Positions 1 to 43,452 of a stretch of 43,452 nucleotides of DNA are shown piece by piece (positions within the stretch are counted from its first letter, which is position 1; the number at the start of each line of letters is the position of its first letter). Made by a program: the position numbers and the translations under genes. The notes below the pieces were generated by a model that did no database searches, was not told the DNA's origin, and worked only from the letters and a program-made list of their open reading frames with translations. Source of the stretch: Actinomycetota bacterium (GTDB taxonomy: Bacteria; Actinomycetota; Geothermincolia; Geothermincolales; RBG-13-55-18). The stretch spans positions 1 to 43,452 of the forward strand of contig JAQVFR010000031.1 in assembly GCA_028697145.1 (NCBI GenBank), read 5' to 3'.

Positions 1-189
1 GCTGGACGCGCACGCGCAGGTCGCCTCCCGCGCGGGAGGCGTGGTTTGAAACACGTTGCCTGCGGCATGGATCTCAAGAATCCCGCCGGTCGCCTCCCGC
101 GCGGGAGGCGTGGATTGAAACGCGGGCTGACCCCGAAACGGGGGGCCGCCTCCTTCGTCGCCTCCCGCGCGGGAGGCGTGGATTGAAAC
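1..189 (+). CRISPR. CRISPR array, type I-C-like repeats, right end
   Basis: Three 33-nt repeats lie at 20-52, 89-121 and 157-189, separated by spacers of 36 nt (53-88) and 35 nt (122-156); bases 1-19 are the end of another spacer, so the array continues off the left edge. Each repeat begins GTCGCCTCCCGCGCGGGAGG, a strong internal palindrome, and ends GTGGATTGAAAC. The first visible repeat has T for A (GTGGTTTGAAAC). A GTCGC start and ATTGAAAC end are usual for type I-C repeats. On that basis crRNAs run left to right and 189 is the leader-distal end; this is inferred from repeat form, not from a visible leader. No cas gene is in the window, so the effector type is unconfirmed. Confidence 0.95.
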
Positions 190-201
190 GATTTCAATCC
201 A
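179..201. repeat. Inverted repeat fused to the last CRISPR repeat
   Basis: The last 10 bases before the final C of the terminal repeat (TGGATTGAAA, 179-188) are followed after 3 nt by their exact reverse complement TTTCAATCCA (192-201). The palindrome exists only at this array end, so it arises from flanking DNA rather than from the repeat itself. It could fold the last repeat's 3' handle into a hairpin or mark the array boundary. Its function is unknown. Confidence 0.8.
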
Positions 202-240
202 ATCCTAGGAAGCGTTGCCCCCTATGATAACACTATTCTT

Positions 241-256
241 AATATGATATCATATT
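241..256. promoter_or_regulatory. Palindromic operator of the toxin-antitoxin operon
   Basis: AATATGATATCATATT is a perfect 16-bp palindrome ending 17 bp before the preferred GTG start of the antitoxin. Ribbon-helix-helix antitoxins commonly bind such palindromes to repress their own operon. The surrounding AT-rich stretch (221-260) also contains TATGAT sequences at 223-228 and 243-248 that could serve as -10 elements. The palindrome is seen directly; the operator role is inferred. Confidence 0.65.
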
Positions 257-273
257 GGTTGGAGGTGGTGTCG

Positions 274-525
274 GTGGTGAGGACTATAATCCAACTGGAT
301 GATGAGCAGCATAGAGAACTGAAGAGGATAGCGCGGGAAAGGCACAAGTCCATGTCGGCCTTGATACGCGAGGGAGTGGACAGGATCATCCGTGATGCGG
401 TGGCGCCGGAGGACAGGAAAAGACGTGCCCTGGAGGTCGCCGGCAAGTATCGCTCCGGCATACGCGACCTGGCGGAGAAGCACGACGCTTACCTGGCGGA
501 GGATTACGGAGAGGAGACACGGTGA
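274..525 (+). CDS. Ribbon-helix-helix antitoxin (VapB-like)
   Basis: Predicted 83-residue antitoxin. The N-terminus TIIQLDDEQHRELKRIARER followed by a basic helix and SALIREGVDRII is the beta-strand/helix/helix pattern of ribbon-helix-helix DNA-binding antitoxins. The C-terminal half is charged and probably wraps the toxin. I prefer GTG at 274 because GGAGG at 261-265 lies 8 nt upstream; an ATG at 244 would overlap the palindromic operator and has no ribosome-binding site. The stop overlaps the toxin start by 4 nt (GTGA), the usual arrangement for translationally coupled toxin-antitoxin pairs. Exact VapB subfamily is not resolved. Confidence 0.85.
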   Translation: MVRTIIQLDDEQHRELKRIARERHKSMSALIREGVDRIIRDAVAPEDRKRRALEVAGKYRSGIRDLAEKHDAYLAEDYGEETR

Positions 526-920
526 GATGTTTCGTCGATACCTCCGCCTTCATCGCTTTGCTCAACCGTGACGACCGTTTTCACGGCAGGGCGAAAGCGA
601 GATGGCAGGAGTTGCTCTCTGATGACGTCCCCCTGGTCACCAGCAACTACGTCATCATGGAGACATTCACCCTCGCCATGCACCGCCTGGGGCGGCGAGC
701 GGCGAAGGATTTCAACGACGCCGTGGTCCCCGTGCTCGAAACGGTGTGGATCAACGAGGACATCCACGGCGCGGCCGTCTCCTCCATCGTCGTCTCCGGC
801 AAACGCAACCTGAGCCTGGTGGACTGCAGCAGCTTTGAGATCATGCGGCGCCTGGGCGTGGAAAGGGCCTTCGCCTTCGAACGGCATTTCCGCGACCAGG
901 GGTTCTCACTGGTGAACTAG
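522..920 (+). CDS. PIN-domain ribonuclease toxin (VapC-like)
   Basis: A 132-residue PIN-domain protein of normal length. The first acidic catalytic residue is in FVDTSAFIALLNRDD near the N-terminus, a central acidic residue is in NYVIMETF, and the third is in LSLVDCSSFEIMRR, followed by the usual C-terminal FAFERHFRDQGF pattern (similar to the common FTFDRHF ending). PIN toxins are Mg2+-dependent RNases, often cleaving tRNA or rRNA. GTG start at 522 overlaps the antitoxin stop, so the two are one operon. All expected acidic residues are present, so the toxin appears intact. Confidence 0.9.
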   Translation: MRCFVDTSAFIALLNRDDRFHGRAKARWQELLSDDVPLVTSNYVIMETFTLAMHRLGRRAAKDFNDAVVPVLETVWINEDIHGAAVSSIVVSGKRNLSLVDCSSFEIMRRLGVERAFAFERHFRDQGFSLVN

Positions 921-931
921 AAGGGGAGCGC

Positions 932-1777
932 TCAGGGCATCTTCTCCACGCGGAAGGTGGTGCGCCAGGGCGGGGAGGCGTGGCGCATGTAGACCACGCC
1001 GCTGCCGCGCAGCCCCAGGCTCTTGGCCTCGCGGTAGACGTAGATGACCGCGTCGCGGGCGCGCGCCCCCAGTTCGGCCCCGGCGTTGTGCACGTGCATC
1101 TCCAGGTTATGGGAATCCAGGCCGGCCAGCCGCCCCACCTTGCGGGCGTCCACGTAACAGCGCTTGGACTTGAGCATGAGCCAGTCTCCGGCCTCGCGCG
1201 CCTGCAGCCTCAGTTCCTCGCCCTCCTCGCCCAGGCACTTTCCCGCCAGTTCGGTCTCCACGCGGCAGCAGCGCGCGCGGCGGAAGCAGTAATCGCCCAC
1301 CGTCTCCGCCCTGATGTCCAGGAAAACGGACTTGAGCCCCGCGAAGTTGCCGACGCGCCTGGCCCTCAGCGCCAGGCGTCTCTCCGGCGTCCCCTCCGCC
1401 TGCATGCCCACGTAGTCCAGGCCGTCCGGAATCTCCAGCTCGCCGCCGCCCAGGCGGGAATTCGCCTCCACCCCCAGGCTGGTGAGATATCCCACCGCCT
1501 CGCGCTGCCACTGCATGCGCAGCTGCAGGTAATCGGCGGAGGCCTCGCGCATCAGCCGCAGCGCCAGGTCCACCACCTCCGCGTCGTCGAGCGCGGGCAG
1601 GGCGCGGCGCACGCGCATCTTGGTGAGCTTGTCGCGAGAGCGCAGGTTAAGGAAGAAATCGGCCAGGGCGAATTCGCGGAAGCGCTCTCTGCGCGCCTCC
1701 TCCTCGCGGCGGTTGTTCTCCAGTATGTCCTCCAGGGATTCGCCGCCGCCCTTGAATACCGGCTTGGGGAACTTCAT
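932..1777 (-). CDS. Unrecognised protein with solenoid-like repeats, third gene of AAA+/VWA operon
   Basis: A 281-residue protein I cannot assign to a family. The first ~110 residues are charged and helical, rich in Arg and Glu (RREEEARRERFREFALADFF). From about residue 125 onward a loose repeat of about 20-25 residues appears, with recurring A-x-x-VG positions (RARRVGNFAGL, AETVGDYCF, ARKVGRLAGLD, NAGAELGARA) alternating with short hydrophobic strands, which suggests a beta-solenoid or similar stacked fold. The ATG at 1777 follows the stop of the VWA gene by 4 nt, so it is the last gene of the operon. With an AAA+ ATPase and VWA protein upstream, a substrate or adaptor role is possible, but this is inference. 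Confidence 0.6.
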   Translation of the reverse strand: MKFPKPVFKGGGESLEDILENNRREEEARRERFREFALADFFLNLRSRDKLTKMRVRRALPALDDAEVVDLALRLMREASADYLQLRMQWQREAVGYLTSLGVEANSRLGGGELEIPDGLDYVGMQAEGTPERRLALRARRVGNFAGLKSVFLDIRAETVGDYCFRRARCCRVETELAGKCLGEEGEELRLQAREAGDWLMLKSKRCYVDARKVGRLAGLDSHNLEMHVHNAGAELGARARDAVIYVYREAKSLGLRGSGVVYMRHASPPWRTTFRVEKMP

Positions 1778-1781
1778 CTCT

Positions 1782-3371
1782 CTAAGCGTACAGGTCGCGG
1801 GCCTTTCCGGCCACGATACGCACCAGGTCCTGCCCCCGCGACACCGGGAATATATCGTAACCCGCGTCGCGGATGGCCTCCGCCTTCTCGTTGTAGGTCT
1901 GGTCGATGAGGAAGACCGAGCCCGAGTTCTCCGGGTGCATGAGCAGCGCCTCCCCCAGATGGAAGGAGGCCTCCGCGATGTTGGTGATCTCGGTGTCGGA
2001 GATGAGGCAGAAGTGCTTGGCGCGGTGCGTCTCCAGGGAGGCCAGGTAGCGGAACTCCTGCACCGGGAACACCGTGCCCCCTCCGTAGTAGGTCACCAGC
2101 CCCTCCTCCACCCGGCGCAGGTCCCACACCGGCTTTACCACCATGGAGCGCTGCTGGTCGGAATAGACCACCAGTCCCACCTTCGCGCCCAGGTTGCCGG
2201 CGCTGCGCGCCATGACGAAACCGGCCAGCACGGCGTTGGCCACCTCCGAGGTGGGGTTGGTCATGGAGCCGGAGGCGTCCAGTATGATGATCACGTCCGG
2301 GGGCGTCTTGCGCCGCGACACCACCTCCATCTGCACCTTCTCCCACTGCTTGGTGGTGAGGGTGGGGATGGCCTTGCCGCAGGTGTAGAGGGTATAGGAG
2401 AGGTCCAGGCGCTCGAAGGGGTCGGCCATCCCCCAGGCCAGGGGGGCATGCGGCACCTCCTCGCCCGCCTCGCTGCGCACGGGCTGGAAGCGCACCTCGT
2501 AGCGGCGGGAGAGGTCGCGGTAGTACCACACCAGGGCCTGGGTCTCGGAGCCGGCCCCGATCCCCCCCACCAGCTCCTTGAAGTCCTGCATGCCCATCTC
2601 CATGGCCATGGAGCGCAATGCCTCCTCGGGGGAGCGCGACCGCAGGTCGTCGATGCCGTGGTCCATGATGCGGCTGTCGTCCATCTCCTCCGGGTCCTCG
2701 TAGTAGCGATGCAGGTAACCCACGAGGAAGCGCACCTTCTCCTCCCACCCCGCGGCGGCGAAGGGGCGGTCCAGGACCCGCGCGGCCAGGCGGCGGGCGT
2801 CGTCGCGCATCTCCTTCGGCACCCTTCCTATCAGGGCGCCCGGCGCCTCCCACAGCTCCTCGAAACAGCAGAGGAGGAACTTCCACATCTTGCTCTGTTT
2901 CCAGCCCTTGGCTTTGTCCAGCGCGTGGTAGAGGCCGATCATCTGCTCGCGCATGCCGCCGCGGGCGGCATAAGTCACGTTCACTATGTCGCAGAAGAGG
3001 CGCTGTATGGACATGGCCTCCTGGAAGTTCACCATGCGCCCCCGGTCCTTGACCTCCTCCAGGGCCATCTTGGCGGAGGCGGTGAGGCGCAGGGAAGTGC
3101 GCATGTCGAAGGGCGCCAGGGCATAATGGAGCAACTGGTACACCACGACGGCTTCCAGGTTCTGGATGCCCAGCTTTTCCATGACCTCGGGGACGTTGAT
3201 GTACACGCGGTTTTCGGACGGCTCCCACATGCCGAACTCATCGTTGAGCTTGGCGGCATGGGGATGGCCCGCGGGGTTGAGCACGAACTCCGGGTCCATG
3301 ATGCGCGGGTAGCTGCAGAAGGCCCGCGCCCGCTCCAGGATCTCGTCGAGGTCGACTCCCTGAATGCGCAA
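1782..3371 (-). CDS. VWA-domain protein with degenerate zincin-like N-terminal domain
   Basis: A 529-residue protein. The C-terminal ~165 residues form a von Willebrand A domain with a complete metal-dependent adhesion site: DASGSM (366-371), the Thr of YYGGGT and the Asp of LISDTE. The N-terminal part has VVYQLLHYALAPFD (76-89), which resembles the HExxH-x4-PFD region of zincin-like domains found N-terminal to some VWA proteins, but the first His and the Glu are replaced (YQLLH), so peptidase activity is unlikely. I chose the TTG at 3371: it sits 7 nt after GGAGG, just behind the ATPase stop (gap 4 nt), whereas the longer reading frame would overlap the ATPase by about 50 codons. VWA proteins paired with MoxR ATPases usually act as complex-assembly factors. 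Confidence 0.85.
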   Translation of the reverse strand: MRIQGVDLDEILERARAFCSYPRIMDPEFVLNPAGHPHAAKLNDEFGMWEPSENRVYINVPEVMEKLGIQNLEAVVVYQLLHYALAPFDMRTSLRLTASAKMALEEVKDRGRMVNFQEAMSIQRLFCDIVNVTYAARGGMREQMIGLYHALDKAKGWKQSKMWKFLLCCFEELWEAPGALIGRVPKEMRDDARRLAARVLDRPFAAAGWEEKVRFLVGYLHRYYEDPEEMDDSRIMDHGIDDLRSRSPEEALRSMAMEMGMQDFKELVGGIGAGSETQALVWYYRDLSRRYEVRFQPVRSEAGEEVPHAPLAWGMADPFERLDLSYTLYTCGKAIPTLTTKQWEKVQMEVVSRRKTPPDVIIILDASGSMTNPTSEVANAVLAGFVMARSAGNLGAKVGLVVYSDQQRSMVVKPVWDLRRVEEGLVTYYGGGTVFPVQEFRYLASLETHRAKHFCLISDTEITNIAEASFHLGEALLMHPENSGSVFLIDQTYNEKAEAIRDAGYDIFPVSRGQDLVRIVAGKARDLYA

Positions 3372-3375
3372 GGGC

Positions 3376-4860
3376 TCACCTCCGCTTTTCGCGCGCGATC
3401 TCCCGGTAGACCTGGCGCAGCATGGTGGCGATGGGATATTTCGCCGGTGAATCGTAGCTCTTGAGCGATTCCAGGGCCTCGAGTATGAGGCCGGCGTCGA
3501 CGGCCTCCCCCCGCACCGCATGCTCGTACAGCTCCAGGACGCCGTCGAGGGTCTTGATCATGCGCCGGCTCTTGAGGTAGTGGTTGCGGGAGGTGGCGAA
3601 GAGGTCTTTCACCAGTGCTATGCGGTCGTTCATGAACTCCGGGCGCTCCGACCAGGCGCGGTCGGTGGGTATGAGCTTGAACCACAGCACGTAGGGGACC
3701 ACCGCCTCCACTTCCTCCAGCCCCGCCTTGTCGCGGCCCCGGTACCACGCCAGCGCCTTGGCATAGCGCTCGATGGTCTTTCCCGCGCGCACGCTGACCT
3801 CGTTCTCGGTCTTGAAACAGATGTTCTCGGTATTGTGGTAATGGCATCCCCCGAGATGGCCGCCTCCCGCCGCTCCCCCGTCGTCCACCTGGGAGCAGAG
3901 GATGGGCGGTTTCACGAACCAGGCGAAGCCCTTGTTCTTGCGCTCGATGTCCGGGGAGGCGAGGGTGCAGCCATTGAGCTCGGAGATGAAATTGTAGAGG
4001 ATGTAGAGCGCGCCGGGCTCCAGTTCCACGGCGGCGATGCTCTCGCGTATGGCCTCGAAGTCCGCGGCGGTTATCTCCACCCCGATCTCGTCGCGCAGGT
4101 GGGCCACGTAGGTCTCCTCGTTCCCGGTGAGCTTGCGGTCCTCGCCGCCTTGCGCCATCTCCAGGAAGTAGGGGTTGAGGGTGGGCGCGAACACGCCCAC
4201 GTCGATGCGGTCGAGGAAGGGCGGCGTGAGGTCGGACGAGGCCACGTCGCGGAAGTTGGCGGTGAGGAAGGTGGCCCCCTCGGCGGCGTATATCTTCGAG
4301 TCGCCGTAAACGGAGAAACCACGGTCCATCATCTCCAGCAGGTTGTTGGTGCGGCCGGGGGTGAGGCGGTTGACCTCGTCCACCATGCGGAAGGGCGAGA
4401 GCATGAACTTGCGCGGGATGATCTCCTCCTCGCCGTCGCGCATGAGCTTGCCCAGGTGCGGGCGGCCGATCATCTTCTCCTCGGTGAGTTCGTGGTGGCC
4501 GTGGATGGTGGCCTCGTGGATGGCCTCCATCACCTTGAAATCGCCCTCGCCGTCGCCGAAGGTCTCCTCCAGCAGGGCGCCGTGCACGAAAGCCCCCACG
4601 AACTCCGCCGAGGTGGTCTTGCCCGAACCCGGCGAGCCGTAAAGGATCATGGTGCCGTTGCGCAGCACCGAGGTGAGCAGGGCCAGGAGCAGCGGGGAAT
4701 TGTAGCTCTCCTCCGCGAGCACGATGCTCTCGGTCTCGTTCAGGTTGAGCGGCACCTCCCTCTGTTCGCGGAAACGTATGTCGTGGTTGAGGTTGATGTA
4801 CAGCCCGCTGTCCTCGATGGCAGCGTAGATGCGTTGCAGCTTCCGGTTCAGCTCGTTCAT
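3376..4860 (-). CDS. MoxR-type AAA+ ATPase with Cys/His cluster
   Basis: A 494-residue AAA+ ATPase, first gene of a leftward operon with the VWA and solenoid-like proteins. Walker A is GSPGSGKT (75-82), Walker B FRMVDE (157-162), sensor 1 FLTANFRD (198-205), and an arginine-finger candidate LDRID follows (R218). The extended helix between Walker A and B and the DEVNRLTPGRTNNLLEMM region are typical of MoxR proteins, which remodel or metallate partners together with VWA proteins. Unusual is a segment at about residues 298-348 with C298, C322, H335, C339, H340, H342 and C348 in a Gly-rich setting, a possible metal site. The protein is longer than the ~320-350 residues usual for MoxR. Confidence 0.85.
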   Translation of the reverse strand: MNELNRKLQRIYAAIEDSGLYINLNHDIRFREQREVPLNLNETESIVLAEESYNSPLLLALLTSVLRNGTMILYGSPGSGKTTSAEFVGAFVHGALLEETFGDGEGDFKVMEAIHEATIHGHHELTEEKMIGRPHLGKLMRDGEEEIIPRKFMLSPFRMVDEVNRLTPGRTNNLLEMMDRGFSVYGDSKIYAAEGATFLTANFRDVASSDLTPPFLDRIDVGVFAPTLNPYFLEMAQGGEDRKLTGNEETYVAHLRDEIGVEITAADFEAIRESIAAVELEPGALYILYNFISELNGCTLASPDIERKNKGFAWFVKPPILCSQVDDGGAAGGGHLGGCHYHNTENICFKTENEVSVRAGKTIERYAKALAWYRGRDKAGLEEVEAVVPYVLWFKLIPTDRAWSERPEFMNDRIALVKDLFATSRNHYLKSRRMIKTLDGVLELYEHAVRGEAVDAGLILEALESLKSYDSPAKYPIATMLRQVYREIAREKRR

Positions 4861-4914
4861 GTCGCGATTCTCTCCCTCTCCTGTTCCTCGCGTCCTTCCT
4901 CGTCGCGAGACCTC

Positions 4915-4923
4915 TGTTATAAT
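4915..4923 (+). promoter_or_regulatory. Extended -10 promoter candidate for the 5066 gene
   Basis: TGTTATAAT is a consensus TATAAT hexamer preceded by the TGn extension. No convincing -35 hexamer is seen, as is acceptable for extended -10 promoters. It would give a leader of about 135 nt before the small membrane protein at 5066. It lies between this gene and the start of the divergent AAA+ operon. Confidence 0.4.
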
Positions 4924-5065
4924 GATTCTACCCTATCCCGTATGTGGGAAGGATAATGTTCATCAAAGTGGGGCTCCGGGTAAACGGCAAGATATCACGA
5001 GAGGGGTCCGCGGCATCCGCGGGCAGAAACCCGTCCCCGGGAGGATGAGGAAAACGGGGGTAGCG

Positions 5066-5272
5066 ATGGCAAGCGAGCAAGTGGTGAAGTTTGGCAAACA
5101 GCTGGCGGTCATGCATGCCGTCGAGGCCGTAATCGCCATGCGCGCGGCCAGGAAGCGCGGCCTAAACGCGACGAAGTACTTCTGCCTCACCCTGGTGCTG
5201 GGGGTGTTCGTGCTCGTCCCCCTGCTGCGCAAACCCAAGCCGGAGAAAAAGGTCCGGAAGGTCGACATCTGA
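5066..5272 (+). CDS. Small single-pass membrane protein, function unknown
   Basis: A 68-residue protein I do not recognise. An N-terminal half with an amphipathic basic helix (VIAMRAARKRGLNATKY) is followed by one hydrophobic segment CLTLVLGVFVLVPLL and a short Lys/Arg-rich tail (KPKPEKKVRKVDI), so it probably spans the membrane with its positive tail in the cytoplasm. An in-frame ATG at 5045 would add seven residues, but its GGGAGG abuts the start codon; neither start has an ideal ribosome-binding site. It stands alone between two leftward transcription units. The third-position GC pattern supports coding. Confidence 0.6.
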   Translation: MASEQVVKFGKQLAVMHAVEAVIAMRAARKRGLNATKYFCLTLVLGVFVLVPLLRKPKPEKKVRKVDI

Positions 5273-5342
5273 TCCCGCCGCGGTTACGGGGCGTGCGCGC
5301 GGAGGTTTCTTTGCGGCGCTGCCTGGCCGCCGACCCGCGGCA

Positions 5343-6296
5343 TCATCTCTTCCCGCCGTGGGTCTCCAGCATCAGGCGCACCACTTCCCGCGAGTGCATG
5401 CGCGGGCCGAGCCCGAGTGCCTCCCTCGTCATCTCGTCCGACGCCGTCCAGCGGTAGCGGATGAAGTCGAGCATGCCGGAGGGCCCCTCGATGAGGGGGG
5501 CGCGCAGCTTCCACAGCAGGTCCACGAGGGGATAGACGACCTTCGCCGGCAGGGGCACCAGGGGTTTCCCGGCCATGCGGGCTATCTCCTCGACGCTGAC
5601 GGTCCCCTCTCCGCAAGCGTGGAAATAGCCTTCCGCGCCCTCTTCCAGGACGCGCATGAAGACCTCGGCGGCGTCGTCCTCGTGCACGAACTGCATCTGT
5701 GTCGCGGTATCGCCCACGGCCGGCAGGAAGGGAAGCCTGATCATGAAGTGCGACACGAAGTTGTCGACGTTCGGGCCGTAGACGATGCAGGGCCTGATCA
5801 CCGCCACTTTCACGTGCGGATTCTCGTTCTTGAAGATACGGACGATCAACTCGTTCTCGTACTTGTTGGAGGCATACATGAAATTGCGCTGGCGACGCGG
5901 CGGATCGTTCTCGGTCAACCAATCCGGATTATCGGGCAATGCGCCAAAAGCAGTGGTGGACGAGGCGATCACAAGGTGTTTCGCAACACAGGCGGCGCTG
6001 GCGGCCAGCACGTTGCGGGTGCCGCCCACGTCGATGTCATACTCGAGATCTGCATCGTGCAGTGGATCGAAGACGTAGGCCAGGTGGACCACGGCCTGCA
6101 CCTCGCCTAAGGTGAAGAGGTTGATAAGGGACGGGTCGCGCACGTCCATGCGGTGGAAGTCCATCTTCGCGGCGCTCACCCGCGGCGGATTGAGGTCCAC
6201 CCCTATGATCCTGGAAACCTTGCCGCTCTCGTCCATCAGACGGAGCAGGCGCGAGCCGATGTAACCCGAACAGCCGGTGACGGCTACGACGGACAT
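5343..6296 (-). CDS. NAD(P)-dependent epimerase/dehydratase (extended SDR)
   Basis: A 317-residue extended short-chain dehydrogenase/reductase. The N-terminus VAVTGCSGYIGSRLLRLM carries the GxxGxxG dinucleotide-binding loop, and MDVRD is the conserved acidic adenine-contact region. The catalytic Ser is in IASSTTAFG and the Tyr-Lys pair in YASNKYENE. VIRPCIVYGPNVDNFV is the usual NDP-sugar epimerase RP-x-x-x-YGP motif, and FVHEDDAAEVFMRVLE the downstream signature. The substrate may be a nucleotide sugar or another small molecule; nothing in the neighbourhood decides it. It is monocistronic, reading away from the TetR gene. Confidence 0.85.
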   Translation of the reverse strand: MSVVAVTGCSGYIGSRLLRLMDESGKVSRIIGVDLNPPRVSAAKMDFHRMDVRDPSLINLFTLGEVQAVVHLAYVFDPLHDADLEYDIDVGGTRNVLAASAACVAKHLVIASSTTAFGALPDNPDWLTENDPPRRQRNFMYASNKYENELIVRIFKNENPHVKVAVIRPCIVYGPNVDNFVSHFMIRLPFLPAVGDTATQMQFVHEDDAAEVFMRVLEEGAEGYFHACGEGTVSVEEIARMAGKPLVPLPAKVVYPLVDLLWKLRAPLIEGPSGMLDFIRYRWTASDEMTREALGLGPRMHSREVVRLMLETHGGKR

Positions 6297-6450
6297 ATCG
6301 ATCCCCCCTCCCGGATCTATGCCTCCTGACTAGTCCGAACGTAACAGAAAACGAACCGGCTGCGCAACAACCGTGGGTCAGGCCGCCGTCTGTCGCCTAC
6401 AGGGGCATGCCGTTAACCGAACAAGTACAGCAAATAGGTATGAAAAGGCT

Positions 6451-6479
6451 TGACCCAGGAGCGCGCTCGTGTTATAAGT
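6451..6479 (+). promoter_or_regulatory. Sigma-70-type promoter of the TetR gene
   Basis: TTGACC (6451-6456) and TATAAG (6474-6479) are spaced by exactly 17 bp, one of the best -35/-10 pairs in the window. Transcription would start at about 6486, inside the adjacent palindrome, so a repressor bound there would block initiation. The TetR start codon is at 6515. Confidence 0.75.
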
Positions 6480-6498
6480 TAGTTAATATTCACTAACC
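6479..6498. promoter_or_regulatory. TetR-family operator, 20-bp palindrome
   Basis: GTTAGTTAATATTCACTAAC matches its own reverse complement at 18 of 20 positions; only the symmetric pair at positions 7 and 14 deviates. It begins on the last base of the -10 hexamer and ends 17 bp before the TetR start. Position, symmetry and neighbouring gene all fit autoregulation by that protein. No second copy was seen in the window. Confidence 0.75.
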
Positions 6499-6514
6499 CA
6501 GATTGTGAGGCGGC

Positions 6515-7138
6515 ATGTCGTCAAGGAGCGGGCGGTTGAGCGGGCCGGAGCGCAAGGAGCAGATCGTCCAGGCGGCCATAACAATCATGGCCGAACACGG
6601 TCTTCCCGGCGCCACCACGCGCCGCATAGCGGAGGAGGTGGGAGTATCCGAGCCCGCCCTGTACAAGTACTTCCCCGGCAAGAAGGAGCTCCTCCTGGAG
6701 GCCCTCGACGAGGTGGGCAAGCGATTCTTCGCCACCATCGCCGCCGCGGCGAGCGAGGAGGGGAACGTCCCCGACCGTATCTACAACATGAGCGCAACCT
6801 TCTACGAGTTCGTCATGGACCACCCCGAGGAGTCCATGCTCCTCTTCGAAACCGTGACCGGAGCCCGCGATCCGGAGATCCGGACGGCGCTCAGCGACAA
6901 GCTCCTGCAATCGACCGCCGTGCTCTCGCAGATGTTCGAGCGCGGCAAGAGGGAGGGTTCCGTGCGTGAGGACCTCGACATCACGGTTGCGGCGTGGCAG
7001 ATCCTCGCCCTCGGCATCACCCTCGTCTTTGCCGCGCTGACCGGGCTCGAGGACGTGCTCACCCGCGACAAGGCGCTGCTGGCGGTGAAGGAGGTCCTGG
7101 AGAACATCGTGAGCAACGCCGCGACGCAGGAAAGGTGA
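6515..7138 (+). CDS. TetR/AcrR-family transcriptional regulator
   Basis: A 207-residue TetR-family repressor. The N-terminal helix-turn-helix is clear: KEQIVQAAITIMAEHGLPGA, then TTRRIAEEVGVSEPALYKYF, then PGKKELLLEAL (about residues 12-60). The C-terminal ligand-binding domain is all-helical and not assignable to a ligand. ATG at 6515 follows a GAGG-type ribosome-binding site. A promoter and a 20-bp palindrome immediately upstream indicate autorepression. The desaturase-like gene follows in the same direction after 166 bp and is a plausible target, possibly by read-through. Confidence 0.9.
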   Translation: MSSRSGRLSGPERKEQIVQAAITIMAEHGLPGATTRRIAEEVGVSEPALYKYFPGKKELLLEALDEVGKRFFATIAAAASEEGNVPDRIYNMSATFYEFVMDHPEESMLLFETVTGARDPEIRTALSDKLLQSTAVLSQMFERGKREGSVREDLDITVAAWQILALGITLVFAALTGLEDVLTRDKALLAVKEVLENIVSNAATQER

Positions 7139-7246
7139 ATCCCGCGCCCGGCATGGGTCTCGGGGCATGGACGCCGCCGCAACCGGGGTTGCCCGGCTGG
7201 ATTGAAGACGCGGGGAAGCGGGGACCCCGCAAGCATCGTAGACACT

Positions 7247-7262
7247 CCCGCCCGCGGGCGGG
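7247..7262. repeat. Perfect GC palindrome between TetR and desaturase genes
   Basis: CCCGCCCGCGGGCGGG is a perfect 16-bp palindrome, 43 bp before the desaturase start. It could fold as a hairpin in the transcript or act as a protein site. There is no T-run, so intrinsic termination is doubtful. Confidence 0.4.
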
Positions 7263-7304
7263 CAGACGCAAAACGGACGCAGCGTAGTGAAAGGAGAGCA
7301 AGAG

Positions 7305-8795
7305 ATGAAAGCGTTGGTCATGGGTGGAGGCATGGGCGGACTGGCCACGGCCATCAACCTGCTGGATCTGGGACTGGAAGTGGAGCTGGTGGAGGCCGAT
7401 GAGATATTCGGCGGGCGCGCCAGTTCGTGGCTGGACGAAGACGGGGACATGATCGACAACGCCCTGCACGTCTTCTTCCCCTATTACGCCAACCTGCTCA
7501 ATTTCTTCAAGAAGATGGGCATCGAGGAGAACATCCTGTGGAAGCAGACCGAGTTCTACTACATGCAGGAGGGCGGCAGGGAGGCCGTGCTCAAGTTCGC
7601 CAACCTGCCCGCTCCTTTCCACGCCGCGGTGGCTTTCTGGAGCCTGCTCAAGAACTATACCGCGGTGCCAAAGTGGAAGCTGCTCTTCACCGCCGCGGGC
7701 ATGGGCGGCGCGGTCATGTACTCCAACCGCAAGATCGAGAAGCTCGACGAGGTGACCTTCGGGCAGTGGCTGGTACGCCGCGCCCCCAAGGACGCCTTCC
7801 TGCCCCTGGAGCCGGGGATCAACGGCCTTACCTTCACCCCCTCGTGGATGATCTCCGCCAAGGTAATGCTCAACTGGTTCCGCAAGGTCGCGGCCGACCC
7901 GGACAGCGCCCGCGTGGGCTTCGCCAACGGCGGGCTGGGCGAGATCTGGGTGGACACCTGCCTCGACTACATCCACTCCAAGGGCGGCAAGACGGAGCTC
8001 AAGAAGGCTGTCTCCGCCATCAACTTCGAGGACGGCAAGGTGAAGAGCGTCACCGTGGGCGGGAAGGAGAGGACAGCGGACATCTACGTGTCCGCCATCA
8101 GCCCCTACTCACTGCGCAGCGTCCTTCCCAAGGAGGCATTCTTCTACGATTACTTCAGGAACCTGTGGCACTTCCGCTACGCGCCCTCGCTGTCGCTGCA
8201 GGTGTGGTTCGACCGCAAGCTCACGGACGTGGACGTTACCTTCTTCTCCAACAACTGCATCTTCAACACCTATGCCGACCTCTCCAACGTGCTGCCCGAC
8301 ATATTCAAGGGCGGCTCCATGTTCGAGATGGTGCTCTCCCCCGCCGACCACATCGAGGGCCTGCCGGACGAGGTCATCTTCGACATCGCCATCAAGCAGA
8401 TAAAGGGCCTCTTCCCGGGGGCGCGGGAGGCCGAGGTGCGCAAGTACAAGGTGGTCAGGGAGCGCCAGGGCGTCTACCGCGCCCTGCCGGGGATGGAGAG
8501 CCACCGCCCCTACCAGCGTTCTCCCATCGACAACCTCTACCTCACCGGCGACTACACCAAGACCCACGTCTCCTCGGGAGGCATGGAGGCGGCCATCTGG
8601 AACGCCAACCACGTGGCCGAGGTCATCGCCCTGGACAAGCTGGGCAGGACCGTCTCCCTCAACGTGGAGTGGAAGCCGAAGAAGGGGCTTACCCCCCTGC
8701 TCAAACCGGCCACCCAGGTGGGAGCGGCCCTGGGGGGGCTGGCGCTGGCCAGGGGAGCCCTGAAGCTGCTCAAGGCATCGCGCAGCGAGGATTGA
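7305..8795 (+). CDS. FAD-dependent phytoene/carotene desaturase-like oxidoreductase
   Basis: A 496-residue flavoprotein of the amine oxidase/carotenoid desaturase superfamily. The start KALVMGGGMGGLATAINLLD is a Rossmann FAD-binding loop followed by an acidic ribose contact (VELVEADEIFGGRASSW), as in phytoene and zeta-carotene desaturases. The C-terminal FAD motif is NLYLTGDYTKTHVSSGGMEAA, here cut into NLYLTGDYTKT and SSGGMEAA, close to the plant-type desaturase signature. The ATG at 7305 is 8 nt after AAGGAGA; an upstream GTG at 7287 precedes that ribosome-binding site. The last ~45 residues are a less conserved tail with a hydrophobic Ala/Leu/Gly segment. The substrate is not determined; a polyprenyl or squalene-type compound is possible. 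A geranylgeranyl-reductase-like gene lies 8 kb away, not linked in an operon. Confidence 0.8.
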   Translation: MKALVMGGGMGGLATAINLLDLGLEVELVEADEIFGGRASSWLDEDGDMIDNALHVFFPYYANLLNFFKKMGIEENILWKQTEFYYMQEGGREAVLKFANLPAPFHAAVAFWSLLKNYTAVPKWKLLFTAAGMGGAVMYSNRKIEKLDEVTFGQWLVRRAPKDAFLPLEPGINGLTFTPSWMISAKVMLNWFRKVAADPDSARVGFANGGLGEIWVDTCLDYIHSKGGKTELKKAVSAINFEDGKVKSVTVGGKERTADIYVSAISPYSLRSVLPKEAFFYDYFRNLWHFRYAPSLSLQVWFDRKLTDVDVTFFSNNCIFNTYADLSNVLPDIFKGGSMFEMVLSPADHIEGLPDEVIFDIAIKQIKGLFPGAREAEVRKYKVVRERQGVYRALPGMESHRPYQRSPIDNLYLTGDYTKTHVSSGGMEAAIWNANHVAEVIALDKLGRTVSLNVEWKPKKGLTPLLKPATQVGAALGGLALARGALKLLKASRSED

Positions 8796-8841
8796 CCCGA
8801 TACGTAAATACCTGTCACCTCCCCGGGTGTCAGCAGGGACA

Positions 8842-8908
8842 GTTCCGGCCTATCCCCCCCATGGGCCGGAACAGCCGGGGCGCGGCCGCGGCCGCGCCCC
8901 TTCCTTTT
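8842..8908 (+). terminator. Double hairpin terminator after the desaturase gene
   Basis: GTTCCGGCC (8842-8850) pairs with GGCCGGAAC (8864-8872), and directly after it a perfect 24-bp palindrome of GGGGCGCGGCC form spans 8877-8900, followed by TTCCTTTT (8901-8908). The second stem with its T-rich tail is a standard intrinsic terminator for the rightward transcript. Confidence 0.75.
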
Positions 8909-8965
8909 GCGTGGGAATAATAAAAAACGTGAGTGAACGCGTCTGAGGCTGTAAGGACAGCGGCC

Positions 8966-9601
8966 ATGCCGGTACTTTTCAGCGACCGGGAGGAAGCCGG
9001 ACAGAGGCTCGCGGAATCCTACCAGGGACAGCGAGAGGACGTCGTGGTCCTCGGCATACCCAGGGGAGGCCTGCCCGTGGGTTACCCCCTCGCCCAGTCC
9101 ACGGGCGGCATCTTCGACGTCATCGTGGTGCGCAAGCTGCCTGTGCCGTTCAGCCCCGAGGCGGGCTTCGGAGCCATCGCCCCCGACGGCTCCCTGGTCA
9201 TCAACGAGGAGATGATGCGCTCGCTGCGCCTCCCCGACAGGCAGATAAAAGAGATAGCCGCCGAGGTCCTGGGGGAGGTCAGGAGAAGGGAGGCGGCCTA
9301 CCGCGGCGACCGCCCTTTCCCGGAGCTGAAGGGAAAGAACGTGGTGCTCACCGACGACGGTCTGGCTACTGGTTACACCATGATCGCGGCCATAGAGATG
9401 GCGAGGAAACTGGGGGCGGGACACGTGGCCGCGGCCGTGCCCGTCAGCCCGGCGGATACGGCGGACCGCATAAGGCCCATGGTCGATTACTTCCACTGCC
9501 TGTACGTCTCTAGCCACTATCCCTTCGCCGTGGCCGGCTTCTACCACGACTTCCACGACATGAGCGACGCGGAGGTGTTGAGATACCTCGAACGCCGATG
9601 A
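8966..9601 (+). CDS. Phosphoribosyltransferase-domain protein
   Basis: A 211-residue protein of the type I phosphoribosyltransferase fold. VVLTDDGLATGYTM (about residues 129-142) is the PRPP-binding loop, and VVLGIPRGGLPVGYPLA near the N-terminus is the beta-strand and loop seen in stand-alone PRTase proteins of unknown substrate. VVRKLPVPFSPEAGFGAI is also characteristic of this group. I chose ATG 8966, preceded by AAGGA at 8 nt; the longer GTG start at 8933 has no ribosome-binding site. It lies between a terminator and a convergent gene, so it is monocistronic. The substrate is unknown; such proteins are often annotated as predicted phosphoribosyltransferases near stress genes. Confidence 0.8.
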   Translation: MPVLFSDREEAGQRLAESYQGQREDVVVLGIPRGGLPVGYPLAQSTGGIFDVIVVRKLPVPFSPEAGFGAIAPDGSLVINEEMMRSLRLPDRQIKEIAAEVLGEVRRREAAYRGDRPFPELKGKNVVLTDDGLATGYTMIAAIEMARKLGAGHVAAAVPVSPADTADRIRPMVDYFHCLYVSSHYPFAVAGFYHDFHDMSDAEVLRYLERR

Positions 9602-9653
9602 TGCGCTCGTGCGCGGACGCCTCCGCGACGTTCAATCCGAGTGCATGACAGAG

Positions 9654-10055
9654 TCATCTCTTGTCGTAGATGTAGAAAGTCCCGAGGGCCTTGGCCACGA
9701 GGCCGTCCCCGCTCCTCACCTCGGACTCGATGGTGGCGAGGCGGCGTCGGCGGTCGACCACCCTGGAATCGCAGACGAGGTGGCCGGACTTGACCGCGGT
9801 GACGTAGGAGATCTTTATCTCGACGGTGGCGCACAACTCCTCGTCGGCAAGGGTGGAATACACCGCCGCCCCCATGCCGAAATCGGCCATGGAGTAGATG
9901 ACCCCGCCGTGCAGTACGCCGTGGGGATTGACCAGTTCTTTCCTGATCTCCAGCTCGCAGCGGCTGCGGCCGTCCCCGTACTCGCTGAACACGATGCCGA
10001 GCATGTCCCCGAAGGGGTTGGAGCCTTCCTCCGGCTGCGGTAGATCCTTCGCCAT
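9654..10055 (-). CDS. PaaI-type hotdog-fold thioesterase
   Basis: A 133-residue protein with the hotdog fold. NPHGVLHGGVIYSMADFGMG is the signature of PaaI/YbgC-like acyl-CoA thioesterases, with the Gly-rich turn and the active-site Asp, and the following ATVEIKISYVTAVKSGHLVC is the conserved central strand pair. Such enzymes hydrolyse acyl- or aryl-CoA thioesters in the cytoplasm. The ATG at 10055 is 5 nt after GGAGG; a GTG one codon earlier is too close to it. The gene is convergent with the phosphoribosyltransferase gene and downstream of an MBL hydrolase gene by about 110 bp. Confidence 0.85.
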   Translation of the reverse strand: MAKDLPQPEEGSNPFGDMLGIVFSEYGDGRSRCELEIRKELVNPHGVLHGGVIYSMADFGMGAAVYSTLADEELCATVEIKISYVTAVKSGHLVCDSRVVDRRRRLATIESEVRSGDGLVAKALGTFYIYDKR

Positions 10056-10165
10056 CACGTCCTCCCCACTGCTGCGGCCGCATAGACATTATCGCATACC
10101 GGGGGCGCCGGGAGCCCGGGAGCGCTCTGTATCCGCCCCTGACCACGGGCGGGGATAGGGGCCGG

Positions 10166-10921
10166 TCACAGCTCGATGGCCATGCCCTCCGCGGCCAGCT
10201 CGACCTTGCCGTCGAAGCTGGAACGGGCGTCCTCGAGGGCGCGGTCTCCGCTCAGGGTCGGCCAGAGATGGGTGAGCAGGAGCGTCCCTACGCCCGCTTC
10301 CGCCGCCGCCTCGCCCGCCTCGGCGGCGAAGAGATGGCCCTGCATCCTGTTCCTCACCTGGCTGGTGAAGGTGGCCTCGCAGATGAAGAGGTCCGCGCCC
10401 CGGGCCTGTTCGACAAGGGCCGCGCAGAGGTCGGTGTCGCCCGAGTAGCATACCACCTTACCGTCACGGGATATCCTGTATATCAGGGAGTCGATCGCCC
10501 CGTGCGCGGCGGGCAGGGCCACGATATCAAAACCGGCGATGCCTTGCGGGACCCCGGGGCGCACCCCGCGCAGGTCGAGGGACCGCATGAACTCTTCCCT
10601 GCTCCCCGCCTGCAGCGGGCTGGTTATGACCTCGGATGCGTGCGGCGGGGCGAGAAGGGGCAGGGGATCCACCTCTTTCTCCCAGAACCTCCTGGCGGTG
10701 CAGAGCCCGTAGATATCCACGTAGTGGTCGTAGTGCATATGCGTGAGGGCGAGGCCACCGAGCCCGTCCGGGCGCACGTGCTCGAGGAGATTGGCGAGGG
10801 CGCCCGAGCCCAGGTCCACGACGAGGTTGCCCTCCGCGTTCTGAAACAAGTACCCGCTGCAGGCCCTTCCCGCCCCTGGATATCCGCCGGAACTGCCGAG
10901 GACCGTTACCTTAAAGCCCAT
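10166..10921 (-). CDS. RNase Z-like metallo-beta-lactamase fold hydrolase
   Basis: A 251-residue metallo-beta-lactamase-fold protein. VTVLGSSGGYPGAGRACSGY at the start is typical of the RNase Z/phosphodiesterase-like branch. The zinc motif is LTHMHYDHYVDIYGL (HxHxDH), with further ligands in AAHGAIDSLIYR, CYSGDTDLC and the C-terminal LLLTHLWP. The full set suggests an active binuclear zinc hydrolase. Length is too short for a complete long-form tRNase Z and the exosite arm is not obvious, so a small-molecule phosphodiesterase or lactonase function is as likely. Two ATGs lie in tandem (10924 and 10921); the second has the better 6-nt spacing from AGGAGG. Confidence 0.8.
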   Translation of the reverse strand: MGFKVTVLGSSGGYPGAGRACSGYLFQNAEGNLVVDLGSGALANLLEHVRPDGLGGLALTHMHYDHYVDIYGLCTARRFWEKEVDPLPLLAPPHASEVITSPLQAGSREEFMRSLDLRGVRPGVPQGIAGFDIVALPAAHGAIDSLIYRISRDGKVVCYSGDTDLCAALVEQARGADLFICEATFTSQVRNRMQGHLFAAEAGEAAAEAGVGTLLLTHLWPTLSGDRALEDARSSFDGKVELAAEGMAIEL

Positions 10922-11080
10922 CATCTCCCTCCTTGCCTCGCCTGCGATCTACGCCCGGCATCCATCGCTCCCTCACAGTCTCTCACAGTTCCGAGGGCGC
11001 ATGCCACAAGCTGTCCGCACGTGTCCCTCATGGAGTATACTTCTTCATGTCCGACCCGCGGGACGAAAGGGGTGATGGTG

Positions 11081-11854
11081 ATGCCCGGCGATTTCCTCTC
11101 CGGCGTGGAACGTTCGAACGCCTCCATCGGGGACCTTTCCTTCAAGCTGCCGGTGATAATCAAGGAAGCGCGCATCATCTCGGCCGTCTTTCCCGCGTCA
11201 GCGAAAAAGCTGCGCGCGCTCATCCCGGACAAGAACCTGGTCCCGGCCCAGCTGCTGCCGGGCATGGGGCTGGTCCAGCTAACCGCCTACGAATACAGCG
11301 ACACCGACATGGGGCCGTTCAACGAGTTCTCCGTCGTCATCCCCCTCTACATGCCTGGTTTCCCCAAGCTCCCCTTCTATAATCTCAACAAGGCCAGGAC
11401 CACGCGCGAGGTGCACAACTTCCTCCTCCACCGCGCGGCGACCTCCGAAACCGCGGTGCGCATCCTCGGGGAACACCACCTCTGGCCGGAGTTCCCGGCC
11501 TCTATAGAATTCAGCGAGGACGAGGGCTGGCTGACCTGCGAATGGAAGGAGGGGGACGATCTCATCTGCCTCCTGCGCGGCCGCAAGATACCGGCAAAGC
11601 ATATGGGCGTGGTGAAGATCTTCATTTTTACCCCCCGGCACCCGCATGCCCAGCGTGCCGACATCAATCCCGACCAGAGCGTCACCACCCGCGGCAGTGA
11701 AAACGCCGAGCTGTCACTGGGTTCTTCCCATCCCATCGCAGCGGAGCTCTCCGAGACGCTGGCATCCACCAGGGCGCGCATGTACACCTACGGGCCGCGA
11801 TGGCAATTGATCGCCTACGGACCACAGCCTTCGCGCGGGGACACGGCGGGATAA
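11081..11854 (+). CDS. Acetoacetate decarboxylase-fold protein
   Basis: A 257-residue protein of the acetoacetate decarboxylase superfamily. ARIISAVFPASAKKLRALIP and VPAQLLPGMGLVQLTAYEYS, followed by DTDMGPFNEFSVVIPLYMPG, match the conserved N-terminal half of that fold, including the acidic GPFNE motif of the active-site cavity. The Lys that forms the Schiff base in true decarboxylases cannot be assigned with certainty, so the reaction may be different. The reading frame stays open far upstream because of antisense GC bias, but AAGGGG lies 8 nt before ATG 11081 and the upstream part is antisense to the MBL gene. The LysR gene follows after 85 bp, whose operator overlaps this gene's stop codon. 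Confidence 0.75.
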   Translation: MPGDFLSGVERSNASIGDLSFKLPVIIKEARIISAVFPASAKKLRALIPDKNLVPAQLLPGMGLVQLTAYEYSDTDMGPFNEFSVVIPLYMPGFPKLPFYNLNKARTTREVHNFLLHRAATSETAVRILGEHHLWPEFPASIEFSEDEGWLTCEWKEGDDLICLLRGRKIPAKHMGVVKIFIFTPRHPHAQRADINPDQSVTTRGSENAELSLGSSHPIAAELSETLASTRARMYTYGPRWQLIAYGPQPSRGDTAG

Positions 11855-11891
11855 GCGGCCCCTGGTCTCGCTTATTAGTATCGCTTATAAT
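11851..11891 (+). promoter_or_regulatory. LysR-type operator with three half-sites over a -10 element
   Basis: ATAAGCG (11851-11857), 11 bp, then CGCTTAT (11869-11875) form an inverted pair; a second identical CGCTTAT lies at 11882-11888, 6 bp further, and overlaps a TATAAT hexamer at 11886-11891. An 11-bp gap between half-sites is the T-N11-A arrangement of LysR regulators, with the third half-site in the position of an activation or promoter-occlusion site. The LysR start codon is at 11940. The site assignment is inferred from spacing and position. Confidence 0.65.
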
Positions 11892-11939
11892 CTATTCATC
11901 GTCATGGTCCGGTCATCGCGGAGGGGAAGCCTTCATCCC

Positions 11940-12869
11940 ATGAATACAGATAGCCTCCGGCAATTGCTCGCATTGGCGGATACCGGCAGCTACAGCGGGG
12001 CGGCCGCGATATCGGGGGTCACCCAACCCGCCATAAGCCTCACCGTCAAGAAGATGGAGAAAGACCTGGGCGTAAAGCTGTTCGAGCGCGTGGGGAACCG
12101 CTACGTGCCCACCGATGCCGGGCGCATACTCCTGAAGCATGCGGGCGAGATCCTGGACGCGGAATCAAGACTCCTCGCCTCTCTGCAGCGGGCCGCGGGG
12201 AGCGCGCCGGTGAGACTTCGCGTAGCTACCAGCAACATCCCGGGCGAATACGTCCTGCCGCTTATCCTCGGCGATTTCAGGTCGGAGAAACCGCACATAG
12301 AGCCCGTGTTGGAGGTCATGGACAGCTCGAGGGTGGTGGAGTCGTTGCGCTCGGGCGGCTTCGAGGTCGGCTTCATCGGCATCAGCATCGATCCCGGCGA
12401 CCTGGAGGTCACTCCCTTCTGCCCCGACGTCCTCAGGGTCATCTGCCACCCGGCCCATCCCCTGTCCGGCAGGAAGGCCGTCCGGCCTCAGCAGCTGGCG
12501 CAGGAGAAGTTCCTGCTGCGGGAGGAAGGCTCGGGGACAAAGGAACTCATGGTCAAGGCCTTCCGCGAGGCGGGGCTGGACATGGAAGAGCTGCGGGTCG
12601 AGATGGAACTCGGAAGCACCAGCTCGGTGATATCCGCTGTCGAATCGGGCGCTGGCATCTCCCTGGTGTCGGCCTGGGCCGCAAGGGGTCCTTTCGCCGA
12701 GGGGAAGATCGGATATATCCAGGTGCCGCGGCTGAAGGTGAGGCGGCGGTTCAGCCTGGTGCGGGTGAAGAAACGCCCGCTCAGCCCGGCGGCGAAGCCC
12801 TTCGTCGATTTCGTCATCTCCCGGCGCGGCTTTCTCGGGAGTTATGCCCGGAGCATAGGCGCGGCCTGA
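11940..12869 (+). CDS. LysR-family transcriptional regulator
   Basis: A 309-residue LysR-type regulator. The N-terminal winged helix-turn-helix (SLRQLLALADTGSYSGAA, then VTQPAISLTVKKMEKDLG, then VKLFERVGNRYVPTDAGRIL) occupies residues 5-60. The C-terminal domain has the periplasmic-binding-protein fold, with FLLREEGSGTKELMVKAF, the anion-binding loop seen in regulators of the CysB/CbbR-like groups, and GSTSSVISAVESGAGISLVS. The effector is unknown. ATG 11940 gives the canonical N-terminus; an upstream ATG at 11904 adds 12 residues with no ribosome-binding site. Three half-sites upstream suggest autoregulation. Confidence 0.9.
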   Translation: MNTDSLRQLLALADTGSYSGAAAISGVTQPAISLTVKKMEKDLGVKLFERVGNRYVPTDAGRILLKHAGEILDAESRLLASLQRAAGSAPVRLRVATSNIPGEYVLPLILGDFRSEKPHIEPVLEVMDSSRVVESLRSGGFEVGFIGISIDPGDLEVTPFCPDVLRVICHPAHPLSGRKAVRPQQLAQEKFLLREEGSGTKELMVKAFREAGLDMEELRVEMELGSTSSVISAVESGAGISLVSAWAARGPFAEGKIGYIQVPRLKVRRRFSLVRVKKRPLSPAAKPFVDFVISRRGFLGSYARSIGAA

Positions 12870-12997
12870 ACGGGATCGCGACGCCCCACGGCATGCATTC
12901 ATTATAAGCAAGGATTATAAAAACGTGCGCCCATGCAGCCGGGCACCAGTCCCCGCGAAAGCCCTGTCTGTGCGCGCCCCCGCCCGGGCTTAGGGGG

Positions 12998-13258
12998 TCA
13001 CGACAGCATGCAGCGCATGATGCGCGGCATCATGCCGGGCATGATCCTGTCCATCACCCGGGGAAGGATCTCCGGCATGAGCTCGCGCATGGAATCGCCC
13101 ATGGTGGGCATCTTCGCCTCCATGAGGGGCATCATGCGCGGCAGCATCCAGGGCATCATCACCGGCAGCATCTTCGGCATCACCAGGGGCAGCACGCTAT
13201 CGGCGAGGGCGAACATCCCATTTTTCAGCGGCGCCGGGACTTTCTTTCCCAGGCGCAT
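12998..13258 (-). CDS. Methionine-rich small protein under a CsoR/CstR-type operator
   Basis: An 86-residue protein I do not recognise from any named family. It has 20 Met residues and many Pro, in the pattern VMPKMLPVMMPWMLPRMMP and, later, IMPGMMPRIMRCML; a single Cys is near the C-terminus. The pattern may form an amphipathic or membrane-associated helix series, or a soft-metal-binding surface. Codons on the minus strand show strong GC third-position bias, while the overlapping plus-strand frame lacks a convincing start, so I call minus. ATG 13258 follows GGGAAGG. A perfect 18-bp CsoR-like palindrome lies 49 bp upstream and a CsoR-superfamily gene lies beyond it in the same direction. Confidence 0.7.
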   Translation of the reverse strand: MRLGKKVPAPLKNGMFALADSVLPLVMPKMLPVMMPWMLPRMMPLMEAKMPTMGDSMRELMPEILPRVMDRIMPGMMPRIMRCMLS

Positions 13259-13306
13259 GGCCCTTCCCGGCAGCGGTGAGATCGAGTCCGCATGTCGTGT
13301 GCATCA

Positions 13307-13324
13307 TATACCCCCGGGGGTATA
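13307..13324. promoter_or_regulatory. CsoR/CstR-type operator, perfect 18-bp palindrome
   Basis: TATACCCCCGGGGGTATA is a perfect palindrome with the AT-flanked C-run/G-run layout characteristic of operators of the CsoR/RcnR/CstR superfamily. It lies between the repressor gene (ends 13448) and the Met-rich gene (starts 13258), suggesting that the repressor controls the latter. A TATGAT sequence on the minus strand just inside it (near 13299-13306) could be the -10 element. Confidence 0.8.
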
Positions 13325-13447
13325 AGCGACATGATATGAATCAACGCTCCACGAGGGCCGCGGAGAGGGCGGGACAGGGAAGGGGTGTTTGAGGCTCGCT
13401 CGCGGATGTCCGCGCCGGGGCCGTACGCTGACCCCGCGAGCGGGGGA

Positions 13448-13741
13448 TTATTCCGGCGTCACGGGACCGATCCTGGAGCTGAAGCGCAGGAAGAAATCGA
13501 TGGCGTCCGCGACGGCGTCCTCGGGCGAGGCGGACTTGTCTTTCGAGAGGCAGTCCCTCATGCGATGGGTGATGATGTGGATGCCGATGCGGTCCATCGC
13601 CGATCGCACGGCGGCTACCTGCATCAGGACTTCCTCGCAGTCCTTTTCATCCTCCACCATGCGGATGATGCCGCGCACCTGCCCCTCCACGCGGTTGAGC
13701 CTGTTCAATATGGCTTCCCTGTTGTCATCGCTTTTGGACAT
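13448..13741 (-). CDS. CsoR-superfamily repressor, two-Cys CstR-like
   Basis: A 97-residue four-helix repressor of the CsoR/RcnR/FrmR superfamily: NRLNRVEGQVRGIIRMVED, then KDCEEVLMQVAAVRSAMDR. Metal or thiol positions are readable by alignment. C35 aligns with CsoR C36, and C64 with C65, but the copper-ligand His (position +25 from the first Cys) is Arg60; His59 and His55 are neighbours. A C-C pair without that His is the fingerprint of CstR-type persulfide sensors, so sulfane-sulfur or thiol sensing is more likely than Cu(I) sensing. AGGAG lies 6 nt before ATG 13741. A TATAAT on the minus strand at 13769-13774 is the probable -10 element. Confidence 0.85.
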   Translation of the reverse strand: MSKSDDNREAILNRLNRVEGQVRGIIRMVEDEKDCEEVLMQVAAVRSAMDRIGIHIITHRMRDCLSKDKSASPEDAVADAIDFFLRFSSRIGPVTPE

Positions 13742-14042
13742 CACAGCTCCTCGCCTTGAACCATGGATATTATATATCGCCCGTAAGCGTGAGACCATTG
13801 CCCCGATGCCATGCGCCGCGCGCCCTCGGCACTACGGCGCCCGCTTTCTTCCGCCGCAGGATTCACGGGCGTCTCCCACGAAGAATGTTTAAACGGGAAG
13901 GGGAGGTTGTTTCACTTGCGCGGGAACGGGGTATCGGATTATTACGAAACGGCGTGAAGCGCCCGTTCAGGCCTTCGCGTCCCCCGGCGTGGTCAAAGCG
14001 CGAACGGGGCGCCCCCGTCGAGGACGGTAAAGGAGGTGAAGC
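13742..14042. other. Intergenic region between CsoR-like repressor and EF-Tu-like gene
   Basis: No gene is supported here; the open frames on both strands lack ribosome-binding sites. The left part holds the minus-strand -10 element of the repressor gene (13769-13774). The right end has AAAGGAGGTGA, a near-complete anti-16S complement, just before the ATG at 14043. Confidence 0.6.
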
Positions 14043-14297
14043 ATGGAGAAGCAGGTGGGCAGGATCACGCACTTCTTCGGCAAGATAGGCGTGGCGGCGA
14101 TCGAGCTCGAGGACGAGCTTAAGGTGGGAGACACCATTCACGTCAAGGGGCATACCTCGGATTGGACCCAGGAGGTATCGTCCATCCAGATCGAGCACGA
14201 CCAGTTCGAGAAGGCCGGGCCCGGAGACGTGATCGGCATCAAGGTGGAAGGCCATGCCCGCGAACACGACGTCGTGTACAAGGTGATCCCGGACTGA
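14043..14297 (+). CDS. Free-standing EF-Tu domain-2-like beta-barrel protein
   Basis: An 84-residue protein that resembles domain 2 of translation GTPases without any G domain: VGRITHFFGKIGVAAIELED, then LKVGDTIHVKGHTSDWTQEV, then EKAGPGDVIGIKVEG. The pattern G-x-V-x-(barrel)-LKVGDxIxxxG and PGDxxGIK is shared with EF-Tu/IF-2 barrels. Small proteins of this type occur in archaea and diverse bacteria and are usually annotated as elongation-factor-like; their role is not established. The ribosome-binding site AAAGGAGGTGA is the strongest in the window, which suggests high translation. Stand-alone gene. Confidence 0.75.
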   Translation: MEKQVGRITHFFGKIGVAAIELEDELKVGDTIHVKGHTSDWTQEVSSIQIEHDQFEKAGPGDVIGIKVEGHAREHDVVYKVIPD

Positions 14298-14399
14298 CTT
14301 CTTCCCACACGCGCCGCGGACGGCGTGGATCGATACGCGCATGGTTTATAATGGCTCCGTGGACGCAGTCGAGGTGATAACGGCCCGACAGGAGGAAGG

Positions 14400-14972
14400 A
14401 TGACCGAGGCGGCCGCGAGCGGGAACGAACGCCTGGAGTTCGAGATAAGGGGTGGCCCGTGGGAGAGCGCACACGTCGTCATCTTCTATGGGGCCGTGGC
14501 CTGCGCGGTCCTGGCCACCCTTGGCGTGACGCGCCTCTTCCTGGGCATCAGCTGCGTAGTCCTGCTCCTGTACAGCATGTTCACCATGTTCTCATCGCCC
14601 ACTTTCGTCATGAGCGACGCGGCGGCGCGCGAACTCGTCGTGGAAAGATACCATTACTTCATCCCCAGCCGCAGCCGCATCGGGCGGGAGGAGCTGGAGG
14701 CCCTGGAGGTCGTCGAGTCGGGGCGCATCCCGGCGGAGGAAGGAGCAAAGAGCGCGCGGCGCGATCTCTCCTATTCCGTGCGCATATACCTGAGGCGAAA
14801 GAACGGGCGGCGCATGAGGCTTTTCAGCTCCGGCATGACCGGGGCCCCCTCCGATAACCGCGCCAAGGCTTTCCTCATCGTCCAGGACCTGTCCCGCGAC
14901 CTGGACATCCCCGTTACCTATAACCGGCGCGGCCGCGAGAGCAGGGGCGCCGGGGAACAGCCGGGGGCATAA
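14400..14972 (+). CDS. Two-pass membrane protein, function unknown
   Basis: A 190-residue protein I do not recognise. Two adjacent hydrophobic segments at about residues 26-62 (VVIFYGAVACAVLATLGV and LFLGISCVVLLLYSMF) form a hairpin, followed by a cytoplasmic-looking soluble domain. A strand-rich, basic C-terminal part (SYSVRIYLRRKNGRRMRLF, then AKAFLIVQDLSRDLDIPV) recalls PH-like or YcxB-like domains in overall layout, but this is weak. AGGAGGAAGG precedes the ATG closely. The lipoprotein gene starts 6 nt after its stop, so the two are probably co-transcribed. Confidence 0.6.
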   Translation: MTEAAASGNERLEFEIRGGPWESAHVVIFYGAVACAVLATLGVTRLFLGISCVVLLLYSMFTMFSSPTFVMSDAAARELVVERYHYFIPSRSRIGREELEALEVVESGRIPAEEGAKSARRDLSYSVRIYLRRKNGRRMRLFSSGMTGAPSDNRAKAFLIVQDLSRDLDIPVTYNRRGRESRGAGEQPGA

Positions 14973-14978
14973 GACGAC

Positions 14979-16076
14979 ATGAAGACCAGGCGTGCCGGAC
15001 CGGTCAGCGTTTTCCTGCTATACGCGCTGCTGATCCTGTTCACGCTGTCCCTGGCAGCTTGCGGCGGCGGCGGCGAGGACCTCTCCTCGTGGGAGCGCGA
15101 CCCCATCGTTCCTGGCTACTCCATGGCCGATGTCGATATCGGCAGCCCCTTCTCCGCGGTGCAGGAAATACACGGCGATCCGGACCAGAAACTCAAGGAC
15201 GGGGGATATCACTACGCTTACTACGGCCGGATCGCGGAGGCGGGGAAGATCGACGATCCCGCCTCGTGGCGAATGGTCGTCACCCTCTACGATAACGGCA
15301 ACGGCTATCTCGACGCCGCGGACGAGGTGGGTTCCGTAGAGGTCTCCGCCCCCTACTACGGCGCCACCTTGAGCGGCGTGGGGATAGGGAGTTCGCCGGG
15401 CGATATCGAGGCGGAGTTCGGGCCGTGCGAGAGCGTCTCCGAGACCCGGGGTCCGGGAGGCGAGGACCTCGCGCTTTATTCCTACCCGCACAGGGGGATA
15501 GATTTCCTGGTGTCACGGCGCACCAGCGTGATAACCGTCATCGTCACCGCCTACGGCGGACTCGAGACCGTCGATGCCGCCGGCGGCGCGGACGCCAAGG
15601 GAGGCCTCTTCGGGATCCACGGGGCGGCGCCCATCGTGCCGGGCCAGACGGCGGCGGGGATCATTATCGGCGACGAGTTCCGGTCGGTGAGGGATAAATA
15701 TGGCGGGCCCGACAGCACCGGCTCCACCACCGAGGGACTGGTATTCGCCACCTACACCGGCGGTTACGGCACCTGGAAGCTCAACGTATACCTCGAGGAC
15801 AGCGACGGCAACGACTCCCTGGGCGATTTCGACCTCGTGGTCTCCATCAGCGTTCGCTTCCCCTACGCCGGCAGAACGCCCAAGGGCGTGGGTATAGCGT
15901 CCTCCACCGCGGACGCGGTGAAGGAGTTCGGGCCGCCGGAGAGACAGACCAACGCGACGCACCAGGGTGAGGAGCTGACCATTCTGGAATTTAATTCCAA
16001 GGGGATAGTCTTTGCCGCCAGGGCCGCCAGCGGCGAGATAGTGGAGATCGACGTCAACCGCTCCCTGGCGCCCTGA
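14979..16076 (+). CDS. Lipoprotein with two tandem ~150-residue repeats
   Basis: A 365-residue predicted lipoprotein. The signal peptide has a basic start (MKTRRAG), a hydrophobic core (VFLLYALLILFTLSL) and the lipobox LAAC with a Gly-rich linker behind it. The mature part holds two homologous units, about residues 48-195 and 215-360. Both start IVPG, then a (D)IG or IIGDEF segment with a GxP(D) turn (IHGDPDQ / KYGGPDS), then a strand W-x-x-x-VTLYDNGNG / WKLNVYLEDSDGND, then PYYGATLSGVGIGSS / PYAGRTPKGVGIASS and a EFGPCE / EFGPPE turn. The NGNGYLDAADEVG and SDGNDSLGDFD acidic loops could bind calcium. Function unknown. Confidence 0.75.
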   Translation: MKTRRAGPVSVFLLYALLILFTLSLAACGGGGEDLSSWERDPIVPGYSMADVDIGSPFSAVQEIHGDPDQKLKDGGYHYAYYGRIAEAGKIDDPASWRMVVTLYDNGNGYLDAADEVGSVEVSAPYYGATLSGVGIGSSPGDIEAEFGPCESVSETRGPGGEDLALYSYPHRGIDFLVSRRTSVITVIVTAYGGLETVDAAGGADAKGGLFGIHGAAPIVPGQTAAGIIIGDEFRSVRDKYGGPDSTGSTTEGLVFATYTGGYGTWKLNVYLEDSDGNDSLGDFDLVVSISVRFPYAGRTPKGVGIASSTADAVKEFGPPERQTNATHQGEELTILEFNSKGIVFAARAASGEIVEIDVNRSLAP

Positions 16077-16129
16077 CGGCAGTGGCGCGCGGCAGCGGTC
16101 CCTCGAGGGATACGATAGGAAAGCGGGTG

Positions 16130-16882
16130 ATGGTGTTGTTCAGGAAGACCAAGAGGCTGGTCCTGCTCTCCGCGTTGTGCTACGGGGCGGCGGTGAGGTC
16201 GCTGCATCCCGGCCCCCGAGAACTTGCCGACCCCGCATGGCACCGCGAGGCGCCCATCCGCCTGCTCATGCGGGGCCTGACCAGGTTCCTGCCGGCTCTT
16301 CACGACCGCTTCGGGGAACGGGGCGTGCGAGCGCTGCAGTACGTTTTCTACCGTGTCGGGGAGGACCGCGCTCCCGTCCTGCGCGAGTACCTGCAGATCG
16401 ATCCCCACGACGCGCGCAGCCTGGGCCGCGTCCTCGATTACGAGGACGGGCTGGCGGGCGTCCGCGGTACCTGGACGGAGGAGACGAAGGGACGGGCGGT
16501 CAAGGAGGAGCGTTACTGCCCGGCGGCCCGGGAACTTACCGCCTGCCCGGAGGTTTGCACCCGCCTGATGATGGCCATGGAGGCGGGCACTTTCTCCGTG
16601 CTGAATCCCGACCTCGCGGTGCCGGAGCTCTCCCAGCTGCTCTCGAAGGGGGACCCCTGCTGCCTGGCCACTATAGAGCTGCCCATGGCCAGGAAAGAGG
16701 CGCGCAAGGAGTCACCCCATGCCACGCCCGGAGCCTTCCCCCCCGTGCTCAAGGTCCCGGGGCTGCAGGGCAAGCTGGCGGCGCAGGGGGTACGAAGCCT
16801 GATCTCCGCGGCGTGGGTGCTGCTGACGCGGGGGCCGGAACAGCCCATGACGTGGTACGAGTTCTTCCGTTATGTTCCCTGA
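16130..16882 (+). CDS. ATC-hydrolase-like (PF14196-type) protein
   Basis: A 250-residue protein resembling the L-2-amino-thiazoline-4-carboxylate hydrolase family, although that assignment rests on a few motifs. The relevant features are the Cys-rich C-terminal half: ERYCPAARELTACPEVCTRL, then KGDPCCLATIEL, the C-x7-9-C-x2-C and GDPCC pattern. The N-terminal half is helical with LIxLLMRGLTRFL. I chose ATG 16130 because TAGGAAAG precedes it by 6 nt; a GTG at 16082 has no ribosome-binding site but would add 16 residues. The family includes enzymes of cysteine/thiazoline breakdown and many proteins of unknown role. The next gene starts 39 bp downstream. Confidence 0.55.
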   Translation: MVLFRKTKRLVLLSALCYGAAVRSLHPGPRELADPAWHREAPIRLLMRGLTRFLPALHDRFGERGVRALQYVFYRVGEDRAPVLREYLQIDPHDARSLGRVLDYEDGLAGVRGTWTEETKGRAVKEERYCPAARELTACPEVCTRLMMAMEAGTFSVLNPDLAVPELSQLLSKGDPCCLATIELPMARKEARKESPHATPGAFPPVLKVPGLQGKLAAQGVRSLISAAWVLLTRGPEQPMTWYEFFRYVP

Positions 16883-16921
16883 AACCTGCGTTATCCAGGC
16901 TTTCCCGGAGGCGGTGCGGAA

Positions 16922-18031
16922 ATGTATTATGATGCCCTGGTGACGGGGGCCGGCCCGGGCGGTTGCATGGCGGCGCGTTCTCTGCGCGGCGCCGGGTTCA
17001 AGGTGGCGCTGGTCGAGAAGGAAAGGTTGCCGCGCGAGAAACCCTGCGGCGGTTTCGTCTCCCCACAGGCCGCCGCTCTCATAGAGGAGGCCTTCGGACC
17101 GATCCCACCCTCCTGCCTGGCTCAGCCCCACACCGTCGTGGGCGCCCGCCTTCTCTGCGAGGGAGGCGGAGACTACGAACTGCCCTTCCCCGAACCCGGT
17201 TTCTCCGTGGTGCGATCCCGCCTCGACGCCCATCTCGCCGCGTCATGCGGGGCTGATGTCTTGGACGGCTGCGAAGTCGTGGACCTGGATGTGGAGAGGT
17301 TTCACGTCAGGGCGCACGTCACCCGGGGCGAGGAGGAGGAAGAGGAGCTGGAGGCCACCTATCTCGTGGCCGCAGACGGCGCGGAATCCGTGGCCCTGCG
17401 CCTGTTGCGCCCGGAGTTTCACCGCCTTTATGCCGCGCCGCGCCTGGAGCGGACCATGCTCGTCCTCTCGGAAGGAGATATGGAGTGGGACCCGCGGTGG
17501 ACGGGCATCGCCCTCATGCGCGGAGGCGGGGGCATCGCCCGCTTCTTCGTGAAAGACGGCCTCATCGGGCTCGCGGTGAACCACGGCCCCGAGAAAGAGT
17601 GGCGGGAAGGTCTGGATTCCCTCGCCGCCATGCTGCGGCACAGGGCGGGGCTGCGCCTGAGGGGGGAGGCCATACGTCGTGCATCCGCGTCCAACCGCAT
17701 GGCGGCGGGGGGGCATTACAGCCTGGGAGCGGGCTGCGCCCTGCTGGCGGGAGAGGCGGCGGGACTGCTGGACCCCTGGGGCTTCGGCATCCGCCTCGCC
17801 CTCGAAAGCGGCCGGGTGGCGGCCGAATCAATAAGAGAGAGCGCCGGGGAAAGGATCACGCCGCATATCCGCTACCGCTACCGCATGCAGGACCTTCTGG
17901 AGCGCGAGCTGCGGCAGCGCCGTGACTTCACCGCCGGCGTGGGAGATCTGGATGTCTCCTCTCTCGCCGGGGACAGGAGCCGCGCAGCACGCCGCGACCG
18001 CCGCGCATTGAAGAGGCGCTTTTACAAATAG
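16922..18031 (+). CDS. Geranylgeranyl reductase family flavoprotein
   Basis: A 369-residue FAD-dependent oxidoreductase. The N-terminal YDALVTGAGPGGCMAARSLR is the FAD Rossmann loop, REKPCGGFVSP is the diagnostic PxxKxCGG-like motif of the geranylgeranyl reductase family, and VRSRLDAHLA the conserved RxxFDxxL motif. GCALLAGEAAGLLDPWGFGI is the C-terminal FAD contact (GDAAGxxxPxxGxG-type, here GEAAG). Such enzymes saturate isoprenoid chains of lipids or quinones, using NADPH or ferredoxin. It follows the ATC-hydrolase-like gene by 39 bp and may be co-transcribed. The C-terminal 30 residues are Arg-rich. The substrate is unknown. Confidence 0.8.
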   Translation: MYYDALVTGAGPGGCMAARSLRGAGFKVALVEKERLPREKPCGGFVSPQAAALIEEAFGPIPPSCLAQPHTVVGARLLCEGGGDYELPFPEPGFSVVRSRLDAHLAASCGADVLDGCEVVDLDVERFHVRAHVTRGEEEEEELEATYLVAADGAESVALRLLRPEFHRLYAAPRLERTMLVLSEGDMEWDPRWTGIALMRGGGGIARFFVKDGLIGLAVNHGPEKEWREGLDSLAAMLRHRAGLRLRGEAIRRASASNRMAAGGHYSLGAGCALLAGEAAGLLDPWGFGIRLALESGRVAAESIRESAGERITPHIRYRYRMQDLLERELRQRRDFTAGVGDLDVSSLAGDRSRAARRDRRALKRRFYK

Positions 18032-18040
18032 TAGAATAGC

Positions 18041-18104
18041 GTGCCTGAGGCACGAGGCGAGGCTTGACCCCAGTGCCTGAGGCACGAGGCGAGGCTTGAC
18101 CCCA
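18041..18104. repeat. Two perfect 32-bp tandem repeats
   Basis: The unit starts GTGCCTGAGGCACGAGGCGA and ends GGCTTGACCCCA; copies are at 18041-18072 and 18073-18104, followed by a partial third (ATGCCT). TGCCTGAGGCA inside each unit is an 11-bp hairpin. The ending CTTGACCCCA resembles the outer ends of the inverted-repeat elements at 27.2-32.9 kb. It separates two convergent genes. Confidence 0.85.
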
Positions 18105-18123
18105 ATGCCTGGATCCGGCCTTG

Positions 18124-19188
18124 TCAGGCGGAGTATGCGCGCAGTGGCCGCAGCCCGGTGGGATGCATCTCTATGGCCTGCCGGTAGATCTCCAGGTAAC
18201 TCGCGGCCATCACCGCGGGGCTGAAGCGCTTCTCGGCCTCCCTGCGGCAGGCCAGTGGATCCAACTCCCCCACGCGGTCAAGATACTCCAGAAGGCTGGC
18301 GGGGGAATCGGCGATGAAGCCGGTCAAACCGTGCTCTACCACCTCTGGCACGGCACCCCAGCGGGTGGCCAGGACCGGGGTACCACAGGCCATCGCCTCC
18401 GCCATCACCAGTCCGAAGGGTTCCTCCCACTGGATGGGAAATATGAATGCCCGCGCTCGCTGCAGCAGACGCACCTTGTCCTGCGAGGAGACCTCTCCCA
18501 GGAAGACCACCCGCTCTCCGTCCACGTGAGGGCCGATACACCTGTCGAAGTATTCCTGGTCCATGCCCGGGTCGATCTTTCCCGCGAGAAGGATACGCTG
18601 GCCTTTTTCCTTTGCCATGAGGACGGCCTGTTCCGCTCCCTTGGCCTCACAAATGCGGCTGACGTAGACCAGGTAGTCGTCTTTCTCTCCCCCGTATCTG
18701 TGCTCATCGATGTCCACGGCGTTCGGGACCACCCCGAGATAGTTCAGGTGTGGGCCGCAGTCCCTCTGCCGCCGGCTGATGGCCACGTAATAGCAATCGT
18801 CCTTGAACGCCTCGTAGAACAAGCGGGTATCATCGGTGAAGGGGCCGTGCAGGGTGTGCACGACGGGTACGGGCATGGTGGCGGCGAAGGCGGGGGCCAG
18901 GAAGCCCGCGTGATCGTGCACCACATCGTATCCCCCCGCTGCGATATCCCGGTATGCCTGTCCCACGTGGTAGGCGTCGAAAAGCGTCTCCCCCATGTGC
19001 TGCGTGGGGGCCTCCTGCATGTACGTGACCTGCCTGGCCATGGTGCGGTGGGGGCCCGCGGCGAAGAGGGTCACGTCGTGGCCCTCCCTTGCCAGCTCGT
19101 CGACCAGCAAGGCAAGGACCCTTTCTATTCCCCCGTAACCATCGGGTGGGATGGGGATCCATACGGGTGCTATCATGGCGATGCGCAT
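18124..19188 (-). CDS. GT4-family glycosyltransferase
   Basis: A 354-residue GT-B glycosyltransferase of family 4. The N-terminus MRIAMIAPVWIPIPPDGYGG and IERVLALLVDELAREGHDVT form the acceptor domain start. VVPNAVDIDEH opens the nucleotide-sugar domain, and EEPFGLVMAEAMACGTPVLA is the conserved E-x7-E donor-binding motif. DDYLVYVSRICEAKGAEQAV is the usual GR-like strand. Start at ATG 19188, about 9 nt after AGGAGG; the longer frame adds ten residues without support. Transcription diverges from the HAD-GH65 fusion gene across a 351-bp region, so the two may share regulation. The acceptor is unknown; glycolipid or trehalose-type products are possible. Confidence 0.85.
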   Translation of the reverse strand: MRIAMIAPVWIPIPPDGYGGIERVLALLVDELAREGHDVTLFAAGPHRTMARQVTYMQEAPTQHMGETLFDAYHVGQAYRDIAAGGYDVVHDHAGFLAPAFAATMPVPVVHTLHGPFTDDTRLFYEAFKDDCYYVAISRRQRDCGPHLNYLGVVPNAVDIDEHRYGGEKDDYLVYVSRICEAKGAEQAVLMAKEKGQRILLAGKIDPGMDQEYFDRCIGPHVDGERVVFLGEVSSQDKVRLLQRARAFIFPIQWEEPFGLVMAEAMACGTPVLATRWGAVPEVVEHGLTGFIADSPASLLEYLDRVGELDPLACRREAEKRFSPAVMAASYLEIYRQAIEMHPTGLRPLRAYSA

Positions 19189-19539
19189 ACTACTCGTCCT
19201 CCTCAACAGCAAACACATTACCGCCCCAAAGCGGGTGTTCTTGAATCCAAGGGAAGGGTTGAGACAACCGTTGAACCCAGGACTTCATTGTCCCTATTTC
19301 CTATTGTACTTCTTTTTAAACTTCGATGCCTGCCCGAACCCCGAGGTTCCGCGCTGCCTTTGAGGTTTTTTCTCCTGACACCCCGCCGGCTTCGCGATCT
19401 TCCAGTCCGCCCCTCTTGACCTTGGGGGAGATTTGTGAGTCCCTGTAGTTGAAGCCCGTTTTTAATCGTGGCTCCCTGTTTTTCATTTGAAACCTCCGAA
19501 GGGACCCTCGCATCAGGGGGGAAGAATGGGGCTATAGGT
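19189..19539. other. Divergent intergenic region, no supported gene
   Basis: This 351-bp region between the glycosyltransferase and HAD-GH65 genes is less GC-biased than its surroundings. A minus-strand frame at 19316-19513 is open, but has no ribosome-binding site or recognisable domain; I do not call it. TTGACC at 19417-19422 is a possible -35 hexamer, but no good -10 hexamer follows. No clear palindrome was found. Confidence 0.5.
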
Positions 19540-22500
19540 ATGCGTAGAAAAACTTTTCGCGTGATCGTCTTCGACTGGGGCGGCACCGCGGTGAAGAACC
19601 GCTCGGCCGATGCCCGCAAGGTGGCGCGCGCCCTGCAGGACCTTCTGCGGCTGGACGTTTACGTGGTGGTGGTCACCGGCACCAATTACGACAACATCGA
19701 ACGCCAGTTCGCCCGCCACATATCGGGCCCCTGCAAGCGCAACCTCTACATCTGCACCAACCGCGGCTCGGAGGTCTTCGGCTTCGATGCACGCTCCGAG
19801 CTCTACCTCCTCTACCACAGGGAGGCCACGGACGAGGAGAACGCGGCGCTCGACCGCGTGGCTGAAGCGGTGAAGGCGCGGGTGGAGAGCGAGTCCGGCA
19901 TCGGGATCGAGATCATCTATAACCGCCTGAACCGGCGCAAGATCGACCTCATCCCGGAATGGTCAGACCCCCCGAAATCACAGATAAACAAGCTGCTGAA
20001 GGAGACGGAGAAGCGCCTGCGCGAGGGCGGGTATTCACCCGGCATCAGGGGGGTGTACGAGGCGGCGGAGCGATACGCCCGTGAGATGGGCCTGGCCTAC
20101 GCACGCATCACCAGCGACGTCAAGCACGTGGAGGTGGGGCTGACCGACAAATCCGACTCCCTGCGCTGGATCCTCAGGGAAGTGGCGGAGCGGCGCAATA
20201 TCCCCTACCACGACATACTGGTCCTGGGCGACGAGTTTGGCCCCGTCGCCGGATTCGAGGGGTCCGATTTCCGTATGGTCCTGCCCGATGTGGAAGGGAT
20301 CACGTACGTATCGGTGGGCAAGGAGCCGGGCGGCGCCCCCGCGGGCGTGGAGCACCTGGGGGGTGGGCCGGACGAATTCCTGCGCGTCGTATACGACCAG
20401 GTTTATCTGCACCGGCTCTTTCTGCCCACGGACGATCCCACCTTCCTCATAGTGGAGGAAGGTTACAATCCCTTGCGCGAACGCGAGGTGGAGTCAATCT
20501 TCACCGTGGGCAACGGCTACCTTGGCACGCGCGGCTCCCTGGCCGAACAGGACGAGGCCTCCAGCCCGGCCACGCTGGTGGCGGGGGTCTTCGACAAGCG
20601 TAGCCGGCAGGCACCGGACGAGATGCCCATCTTCCCCGACTGGCTCTTCACCCGCATCTACGTGGACGACGAGCGCCTGCAGATGAAGCGCAAGAACATC
20701 GTGGAACACCGCCGGGTGCTGGACATGCACAAGGGGATCCTCTTCCGCGAGCTGCTGTACGAGGATATCACCGACCGCGTGACCCGCTTGCGTTTCCTCC
20801 ATTTCGCCTCCCTGGCCGATCCCCACGCCATGGCCTTGCGGGTCAGCGTCATACCGCGCAATTACCGCGGCGAGTTGCGGGTGGAGACGGGGCTGCGGCT
20901 GAACCCCCGCAGCAACCCTCCCCTGCAGGGGGTTGATAAGATCACCGGCGCGGACGACGGGGATGCGGGGGTGCTCATCCGCGCCCGGACCCTCTTCACC
21001 CTCATCGACGTGGTCATGGCCCAACGCAGCCGCGTCGCCGACGGGTTCGTGAAGCCGGAACACTCCTACGGCAAGGACGATATGACCGTGGTGGAGCGCT
21101 GGCGCTGGATCGGCGACATCGCCCAGGAGATGACGCTGGAGAAGTTCGTCTCCGTTTTCACCTCCCTGGACGGGGTGGACGCCGGGCAGGCAGCATTTGC
21201 CCATTCGCGCGAACTGGCGCGGCGCGACTTCGAGGAGTTGATGCTGGAACACATGGCGGCGTGGGAGGAGCGGTGGAAGACCGCCGCGGTGCGCATCACC
21301 GGCGACAACGACGCCCAGCGCTGGGCCAACTTCGCCGCCTATCATCTCATCAGCGCCGGCAACGCCGAAAACGAGCGCGTCTCCATCGGTGCCCGCGCCC
21401 TCTCCGGCCCCATCTACAAGGGGCATATCTTCTGGGACTCGGAGATGTTCATCCTGCCCTTCTTCATCTTCACCCACCCCCCCACCGCCCGCGCCATGAT
21501 CATGTACCGCTATCATACCCTGGACGGAGCGCGGGCCAACGCCAGGCGTAACGGCTATGAGGGCGCCCAGTACGCCTGGGAATCCACGGGAGGCGGGGAA
21601 GAGATGACCCCTCCCGCCGCCCTCACGCCCACCGGTGAAGTCATTCCCATCCTCTCCGGCCACCTGGAGCACCACATCACGGCGGACGTAGCCTACGGCG
21701 TCTGGACCTACTGGAACGCCACCCGCGACGAGGAATTCCTCCTGCAAGCGGGGGCGGAGATCCTGGTGGAGACGGCCCGCTTCTGGGCCAGCCGCGCGGT
21801 GAGCGGGGACGACGGCCTTTACCACGTCTACAGGGTGGAGGGCCCGGACGAATACCACGAGGAGGTGGACGACAACCTCTACACCAACCTCATGGCAGCC
21901 TACAACCTGCGGCACGCCGCAAGGGTAGTGGAGTTCCTGCAGGAGAGGCACCCGGAGCATTGGCAGCGGTTGCGGGAGAAGACGGGCCTGCGCGCGGATG
22001 AACCGGACGGCTGGAGCACGGTGGAGGAGCGCATGTACGGCAACGGGCAGGGGGAGCGAGGGCTGCTCGAGCAGTTCGCGGGCTACTTCGGACTGGAGGA
22101 TATCGACGTCCGCCGTTACGAGCCGAGCACCGGCGCCCTCGACACCATCCTGGGCCGGGAGCGCACCGCATCATCTCAACTGGTCAAGCAGGCGGATGTC
22201 GTCATGGCGCTCTATCTCCTGGAGGACAGGTTCCCGCCGCCGGTGATCGAGGAGAACTTCCTCTACTACGAACGGCGTACCGCCCATGGCTCCTCGCTCT
22301 CCCCCTCCATCTACGGCCTGGTCGCGGCACGGCTGGGGATGACGAGGAAGGCCATGGAATACCTGCGCCGGGCAGGCACCATCGACCTCAGCGACAACAT
22401 GGGCAACGCCGCGGGCGGAGTACACGCCGCGGCGCTGGGCGGACTGTGGCAGTTCCTGGTGATGGGCTTCGCGGGGGTGCGGGCCTGGGATGAGGGGCTG

Positions 22501-22746
22501 CTCATAGACCCAAGGCCTCCAGCGCGCTGGCGCCGCATGCGGTTCTCCCTGACCTGGCGCGGCGCCTGGCTTGATTTCGACATACGGCGCAAGCGGAGAA
22601 TGGCCCTGCAGGTGTCGGGGGTCCGGGGCCTGGAGGTCGACGTGGGCATCTTCGGCCGCGAGGCACGGCGGGTCCGCGCCGGGTCGCGCTACGTCTCGAC
22701 CTGGTCCGGCAAGGCATGGGACGACTTCGAGGAAGAGGGTGAGTGA
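19540..22746 (+). CDS. HAD phosphatase-like domain fused to GH65 disaccharide phosphorylase
   Basis: A 1068-residue fusion. Residues ~8-290 form a HAD-superfamily domain: VIVFDWGGTAVKNRS is motif I, with the nucleophile Asp but Gly at +2 instead of the usual acid (as in DWAGT-type HADs); VVTGTNYDNI is motif II; LTDKSDSLRWILRE holds the motif III Lys; VLGDEFGPVAG is motif IV. Residues ~300-1050 are GH65: FTVGNGYLGTRGSL, then KGHIFWDSEMFILPF, and VEGPDEYHEEVDDNLYTN with the general-acid Glu. GH65 enzymes phosphorolyse kojibiose, maltose, nigerose or trehalose to beta-glucose 1-phosphate. Unlike the usual pairing with beta-phosphoglucomutase as a separate gene, the HAD domain is N-terminal in one chain. 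ATG 19540 is chosen for homology; its ribosome-binding site is weak. Confidence 0.85.
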   Translation: MRRKTFRVIVFDWGGTAVKNRSADARKVARALQDLLRLDVYVVVVTGTNYDNIERQFARHISGPCKRNLYICTNRGSEVFGFDARSELYLLYHREATDEENAALDRVAEAVKARVESESGIGIEIIYNRLNRRKIDLIPEWSDPPKSQINKLLKETEKRLREGGYSPGIRGVYEAAERYAREMGLAYARITSDVKHVEVGLTDKSDSLRWILREVAERRNIPYHDILVLGDEFGPVAGFEGSDFRMVLPDVEGITYVSVGKEPGGAPAGVEHLGGGPDEFLRVVYDQVYLHRLFLPTDDPTFLIVEEGYNPLREREVESIFTVGNGYLGTRGSLAEQDEASSPATLVAGVFDKRSRQAPDEMPIFPDWLFTRIYVDDERLQMKRKNIVEHRRVLDMHKGILFRELLYEDITDRVTRLRFLHFASLADPHAMALRVSVIPRNYRGELRVETGLRLNPRSNPPLQGVDKITGADDGDAGVLIRARTLFTLIDVVMAQRSRVADGFVKPEHSYGKDDMTVVERWRWIGDIAQEMTLEKFVSVFTSLDGVDAGQAAFAHSRELARRDFEELMLEHMAAWEERWKTAAVRITGDNDAQRWANFAAYHLISAGNAENERVSIGARALSGPIYKGHIFWDSEMFILPFFIFTHPPTARAMIMYRYHTLDGARANARRNGYEGAQYAWESTGGGEEMTPPAALTPTGEVIPILSGHLEHHITADVAYGVWTYWNATRDEEFLLQAGAEILVETARFWASRAVSGDDGLYHVYRVEGPDEYHEEVDDNLYTNLMAAYNLRHAARVVEFLQERHPEHWQRLREKTGLRADEPDGWSTVEERMYGNGQGERGLLEQFAGYFGLEDIDVRRYEPSTGALDTILGRERTASSQLVKQADVVMALYLLEDRFPPPVIEENFLYYERRTAHGSSLSPSIYGLVAARLGMTRKAMEYLRRAGTIDLSDNMGNAAGGVHAAALGGLWQFLVMGFAGVRAWDEGLLIDPRPPARWRRMRFSLTWRGAWLDFDIRRKRRMALQVSGVRGLEVDVGIFGREARRVRAGSRYVSTWSGKAWDDFEEEGE

Positions 22747-23585
22747 TGATGGCGGCCAGGAAGCGGCCGGCGGTGGTCCTCCCCCTGGACGGGTCGTCTA
22801 CCTCGGCCGGCGCATTCGGGGCGGCCCGCGCCTTGACGAGGCTGGCGGGCGGCGTGCTGCACGTCGTGCACGTCACCGAGCAGCCATTGCCCCATCACCG
22901 CCTGGCCCGGCACCTGCAGATCGATCCGGCGGAGGAGAAACTGGTCTTCCACCAGGTGCGCGGGGAGGTGGCCGGCGCCATCCTGGGACTTGCAGAAGAC
23001 GTGAAAGCCTGGATGGTGGTGCTTTCGGGCCAGGGCCAGACCAACGATCCGCGTCGCTTTGCCGGCCAGACAGCCCTCGATCTCATACAGCGTTCGACCT
23101 TCCCGGTCACGGTAATCCGCGCCGCCATGCGTGAGCTTCCGGGACCGGACTGGCGTCCGGCCAAGATGCTCGTCCCCCTGGAGGGCGTCCCGCTGGCCGA
23201 CTGCGTGATAAAACAGGTCTTCGATCTGGCCCAGGAGTTGAAGGTGGACCTGGACATCCTGCATATCGCCATGGCCAAGAAGAAGCCCCCCATGGTGGTG
23301 GGGGCCTTCACCAGCCCTCGTTACCTCGATCATCCCCAGTACGACTGGCCGGCCTGGAGCGAGGAGTTCCTCTACCGCTTCTATACCTACCTGCATCCCG
23401 ACGCCACGCTGCGCCTGTTCCACCGCCGGGGCAAACCGGACCGGGTGGCCCTGCGCTTCGCCATGGAGAACGGCGAGGACATGATCGCTCTCTCCTGGCA
23501 CGGCCGGCTGCAGGAGAAAATGGCGGCGACGGTGCGGGGCGTGCTGGCCCGGGCCGAGGTCCCCGTTCTCCTCATCCGCACCTAG
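22746..23585 (+). CDS. Two-domain universal stress protein
   Basis: A 279-residue protein with two Usp-type alpha/beta units, about residues 8-125 and 135-279. The first begins RPAVVLPLDGSSTSAGAFGAA and ends RSTFPVTVIRA; the second begins AKMLVPLEGVPLADCVI and ends VLARAEVPVLLIRT. The Gly-x2-Gly-x9-Gly-(S/T) ATP-binding motif is not complete in either. The ATG overlaps the stop of the GH65 fusion (TGATG), so the two are co-translated. The stop codon lies in a CTAG that is also the stop of the convergent lipid kinase gene. Confidence 0.75.
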   Translation: MMAARKRPAVVLPLDGSSTSAGAFGAARALTRLAGGVLHVVHVTEQPLPHHRLARHLQIDPAEEKLVFHQVRGEVAGAILGLAEDVKAWMVVLSGQGQTNDPRRFAGQTALDLIQRSTFPVTVIRAAMRELPGPDWRPAKMLVPLEGVPLADCVIKQVFDLAQELKVDLDILHIAMAKKKPPMVVGAFTSPRYLDHPQYDWPAWSEEFLYRFYTYLHPDATLRLFHRRGKPDRVALRFAMENGEDMIALSWHGRLQEKMAATVRGVLARAEVPVLLIRT

Positions 23586-24691
23586 AGGTGGAGGAACCTG
23601 ACCATGGGGCCTTTCTCGATGGTAAGGGTGTAGGGCTCCTCGATCTCGAACACCTCTCCGTCCAGGCTGTACCCCTCGCGACACTCCATGCGGACGCGCG
23701 ACGCCCTCTGGTTGAGGAACTCCTCCTTGGGGTAGGGGGGCTTATCCCCGCGTGCCCACAGCAGCTTGTGCAGGCGCCTCACCATCCTGAAGATGGGAAC
23801 GCTGGTGGCGATGACGTAGAAATCCCCCTCCCCCTCCTCGCGGAAAGCATCGAAGGAGATGACCACCACCTGGAAGGTCACGGCGAGGACGATGGTGATC
23901 TCTCCGGCGGGGATCTCGAAGTCGTCGACGGTCACCCGTGCCGGGGTGAGCCCGAAGACGTCCTTGTAGCGGGTTCGCCGTGTGGCTCCCCCGAACACGC
24001 ACTTGGCGAAGAGCTTCGCCGCGGCGATGGGGCCGCCCCCCGTCTCCCGGTAGTAGACGCGGTGGAAACGGTAGAGCGCCCCGTTGCCGAAGAGGAAGCC
24101 GTATTCCGTCTCGACGCGGCCGCCGAGTTCCCTCGTCACCTTGATGGTGGGGACCTCGACCCAGGGGAGGTCGGGCGCGCCGCGCTCTGCTTCCATGGCC
24201 GCGCGCAGGAGTTCGGGGGTCTTCCCCTTTATCTTCAGGTGGTCGGCAAGCAGGTTCATGGTCCCGCCGCGCAACGGAAAGAGGATGGGGATGTCCGGGG
24301 AGTCCTCCCCGTACTTGTTGATCATGTGGGTGACGGCCCGTTGCATGGTGCCGTCGCCGCCGTTGACGCAGAGGAGCCGTTCGCCGCTCGACAGCACGCG
24401 CTCGATGGCGCCGTCGATCTCCTCCATGGTCTCGGTCTCCATCACCACGCCATCGGGACCGACGATATCCGGGATGCCGTAGCTCTTGTAGCGGCCGAAA
24501 CGGTTCTTTCCCGCTTCCACGTTGGTGAGCACGGCTATGCCGAGTAGGGTAAAGGGCAGTATGGAGCGCGCGCCGACGTCATCGGCGCCGCGTGACAGGA
24601 CCACCGCTGCAAGGACCAGGCCGGCGGAAAAACAAAAGATATGATAAAGCCATTTCCGCTGCCGGCCGGTCCCGCCGCTCTTGCGACACAT
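23582..24691 (-). CDS. Membrane-anchored diacylglycerol/lipid kinase-like protein
   Basis: A 369-residue protein with two N-terminal membrane segments (WLYHIFCFSAGLVLAAVVLS and ILPFTLLGIAVLTNV, residues ~14-60), then a DAGK-type catalytic domain. VNGGDGTMQRAVTHMI is the nucleotide-binding GGDGT motif, and FPLRGGTMNLLADHLKI matches the GTxN(D) signature that positions the substrate. A C-terminal strand-rich half with YSLDGEVFEIEE contains the usual D-G-E motif. Such kinases phosphorylate diacylglycerol, sphingosine or other lipids. Membrane anchors are rare in the family. The start is uncertain between GTG 24697 and ATG 24691. Its stop shares CTAG (23582-23585) with the convergent Usp gene. 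Confidence 0.75.
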   Translation of the reverse strand: MCRKSGGTGRQRKWLYHIFCFSAGLVLAAVVLSRGADDVGARSILPFTLLGIAVLTNVEAGKNRFGRYKSYGIPDIVGPDGVVMETETMEEIDGAIERVLSSGERLLCVNGGDGTMQRAVTHMINKYGEDSPDIPILFPLRGGTMNLLADHLKIKGKTPELLRAAMEAERGAPDLPWVEVPTIKVTRELGGRVETEYGFLFGNGALYRFHRVYYRETGGGPIAAAKLFAKCVFGGATRRTRYKDVFGLTPARVTVDDFEIPAGEITIVLAVTFQVVVISFDAFREEGEGDFYVIATSVPIFRMVRRLHKLLWARGDKPPYPKEEFLNQRASRVRMECREGYSLDGEVFEIEEPYTLTIEKGPMVRFLHL

Positions 24692-24737
24692 ATTCACCTG
24701 CGCGGGTCGTCAACCGGACACCAGCAGTATCCTATCA

Positions 24738-24754
24738 CCGTTCCCCGGGAACGG
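24738..24754. repeat. Inverted repeat upstream of the lipid kinase gene
   Basis: CCGTTCCC and GGGAACGG pair around a single C, 47 bp upstream of the kinase start. The site could be an operator or the terminator of the zinc-ribbon gene whose stop lies at 24873. There is no T-run on either side. Confidence 0.35.
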
Positions 24755-24872
24755 CTATCCGCCCCGCTCGAGATGCCAGCCGAGGCGGCGCCGAGGCCTG
24801 CATGATGGTGCAGGCGCACAGGCTCCTGCGACGGTTATGGTCTTCCCCGGTGGGTGCCCCCTATACGGAGCG

Positions 24873-25595
24873 TCACCTCGACATGGACAACCCGCCACCG
24901 ACCAATCCCAGGAATGAGAAGATGAGGAAGATGTACATGCCCACCTGCATCTCGCTGAAGTTGATGGCGCGTACGATCGTGGTGAGGTTGGTGATGGCCA
25001 TGCCCAGGGCGAATATGGAAAAGAGGATGGCCAGGCCCCCCAGCCCCTTGCTGCGGGTGACGAGGATGAGTACTCCCATCATGACGATGAGTACCCCGAT
25101 TATCAGCGAACACAGACCGGTGAAGAGTGGATATCCATCCCCGTAATCGAAAAGTTTGGCGAAGCCTTCACCATAAGTAACGCCATCCCAGCCGGTTGCG
25201 TCGAGAAACCACGGCATGAAAGTGCTGACCAGCACGAGTATCCCCGAGACCAGGACGATGAGGGCACCCACCCAGAAAAGACTGCTCCTGGTCCTGGCGG
25301 CCGGCGCGGTGGCATAGGCCGCCGGGTAGGGCGCCGCGGGAGGGGCGGCGTACTGCTGCTGTTGATATGCCGCGGGTGGAGCCGCCTGCTGTGGGTATTG
25401 CGGGGGTTGCTGGTACTGCGGCTGCTGATAGGCGGCTTGTGGCGCCTGCGGAGGCGGTGCGGGCGGTGGCGCATCCGCAGGAAGGGGCGCCGCCGCCTGA
25501 GCGGGCGCCCCCAGGGAGGCGCCGCACTTGATGCAGAACTTCGCCTCTTCCTTGTTCTCGCTGCCGCATTGTGGACACGCGCTCAAAACCCTCAC
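24873..25595 (-). CDS. Zinc-ribbon protein with Pro/Gln linker and four membrane segments
   Basis: A 240-residue protein. The N-terminal zinc ribbon has CPQCG and CIKCG (residues ~7-24), the zinc-ribbon form common in bacterial membrane proteins. A Pro/Ala/Gln/Tyr-rich linker (PPQYPQQAAPPAAYQQQQY is one part) spans residues ~30-100. Four hydrophobic segments follow: SSLFWVGALIVLVSGILVLV, then PLFTGLCSLIIGVLIVMMGVLI, then a third and a fourth near the C-terminus (YIFLIFSFLGLVGGG). No enzymatic motif is visible; I do not recognise a function. The GTG start at 25595 is uncertain because a TTG four codons in also lacks a good ribosome-binding site. Confidence 0.65.
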   Translation of the reverse strand: MRVLSACPQCGSENKEEAKFCIKCGASLGAPAQAAAPLPADAPPPAPPPQAPQAAYQQPQYQQPPQYPQQAAPPAAYQQQQYAAPPAAPYPAAYATAPAARTRSSLFWVGALIVLVSGILVLVSTFMPWFLDATGWDGVTYGEGFAKLFDYGDGYPLFTGLCSLIIGVLIVMMGVLILVTRSKGLGGLAILFSIFALGMAITNLTTIVRAINFSEMQVGMYIFLIFSFLGLVGGGLSMSR

Positions 25596-25750
25596 CCCCT
25601 ATTGGACGGTACCTGTCACTTCTCAACACGCGAGCTTAAATCGGCGGCCTACCCCGAGCGGCGCGGTCCCGGGCGGGGTGAGGTCACGTATATGGCGTCC
25701 TCGTTACTTTATTCCCCCGCTTTCCCCCTTTTCCTCCCCGATGCCCTCCG

Positions 25751-25836
25751 CGCCCGCCCGCGAAAGCTTGCGCTGACCGGTCAAGATGCCACCCTCACCG
25801 GCGGCTTAACAGCGCCCGCTCGCGAAAGCTTGCGCT
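25751..25836. repeat. Direct repeat pair with AAGCTT core
   Basis: CGCCCGCCCGCGAAAGCTTG (from 25751) recurs as CGCCCGCTCGCGAAAGCTTG (from 25813), with CGCT following in both; the copies are 62 bp apart and differ at one base. Each unit contains an AAGCTT palindrome with partially paired GCG arms. The 284-bp gap 25596-25879 holds no supported gene. Confidence 0.6.
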
Positions 25837-25879
25837 CCCTACGCTAACGCCTCTTCCCATTGCCGGGCCGGAGAGGTCC

Positions 25880-26812
25880 TCAGGCGAGCTCGACGCGCCA
25901 GCCGTCCTCCTCGCCGCGGCAGCGCACCCTGCCCTCCGCCTCCAGCTTGTCCAGGTGGCACTGGAGGATCTGGGGGCCCGGGAAGAAGGCGATCATGGGG
26001 CTCGCGAAGACGCGGGACGCCAGTTCAGGGAAGGAGACGGGCTCCACGGCCAGCTCTCCCACTATCTTCTCCTCGCGGCGCAGCAGCCTCGCCCTGGTCT
26101 TCTCCACCTCGACCAGCGGCGATTCGCTGATGCCGCCGTGTGAGGGCACGACGAAGGAGGCGGGCAGAGCCGCGAGGCGGTCCAGTCCCGCGAGGAAGCC
26201 GGTCAGCCCCCCCGAGGAGGGTGAATACCATGCCACCACGTCGCCCACGGCGTCGGCGGTGAAGAGCATGCCGCTCTCCGGCTCGAAGAGGGAGACGAGG
26301 CCGTTCGCGTGGCCCGGCGTCACGACCACCCGGAAGGTGAACCTCCCCAGCACGAGCTCTCCGTCCGGGTCGATGGTGTGAGTGGCTTCGGCCCTGGCCA
26401 TGGGGCAGAGGTTGCTGAAGTACTCCAGAATATCCGGTTTCTCCAGGAAGAACGGGTTTATGCCGTAGCGCAGGGGTAGCGCCATGTCGAAGGTATGGTT
26501 GAGGCGGGAGGGCTCGGCGGCCAGCGGGATCTCCACGGGATGCAGGAAGATGCGGGGCGATGTCTCCTCGAGGAGGAAGCGCATGGCCCCCATGTGGTCG
26601 GGGTGGGCATGGGTGAGCACGACGGTATGGATATCGGCCACGGAGAGCCCCTGCGCGGAGATGAACTCCTTCAGGCGCAGGTAGGTGTCCTCATACCCGC
26701 ATCCTACGTCCACGAGGATGGCGCCGTCGGAGTCACGGACGAGGAGCACGTTGGCCGACGCCGGCCATATGGTCTCCCTGTCCTTATGCAACACGATATC
26801 TTCTGGCAGCAC
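25880..26812 (-). CDS. Metallo-beta-lactamase fold hydrolase with C-terminal helical domain
   Basis: A 310-residue MBL-fold protein. Motifs are LTHAHPDHMGA (HxHxDH), VVTPGHANGLVSLF with a third His, and TADAVGDVVA with the bridging Asp; the C-terminal VVPSHGG gives the last His. After the MBL domain, the segment SRVFASPMIAFFPGPQILQC and KLEAEGRVR matches the helical C-terminus of the glyoxalase II-like/LACTB2 branch, where it acts as a winged-helix-like cap. GTG 26812 is 5 nt after AAGGAG; the longer reading frame has no ribosome-binding site and an improbable N-terminus. Function could be hydrolysis of thioesters or nucleic acids; nothing nearby decides. Confidence 0.8.
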   Translation of the reverse strand: MLPEDIVLHKDRETIWPASANVLLVRDSDGAILVDVGCGYEDTYLRLKEFISAQGLSVADIHTVVLTHAHPDHMGAMRFLLEETSPRIFLHPVEIPLAAEPSRLNHTFDMALPLRYGINPFFLEKPDILEYFSNLCPMARAEATHTIDPDGELVLGRFTFRVVVTPGHANGLVSLFEPESGMLFTADAVGDVVAWYSPSSGGLTGFLAGLDRLAALPASFVVPSHGGISESPLVEVEKTRARLLRREEKIVGELAVEPVSFPELASRVFASPMIAFFPGPQILQCHLDKLEAEGRVRCRGEEDGWRVELA

Positions 26813-26994
26813 GACCACTCCTTTCCCCGACACGATCCGTAGATATTCTACCTCATCGTGCACACCTCCATGTCCGCTCCAACAATCCTTGCATATACAT
26901 ATCCCCACCTGCCCCTTGCCCGCCCGCCTGCACGCCCCTCCCGATCCATAACCCACGTCCGCGCATCCCCGTGCGATTCATAACCCGCCGACTT

Positions 26995-27106
26995 GGCTCA
27001 TGCGTTGCGTTTCGCGCCTGCGGCGCGAAATGTCAAGGCTGAGCCCATACCCACCTGTCAAAGCAGAGCGACGCGCAGCGCTGTGTGCCGGGATTTATCC
27101 TGGCAC
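26995..27106. repeat. REP-like hairpin cluster
   Basis: GGCTCA (26995-27000) and TGAGCC (27040-27045) flank a stronger inner hairpin: TTTCGCGCC (27010-27018), TGC, GGCGCGAAA (27022-27030). A second hairpin follows: GTGCCGGGAT (27085-27094), TT, ATCCTGGCAC (27097-27106), with one G-T pair. The region between 26813 and 27220 contains no supported gene; these structures are its only notable content, apart from the AT-rich start of the adjacent element. Confidence 0.6.
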
Positions 27107-27220
27107 CAATTGCCATTACCTCAGACAAGCGTATCAATATATAGCCACCCCAACCGTTTGAGACCACGCCCCTCCCAGGGCAACGCCGGGAAGAACATGG
27201 ACCACCCCGGATTCATACCT

Positions 27221-27307
27221 TGGGGCCACGTTTTGCATGCTCGCGACAAAATCCCTGGTGCCAACAGGCGACATACCGCGGTATGCAAAAAACAAGACCT
27301 GACCCCA
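27221..27307. mobile_element. Inverted-repeat element, copy A (87 bp)
   Basis: The right end, CATACCGCGGTATG (27272-27285, perfect palindrome) followed by CAAAAAACAAGACCTGACCCCA (27286-27307, here split as CAAAAAACAAG and ACCTGACCCCA), recurs exactly at 32865-32900. The left end TGGGGCCACGTTTTGCATGC is a shorter, diverged inverted match. No coding capacity. It lies directly before the terminator of the fad operon. It looks like a non-autonomous MITE/REP-type element. Confidence 0.75.
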
Positions 27308-27310
27308 TAA

Positions 27311-27341
27311 AAAAGCGGCCCCCGCGAGGGGGGCCGCTTTT
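27311..27341. terminator. Terminator of the fadJ/fadA operon
   Basis: AAAAGCGGCCCCC (27311-27323) pairs with GGGGGCCGCTTTT (27329-27341) in a 13-bp stem. A-tract on the left and T-tract on the right make it functional in both directions. It ends 12 bp before the stop of the minus-strand fadJ-like gene (27353), so it terminates that operon. Confidence 0.9.
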
Positions 27342-27352
27342 CGTCTCGTTCT

Positions 27353-29395
27353 CTACGCGTCGGGGTGGAACTTCTTCCCCTTGACTTTCTCGGAGTAACC
27401 GGCGTAGTCCAGGTAGCGGGTGAGGCCGCCCATGTAGAAGGGGTAGCCTGCGCCGAAGATCATGCAGATGTCGATCTCCTCGGGCGCTCCCACCACGCCG
27501 TCGTCCAGCATGCGCCAGCACTCGTCGGCCAGCGCCTCGCTGACGCGGTCGCGCATCTCCTGGGCTTCGATCTTCTTCGGCGGGTCGGCCTGCTTCCAGA
27601 ATTCGCGCACCTCCGGGTCCACCTGCCCGTCGGGCCCGTAAACGCCCGACTTCTTGCGCGCCACCAGCTCCTTGAAGTTCTCGCTCACCACGTAGCGGTC
27701 CGGGAAGGCGTCCGCCAGGGTCTCGTTGGTGTGCAGGGCGATGGCGGGACCCACCAGGGCCATGAGCACGAAGGGTGGCATGGGGCCGCCCATCGCCCAC
27801 AGCGCATCGTCCACTTCCTTGAAGTCGTTGCCCTCGTCCACCAGCTTCAACGTCTCCACCATGGAGCGCAGCAGCAGGCGGTTGACGATGAAGGCCGGGG
27901 CGTCCTTGCACAACACGCAGCGCTTGCCCAGTTTCCTGCCGGTGTCGAAGGCGGTTATGAGGGCGGGGTCGCTCGTCTTCTCCGCCTTGACGATCTCCAG
28001 CAGGGGCATGGCCGCCACCGGGTTGAAGAAGTGGAAGCCCACCACGCGCTCGGGATGTTTAAGGTCGGAGGCCATCTCGGTCACCGAGAGCGACGAGGTG
28101 TTGGTGGCCAGGATGCAGGTCTCGGATACGTGCTCCTCCAGCTCACCGTAGACCTTCTTCTTGATGGGCATCTCCTCCAGCACGGCCTCGATGACGAAGT
28201 CGCAGTCGGCCATGTCCGCGTAGTCCAGGGTCGGCTCCACCAGATTCAGCAGCCACGGCACGGAGTCCTTGTCGATGCGGCCCTTCTCGGCCTGGCGGTT
28301 GATCTCCTGCTCGACGTAGCCCATGCCCTTGTCCACGAACTCCTGCTTGATGTCCTTTATGACCACGGGCACCTTCATGCGGCGCAGGAATAGCACCGCC
28401 AACTGGCTGCCCATGAGGCCCGCGCCCAGGATGCCCACCTTGCGCACCGGCAGGGGGGCGCCTTCGGGCACGCCCACCGGCTTCTTGGCGCGGCGCTGGG
28501 TAAGGTCGAAGGCGTAGGCTCCGGCCTGCATCGGGGGCGAGGGGATGAGCGTGGCCAGGGCTTCGTCCTCCAGGGCGAATCCCTCCTCGATGGTGTTGTC
28601 TTTCGCTGCGGCGATGTTGTCGATGGCGATGTAAGGCGCCTTGGAGTTGCCGTGCACCTTGGAGTCGGCCACCGCCCTGGCCTGCTCGACCAGGGCGTCC
28701 AGGTTGGACCAGTCAGGCTCCGTCCTCTCCACCTTCTCCGTGCCCTGCAGGATGCCCACGGTGAACTCGAAGGTCTTGTCGAGGAAGTCCACGGGCTCGA
28801 AGAGGCGGTCGGCGATGCCCAGCTCGAAGGCCTTCTTGCCGTTGATCATACGGTTGTTGTTGAGGGCGTTGTGGATGATGATCTGCAGCGCCTTCTCGGG
28901 GCCGACGAGCTTGGGCAGCAGGGTGGTGCCGCCCCATCCCGGGATGAGCCCCAGGAAGCACTCGGGGAAGCCCACCGCGGCCGCGCCGGGGGAGATGGTG
29001 CGGTAGTCGCAAGCCAGCGCTATCTCCAGCCCGCCCCCCAGGGCAACGCCGTTGATGGCGCCCACCGTCGGGTAGGGCAGGTCGATGATGCGCTTGAAGG
29101 CGGCATGGCCGGTCTGCGCCACCTCCAGGGCGAGTTCCCGCGTCTTCACCTCGGGCACCATGGTCAGGTCGGCGCCCGCCCCGAAGATGAAGGGCTTGCC
29201 CGTGAGGATGAGGGCCTTGACGTCGGGCTCGGCCTCGACGCGGTCCATGCATGCGTTGAGGCTGGCCATGCCGCCCAGGCCGAAGCTGTTGGGCTTGCGG
29301 TAGTCCTCGCCGTTGTCCATGGTCACGATGCAGATCTTGCCGGCCGGCGAGTCGTTATAGGTCTCCTTAAACTGGGTTACCAGTTCCTCGGGCAT
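27353..29395 (-). CDS. Enoyl-CoA hydratase/3-hydroxyacyl-CoA dehydrogenase (FadJ/FadB-like)
   Basis: A 680-residue bifunctional beta-oxidation enzyme. Residues ~15-200 form the crotonase domain: GKPFIFGAGADLTMV, the oxyanion-hole pair around GVALGGGLEIALACDYRTI, and ECFLGLIPGWGGTTLLPKLV with the catalytic Glu. Residues ~320-680 form the NAD-dependent dehydrogenase: VGILGAGLMGSQLAVLFLRR for NAD binding, VGFHFFNPVAAMPLLEIV with the catalytic His, and DAPAFIVNRLL. AAAGGAGG lies just before the ATG. It is downstream of the thiolase (26-bp gap) in the same operon, which would form an alpha2beta2-type trifunctional complex. The length is slightly shorter than E. coli FadB (729). Confidence 0.9.
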   Translation of the reverse strand: MPEELVTQFKETYNDSPAGKICIVTMDNGEDYRKPNSFGLGGMASLNACMDRVEAEPDVKALILTGKPFIFGAGADLTMVPEVKTRELALEVAQTGHAAFKRIIDLPYPTVGAINGVALGGGLEIALACDYRTISPGAAAVGFPECFLGLIPGWGGTTLLPKLVGPEKALQIIIHNALNNNRMINGKKAFELGIADRLFEPVDFLDKTFEFTVGILQGTEKVERTEPDWSNLDALVEQARAVADSKVHGNSKAPYIAIDNIAAAKDNTIEEGFALEDEALATLIPSPPMQAGAYAFDLTQRRAKKPVGVPEGAPLPVRKVGILGAGLMGSQLAVLFLRRMKVPVVIKDIKQEFVDKGMGYVEQEINRQAEKGRIDKDSVPWLLNLVEPTLDYADMADCDFVIEAVLEEMPIKKKVYGELEEHVSETCILATNTSSLSVTEMASDLKHPERVVGFHFFNPVAAMPLLEIVKAEKTSDPALITAFDTGRKLGKRCVLCKDAPAFIVNRLLLRSMVETLKLVDEGNDFKEVDDALWAMGGPMPPFVLMALVGPAIALHTNETLADAFPDRYVVSENFKELVARKKSGVYGPDGQVDPEVREFWKQADPPKKIEAQEMRDRVSEALADECWRMLDDGVVGAPEEIDICMIFGAGYPFYMGGLTRYLDYAGYSEKVKGKKFHPDA

Positions 29396-29421
29396 TTCTT
29401 ACCTCCTTTCCTCTCTCGTCC

Positions 29422-30612
29422 CTAGCTCTGAACGTTCTCGAAGATGATGGCCGCGCCCTGTCCCAGGCCCACGCACATGGTGGCCAGGCCGTACTTCGCC
29501 TCGGGGTGCTCACCGAAAAAGTAGGCCAGCTGGGCCATGAGGCGGCAACCGGAGGAGGCAAGGGGATGCCCGAATGCGATCGCGCCGCCCCAGGGGTTGA
29601 GCCTGGGGTCGTCCAACAGCTTCATCCCGAATTCCTCCATGAACACGATTGCCTGTACCGCGAAAGCCTCGTTGAGCTCGATGACGCTGAGATCGTCGAA
29701 TTTCATGCCCGCCCTCTCCAGCACCTTGTGGGTGGCGGGCACCGGGCCGAGTCCCATGACCTCCGGCTTCACCGCTGCGAAGGCATACTGCACCAGGCGC
29801 ATCTTCGGCTTGAGCCCGTATTCCTTCACCGCCCTCTCCGAGGCCAGTATTACACCGGCGGCTCCGTCGTTGAGGCCCGAGGAATTTCCCGGTGTCACCC
29901 TGCCCTTGACGCGGAAGGGATAGCGCAGGCCTTTCATCTCCTCCAGGGTGGCTTCGGGCCTGGGCTGCTCGTCCTTATCCGACACCTTCCAGCCCTCGCC
30001 GCTCCAGGTGGTCATGGGGACGATGATATCCTTGAACTTCCCTTCGTCCAGCGCCTTTTTCGCCTTGCGCTGGCTGAGGATGGAATACTCGTCGCACTGT
30101 GACTGGGTGATATGCGGGTACATGTCGTGCAGGTTCTCGGCGGTCATGCCCATGTTCAGCGCGCTCTGGTCCACCAGCTTCTCAGACATGAAGCGAGGGT
30201 TGGGGTCGGCTCCCTCGCCCATGGGGTGATGGCCCATGTGCTCCACGCCGCCGGCCACGATGAGGTCGGCCGCGCCCACCTGGATCTCCGACGCCCCGAA
30301 ACTGGCGGAGGTCGCGCCCCCGGCGCACATGCGGTCCACGGAGCACCCCGGCGTGGTCACCGGCAGGCCGGACAGGATGGCCGTGGTGCGGCCCATGGTG
30401 AGGCCCTGGTCACCCCACTGCGTGGATGCCGCCCAGATATTATCGTCGATCTTGTCCTTCGGGACCTCGGGATTTCTTTCCAGGAGAGTCCGGATCACCT
30501 TGACCACCATATCATCCGCCCTGGTATTGGCAAATGCCCCGTTTGGCCTGGCTTTACCGAAGGCGGTGCGGCAGCCGTCAATGACATATACTTCCTGCAA
30601 TTCCCTGGCCAT
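29422..30612 (-). CDS. Acetyl-CoA C-acyltransferase (FadA-like thiolase)
   Basis: A 396-residue thiolase. The nucleophilic Cys is in CSVDRMCAGGATSASFGA (about residue 88), the catalytic His in NPWGGAIAFGHPLASSG, and the second Cys in ATMCVGLGQGAAIIFE near the C-terminus; LNEAFAVQA is the NEAF motif. It cleaves 3-ketoacyl-CoA in beta-oxidation or forms it in the reverse direction. The ATG at 30612 follows AAGGAGGGG; the longer reading frame has no support. First gene of the operon with the fadJ-like gene. Confidence 0.92.
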   Translation of the reverse strand: MARELQEVYVIDGCRTAFGKARPNGAFANTRADDMVVKVIRTLLERNPEVPKDKIDDNIWAASTQWGDQGLTMGRTTAILSGLPVTTPGCSVDRMCAGGATSASFGASEIQVGAADLIVAGGVEHMGHHPMGEGADPNPRFMSEKLVDQSALNMGMTAENLHDMYPHITQSQCDEYSILSQRKAKKALDEGKFKDIIVPMTTWSGEGWKVSDKDEQPRPEATLEEMKGLRYPFRVKGRVTPGNSSGLNDGAAGVILASERAVKEYGLKPKMRLVQYAFAAVKPEVMGLGPVPATHKVLERAGMKFDDLSVIELNEAFAVQAIVFMEEFGMKLLDDPRLNPWGGAIAFGHPLASSGCRLMAQLAYFFGEHPEAKYGLATMCVGLGQGAAIIFENVQS

Positions 30613-31213
30613 AACTTCCCCTCCTTCTAGATTTCTGGGGCGCCGCCTCGCGGGCGCCCGGGCTTCAGGGATATTATTGGATTCTATGTAAAGGGGAGCG
30701 GTCCCCGGCATTCAATGCGGTTACGGGAACGTGAAGCCCTTGGGAGAATTGCTGCGTCCATTGCTGCGACACTTTCCATTGCATTTACTTTCCATCGTTA
30801 ATTATATTTTCCCGGCCGTGCCAAGGCAATAACATGCAGGTATTAACCTCCTCAAAAAGCGCAGATAAAAACCCCTGCGAGGGCGCCTCCGCCTTCGCGG
30901 TGTCGTCTGCCGCGGGCCAGTTTACTATATACCCACTTGGCGGATTATCATGCCAAGATGCCGTAAATGGGGTCAGGTCTTGTTTTTTGCATACCCCGGT
31001 ATGTTAAAGGATGCTTCCACGAAATCCCCGTCCATATGCAGGGGTTTCAGAAAGCCCCTGCATCCCATAATATGTAAAAAGCAAGACCTGGCACCCTGTT
31101 GGCCATCGCCTCCTGAGATCCGGTCTTTCCCATAGTGCGGGGTCGAAATCCGTGTCGGCCATATCGTCACCACTATCAGGCGCCCATGATATGACTTGGA
31201 CTATCATGTAGGT
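30613..31213. other. Intergenic region with AT-rich patch and inverted-repeat element
   Basis: No gene is supported in these 601 bp. A GGGGA-GCGG-TCCCC hairpin (30693-30706) sits within a possible minus-strand promoter for the thiolase (TTGAAT at 30710-30715, TTTACA at 30687-30692, 17-bp spacing; weak). An AT-rich stretch at 30780-30850 contrasts with the surrounding GC content. The inverted-repeat element B occupies 30968-31096. Confidence 0.6.
30968..31096. mobile_element. Inverted-repeat element, copy B (129 bp)
   Basis: The left end reads TGGGGTCAGGTCTTGTTTTT and continues TGCATACCCCGGTATG (to 31003). The right end CATAATATGTAAAAAGCAAG plus ACCTGGCACCC (31066-31096) is its imperfect inverted copy. 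Inside, ATGCAGGGG (31037-31045) pairs with CCCCTGCAT (31056-31064). No reading frame of significance. It is related to elements A and C and is oriented so that both ends are recognisable. Confidence 0.75.
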
Positions 31214-32338
31214 ATGGACATAACCTTGTGTAATCGCAGCTCGCCTAGCCTGCACGACTTCCCCTACCGGGGGGAGAAACGCAAGTGCTATCACAAATGG
31301 ATTGTCAACGTCACGCCTCCGGGGAGGGGCAACTGCTTGCACGACTGCCTCTACTGCTATGCCAGGGACGCGGTGTATTCCCGAAAGAAGGAAGGGGCAA
31401 TGCTGATCTATTCCGACCTGGCCTCCACCGTGGAGAAGGAGCTGACCAGGCTGGAGCTGTGCCCCCCGGTCTCCATATCCAACGCGACCGACCCCTGCCA
31501 GGACGTCCCCGAGCTGCGCCAGGCTGTAAAGGACCTGGTGGGGGTGCTGGTAACGTGGGGGGTGAGCTTTCACGTCATCACCAAGGGAGACCCTTCTTTC
31601 CTCGCCGAGGTGGACGGCTTTCCCGGCAGGGGGCATTTCTTCCTGGCCGTGACCATCGAGGGGCCGCCGGAGGTGCTGGGCATGCTCTCGCCGCGGGCCC
31701 CATCCTACGAGAAAAGGCTGGCGTCCCTGCGCTGGGCTTCCTCGCTGGGCCTTCCCGCCCTGGTGCGCCTCGACCCGGTGGTCCCGCCCCTGTGGCGTTC
31801 CCTCTACGGCGAGGACTGGGAGGAGGCGGCCTCGCTGGTCGTAGCGGACTGCGCCGCCGCGGGAGCCGGGCACGTGGTGAGTTCCACCGGGCGTTTCACC
31901 GCTGCCACCAGGGGCGCCCTCCAGGGACTGGTGCGGGACGGAGGAGGGTCGAAGGGGGACGGCATGGAAGAGTGCTACGTCTACGACCGCTCTTATACCT
32001 CCAGCGGCTACATGCTCCGCCGCGGCCTGCGCCTCGACTTCCACCGCCGCATGCGTGACGTGGCGCGGGAGCACGGCATGACCTACGCCGTATGCCAGGA
32101 ACTGAGCGCGGAGGAGGCTGACACCCCCGTTCTCCCCCATTGCGAGGCCTTTCCCATGCCCTTCTCCCGCCGTGTGGGGACGCGGGAGTTCGCGCCTCTC
32201 GCCGGCTGCACGGCCAATTGCCATGTCGCCTGCGCCGGCCTGGACGACCCGCCGTGCGGCAGGCCGGAACTCGCCCTCCCGCAGCCGTTCAGACCATCCT
32301 CGCTCAAGATGCCCCGCCAGGCGTCCCCGTCGAAGTGA
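31214..32338 (+). CDS. Radical SAM protein, SplB-like
   Basis: A 374-residue radical SAM protein. The iron-sulfur motif is CLHDCLYCYA (Cys-x3-Cys-x2-Cys, about residues 36-43), in the context NVTPPGRGNCLHDC, which is the layout of spore photoproduct lyase-like (SplB) proteins rather than of MoaA or queuosine enzymes. SISNATDPCQDVPE and FHVITKGDPSFL fit the SplB-like barrel. The C-terminal CTANCHVACAGLDDPPCG could hold a second metal site. Actual UV-repair function is not shown; the family includes many proteins of unknown substrate. ATG 31214 is preceded by AGGT only, so the start is uncertain. Nothing follows in its operon with certainty. Confidence 0.75.
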   Translation: MDITLCNRSSPSLHDFPYRGEKRKCYHKWIVNVTPPGRGNCLHDCLYCYARDAVYSRKKEGAMLIYSDLASTVEKELTRLELCPPVSISNATDPCQDVPELRQAVKDLVGVLVTWGVSFHVITKGDPSFLAEVDGFPGRGHFFLAVTIEGPPEVLGMLSPRAPSYEKRLASLRWASSLGLPALVRLDPVVPPLWRSLYGEDWEEAASLVVADCAAAGAGHVVSSTGRFTAATRGALQGLVRDGGGSKGDGMEECYVYDRSYTSSGYMLRRGLRLDFHRRMRDVAREHGMTYAVCQELSAEEADTPVLPHCEAFPMPFSRRVGTREFAPLAGCTANCHVACAGLDDPPCGRPELALPQPFRPSSLKMPRQASPSK

Positions 32339-32449
32339 AACCGCTGCCGCGCCTCCCGCAGGGGAACCGCTTATAATCATAATCACATATACAAGCACGC
32401 TTTCCCCGGGGAGGATATCGTCTTCTACCCCCAGGCAATAACCGAGGCC

Positions 32450-32773
32450 ATGGGCACGATACCCTTCGAGAAGAAGATAGACTATTACGCCGGTTGTTAC
32501 CGGCTGCACCGCAGGTTCTCGCCCGTGCCCATGGACCTGTACTCCACGGAGGAGGTCTTCTCCCGCCTGGAAGGCCTGGAGGTCAACCGCATCGACGTCC
32601 CTCGGTGCTGCTACAAGCCCGATGGCGCCGCCCATATCGCCGCGAGCGTGAGAACGGACACCCTGGTGACCGCATGCACCGGGTGTTATGGACAGGCTTT
32701 GACGGTCTTGCCACCCGGAGGCGGCACCGAGGTGCTCATGCTTCCCGAGCTGGTGGAGATGGCTCTCTCCTGA
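32450..32773 (+). pseudogene. CCG-domain (HdrB/GlpC-like) protein, probably truncated at the 5' end
   Basis: The 107-residue frame holds one cysteine-rich CCG domain: YYAGCYRLHRR (C16), VPRCCYKPDGAA (C53, C54), TACTGCYGQA (C76, C79). Complete CCG domains bind a non-cubane [4Fe-4S] cluster, as in heterodisulfide reductase HdrB; the second interval (21 residues) is shorter than usual. The reading frame upstream of the ATG also looks coding, with GC-rich third positions in about 18 codons (32396-32449; e.g. FPGEDIVFYPQAITEAM), but there is no ATG, GTG or TTG start there back to the stop of the radical SAM gene in the same frame. I infer loss of the N-terminal coding part; a functional short protein starting at 32450 is the alternative. 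Confidence 0.55.
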
Positions 32774-32900
32774 GGGGTCACGTCTTGATAATTGCATTGA
32801 GTGGATAGCTACCTGAATATAAAATACCTGCTCAATCGGGGTTAGTTTAAGCGAGAGATCGATACATACCGCGGTATGCAAAAAACAAGACCTGACCCCA
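32774..32900. mobile_element. Inverted-repeat element, copy C (127 bp)
   Basis: The right end (32865-32900), CATACCGCGGTATG then CAAAAAACAAG and ACCTGACCCCA, is identical to that of element A. The left end GGGGTCACGTCTTGATAATT continues GCAT and is an imperfect inverted copy. It starts directly after the stop codon of the CCG gene (32771-32773), so it may have joined or cut that gene's 3' flank. The interior is AT-rich and non-coding. Confidence 0.75.
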
Positions 32901-32905
32901 AAAGG

Positions 32906-32929
32906 AAGGAGGCGCCGCAGCGCCTCCTT
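32906..32929. terminator. GC-stem hairpin next to element C
   Basis: AAGGAGGCGC (32906-32915), loop CGCA, GCGCCTCCTT (32920-32929): a perfect 10-bp stem. On the minus strand it is followed by a T-rich run (CCTTTT), so it could terminate leftward transcription; rightward it lacks a T-run. Confidence 0.45.
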
Positions 32930-32937
32930 AAAGGGGA

Positions 32938-33035
32938 GCTATAAGCCACCGGCGGATAGGGCTATTTCAGGGGGTGGAATGTGCTGATTCCATCTCATGC
33001 TATAGGGCATATGGGGTTGGCCGGCAGCTTATAGC
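32938..33035. repeat. 98-bp segment bounded by 16-bp inverted repeats
   Basis: GCTATAAGCCACCGGC (32938-32953) and GCCGGCAGCTTATAGC (33020-33035) pair at 14 of 16 positions. The interior has no reading frame. It may be another small mobile or structured element; the ends are unrelated to elements A-C. The 32901-33200 gap otherwise holds a terminator and AT-rich DNA. Confidence 0.6.
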
Positions 33036-33050
33036 GTAGGGCTTTTTTCA

Positions 33051-33081
33051 ATGTCCAAAAAAATTCAGCCCCGAGCGGGGC
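33051..33081 (-). terminator. Intrinsic terminator for the lipid kinase gene
   Basis: GCCCC (33068-33072) and GGGGC (33077-33081) form a stem with loop GAGC. On the minus strand it is followed by TGAATTTTTTTGG, a strong U-run. It lies 120 bp past the stop of the minus-strand gene ending at 33201. Confidence 0.7.
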
Positions 33082-33200
33082 ACTCTATCTCTTTCAGATT
33101 TCGGTCCCACCCGTTGTTTTGAATCTAACAGGTGCGTATATCGGTGTCAAGCAAATCATACATGCTTATCCAGCTATTATATTGACATATATCATTCTCC

Positions 33201-34436
33201 CTACTTGGCATGCCTCTCCGTCCTCTCCAGCTTGCGCATCTCCCTCTTCATCCTCTTGGCGGCCCGGCGCGCGCTGTGTTTCTCCTCCCATTCCCGCGAG
33301 AACAGCACCTGCTGCTGGCCCTGCCGTTCCACCCGGTTCCTGCGCACCGCAGGCCCCATCCGCCTCGTCTCCAGGGCCTTCTCCACCCTTGCCTTCACCC
33401 TGCGGGACAGCTCCTCCAGTTCCTCCGCCACCCCTTCCCTCCTGGGGATGAGGCGCAGCTGGACCGGCTCCGGCGGCTCCTCCCTGTACACGAAGGGCAG
33501 CCTCTTGTCGTCCACTGACTCTTCGGGCACGAGGACTTTCAGGGCCCCCCTGACAACCGAGAGGTTGATGATCTTTCCCGCCTCGAACTTGTAGACCTCG
33601 CCGTCGATCTGGGCGTAGGTGTCGGACCTGCACTCGACGCGCATCTCCCGCACCTGGTGATAGGAGACCAGCTTGGAGAAGCCGTGCCTCCCCCCCAAGC
33701 AGGCGAAGGCGAAGAGGACGAGGCCGTAGACGTTGGGCATCTCCCTGCCCACGGTGAGATCGAGCAGGCCGTCGTTCATCCTCGCGTTGGGGTTGATCCT
33801 GATGTAGCGCCCGAAGACCGGCGCGTTGCAGAGGATGGAGATGAGCACCTTGCCCTCGAAGATCTGGCCCTCGTAATCGAAGCGCACATCGTACTTCTTG
33901 CGCTCCTCGAAGAAGCACTTCTTCAACCCGCTGTAGAAATAAGCGGGTATGCGGAAACGCTTCCACTTGTAGGCGCCGTCGGCTATCTCGGAGTCGACAC
34001 CGAGTCCCCAGGTGACGGCGGCGTAGTGGTCATCGTAGCGGATGAGGTCGATGGTGCGGCAGGTATTGCCCAGGATGGCCTCGAGGGCCTGTTCCTTGTC
34101 CTTGCGGTCGTAGCCCATGTTGCACGCGAAGTCGTCCGCGGTGCCCGCGGGGAACATGGCCAGCCTGAGGTCGGCGGAGGGCACTTTCATGATGCCGTTG
34201 ATGATCTCGTTGGTGGTGCCGTCGCCGGAGACCGAGACGACCACATCGAAGTCCTCCGCCCATTTCACCACCATCTCCTCGGCGTGCCCGGCTCTCTCGG
34301 TGAAGAGGAACTCGTAGTCCACGCCCGCCTTCTTCAGGCGGTTGAGAAGCCAGATCCCCTCCTCCTGCGCCTTGCCGCCACGGGAGACGGGGTTCACTAT
34401 GACCAGGTATCTCTTATCCTCTCCGTCCTTTGGCAT
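33201..34436 (-). CDS. DAGK-family lipid kinase with long basic C-terminal tail
   Basis: A 411-residue protein. Residues ~1-300 are a DgkB/YegS-type kinase: YLVIVNPVSRGGKAQEEG, then VSVSGDGTTNEIINGIM (the GGDGT motif has Ser for the first Gly), then FPAGTADDFACNMG (GTxND variant), and YAQIDGEVYKFEAGKI with the D-G-E motif. Substrate is likely diacylglycerol or a related lipid at the inner membrane face. Residues ~310-411 form an extra tail, strongly charged and helical (EELEELSRRVKARVEKAL, then RRAAKRMKREMRKLERTER), probably a coiled coil or nucleic-acid/acidic-lipid-binding extension; the family is normally ~300 residues. It is divergent from the CBS gene. A second lipid kinase of different layout lies at 23582. 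Confidence 0.85.
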   Translation of the reverse strand: MPKDGEDKRYLVIVNPVSRGGKAQEEGIWLLNRLKKAGVDYEFLFTERAGHAEEMVVKWAEDFDVVVSVSGDGTTNEIINGIMKVPSADLRLAMFPAGTADDFACNMGYDRKDKEQALEAILGNTCRTIDLIRYDDHYAAVTWGLGVDSEIADGAYKWKRFRIPAYFYSGLKKCFFEERKKYDVRFDYEGQIFEGKVLISILCNAPVFGRYIRINPNARMNDGLLDLTVGREMPNVYGLVLFAFACLGGRHGFSKLVSYHQVREMRVECRSDTYAQIDGEVYKFEAGKIINLSVVRGALKVLVPEESVDDKRLPFVYREEPPEPVQLRLIPRREGVAEELEELSRRVKARVEKALETRRMGPAVRRNRVERQGQQQVLFSREWEEKHSARRAAKRMKREMRKLERTERHAK

Positions 34437-34529
34437 CCTTTACCCCCTGCGTGGGACCGTCGGGAAAATATATTATCACGGCGAAAATCACTACGTAAAC
34501 AAATCCGGGTTAAATGTATGCATTCACGC

Positions 34530-34566
34530 CATTATCCTCCCCGGGGGGAGGTCCGGGGGGATAATG
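34530..34566. promoter_or_regulatory. Hairpin or operator in the divergent kinase/CBS region
   Basis: CATTATCCTCCCCGG (34530-34544) and CCGGGGGGATAATG (34553-34566) form an inverted repeat with one bulged base and an 8-nt loop. It is placed centrally between the divergent lipid kinase (start 34436) and CBS gene (start 34686), a typical place for a shared operator. No clear -35/-10 pair could be assigned. Confidence 0.4.
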
Positions 34567-34685
34567 TGGTTGATGTACCGGTTAACCCGGTCAAGATATA
34601 CACTGATACGGTTTCCAGGAAGCGTACGGCAGGAGCGGGATGGGAACAATTGAATACAAAGCGGGCAAAAGAAGAAGGAGGCGTG

Positions 34686-35192
34686 ATGCTGGTCAAGGAC
34701 GCGATGAGCCGCAATGCCCCCAGGATACGCGAAAGCGCGACCATCAAGGAGGCGGCGGAGAGGATGGCGCTCACCCAGGCCACGGAGCTGGTGGTGGTGG
34801 TCACGGGCGACCGGGTCGTGGGCATGATCGGCGCGGAAGACCTTCTGCGCTGTCTCATCCCCGAGTACGACGAGCTGCTGTCCAAAGGGGGTTCTCCCTC
34901 CATGCTGCATCCCCACAGGCGCTCCAGCGACCTCCTGCCCCATCTCAAGGTGAAGGAGGTCATGCGCAAGTCGGGCGCGGTGCTCGACCCGGAACAGAGC
35001 CTGGAGAGCGCCCTGGGGCAGTTGCTGGAGAGCGGGGGGCGTACCCTCCCGGTGGTGAGCGAAGGCGCCCTGGCGGGAAGCCTGTCCACGGTGGACGTGG
35101 CCCGCTCCCTCATGTGGCGCGACCAGGTCTCACCGGCCATGCTGCAGCCGAGCGAGGAGCGGAGAAAGGGCGGCAGGAAAAAGAGCCCTTAG
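34686..35192 (+). CDS. CBS-pair protein
   Basis: A 168-residue protein consisting essentially of two CBS domains: VKDAMSRNAPRIRESATIKE with GDRVVGMIGAEDLLRCLIPE (domain 1) and VKEVMRKSGAVLDPEQSLES with GALAGSLSTVDVARSL (domain 2). CBS pairs usually bind adenosyl ligands such as AMP or SAM and regulate partners. There is a Lys/Arg-rich C-terminal tail. The ATG at 34686 is 5 nt after GAAGGAGG; the much longer open frame upstream is antisense to the lipid kinase. No partner is evident; the CooC gene starts 166 bp later. Confidence 0.85.
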   Translation: MLVKDAMSRNAPRIRESATIKEAAERMALTQATELVVVVTGDRVVGMIGAEDLLRCLIPEYDELLSKGGSPSMLHPHRRSSDLLPHLKVKEVMRKSGAVLDPEQSLESALGQLLESGGRTLPVVSEGALAGSLSTVDVARSLMWRDQVSPAMLQPSEERRKGGRKKSP

Positions 35193-35358
35193 CCCGGCGT
35201 CTCCGCGGCAGTAGGGCGGCGCGGCGAGATCCTCGCAGGCGGTAGTCCGGGCCGGGTCCCGCTCACCCACACTCCCGGAAAAAGAACCTATAATATAATG
35301 CACCCGGAAATGACGGCGTGCCGCTTTTCGGCGCGCGAGCGCGAAGGAGGGAACTGAG

Positions 35359-36144
35359 TTGAAGATAGCCGTGACCGGCAAGGGGGGAGTGGGCAAGACC
35401 ACTCTCGCGGGGGGGCTGGCCCGCCTGCTCGCCGACGAGGGATACAACGTGGTGGCCGTGGACGCGGACCCCGACGCCAACCTGGCCTCCAGCCTGGGCA
35501 TCCCCATGGAGGATATGGCCGACGTGGTGCCCATAGCCGACATGAAGGAACTGGTGGCGGAGCGCACCGGTTCCAAGCCCGGCACCTTCGGCACCTACTT
35601 CAAGATGAACCCCAAGGTGGACGACCTGCCCGAGGCCCTTTCGAAGGTGCATGCCGGGGTGCGCCTGCTGGTGATGGGCACGGTGAAGGAAGGCGGCGGG
35701 GGCTGCGTGTGCCCGGAATCCGTCATGCTCAAGGCCCTGCTGCAGCACCTGCTGCTCGCCCGCGACGACGTGGTCATCCTGGACATGGAGGCCGGCCTGG
35801 AGCACCTGGGCCGGGGCACCGCGAAAGCGGTGGACGCCATGGTCGTGGTCATCGAGCCCGGGATGCGCAGCATGCAGACGGCCGAGACCATACGCAAACT
35901 GGCGTCGGACCTCAACGTGCAACGCATCTTCGTGGTGCTCAACAAGGTGCAGGGACCCGACGAGGAGGAAGTGATGAAGAGCCGCCTGGACGGTCTGCCC
36001 TACCTGGGCTCCATCTCCTACAACCAGAGCATCCGCCGCTCCGACCTGGAGGGGACCAGCCCCTACGACGCCGACCCCGCCTTCGTGGACGAGGTGCGCG
36101 CCATAAAGGACAGACTTTTCCGGGAACTGGGAAGGGAGGCATGA
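35359..36144 (+). CDS. cooC: CooC-type nickel-insertion ATPase
   Basis: A 261-residue MinD/ParA-type ATPase. GKGGVGKTT is the deviant Walker A, VVAVDADPDANLASSLGI the switch I/Asp region, and GGCVCPESVMLKALLQHLL contains the Cys-x-Cys that binds metal in CooC and AcsF, which load nickel into carbon-monoxide dehydrogenase. DVVILDMEAGLEHLGRGTAK is the characteristic DxEAGxEHxGRG motif. TTG start follows GGAGGG. The gene overlaps the NfnA-type gene start by 1 base. Two tandem TATAAT sequences at 35289-35299 are candidate -10 elements, without a clear -35. No CODH gene is in the window. Confidence 0.9.
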   Translation: MKIAVTGKGGVGKTTLAGGLARLLADEGYNVVAVDADPDANLASSLGIPMEDMADVVPIADMKELVAERTGSKPGTFGTYFKMNPKVDDLPEALSKVHAGVRLLVMGTVKEGGGGCVCPESVMLKALLQHLLLARDDVVILDMEAGLEHLGRGTAKAVDAMVVVIEPGMRSMQTAETIRKLASDLNVQRIFVVLNKVQGPDEEEVMKSRLDGLPYLGSISYNQSIRRSDLEGTSPYDADPAFVDEVRAIKDRLFRELGREA

Positions 36145-36956
36145 TGTTCCCCATACTCGAGAAAAAGCAGCTCGCCGAGGCGGTATATTCCGTCGTCGTC
36201 GAGGCCCCGGACATCGCGCGGCGCGCCCTGGCGGGCCAGTTCGTCATCCTGCGCCTGGACGAGACGGGCGAGCGCTTTCCCCTGACCCTGTGCGACTGGT
36301 CCGCCGCGGAGGGCTGGATACGCCTGGTGCTGCAGGTGGTCGGTCGTTCCACGCGCAAGCTCAGCCTCATGGAGGCGGGCGAGGGCATACTCGACCTCGT
36401 CGGCCCCCTGGGCCGGCCCGCCGAGATATGCGCCGGCGAACACGTGGTTTGCGTGGGGGGAGGAGTGGGCATCGCGGCCATCCACCCCATCTGCCGCGCG
36501 CTGCGTGAGGCCGGAAACCGCGTGACCGGCATCATCGGGGCCCGCACCGACGACCTCCTCATCCTGGAGGAGGAGATGACCGCGGTCACGGACGAACTCG
36601 TGCTCACCACCGATGACGGCTCGCGGGGCATAGCGGGCAGGGTCACCTGGGCCCTGGAGGAGCTGCTCAAGAAAGATCCCGTGGACCTCGTGATCGCCAT
36701 AGGGCCCGCCATCATGATGAAGTTCGCCAGCGCGGTTACGCGCGGGTACGACGTCCCGACCCGGGTCAGCCTCAACTCCATCATGCTGGACGGTACGGGC
36801 ATGTGCGGCACCTGCCGCTGCGAGGTGGAGGGCAAGACCCGCTTCGCCTGCGTGGACGGTCCCGAGTTCGACGGCCACGCCGTGGACTGGGGCCTGCTCC
36901 TCTCCCGCCTGGACCAGTACAAGGAGGAAGAGGAGATAGCCCGCAGTCTCCCGTGA
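36144..36956 (+). CDS. NfnA/PyrK-type FAD/NAD-binding flavoprotein subunit
   Basis: A 270-residue protein of the ferredoxin-NADP+ oxidoreductase alpha / dihydroorotate dehydrogenase PyrK family. RFPLTLCDW is the FAD-contact RxxT/L motif; VVCVGGGVGIAAIHPICRAL and IGARTDDLLILEEEM lie in the NAD(P) domain. The C-terminal motif LDGTGMCGTCRCEVEGKTRF and ACVDGPEFDGHAVDW, with four Cys, is the [2Fe-2S] site specific to NfnA/SudB subunits. Normally an NfnB (GltD-like) subunit follows; here a glycerate kinase gene follows instead, so the partner must be elsewhere or different. ATG 36144 is 4 nt after GGGAGG. Confidence 0.85.
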   Translation: MFPILEKKQLAEAVYSVVVEAPDIARRALAGQFVILRLDETGERFPLTLCDWSAAEGWIRLVLQVVGRSTRKLSLMEAGEGILDLVGPLGRPAEICAGEHVVCVGGGVGIAAIHPICRALREAGNRVTGIIGARTDDLLILEEEMTAVTDELVLTTDDGSRGIAGRVTWALEELLKKDPVDLVIAIGPAIMMKFASAVTRGYDVPTRVSLNSIMLDGTGMCGTCRCEVEGKTRFACVDGPEFDGHAVDWGLLLSRLDQYKEEEEIARSLP

Positions 36957-36970
36957 CGGAGACCACGGAG

Positions 36971-38110
36971 ATGCGCATCCTTATCGCACCGGATAAGTTC
37001 AAGGGCTCCCTCAGTTCGAGCGAGGCGGCCGCGGCGATAGGGCGCGGTTTTTCCGAGGGCTGGCCCCAAGCCGAGCTGGCAAGCTGCCCCCTGGCCGACG
37101 GGGGCGAGGGGACCATGGAGCTGCTCGTCGCGTCCACGGGCGGAAAGACGCTGGAGTGCGAGGTGACCGGCCCGCTGGGCGAGCGGCGGCTCGCCCCCCT
37201 GGGCATCCTCGGGGACGGCATGACCGCCGTGGTCGAGATGGCCCTGGCCTCGGGCCTTGTGCTCGTCCCCCCCGATAAACGCGATCCGCGCTACACCACC
37301 ACGGCCGGCACCGGCGACCTCATCCGCCGCGCCCTGGACGAGGGCCTGCGGCGTATCATCGTGGGCATCGGGGGCAGCGCCACTAACGACGGGGGCGCAG
37401 GTATGGCCGCGGCCCTGGGGGTCCGCTTCCTGGACGAGAGCGGCGAGGAACTGCCGCCCGGAGCCATCTACCTCAACAACCTGGAGAGCATCGACATGTC
37501 AGGTCTCGATCCCCGCATCCGCGAGACGGCGATGGTGGTGGCCTCCGACGTGACCAATCCGCTGCTGGGGGCGGAAGGCGCCACCCGCGTATACGGGCCA
37601 CAGAAGGGCGCCAGCGAGTACGACGTGGAACTGCTGGAGCGGGGCCTCGAAAGGCTCGCCGAGGTAGTCTCCTCGCGGGCGGCGCAGGGTATCGAGGGAA
37701 GGCCGGGGGCGGGCGCCGCGGGGGGGCTCGGCTTCGGGCTCATGGCCTTCCTGGGCGCGCTGATGCGGCCGGGCGTCGACGTGGTCATGGCCGCCGTGGG
37801 CTTCGAGAAGAAGCTCGTTGGGTGCGACCTGGTGATAACCGGGGAGGGCAGGCTGGACGCCCAGACCTCCTACGGCAAGACGGTTACCGGCGTCGCCCGT
37901 AGCGCGCGCAGACACGGCATCCCCGTCCTGGCACTGGCGGGCGAGGTCTCCGAGGGGGCGGGAAAGCTGCATGAGATGGGCATTACCTCCCTGCTCGGTA
38001 TCGCTCGAGGTCCCATGGGCCTGGAGGAGAGCATGCGCCTCGCGGACGAACTCCTCGCGGACACCTCGCGTGAACTCGCCTCCCTCCTCTGCTCCCTCCG
38101 CAGCGGCTGA
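36971..38110 (+). CDS. Glycerate 2-kinase (GlxK/GarK type)
   Basis: A 379-residue glycerate kinase of the GK-II/GarK-like type. MRILIAPDKFKGSLSSSEAA is the diagnostic N-terminus; PLADGGEGTMELLV, VGIGGSATNDGGAGMAAALG, and VITGEGRLDAQTSYGKTVTG are the conserved substrate/ATP motifs of PF02595. Its length equals the family norm of ~380. It phosphorylates D-glycerate to 2-phosphoglycerate. ATG 36971 is chosen because GGAG lies 9 nt upstream; a GTG at 36953 overlaps the preceding stop (GTGA). It is the third gene of the cooC operon. Confidence 0.92.
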   Translation: MRILIAPDKFKGSLSSSEAAAAIGRGFSEGWPQAELASCPLADGGEGTMELLVASTGGKTLECEVTGPLGERRLAPLGILGDGMTAVVEMALASGLVLVPPDKRDPRYTTTAGTGDLIRRALDEGLRRIIVGIGGSATNDGGAGMAAALGVRFLDESGEELPPGAIYLNNLESIDMSGLDPRIRETAMVVASDVTNPLLGAEGATRVYGPQKGASEYDVELLERGLERLAEVVSSRAAQGIEGRPGAGAAGGLGFGLMAFLGALMRPGVDVVMAAVGFEKKLVGCDLVITGEGRLDAQTSYGKTVTGVARSARRHGIPVLALAGEVSEGAGKLHEMGITSLLGIARGPMGLEESMRLADELLADTSRELASLLCSLRSG

Positions 38111-38225
38111 ACCCCGGTGCGCCCGTGCCGCGCGCCGGGCATCTCCACCCCCTCCCGGCGGCCGATCCGCCGTCAAAGCGGGCAGCATAGACCTGTCAGC
38201 CGTCACCGGTATAGCCCTGTCGCTG

Positions 38226-38309
38226 TGATATAATCTTCTTGTGTGCGAAAGACCTGCATAGGCGGTGTTTTGAAATGTGGCGAAATGTTTTCGCCGTATT
38301 TTTTACGGC
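38226..38309 (+). promoter_or_regulatory. moaA leader: extended -10 promoter and two overlapping hairpins
   Basis: TGATATAAT (38226-38234) is a consensus -10 with TGn extension. Within the predicted leader, GGCGAAA (38279-38285) pairs with TTTCGCC (38289-38295), and GCCGTA (38293-38298) pairs with TACGGC (38304-38309). The two hairpins share GCC (38293-38295), so they exclude each other; they end 16 bp before the moaA start. No Moco-riboswitch consensus is recognisable. An attenuator-like role is inference. Confidence 0.45.
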
Positions 38310-38324
38310 AAGGGAAGCGGTGGC

Positions 38325-39299
38325 ATGACCTCGCTCATCGACCCTTATTCCAGGCATATCGACTACCTGCGCCTCGCGGTCACCGACCGCTGCAACCTGA
38401 GGTGTGTATACTGCATGCCTCCAGGGGGGGTGCCTCACCTGCATCACGAGGATATCCTCACCTACGAGGAGATGGTGCGTTTCCTGCGCATCTCCGTGCA
38501 GGCGGGCATAAGCAAGGTCCGCCTCACCGGGGGAGAGCCCCTGGTGCGCAAGGACCTGGACGTCCTGGTGCGCGAGATAGCGGACCTGCGCGAGGACGTG
38601 GACATCTCCCTCACCACCAACGGCACCCTGCTGGCAGATCAGGCGGAGGGACTGGCCGCGGCCGGGCTGAGGCGGGTCAACGTGAGCATGGACTCCCTCG
38701 ACCCCGACACCTACCGCCGCATAACCCGCACCGGCGACCTCGCGGACGCGCTTGCCGGCTTGGAGGCCGCCCTGGAGGCGGGCCTGGAGCCGGTGAAGGT
38801 CAACGTGGTGGTCCTCGAGCACCTCCTGGAGGAGCTGGACGCTTTCGTGGACCTGGTGCGGCGGCTGCCCGTGCACGTGAGGTTCATCGAGTACATGAGC
38901 CCGTGCGGGATGTTCGACGATTCCTATTACGTCTCGGCGGAGGAGATCAAGCGGCGCCTGGGGGAGATCGGCGAGCTGACCCGCTCGGCCCTGCCCCCCG
39001 TGGGCGCGGGCCCGGCGCGATATTACAGCCTGCGGGAGGCGCGCGGGACCCTGGGCTTCATCTCCCCGGTCAGTTCCCATTTCTGCCCCGAGTGTAACCG
39101 CCTCCGCCTCACGGCAGACGGCAAGATGAAGCCGTGCCTCTTCTCGCGGGAGGAGGACGACGTGCGCGAGATCCTGCGGGGCAGCTCAAGCGACGAGCCG
39201 GTGCTGAAAGCCATCCGGCTTTCACTGGCAAAGAAGCCGCGCGACCACGGCGGCTTCCCGGAATCCCCCGGCAGGAGCATGTCGCAGATAGGAGGTTGA
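38325..39299 (+). CDS. moaA: GTP 3',8-cyclase MoaA
   Basis: A 324-residue MoaA. The radical SAM motif is CNLRCVYCMP (Cys-x3-Cys-x2-Cys), followed by RLTGGEPLVRKD and LTTNGTLLADQA. The C-terminal cluster is HFCPECNRLRLTADGKMKPC with a third Cys 13 residues later, as needed for GTP binding. The C-terminus ends RSMSQIGG, the family's conserved GG tail. It converts GTP to 3',8-cyclo-7,8-dihydro-GTP in molybdenum-cofactor synthesis. ATG 38325 gives the family's expected N-terminus; an upstream GTG/ATG frame adds unconserved residues. It opens a four-gene operon. Confidence 0.97.
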   Translation: MTSLIDPYSRHIDYLRLAVTDRCNLRCVYCMPPGGVPHLHHEDILTYEEMVRFLRISVQAGISKVRLTGGEPLVRKDLDVLVREIADLREDVDISLTTNGTLLADQAEGLAAAGLRRVNVSMDSLDPDTYRRITRTGDLADALAGLEAALEAGLEPVKVNVVVLEHLLEELDAFVDLVRRLPVHVRFIEYMSPCGMFDDSYYVSAEEIKRRLGEIGELTRSALPPVGAGPARYYSLREARGTLGFISPVSSHFCPECNRLRLTADGKMKPCLFSREEDDVREILRGSSSDEPVLKAIRLSLAKKPRDHGGFPESPGRSMSQIGG

Positions 39300-39300
39300 C

Positions 39301-39810
39301 GTGACGGCGGAGAAAAGCAAGAAGCGGGGTGCTGAGCTGACCCACCTCGATGAGAAGGGCCGGGCACGCATGGTGGACATCTCTTCCAAGCGGGTCACGG
39401 CACGCGCGGCGACGGCCCGTGCCAGCGTGATGATGCAGGAAGCGACCCTGGATCTTGTCCTGGGCGCGGGCATCGAGAAGGGTGACGTGCTGGGGACGGC
39501 GCGCATCGCCGGCATCATGGCCGCAAAGAAGACCAGCGAGCTCATCCCCATGTGCCATCCCATAGCCATCACCTCGGTGGAGATGGAATTCGAGGTGGAC
39601 AGGAAGGCTTCCACCATAACCGCCGTCGCCACCGCCAGGACCAGGGACCGCACCGGCATCGAGATGGAGGCCCTGACCGCCGCAGCGGTCGCCGCCCTTA
39701 CCATATACGACATGTGCAAGGCCGTGGACCGAGCCATGACCATAAGCTCCGTGCAGCTGTTGAAAAAGTCTGGGGGCAGGTCCGGCACGTTCGCGCGCGA
39801 TAAGGAGTGA
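39301..39810 (+). CDS. moaC: Cyclic pyranopterin monophosphate synthase MoaC
   Basis: A 169-residue MoaC. GRARMVDISSKRVTARAATA opens the domain, IPMCHPIAIT carries the conserved Cys-His-Pro, and DRTGIEMEALTAAAVAALTI with YDMCKAVDRAM forms the active site. It works after MoaA to make cPMP. The GTG start at 39301 is 7 nt after AGGAGG and is adjacent to the moaA stop. It ends with a GTGA-region overlap to the MOSC gene's ribosome-binding site. Confidence 0.97.
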   Translation: MTAEKSKKRGAELTHLDEKGRARMVDISSKRVTARAATARASVMMQEATLDLVLGAGIEKGDVLGTARIAGIMAAKKTSELIPMCHPIAITSVEMEFEVDRKASTITAVATARTRDRTGIEMEALTAAAVAALTIYDMCKAVDRAMTISSVQLLKKSGGRSGTFARDKE

Positions 39811-39818
39811 AGCCGGTT

Positions 39819-40262
39819 ATGGGAAAGAGCATGGTAATCGCCGTCTGCACCAGCCCCGAGAAGCACGTCCAGAAAGAGGCGGCCGAGCAGGTGCGGCTGG
39901 TGGTGGAGAAGGGGATCGAGGGCGATGCCCACTACGGTTTCGGCCACCGCCAGGTGAGCCTGCTGGCGGACGAAAGCGTGGACAAGATGCGCGCGAAGGG
40001 CCTCAGCGACCTGCGGCCGGGGGACTTCGGGGAGAACCTGGTGACCCGTGGCGTAGACCTGCTCTCCTTCGCCGTCGGCGACCGCATACGGGTCGGGGAC
40101 GAGGTCGTGCTCGAGGTCACCCAGATAGGAAAGGAGTGCGTGAACCGCTGCGCCATATACTATGCCGCCGGTGATTGCATCATGCCCCGCGAGGGTATAT
40201 TCGCGCGGGTCATCGCGGGAGGAACGGTCAAACCCGGCGACGACATAGAGGTGATCGCATGA
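39819..40262 (+). CDS. MOSC-domain protein
   Basis: A 147-residue single MOSC domain (molybdenum-cofactor sulfurase C-terminal type). GIEGDAHYGFGHRQVSLLAD and GDFGENLVTRGVDL are the diagnostic motifs, and QIGKECVNRCAIYYAAGDC contains the conserved Cys proposed to carry the persulfide. In bacteria this type often follows MoaC and precedes MogA in Moco operons, as here. ATG 39819 is 11 nt after AAGGAG; a GTG at 39807 overlaps that site. The stop overlaps the mogA start by 4 nt. Confidence 0.92.
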   Translation: MGKSMVIAVCTSPEKHVQKEAAEQVRLVVEKGIEGDAHYGFGHRQVSLLADESVDKMRAKGLSDLRPGDFGENLVTRGVDLLSFAVGDRIRVGDEVVLEVTQIGKECVNRCAIYYAAGDCIMPREGIFARVIAGGTVKPGDDIEVIA

Positions 40263-40759
40263 TGGGCGGATACCGTGTGGCCATCCTCACCGTCAGCGAC
40301 AAGGGTTCCCGTGGCGAAAGGGAGGACCTCTCCGGCCTGGCGGTGGAGGAAGCGGTGCGGGGAATGGGCTGGCGCGTCGAGGCCCGGGATATCGTGCCGG
40401 ACGAGCTCGGCGACATCGAGGCGAAGCTCCGGCATTACTGCGACGAACTGGGTGTGGACCTGGTCCTCACCACGGGCGGCACGGGCCTCAGCCCCCGGGA
40501 CCTGACCCCCGAGGCGACACGCCGCGTCATCCACCGCGAAGCCCCCGGTTTCGTGGAGGCCATGCGCGCGGCGTCGCTGCGGGTAACGCCCCACGCCATG
40601 CTGTCGCGCGCGGCTAGCGGCATCCGCGGCTGCACCCTCGTCGTCAACCTGCCGGGGAGTCCGCGCGGCGCGAGGGAAAACCTCGAGGTGATCCTCCCCG
40701 CGCTCCCCCACGGCCTGGAAAAGCTGCGTGGAGACGGCGGGGAGTGCGCTACGACCTGA
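40259..40759 (+). CDS. mogA: Molybdopterin adenylyltransferase (MogA/MoaB)
   Basis: A 166-residue MogA/MoaB-type protein. VAILTVSDKGSRGEREDLSG is the N-terminal signature, VDLVLTTGGTGLSPRDLTPE the molybdopterin-binding loop (TTGGTG), and LVVNLPGSPRGARENLEVI the C-terminal PGSP motif. It adenylylates molybdopterin before metal insertion by MoeA. No moeA gene is visible here. Two tandem ATGs exist (40259 and 40262); the first overlaps the MOSC stop as ATGA. Last gene of the operon. Confidence 0.93.
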   Translation: MMGGYRVAILTVSDKGSRGEREDLSGLAVEEAVRGMGWRVEARDIVPDELGDIEAKLRHYCDELGVDLVLTTGGTGLSPRDLTPEATRRVIHREAPGFVEAMRAASLRVTPHAMLSRAASGIRGCTLVVNLPGSPRGARENLEVILPALPHGLEKLRGDGGECATT

Positions 40760-40862
40760 GGGGTATGGCGCTGTTCCGCCCATTGTTGTAATATATACGC
40801 CCTGTGGGACATCGAAGCCATGGACGGCGCGGCTGAGGCCGGTAAAGCGGCCTCGGCCCGAT

Positions 40863-40890
40863 TTGAAAAGGGTATTGAAAAAGGTATAAT
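40863..40890 (+). promoter_or_regulatory. Promoter of the RsbRD-N-like gene
   Basis: TTGAAA (40863-40868), a 16-bp spacer, and TATAAT (40885-40890) form a sound sigma-70-type promoter. The start codon is at 40947, giving a ~50-nt leader. It separates this gene from the Moco operon. Confidence 0.7.
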
Positions 40891-40946
40891 AACTCTGTCT
40901 TTCGCCCTAAACAGAGCATGATCGAAACATCGCATCGCCGGAGGTT

Positions 40947-41408
40947 ATGGTGCTGACGAGAAGATTTATAAAGATGATCGAGACCAGGGCGGACAAAGTG
41001 GCGAAGCTCTGGCTGAAGGAAGTAAAGCAATCCAGATATACCCCGACTTATCATCATTTCCCCGAGGAGCTGCTCTTCGAACGCGCCATGGCGGTTTACG
41101 AGAGGCTCGGCTACTGGTTGAGCCCCGAGACCAAGAAAGAGGAGATCCGGCATTTCTACATGAACCTCGGTCAGCGCCGCTTCCAGGAGGGCTTCAAGCT
41201 GGAGGAAGTCATCATGGCCCTCATCCTGCTCAAACGCTACCTCTGGCTCGAGGTGATATCGGAGGGCTTCACTCAGACCAACCTGGAACTCTACCAGGCC
41301 CTGGAACTCAACAACCAGGTAGTGCTCTATTTCGACCGCGCCATTTACTATGCCACCATGGGCTACATGGAGGCGATGGAGTCGGCCAGGAGTATCGGCC
41401 AGTATTGA
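40947..41408 (+). CDS. RsbRD N-terminal-like helical sensor protein
   Basis: A 153-residue all-helical protein resembling the RsbRD N-terminal domain (PF14361-type) of stress-response co-antagonists and related sensors. The WLKEVKQSRYTPTYHHFPEE opening, then RHFYMNLGQRRFQEGFKLEE and VIMALILLKRYLWLEV, match the conserved layout; ALELNNQVVLYFDRAIYYAT is the helix that usually leads into the output domain. Here no STAS, kinase or other output domain follows, so the protein is a sensor module alone. CGGAGG lies 2 nt before the ATG; GTG 40950 is an alternative. Confidence 0.7.
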   Translation: MVLTRRFIKMIETRADKVAKLWLKEVKQSRYTPTYHHFPEELLFERAMAVYERLGYWLSPETKKEEIRHFYMNLGQRRFQEGFKLEEVIMALILLKRYLWLEVISEGFTQTNLELYQALELNNQVVLYFDRAIYYATMGYMEAMESARSIGQY

Positions 41409-41475
41409 CCGGCCCCCCGCCCGCGCCGTGATGATGTAATCCCCCGCGTCCCATCCGCTATCAGGGAGTGTTAGC

Positions 41476-42102
41476 TTGGATCTGGTCCTGGTAAGACACG
41501 GAGAAACGGAATATAACCGCGTGGACGTCTTCAGGGGGCGGATCGACCTTCCCCTGAACGAACGGGGAGTGGAACAGGCGAGGGCGGCGGCTCTCAGCCT
41601 CTCCGGACAGGAATTCGAGGCCTTCTATTCCAGCCCGCTGAGCCGGTCGCTGCGGACCGCGGAGATCATCGCCGAGCCCCACGGGGGAGGCGTGTCTCCC
41701 CTGAAATATTTCCTGGACGTGGACTATGGAGAGTGGAGCGGCAAGGGCATCGAGGAGATACGCGAAAATTGGCCGCGCGAGTTCGCCGTCTGGGTTGACG
41801 ACCCGGAGAAGGCGGTCTTTCCCGGTGGGGAGAGGTTGAGCGGGGTGCGGGAGCGCCTCCGCGAGGGGCTGGAACGGCTGGCGCGTGATCACGACGGCAC
41901 GGTGCTCCTGGTCGGACACAAGCTGATAAACCGCATCGTGATATGCATCGTCCTCGGTCTCCCCACCTCCGGCATATGGAAGGTGGAACAATCGAACGCG
42001 GCCATCAATCTCATATCCCGGGGAGAACGGGGCTGGGTCCTCGAGCGCCTTAACGACACCAGCCACCTGCGCGGGATTGAGAGCATCGACCAGCAAACCT
42101 GA
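41476..42102 (+). CDS. Histidine phosphatase (phosphoglycerate mutase family)
   Basis: A 208-residue histidine-phosphatase-superfamily enzyme. LVRHGETEYNR is the RHG catalytic motif, SSPLSRSLRTAEI the second phosphate pocket with Arg, GEWSGKGIEEI a CobC/PGM-like segment, and VLLVGHKLINRIVICIVL contains the second catalytic His. Members include alpha-ribazole phosphatase and various sugar-phosphate phosphatases; the motif set does not decide the substrate. TTG start at 41476 is supported by AGGGAGTG. Stands 67 bp after the RsbRD-N-like gene. Confidence 0.85.
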   Translation: MDLVLVRHGETEYNRVDVFRGRIDLPLNERGVEQARAAALSLSGQEFEAFYSSPLSRSLRTAEIIAEPHGGGVSPLKYFLDVDYGEWSGKGIEEIRENWPREFAVWVDDPEKAVFPGGERLSGVRERLREGLERLARDHDGTVLLVGHKLINRIVICIVLGLPTSGIWKVEQSNAAINLISRGERGWVLERLNDTSHLRGIESIDQQT

Positions 42103-42145
42103 TGGAGTAGGGTATAATGGACGCGTTGATCGAGAGGAAATTACG

Positions 42146-42520
42146 ATGAAGAGCAGAGCCACAAGCGTTGACTACACCCTGCGCAAGCGGTCGGTGCTGC
42201 GCGATTACCGCTGCGGCCGCCTTTCCGTGTACGACGTCTGCGATGCTCACCCCGAGATGCGCCGCATCGCGGCAAACGTGGGGGAGGACACGAGCGCCAT
42301 TTGCCCGGTATGCCGGCGCGAGCGGCTGCGCCTTCTGAACTTCGTATACGGCAACGAGCTCGACCGCGACAACGGGCGGGTCTTCCCTACCCACGCTGTC
42401 TTCGACGGCTTGCGCGAGAGGTACCGCGATTTTACCTGCTACGTCGTGGAGGTCTGCACGGGGTGCAACTGGAACCACCTCGTGCGCAGCATCCGCTTCG
42501 AGAACACGGGAGGGAACTGA
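42146..42520 (+). CDS. DUF5318 protein
   Basis: A 124-residue protein of the actinobacterial DUF5318 family, of unknown function. VDYTLRKRSVLRDYRCGRLS, then VYDVCDAHPEMRRIAANVGE, then ICPVCRRERLRLLNFVYGNE and VVEVCTGCNWNHLVRS match mycobacterial members closely. The CPVC and CTGC pairs probably bind zinc. It is the strongest phylum marker in the window. ATG 42146 follows GAGAGGAAA; a TATAAT at 42113-42118 may be its -10. CooT-like gene follows by 1 bp. Confidence 0.9.
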   Translation: MKSRATSVDYTLRKRSVLRDYRCGRLSVYDVCDAHPEMRRIAANVGEDTSAICPVCRRERLRLLNFVYGNELDRDNGRVFPTHAVFDGLRERYRDFTCYVVEVCTGCNWNHLVRSIRFENTGGN

Positions 42521-42521
42521 G

Positions 42522-42713
42522 ATGTGTGAATCACACGCCTACATGCTCGAGGGCGATGAGGAAAAGCTCATCATGGAGGACGTCATCGACATCAGGGAGG
42601 AGGACGGCAAGGTCACCCTCTCCAACATCATCGGCGAGGAGAGCGTCCTCGCTGCCGAAGTCGCCGCCATCACCCTCCTCGAGCACAAGGTCCTCCTGAG
42701 ACCGCTCGGCTGA
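42522..42713 (+). CDS. cooT: CooT-like nickel-binding protein
   Basis: A 63-residue protein similar in length and layout to CooT, a homodimeric protein with Cys2 at the N-terminus that binds nickel at the dimer interface for CODH maturation. Features are MCESHAYM with Cys2, then EDVIDIREEDGKVTLSNIIG and LLEHKVLLRPLG, the SH3-like barrel. It is placed directly after DUF5318 with GGGAGGG before the ATG, 6 kb from the CooC-type gene. Small CooT-family proteins also occur without CODH, so the role is tentative. Confidence 0.75.
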   Translation: MCESHAYMLEGDEEKLIMEDVIDIREEDGKVTLSNIIGEESVLAAEVAAITLLEHKVLLRPLG

Positions 42714-42746
42714 TCCCCTTCCGAAGCTTCCCGTCCATCCGTATAC

Positions 42747-43032
42747 GTGCCGCCGCCCTGCGGGCGTCGCCATTGCCTCACGCCCGAACGTACACGTGCC
42801 AGGCCCTGCCCTCGCTTCGCTCCGGCATGGCGCTGGGACACTGTGCCGCCGCCCTGCGGGCGTCGCCATCGCTTTCGCGATACATACTGTCGAGCGTTAT
42901 TCCCAACCGGTGCCTCACGCCCGAACGTACACGTGCCAGGCCCTGCCCTCGCTTCGCTCCGGCATGGCGCTGGGACACTGTGCCGCCGCCCTGCGGGCGT
43001 CGCCATCGCTTTCGCGATACATACTGTCGAGC
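42747..43032. repeat. Perfect 122-bp direct repeat with partial third copy
   Basis: Two identical 122-bp units, beginning TGCCTCACGCCCGAACGTAC, lie at 42774-42895 and 42911-43032, separated by 15 bp. A 27-bp part of the unit (starting GTGCCGCCGCCCTGCGGGCG) also precedes them at 42747-42773. The units hold hairpins such as CGCCCTGCGGGCG. Open frames through the units run in several phases on both strands without ribosome-binding sites, so I call none. The gap 42714-43037 is otherwise empty. Perfect identity implies a recent duplication. Confidence 0.95.
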
Positions 43033-43037
43033 CTAAG

Positions 43038-43452
43038 CTATAAATCCGTGGGGGGCTTTTTGCGGGAGCGGCGCAGCAGCAGCCATACGACCACTACGAT
43101 CAACACCAGGATGACCAGGTAAGGAAGGGCATAAAACAGACCTATCGCCAGTTTCTTCATCCCCCGGCCGAAACTCCTGAAGGCATCGCCCACCGAGTCC
43201 CAGAAGCCCTCGCCGTCCTCTTCCGGGGCCGTCTCCTCGACGGCGAGCGTAAGGGTCGAGTATCCCACCTGCTGGTCGAGGAAGTTCATCCTGCCCTGCA
43301 CCATCTCCTTCTCCTGCTGTATGGCGCTGAGGTGCTCGCGGATGGCGATCATCTCCTGGACGTCCCGCGCCTTGCCGATAAGGCCCAGGTAGAAGGCCTC
43401 CTCCGCCTGTAGGTGCCTGAGCCGGCTCTCGAGGTCGACGTACTCGGCGCTC
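43038..43452 (-). CDS. DUF4349 membrane protein, C-terminal part
   Basis: The last 137 or so residues of a protein whose start is off the right edge; the frame is open to 43452. A coiled-coil region (SAEYVDLESRLRHLQAEEAF, then LIGKARDVQEMIAIREHLSA) precedes the strand GYSTLTLAVEE, the pattern of DUF4349 (PF14257) proteins, and a C-terminal transmembrane helix YLVILVLIVVVVWLLL ends with a basic tail RRSRKKPP. Full-length members are usually lipoproteins or membrane proteins of unknown function with an N-terminal signal. Confidence 0.8.
   Translation of the reverse strand, partial: SAEYVDLESRLRHLQAEEAFYLGLIGKARDVQEMIAIREHLSAIQQEKEMVQGRMNFLDQQVGYSTLTLAVEETAPEEDGEGFWDSVGDAFRSFGRGMKKLAIGLFYALPYLVILVLIVVVVWLLLRRSRKKPPTDL

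Follow-up and report, generated by a model that had tools for sequence, protein, structure and literature searches.

ScCsoR of Streptomyces coelicolor is a sulfane-sulfur sensor that binds the motif ATACC-N6-GGTAT; polysulfide releases it by way of Cys37 and Cys66, both of which are needed. The motif was derived together with the Geobacillus CsoR and RicR sites (PMC7533328). The locus described here resembles this system in having an actinobacterial DUF156 repressor with two cysteines (C37/C66 there, C35/C64 here) and a matching operator (PMC7533328). CstR of Staphylococcus and Enterococcus and YrkD of Bacillus licheniformis carry, as here, two conserved cysteines and lack the histidine of the copper sensors (PMC9405070, PMC9918477). 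A further parallel is TTHA1953 of Thermus, a two-cysteine, redox-modulated member of the CsoR family that regulates Sox genes and controls sulfur metabolism as a repressor (PMC10318464).

The locus lies on a 43,452-nucleotide contig of an Actinomycetota bacterium (JAQVFR010000031.1 of assembly GCA_028697145.1), the whole of which is called the window; its genome is referred to as G000. An earlier note on this DNA had described an 86-residue ORF with 20 Met, a CsoR-superfamily gene and, at 13307-13324, a perfect 18-bp palindrome, and all three were recovered where it had placed them. It had also treated the Met-rich ORF as a stand-alone small protein, a claim that finds no support: the ORF corresponds to the C-terminal tail of a ~1000-aa oxidoreductase whose gene is truncated in the window. 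We read the locus, with a probability of about 0.87, as a gene being lost, of which the repressor, the operator and a 3' fragment remain from an ancestral repressor-enzyme pair. This reading starts from the homology, the missing enzyme body, the retained control region and the retained cysteines, all of which are observed at the locus.

The repressor gene (13448..13741, minus strand) encodes a 97-aa protein of the CsoR/DUF156 superfamily, which scores 89.6 bits on PF02583, where the cut-off is 22.8 (E = 1.8e-25), and is the single match to that Pfam family in G000. Fourteen of the 15 genomes in the taxonomic family, and 17 of the 18 in the order, carry an orthologue. C35 and C64 are invariant in all 17 orthologues. 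Arg occupies position 60 in 14 of them; the exceptions are G068 with Lys, G133 with Gln and G298 with His. In the same column InrS and Geobacillus CsoR have His, and 7mq1, which we take to be CstR although the PDB entry itself is titled csoR, has Asn. The earlier note's reading of C35 and C64, with Arg60 in place of the histidine, was thus correct. With Arg60 in the His column, the repressor departs from the Cys-His-Cys ligand triad of Cu(I)-sensing CsoR and shows the two-Cys, no-His pattern of CstR. The His-column residues and the invariant cysteines therefore exclude the classical copper triad and fit the pattern shared by CstR, YrkD and ScCsoR.

A thiol or sulfane-sulfur (CstR-like) sensor is the likeliest reading, and of the inducers named in the earlier note, sulfane sulfur is plausible and a soft metal may be sensed. 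The histidine at position 60 of one orthologue (G298) counts against it. That the repressor is instead a sensor of Cu(I) or another metal, of the CsoR/InrS type, appears unlikely. Its nearest solved relatives by score are indeed InrS and Geobacillus CsoR, ahead of the 7mq1 entries, and the operators of Geobacillus CsoR and RicR also have the ATACC..GGTAT form (PMC7533328). Against a metal sensor, the His that serves as third metal ligand is replaced by Arg in 14 of the 17 orthologues (Lys, Gln and His occur once each), no gene for metal efflux adjoined any of the repressor copies read, and the targets found code for redox enzymes that carry FAD, Fe-S and CCG domains. Of the sulfide-detoxification genes linked to CstR (rhodanese, PDO, SQR, sulfite exporter), none was recognised beside the repressor in the window or the relatives read, where the neighbours were inspected by eye and some of them also by profile search. 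The gene that adjoins the repressor, at 14043-14297, encodes an 84-aa protein resembling EF-Tu domain 2 and is conserved at this place in relatives.

The palindrome TATACCCCCGGGGGTATA (ATACCC-N4-GGGTAT; 13307..13324, minus strand) ends 48 bases before the ATG of the Met-rich ORF and occupies the same position upstream of the intact enzyme in relatives. It fits the CsoR/CstR-type operator ATACC-N6-GGTAT exactly (motif from PMC7533328). No other match at up to three mismatches occurs in the window or in 100 shuffles. Five perfect 18-bp palindromes occur in the window, and three of these fall within CRISPR repeats; as a bare palindrome the operator is thus less special, and its significance comes from a position conserved across genera. 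The CRISPR repeats belong to an array end at the contig start (15-192), with three copies of GTCGCCTCCCGCGCGGGAGGCGTGG[A/T]TTGAAAC spaced by 68-69 bp and followed, by eye, by an apparent VapBC-type toxin-antitoxin pair.

Eleven promoters in the order (the window, G198, G144, G187, G176, G165, G079, G298, G283, G229 and G068) carry ATACCC-N4-GGGTAT with at most one mismatch. A CRP/FNR-like box, TGAT-N4-ATCA (TGATTCATATCA; 13332..13343, minus strand), begins 20 bp 5' of the ATACCC half-site in the window. The same distance from box start to first operator base is kept exactly in 10 of the 11 promoters and is 31 bp in G144. The box often reads TGAT-N4-ATYA, and the window keeps both elements. Crp-type HTH proteins are encoded in G000, and a CRP/FNR-like activator may act at this box; a sigma-70 promoter scan found nothing. 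The control region is genuine and conserved in the order. The palindrome, which the earlier note had proposed as an operator, belongs by sequence to the class bound by ScCsoR (ATACC-N6-GGTAT; PMC7533328) and is conserved in all 11 promoters. Because the motif is common to copper sensors and sulfane-sulfur sensors, the operator does not tell which ligand is sensed.

The same palindrome, ATACCC-N4-GGGTAT, also occurs in REP-like repeats with TCAAAATTCAAGACCTGACCCC flanks, at 15-33 copies per genome in some genera. Such repeats were seen in G044, G079, G251 and G298 (e.g. L093:269, L100:1501, L098:1501) and at G000:C13:79266. Genome-wide operator counting fails in genus g3 and in G044, where REP-like repeats next to AAGACCTGACCCC share the palindrome.

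The Met-rich ORF (12998-13258, minus strand; 86 aa with 20 Met and 13 Pro) lies inside a 3' remnant of an FAD/Fe-S/CCG oxidoreductase gene (12998..13289, minus strand). Its 86 residues are 71-82% identical to the C-terminal tail of ~1000-aa ORFs in eight sister species of the same family. Homologues were found in 27 of the 296 phylum genomes searched, nearly all within open frames of ~1000 aa; the short-frame exceptions are the 101-aa frame of the window and a few others, some of them split or cut by contig ends. Within the family, the tail is present in 9 of 15 genomes, in 8 as the end of a complete ~1000-aa frame and only in G000 as the 101-aa frame, with no tail-only homologue in the other genomes. 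Neither the 86-aa ORF nor the tail of the intact enzyme matches Pfam, and an NCBIfam search with the ORF returned noise only. On the other side of the ORF, a LysR-type regulator (11904-12869) scores 233.5 against 250 bits, just under the cut-off of a selenium-metabolism-associated LysR family.

The intact form was seen in four Actinomycetota MAGs of a second collection (L029-L032, two of them named Candidatus Solincola), in which a CsoR-like gene and the operator are followed by a single ORF of 994-1036 aa that ends in Met-rich sequence. L032 and L031 both contain FAD_binding_4, FAD-oxidase_C, 4Fe-4S (Fer4) and two CCG stretches. Of the curated families, TfrB, LdhH, GlcD and GlpC come nearest, all with scores far below their cut-offs; among solved structures the best relative is 9ojn, an iron-sulfur-binding reductase, which aligns over the Fe-S/CCG portion.

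Wherever the full gene is present in the order (ten genomes), the repressor gene adjoins the enzyme gene or sits within 2 kb of it, and the operator lies upstream of the enzyme. The repressor gene is upstream of the enzyme in f1, whereas in f2 (G229, G068) it is convergent with the enzyme gene and placed at its 3' end. The co-occurrence of repressor, operator and Met-rich sequence, which the earlier note had put forward as a check, therefore holds within the order; outside it, no CsoR gene was present within the 5-10 kb read around fourteen tail-bearing loci, and one such enzyme (L057) is preceded by an operator-like site. What emerges is a candidate regulatory pair with phylogenetic support, in which a two-Cys repressor of the CsoR family accompanies an FAD/Fe-S/CCG oxidoreductase and the promoter layout is conserved.

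The junction in the window spans 13290..13306 (minus strand), where the enzyme gene lacks its ribosome-binding site, its start codon and ~900 codons, a gap of ~2.7 kb when set against L032. In the alignment, promoter homology to relatives stops at or just past the operator, and homology to codons near the 3' end of the gene begins at 13289 (GGACTC..., DSISPLxG; GGACTCGATCTCACCGCTG... aligned with GGACTCCATCTCGCCGCTC...). Only 17 bases separate the two in the window, against ~2.75 kb in L032. Relatives have a GGAGGTGG-type ribosome-binding site ahead of the enzyme; the window has lost it, along with the FAD, Fe-S and CCG domains, so that the tail alone remains. A search with the L032 protein found no enzyme body elsewhere in the G000 assembly; beyond the tail there were only paralogues, the best 34% identical over part of the protein.

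The initiating ATG (13258) is an internal Met codon of the enzyme. The in-frame codons before it read ADSISPLPGRA in the window against LDSISPLLGKA in L032, with a TGA upstream in frame. As these codons still match the enzyme and the ribosome-binding site is gone, the 86-aa "protein" starts at an internal enzyme methionine. On this alignment evidence, the Met-rich ORF is an enzyme fragment, a truncation product in the window and not an independent small protein.

It could still be argued that the fragment serves as a functional small Met-rich protein, induced through the repressor by sulfane sulfur, thiol stress or a soft metal, as the earlier note had supposed. The frame and the repressor/operator unit are intact, and sequence constraint is retained: dN between the window and G198 is 0.103, against 0.102 between G176 and G198, and dN/dS to G198 is ~0.23, no faster than between other pairs. 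An intact, non-accelerated tail frame is also compatible with retained function and in this respect speaks against gene loss. However, no other family genome has a tail-only version, none was seen among the matches in the phylum-wide sample of 296 genomes, the ATG is an internal codon preceded by ordinary coding sequence, and the GGAGGTGG-type site is lost. The fragment probably has no function as a small protein, and induction of such a protein by these signals is highly improbable. Membrane insertion of the tail, which the earlier note had suggested predicting, was unsupported: the highest 19-residue Kyte-Doolittle mean is 1.42, the usual membrane threshold being 1.6, and AlphaFold gives a two-helix model of low confidence (pLDDT 65, pTM 0.34). 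Thus, a false lead is removed, and the case serves as a warning that, in a draft assembly, a short and striking ORF behind an intact operator can be what a deletion has left over.

Since the tail shows no decay, the missing body reflects either a recent gene deletion or an assembly collapse. The latter would make the deletion an assembly or binning artefact, the organism having the full-length gene. The assembly is fragmented (52 contigs), the tail is undecayed, the promoter spacing is perfect, and the operator's ACCCCC..GGG resembles the M-T-P-Q-G codons near the tail (ACCCCCCAGGG), a possible site of mis-join or slippage. Yet no fragment of the body lies on any other contig of this 97.6%-complete assembly, the junction is 13 kb from the nearer end of its 43-kb contig, and the congener G297 is also without the enzyme gene. 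An artefact is accordingly judged improbable, if still a serious alternative. G297, G015, G044, G251 and G293 all keep the repressor beside the same neighbouring genes and have no enzyme gene; this recurrent loss within the family makes a biological deletion in G000 believable.

Under the gene-loss reading, the ancestral state, still found in eight sister species, would be a two-Cys CsoR/CstR-type repressor that controls a neighbouring ~1000-aa oxidoreductase gene through ATACCC-N4-GGGTAT, placed 20 bp after the TGAT box. A biological deletion would then have removed nearly everything between operator and tail in G000, leaving the 86-aa Met-rich frame. The repressor would presumably still bind the window operator and be released when sulfane sulfur or another oxidant modifies its thiols. 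The enzyme itself may oxidise a 2-hydroxyacid or feed a thiol/disulfide-linked electron chain.

Two further sites are leads to additional repressor targets, as suggested by their operator sequences. A second non-repeat exact operator in G000 lies 51 bp upstream of an hdrC-hdrB-hdrA2-like operon (L116:2323-6941, G000:C16). In G015 and G293, which represent two genera and lack the FAD enzyme, an exact operator directly precedes a small two-cluster ferredoxin gene (L118 near 4494, L120 near 3852), followed by a conserved ~143-aa GCHIC protein with no Pfam match; in the other genomes read, the GCHIC protein is present and has no operator there. A conserved regulon at hdrCBA was considered and rejected, as the orthologous promoters have a near-exact site in G144 only and none in five others read. 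A broader scheme is offered tentatively and seems doubtful at present: in this uncultured actinobacterial order, a CstR-like thiol sensor and a CRP/FNR-like activator might control heterodisulfide-reductase-like electron transfer rather than sulfide detoxification, with the Met-tailed enzyme, hdrCBA and the ferredoxin operon as targets. If true, this would give the CsoR superfamily a regulon of redox metabolism for which we found no earlier description.

The targets of ScCsoR are a persulfide dioxygenase, a rhodanese and a sulfite transporter (PMC7533328), whereas the ancestral target here is an FAD/Fe-S/CCG oxidoreductase, beside which no sulfur-oxidation gene was seen. The cst-type operons of sulfurtransferases, CoAPR or SQR-PDO that accompany CstR and YrkD are absent here (PMC9405070, PMC9918477). 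TTHA1953 differs in its operator, TACNNTACNNNNGTANNGTA, and in targets that lie far from its own gene (PMC10318464). The enzyme is alike in domain content to GlcD/D-lactate dehydrogenase-type FAD oxidases fused to GlcF/HdrD-type Fe-S and CCG domains (cf. LdhH, TfrB and 9ojn). In contrast to these fusions, the intact orthologue falls below the corresponding NCBIfam cut-offs and adds a Met/Pro-rich C-terminal tail.

Follow-up and report, generated by a model that had tools for sequence, protein, structure and literature searches.

Three inverted-repeat elements in an Actinomycetota genome as probable non-autonomous mobile elements of the TIRYT type

What are the three related inverted repeats that lie in a 43,452-nt stretch of an Actinomycetota genome (hereafter the window), and which enzyme, if any, has moved them? 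A sequence-only reading of the window had described them as inverted-repeat elements without a transposase gene and had likened them to MITE or REP sequences mobilized in trans by a Y1-type transposase. All three are present, and each consists of a pair of inverted arms, one strong and one weak. Element 1 (class A1; 27221-27307, with an 85-nt core at 27222-27306) is on the minus strand, with the strong arm at its right end and the weak arm at its left; element 2 (class A3; 30968-31096, with a 127-nt core at 30969-31095) is on the plus strand, the strong arm being its left end; and element 3 (class A3; 32773-32900, with a 126-nt core at 32774-32899) is on the minus strand, with the strong arm at the right. 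The core coordinates grow by one base per side if the outer base is included. The strong arm has the sequence GGGGTCAGGTCTTG-TTTTTT-GCATACC..GGTATG (in element 1, read on the minus strand, GGGGTCAGGTCTTGTTTTTTGCATACCGCGGTATG), and the arms opposite are weaker versions of it (GGGGCCACGTTTTG, GGTGCCAGGTCTTG and GGGGTCACGTCTTG). The right ends of elements 1 and 3 are identical, as had been noticed, over 37 nt (27271-27307 and 32864-32900) rather than 36. In the whole window, 10 arms with up to three mismatches were found against 1.46 expected, a number reached by none of 100 shuffles, and six of the 10 are the ends of elements 1-3.

Elements 1 and 2 indeed stand on either side of fadB/fadA (Pfam assignments). 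The weak head of element 3 begins immediately 3' of the TGA of a 107-aa gene (32450-32773) that had been thought to look truncated; this impression does not hold, as relatives free of the element align with this stretch almost as far as its end. Element 1 also forms one end of a longer repeat (26981-27306, strand not assigned), which comprises, besides the A1 unit, a spacer and another, diverged inverted repeat near 26995-27045; portions of this longer unit are found again across the genome with 77-93% identity (e.g., C32:60705-60912, 93%; C43:15060-15381, 81%).

Are these elements confined to the locus, or do they belong to a dispersed family? The 15-nt arm TGGGGTCAGGTCTTG, with up to two mismatches, occurs 129 times in the 2.98-Mb genome (62 forward, 67 reverse), and the reversed-motif control occurs five times; the family is thus dispersed in dozens of copies, not in fewer than a few. 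In the stretches fetched around the listed arm sites at least 70 inverted pairs could be read, or at least 69 after C26:140-504, where two families are mixed, was left out. They fall into four length classes: A1 (84-85 nt, at least 35 pairs), A3 (119-127 nt, at least 20), A2 (54-66 nt and more diverged, at least 10) and A4 (97-107 nt, at least 4). Mutations are present in many of the arms, and the sequence of the classes is variable.

The strong arm is made up of the head GGGGTCA, a guide (GGTCTTG), a T-rich linker and a small hairpin (ATACC..GGTAT). This hairpin is found in the arms of the present clade, and the guide differs between transposase lineages. A perfect hairpin of at least 5 bp follows the guide in 43 of 56 distinct arms of this genome (shuffled mean 2.45, largest 5) and in 42 of 181 distinct arms of other genomes (11.75 in shuffles, largest 19), the latter set sharing the sampling bias of the cross-phylum scan described below; since the enrichment elsewhere is only moderate, the internal hairpin is not essential to this kind of element. 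As single-stranded DNA, elements 1-3 fold better than their shuffles (z of -2.67, -5.28 and -3.14, respectively). Among 29 distinct A1 and nine distinct A3 copies, no pair was altered on both sides; the copies are alike by descent, and this neither proves nor disproves the fold. The motif GT[AG]G was absent, by eye, from the hairpin foot of the listed arms, whose head is GGGGTCA.

The window contains no Y1 transposase gene, as had been stated, and the predicted source in trans was found on contig C16, where a Y1 gene carries the same elements on both flanks. It lies between two A3 elements (10611-10736 and 11786-11911), five more A elements being present in the stretch of C16 that was read, and its last codons (MGSGLVFSSLK) are encoded by the arm ATGGGGTCAGGTCTTG.. 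of the downstream element. The protein has 285 aa with the motifs NHYH and YVVLNP. The genome holds two further Y1 genes, on contigs C4 and C41; all three are without internal stops, each has a repeat of its own, and in all three the stop codon falls inside the downstream repeat or on its border. PF01797 matches the three proteins (C16 with 53.5 bits, above the cut-off), and the NCBIfam model for REP-associated tyrosine transposases, NF047646 (cut-off 80 bits), gives 83.9 bits for C16 and 60.1 and 60.6 for the other two. The helix-turn-helix or DnaA_C-like C-terminal domain of TnpAY1 subclass 2.1 (discussed below) is represented by no more than a trace of HTH_38 in C16 (E 0.077), by Bac_DnaA_C below the cut-off in C4 (E 0.0011) and by no match in C41. 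A sequence search of the PDB gave no match.

The C4 gene is enclosed by inverted arms GGGGTCAGCCCTTAACATT (family B), which occur 41 times in the genome (control 0) and are almost uniform, 37 of the 41 being free of mismatches over 19 nt. The C41 gene lies between direct pairs of GGGGTCAAGCCTCGCCTCGTGCCT, found 107 times (control 0); two direct copies of this third repeat, with a 32-nt period, are also present in the window (18048-18104). GGGGTCA opens all three repeat families, and the sequence after this head differs between them. Heads of the GGGGWSAS type (GGGGTCAG) are inverted around the C16 and C4 genes, while the C41 repeat GGGGTCAA matches GGGGWSAS except in its last letter. At two loci, C19:20800-23000 and C40:15500-17400, inverted family B arms with a spacing of 1.1-1.6 kb have between them an rsgA-like GTPase gene and an alpha/beta-hydrolase-like gene (named by eye from their translations), which may be chance neighbours or passenger genes.

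To which known system do these pairs of gene and repeat correspond? The name TIRYT was introduced on the basis of sequence in 2013 (Di Nocera et al. 2013, PMC3733652) for a Y1 gene with long terminal inverted repeats, the motif GGGGWSAS, overlap of the repeat with the gene 3' end in some cases, arms dispersed as singles, dimers or groups, and several such genes per genome with different repeats around each, all of which resembles the present case. Compared with that description, in which the dispersed families are termed moderately abundant, this genome has three co-resident transposases, each with a dispersed family (at least 129, 41 and 107 arms), the arms of the present clade contain an internal hairpin, and the third family (GGGGTCAAG) violates the last S of the motif and consists mostly of direct tandems. 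According to Quentin et al. (2018, PMC6006769), TIRYTs probably correspond to TnpAY1 subclass 2.1, with which the C16 protein shares the HuH motif NHYH, the Y motif Y..LNP and its length; the same study reports that no REP-like sequences were found near subclass 2.1 genes, whereas hairpin-bearing arms flank such genes here. Judging from the sequences, which show the features tested apart from the C-terminal domain, for which there are sub-threshold traces in C16 and C4, the elements are new members of the TIRYT or "TIRtron" kind (TnpAY1 subclass 2.1).

REPINs and GTAG REPs (Bertels and Rainey 2011, PMC3116915; Corneloup et al. 2021, PMC8266576) are similar in having a unit of inverted short arms with a short head outside the hairpin, sites shortly after gene ends and a Y1 gene of low copy number that acts in trans; however, GTAG REPs have GTAG at the hairpin foot, where the present head is GGGGTCA plus guide. 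The earlier likening to MITE/REP sequences moved in trans by a Y1 enzyme was thus right in kind, given the copies, the Y1 gene and the relatives free of the elements, although the elements are of the TIR (GGGGWSAS) kind and not GTAG REPs. With IS200/IS605 the Y1_Tnp Pfam family is shared (PMC6006769), but Y---NP here takes the place of Y---Q, and the ends are inverted and symmetric. The kind of element is already known but little studied, and its form here is rich.

Another important question is whether head, guide and transposase belong together beyond this genome. The 15 genomes of the GTDB family, which also includes Ca. Solincola daggyaiensis, contain 23 Y1 genes, 15 of them with inverted GGGGTCA heads on both sides, three with heads on one side (L184, L190, L194) and five with none (L183, L185, L186, L188, L193; the locus L186 ends at a contig boundary). 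In seven of 34 loci (L032, L117, L128, L157, L184, L187, L191) the TGA of TGACCCC itself serves as the stop codon. The identity of the transposases correlates with that of the 13 nt after the head (Spearman 0.40, reached in 0 of 10,000 permutations; 18 genes, with guides taken by eye from the flanks of the Y1 loci). Of 198 phylum genomes, nine contain at least five head-to-head dimers (GGGGTCA-N58-88-TGACCCC), and a Y1 gene is present in all nine, compared with 56 of the 189 others (p 3e-5); with at least four dimers, a Y1 gene is present in 13 of 15 (p 1.2e-5), both thresholds having been set after the counts were known and the reversed control never exceeding three. The two exceptions (G015 and G145), with dimers and no Y1 gene, seem to be coincidental matches within coding regions. 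One relative (G003, 78% complete) contains 14 arms with no Y1 gene detected, and another (G007) has Y1 genes and no arms of the A type.

A longer exact arm occurs in at least 92 stretches from Aminicenantes, Omnitrophota, Acidobacteria, Elusimicrobia, several Proteobacteria and Actinomycetota, a sample of loci biased by the requirement for TTTTGCAT; same-type transposases beside the exact arm outside the GTDB family share 43-53% identity with the C16 protein. The assignment to TIRYTs also explains why a repeat arm recurs almost letter for letter in several phyla. Publications containing the arm string were unrelated, as judged by their titles.

Where do the elements settle? Strong ends of A3 elements lie 0-6 nt after the stop of an open, codon-biased frame in 11 of 20 cases and within 80 nt in 15, the figures for weak A3 ends being 3 and 7 of 20 and those for strong A1 ends 3 and 18 of 35; because the A1 counts next to stops are low, the stop-codon effect is mainly one of A3. 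The distances are flatly distributed for random positions, which, here and in the terminator test, are mostly coding and not matched to intergenic ones. Since GTAG and CGTC REPs are likewise described as close to gene ends by Di Nocera et al. (2013, PMC3733652), this placement is one that REPs have as well. Two elements of the window adjoin intrinsic terminators on the minus strand: the T-run of the fad operon terminator (27315-27337) extends as far as the strong head of element 1, and the T-rich tail of the hairpin (32906-32929) that closes a conserved non-coding stretch ends at the strong head of element 3. Heads that follow a perfect 8-bp GC-rich hairpin by no more than 14 nt are enriched over such random positions both in this genome (4 of 61 against 11 of 3253, p 1e-4) and in others (4 of 268 against 51 of 13,111, p 0.024). 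Terminator targeting as a general rule was rejected, as so few heads sit behind hairpins.

If the elements are mobile, related genomes should differ at the three sites. Seven relatives could be compared for elements 1 and 2 and eight for element 3, and the same element was present in none of them, so that the positional conservation expected of a regulatory RNA was not seen at any site; the flanks of the relatives have diverged, and empty sites therefore cannot be defined to the base. At the site of element 3 a GGGGTCA head is absent in five of the eight relatives, one relative of the same genus (G005) has a different 85-nt element with the guide GGTCTTT at the identical junction behind the terminator, and heads of other types number three in G006 and one in G002. 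The site of element 1 is free of heads in four relatives (G005, G006, G013, G001) and carries two heads of other types in each of G010 and G012, while in G014 one head lies at the fadB end, beyond the stretch counted. There, an arm of that genome's own type follows directly after a stop codon by which fadB seems to be shortened by a few codons, as though the original end of the gene had been replaced by an insertion. Arms follow the fad terminator in two more species (L118 and L134) as well, but these loci were retrieved via the arm itself and are no independent test of position. The site of element 2 has no heads in six of seven relatives and two of another type in G013. Element positions are thus not conserved, and some sites carry elements of other lineages; shared ancestry with replacement is possible for elements at the same sites. 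The intergenic stretch of G014 equivalent to the element 2 site, between fadA and a radical-SAM-like gene, holds a CRISPR-like array of ~27-nt repeats (ATCTCCCCCGCGCGCGCAAGGGGAGAC) with decaying copies.

Can the heads themselves indicate where cleavage occurs? The last six flank bases are repeated within the preceding 25 nt at 46 of 329 heads with 80 nt of flank (14%), compared with 138 of 10,976 random positions and 95 of 6080 G-runs without a following TCA. The duplications are tandem: an additional flank copy precedes k head bases, after which the flank begins again. Counted without regard to k, they number 51 against 4.0 expected, with k of 0-6 in 33, 7 in 10, 8 in three, 9 in one, 10-13 in none and 14 or more in four. 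Nearly all breakpoints thus fall in the first nine head bases, with a peak directly after GGGGTCA and a broad group at 0-4. The peak is possibly a cleavage footprint, and a cut behind ..TCA is plausible because one TnpA-REP is reported to cleave at CA and CT (Corneloup et al. 2021, PMC8266576). Polymerase slippage at the base of the inverted repeat is a live alternative, which could yield short duplications and accounts for the low k values, but not obviously for the peak at k=7. Literature on TIRYTs, on RAYTs/REPINs and on duplications or footprints yielded no description of such a footprint, which is not proof of its absence. The duplications offer a concrete, testable guess at the cleavage site.

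Taken together, these data make it very probable that elements 1-3 are non-autonomous, REPIN/MITE-like mobile elements of a TIRYT-type (TnpAY1 subclass 2.1, RAYT group 1) HUH/Y1 tyrosine transposase encoded on C16, their mobility being inferred. The C16 transposase would bind the folded single strand, head and guide directing its choice of cleavage sites; it would cut near the outer ends, perhaps directly after GGGGTCA, and the single-stranded element would be reinserted, in many cases immediately after a stop codon and in some after a terminator. A bolder and distinctly tentative extension is that GGGGTCA might serve as the common catalytic end of a TIRYT system that is very widespread, with the transposase cutting right behind it (at CA), failed or repeated reactions leaving tandem flank plus GGGGTCA, with the guide and not the head setting specificity and the 3' ends of transcription units as the usual target; nearly the same arm in several phyla would then point to one mobile repeat system with guide-set specificity. 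Three transposase/repeat pairs with a common head and different guides in one genome amount to a natural swap experiment, and these parallel families and their shared head, together with the possible footprint, are of specialist interest.

Could the elements instead be fossils, once moved by a Y1 enzyme and now spread by recombination and slippage alone? We consider this improbable. In its favour, many arms are mutated and the class sequences vary, present movement rests on inference and not on direct evidence, and short tandem duplications at heads can arise by slippage at the hairpin base. Against it speak the three Y1 genes without internal stops, the near-identical family B arms, as in a young spread of this sister family, and the lineage-specific elements at one identical junction in two congeners.

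Inverted ends and size would also suit MITEs of a classical DDE transposase with terminal inverted repeats, the Y1 gene having been caught between copies by chance. Target-site duplications of 3-9 nt were not in excess over 500 shuffles in 56 elements, and on this ground the DDE reading was rejected; IS200/IS605 elements are likewise not known to produce a target-site duplication. It is further made very unlikely by the inverted heads on both sides of 15 of the 23 family Y1 genes, with gene-specific guides, by the co-occurrence of heads and Y1 genes across the phylum and by the correlation of guide and Y1 sequence. That the elements are conserved regulatory RNAs or terminators of neighbouring operons is scarcely credible and was rejected on position and missing compensatory change, for although elements 1 and 3 adjoin terminators and the single strands fold better than shuffles, position is not kept in 7-8 relatives, an Rfam search of the window gave no match, no compensatory changes occur among the copies, and dozens of further copies exist in the genome.

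A separate candidate for a small RNA lies on the minus strand next to element 3, at 32902-33150 of the window. Compared with Rfam it reaches no gathering score (c-di-AMP riboswitch, 16.1 bits against 38 required). A TTGACA-like box is conserved upstream of it, a terminator closes it, and its closing stem shows a paired A-T to T-A change; its core of ~100 nt is nearly invariant in eight genomes of the family, in which the genes next to it are mostly 72-80% identical.
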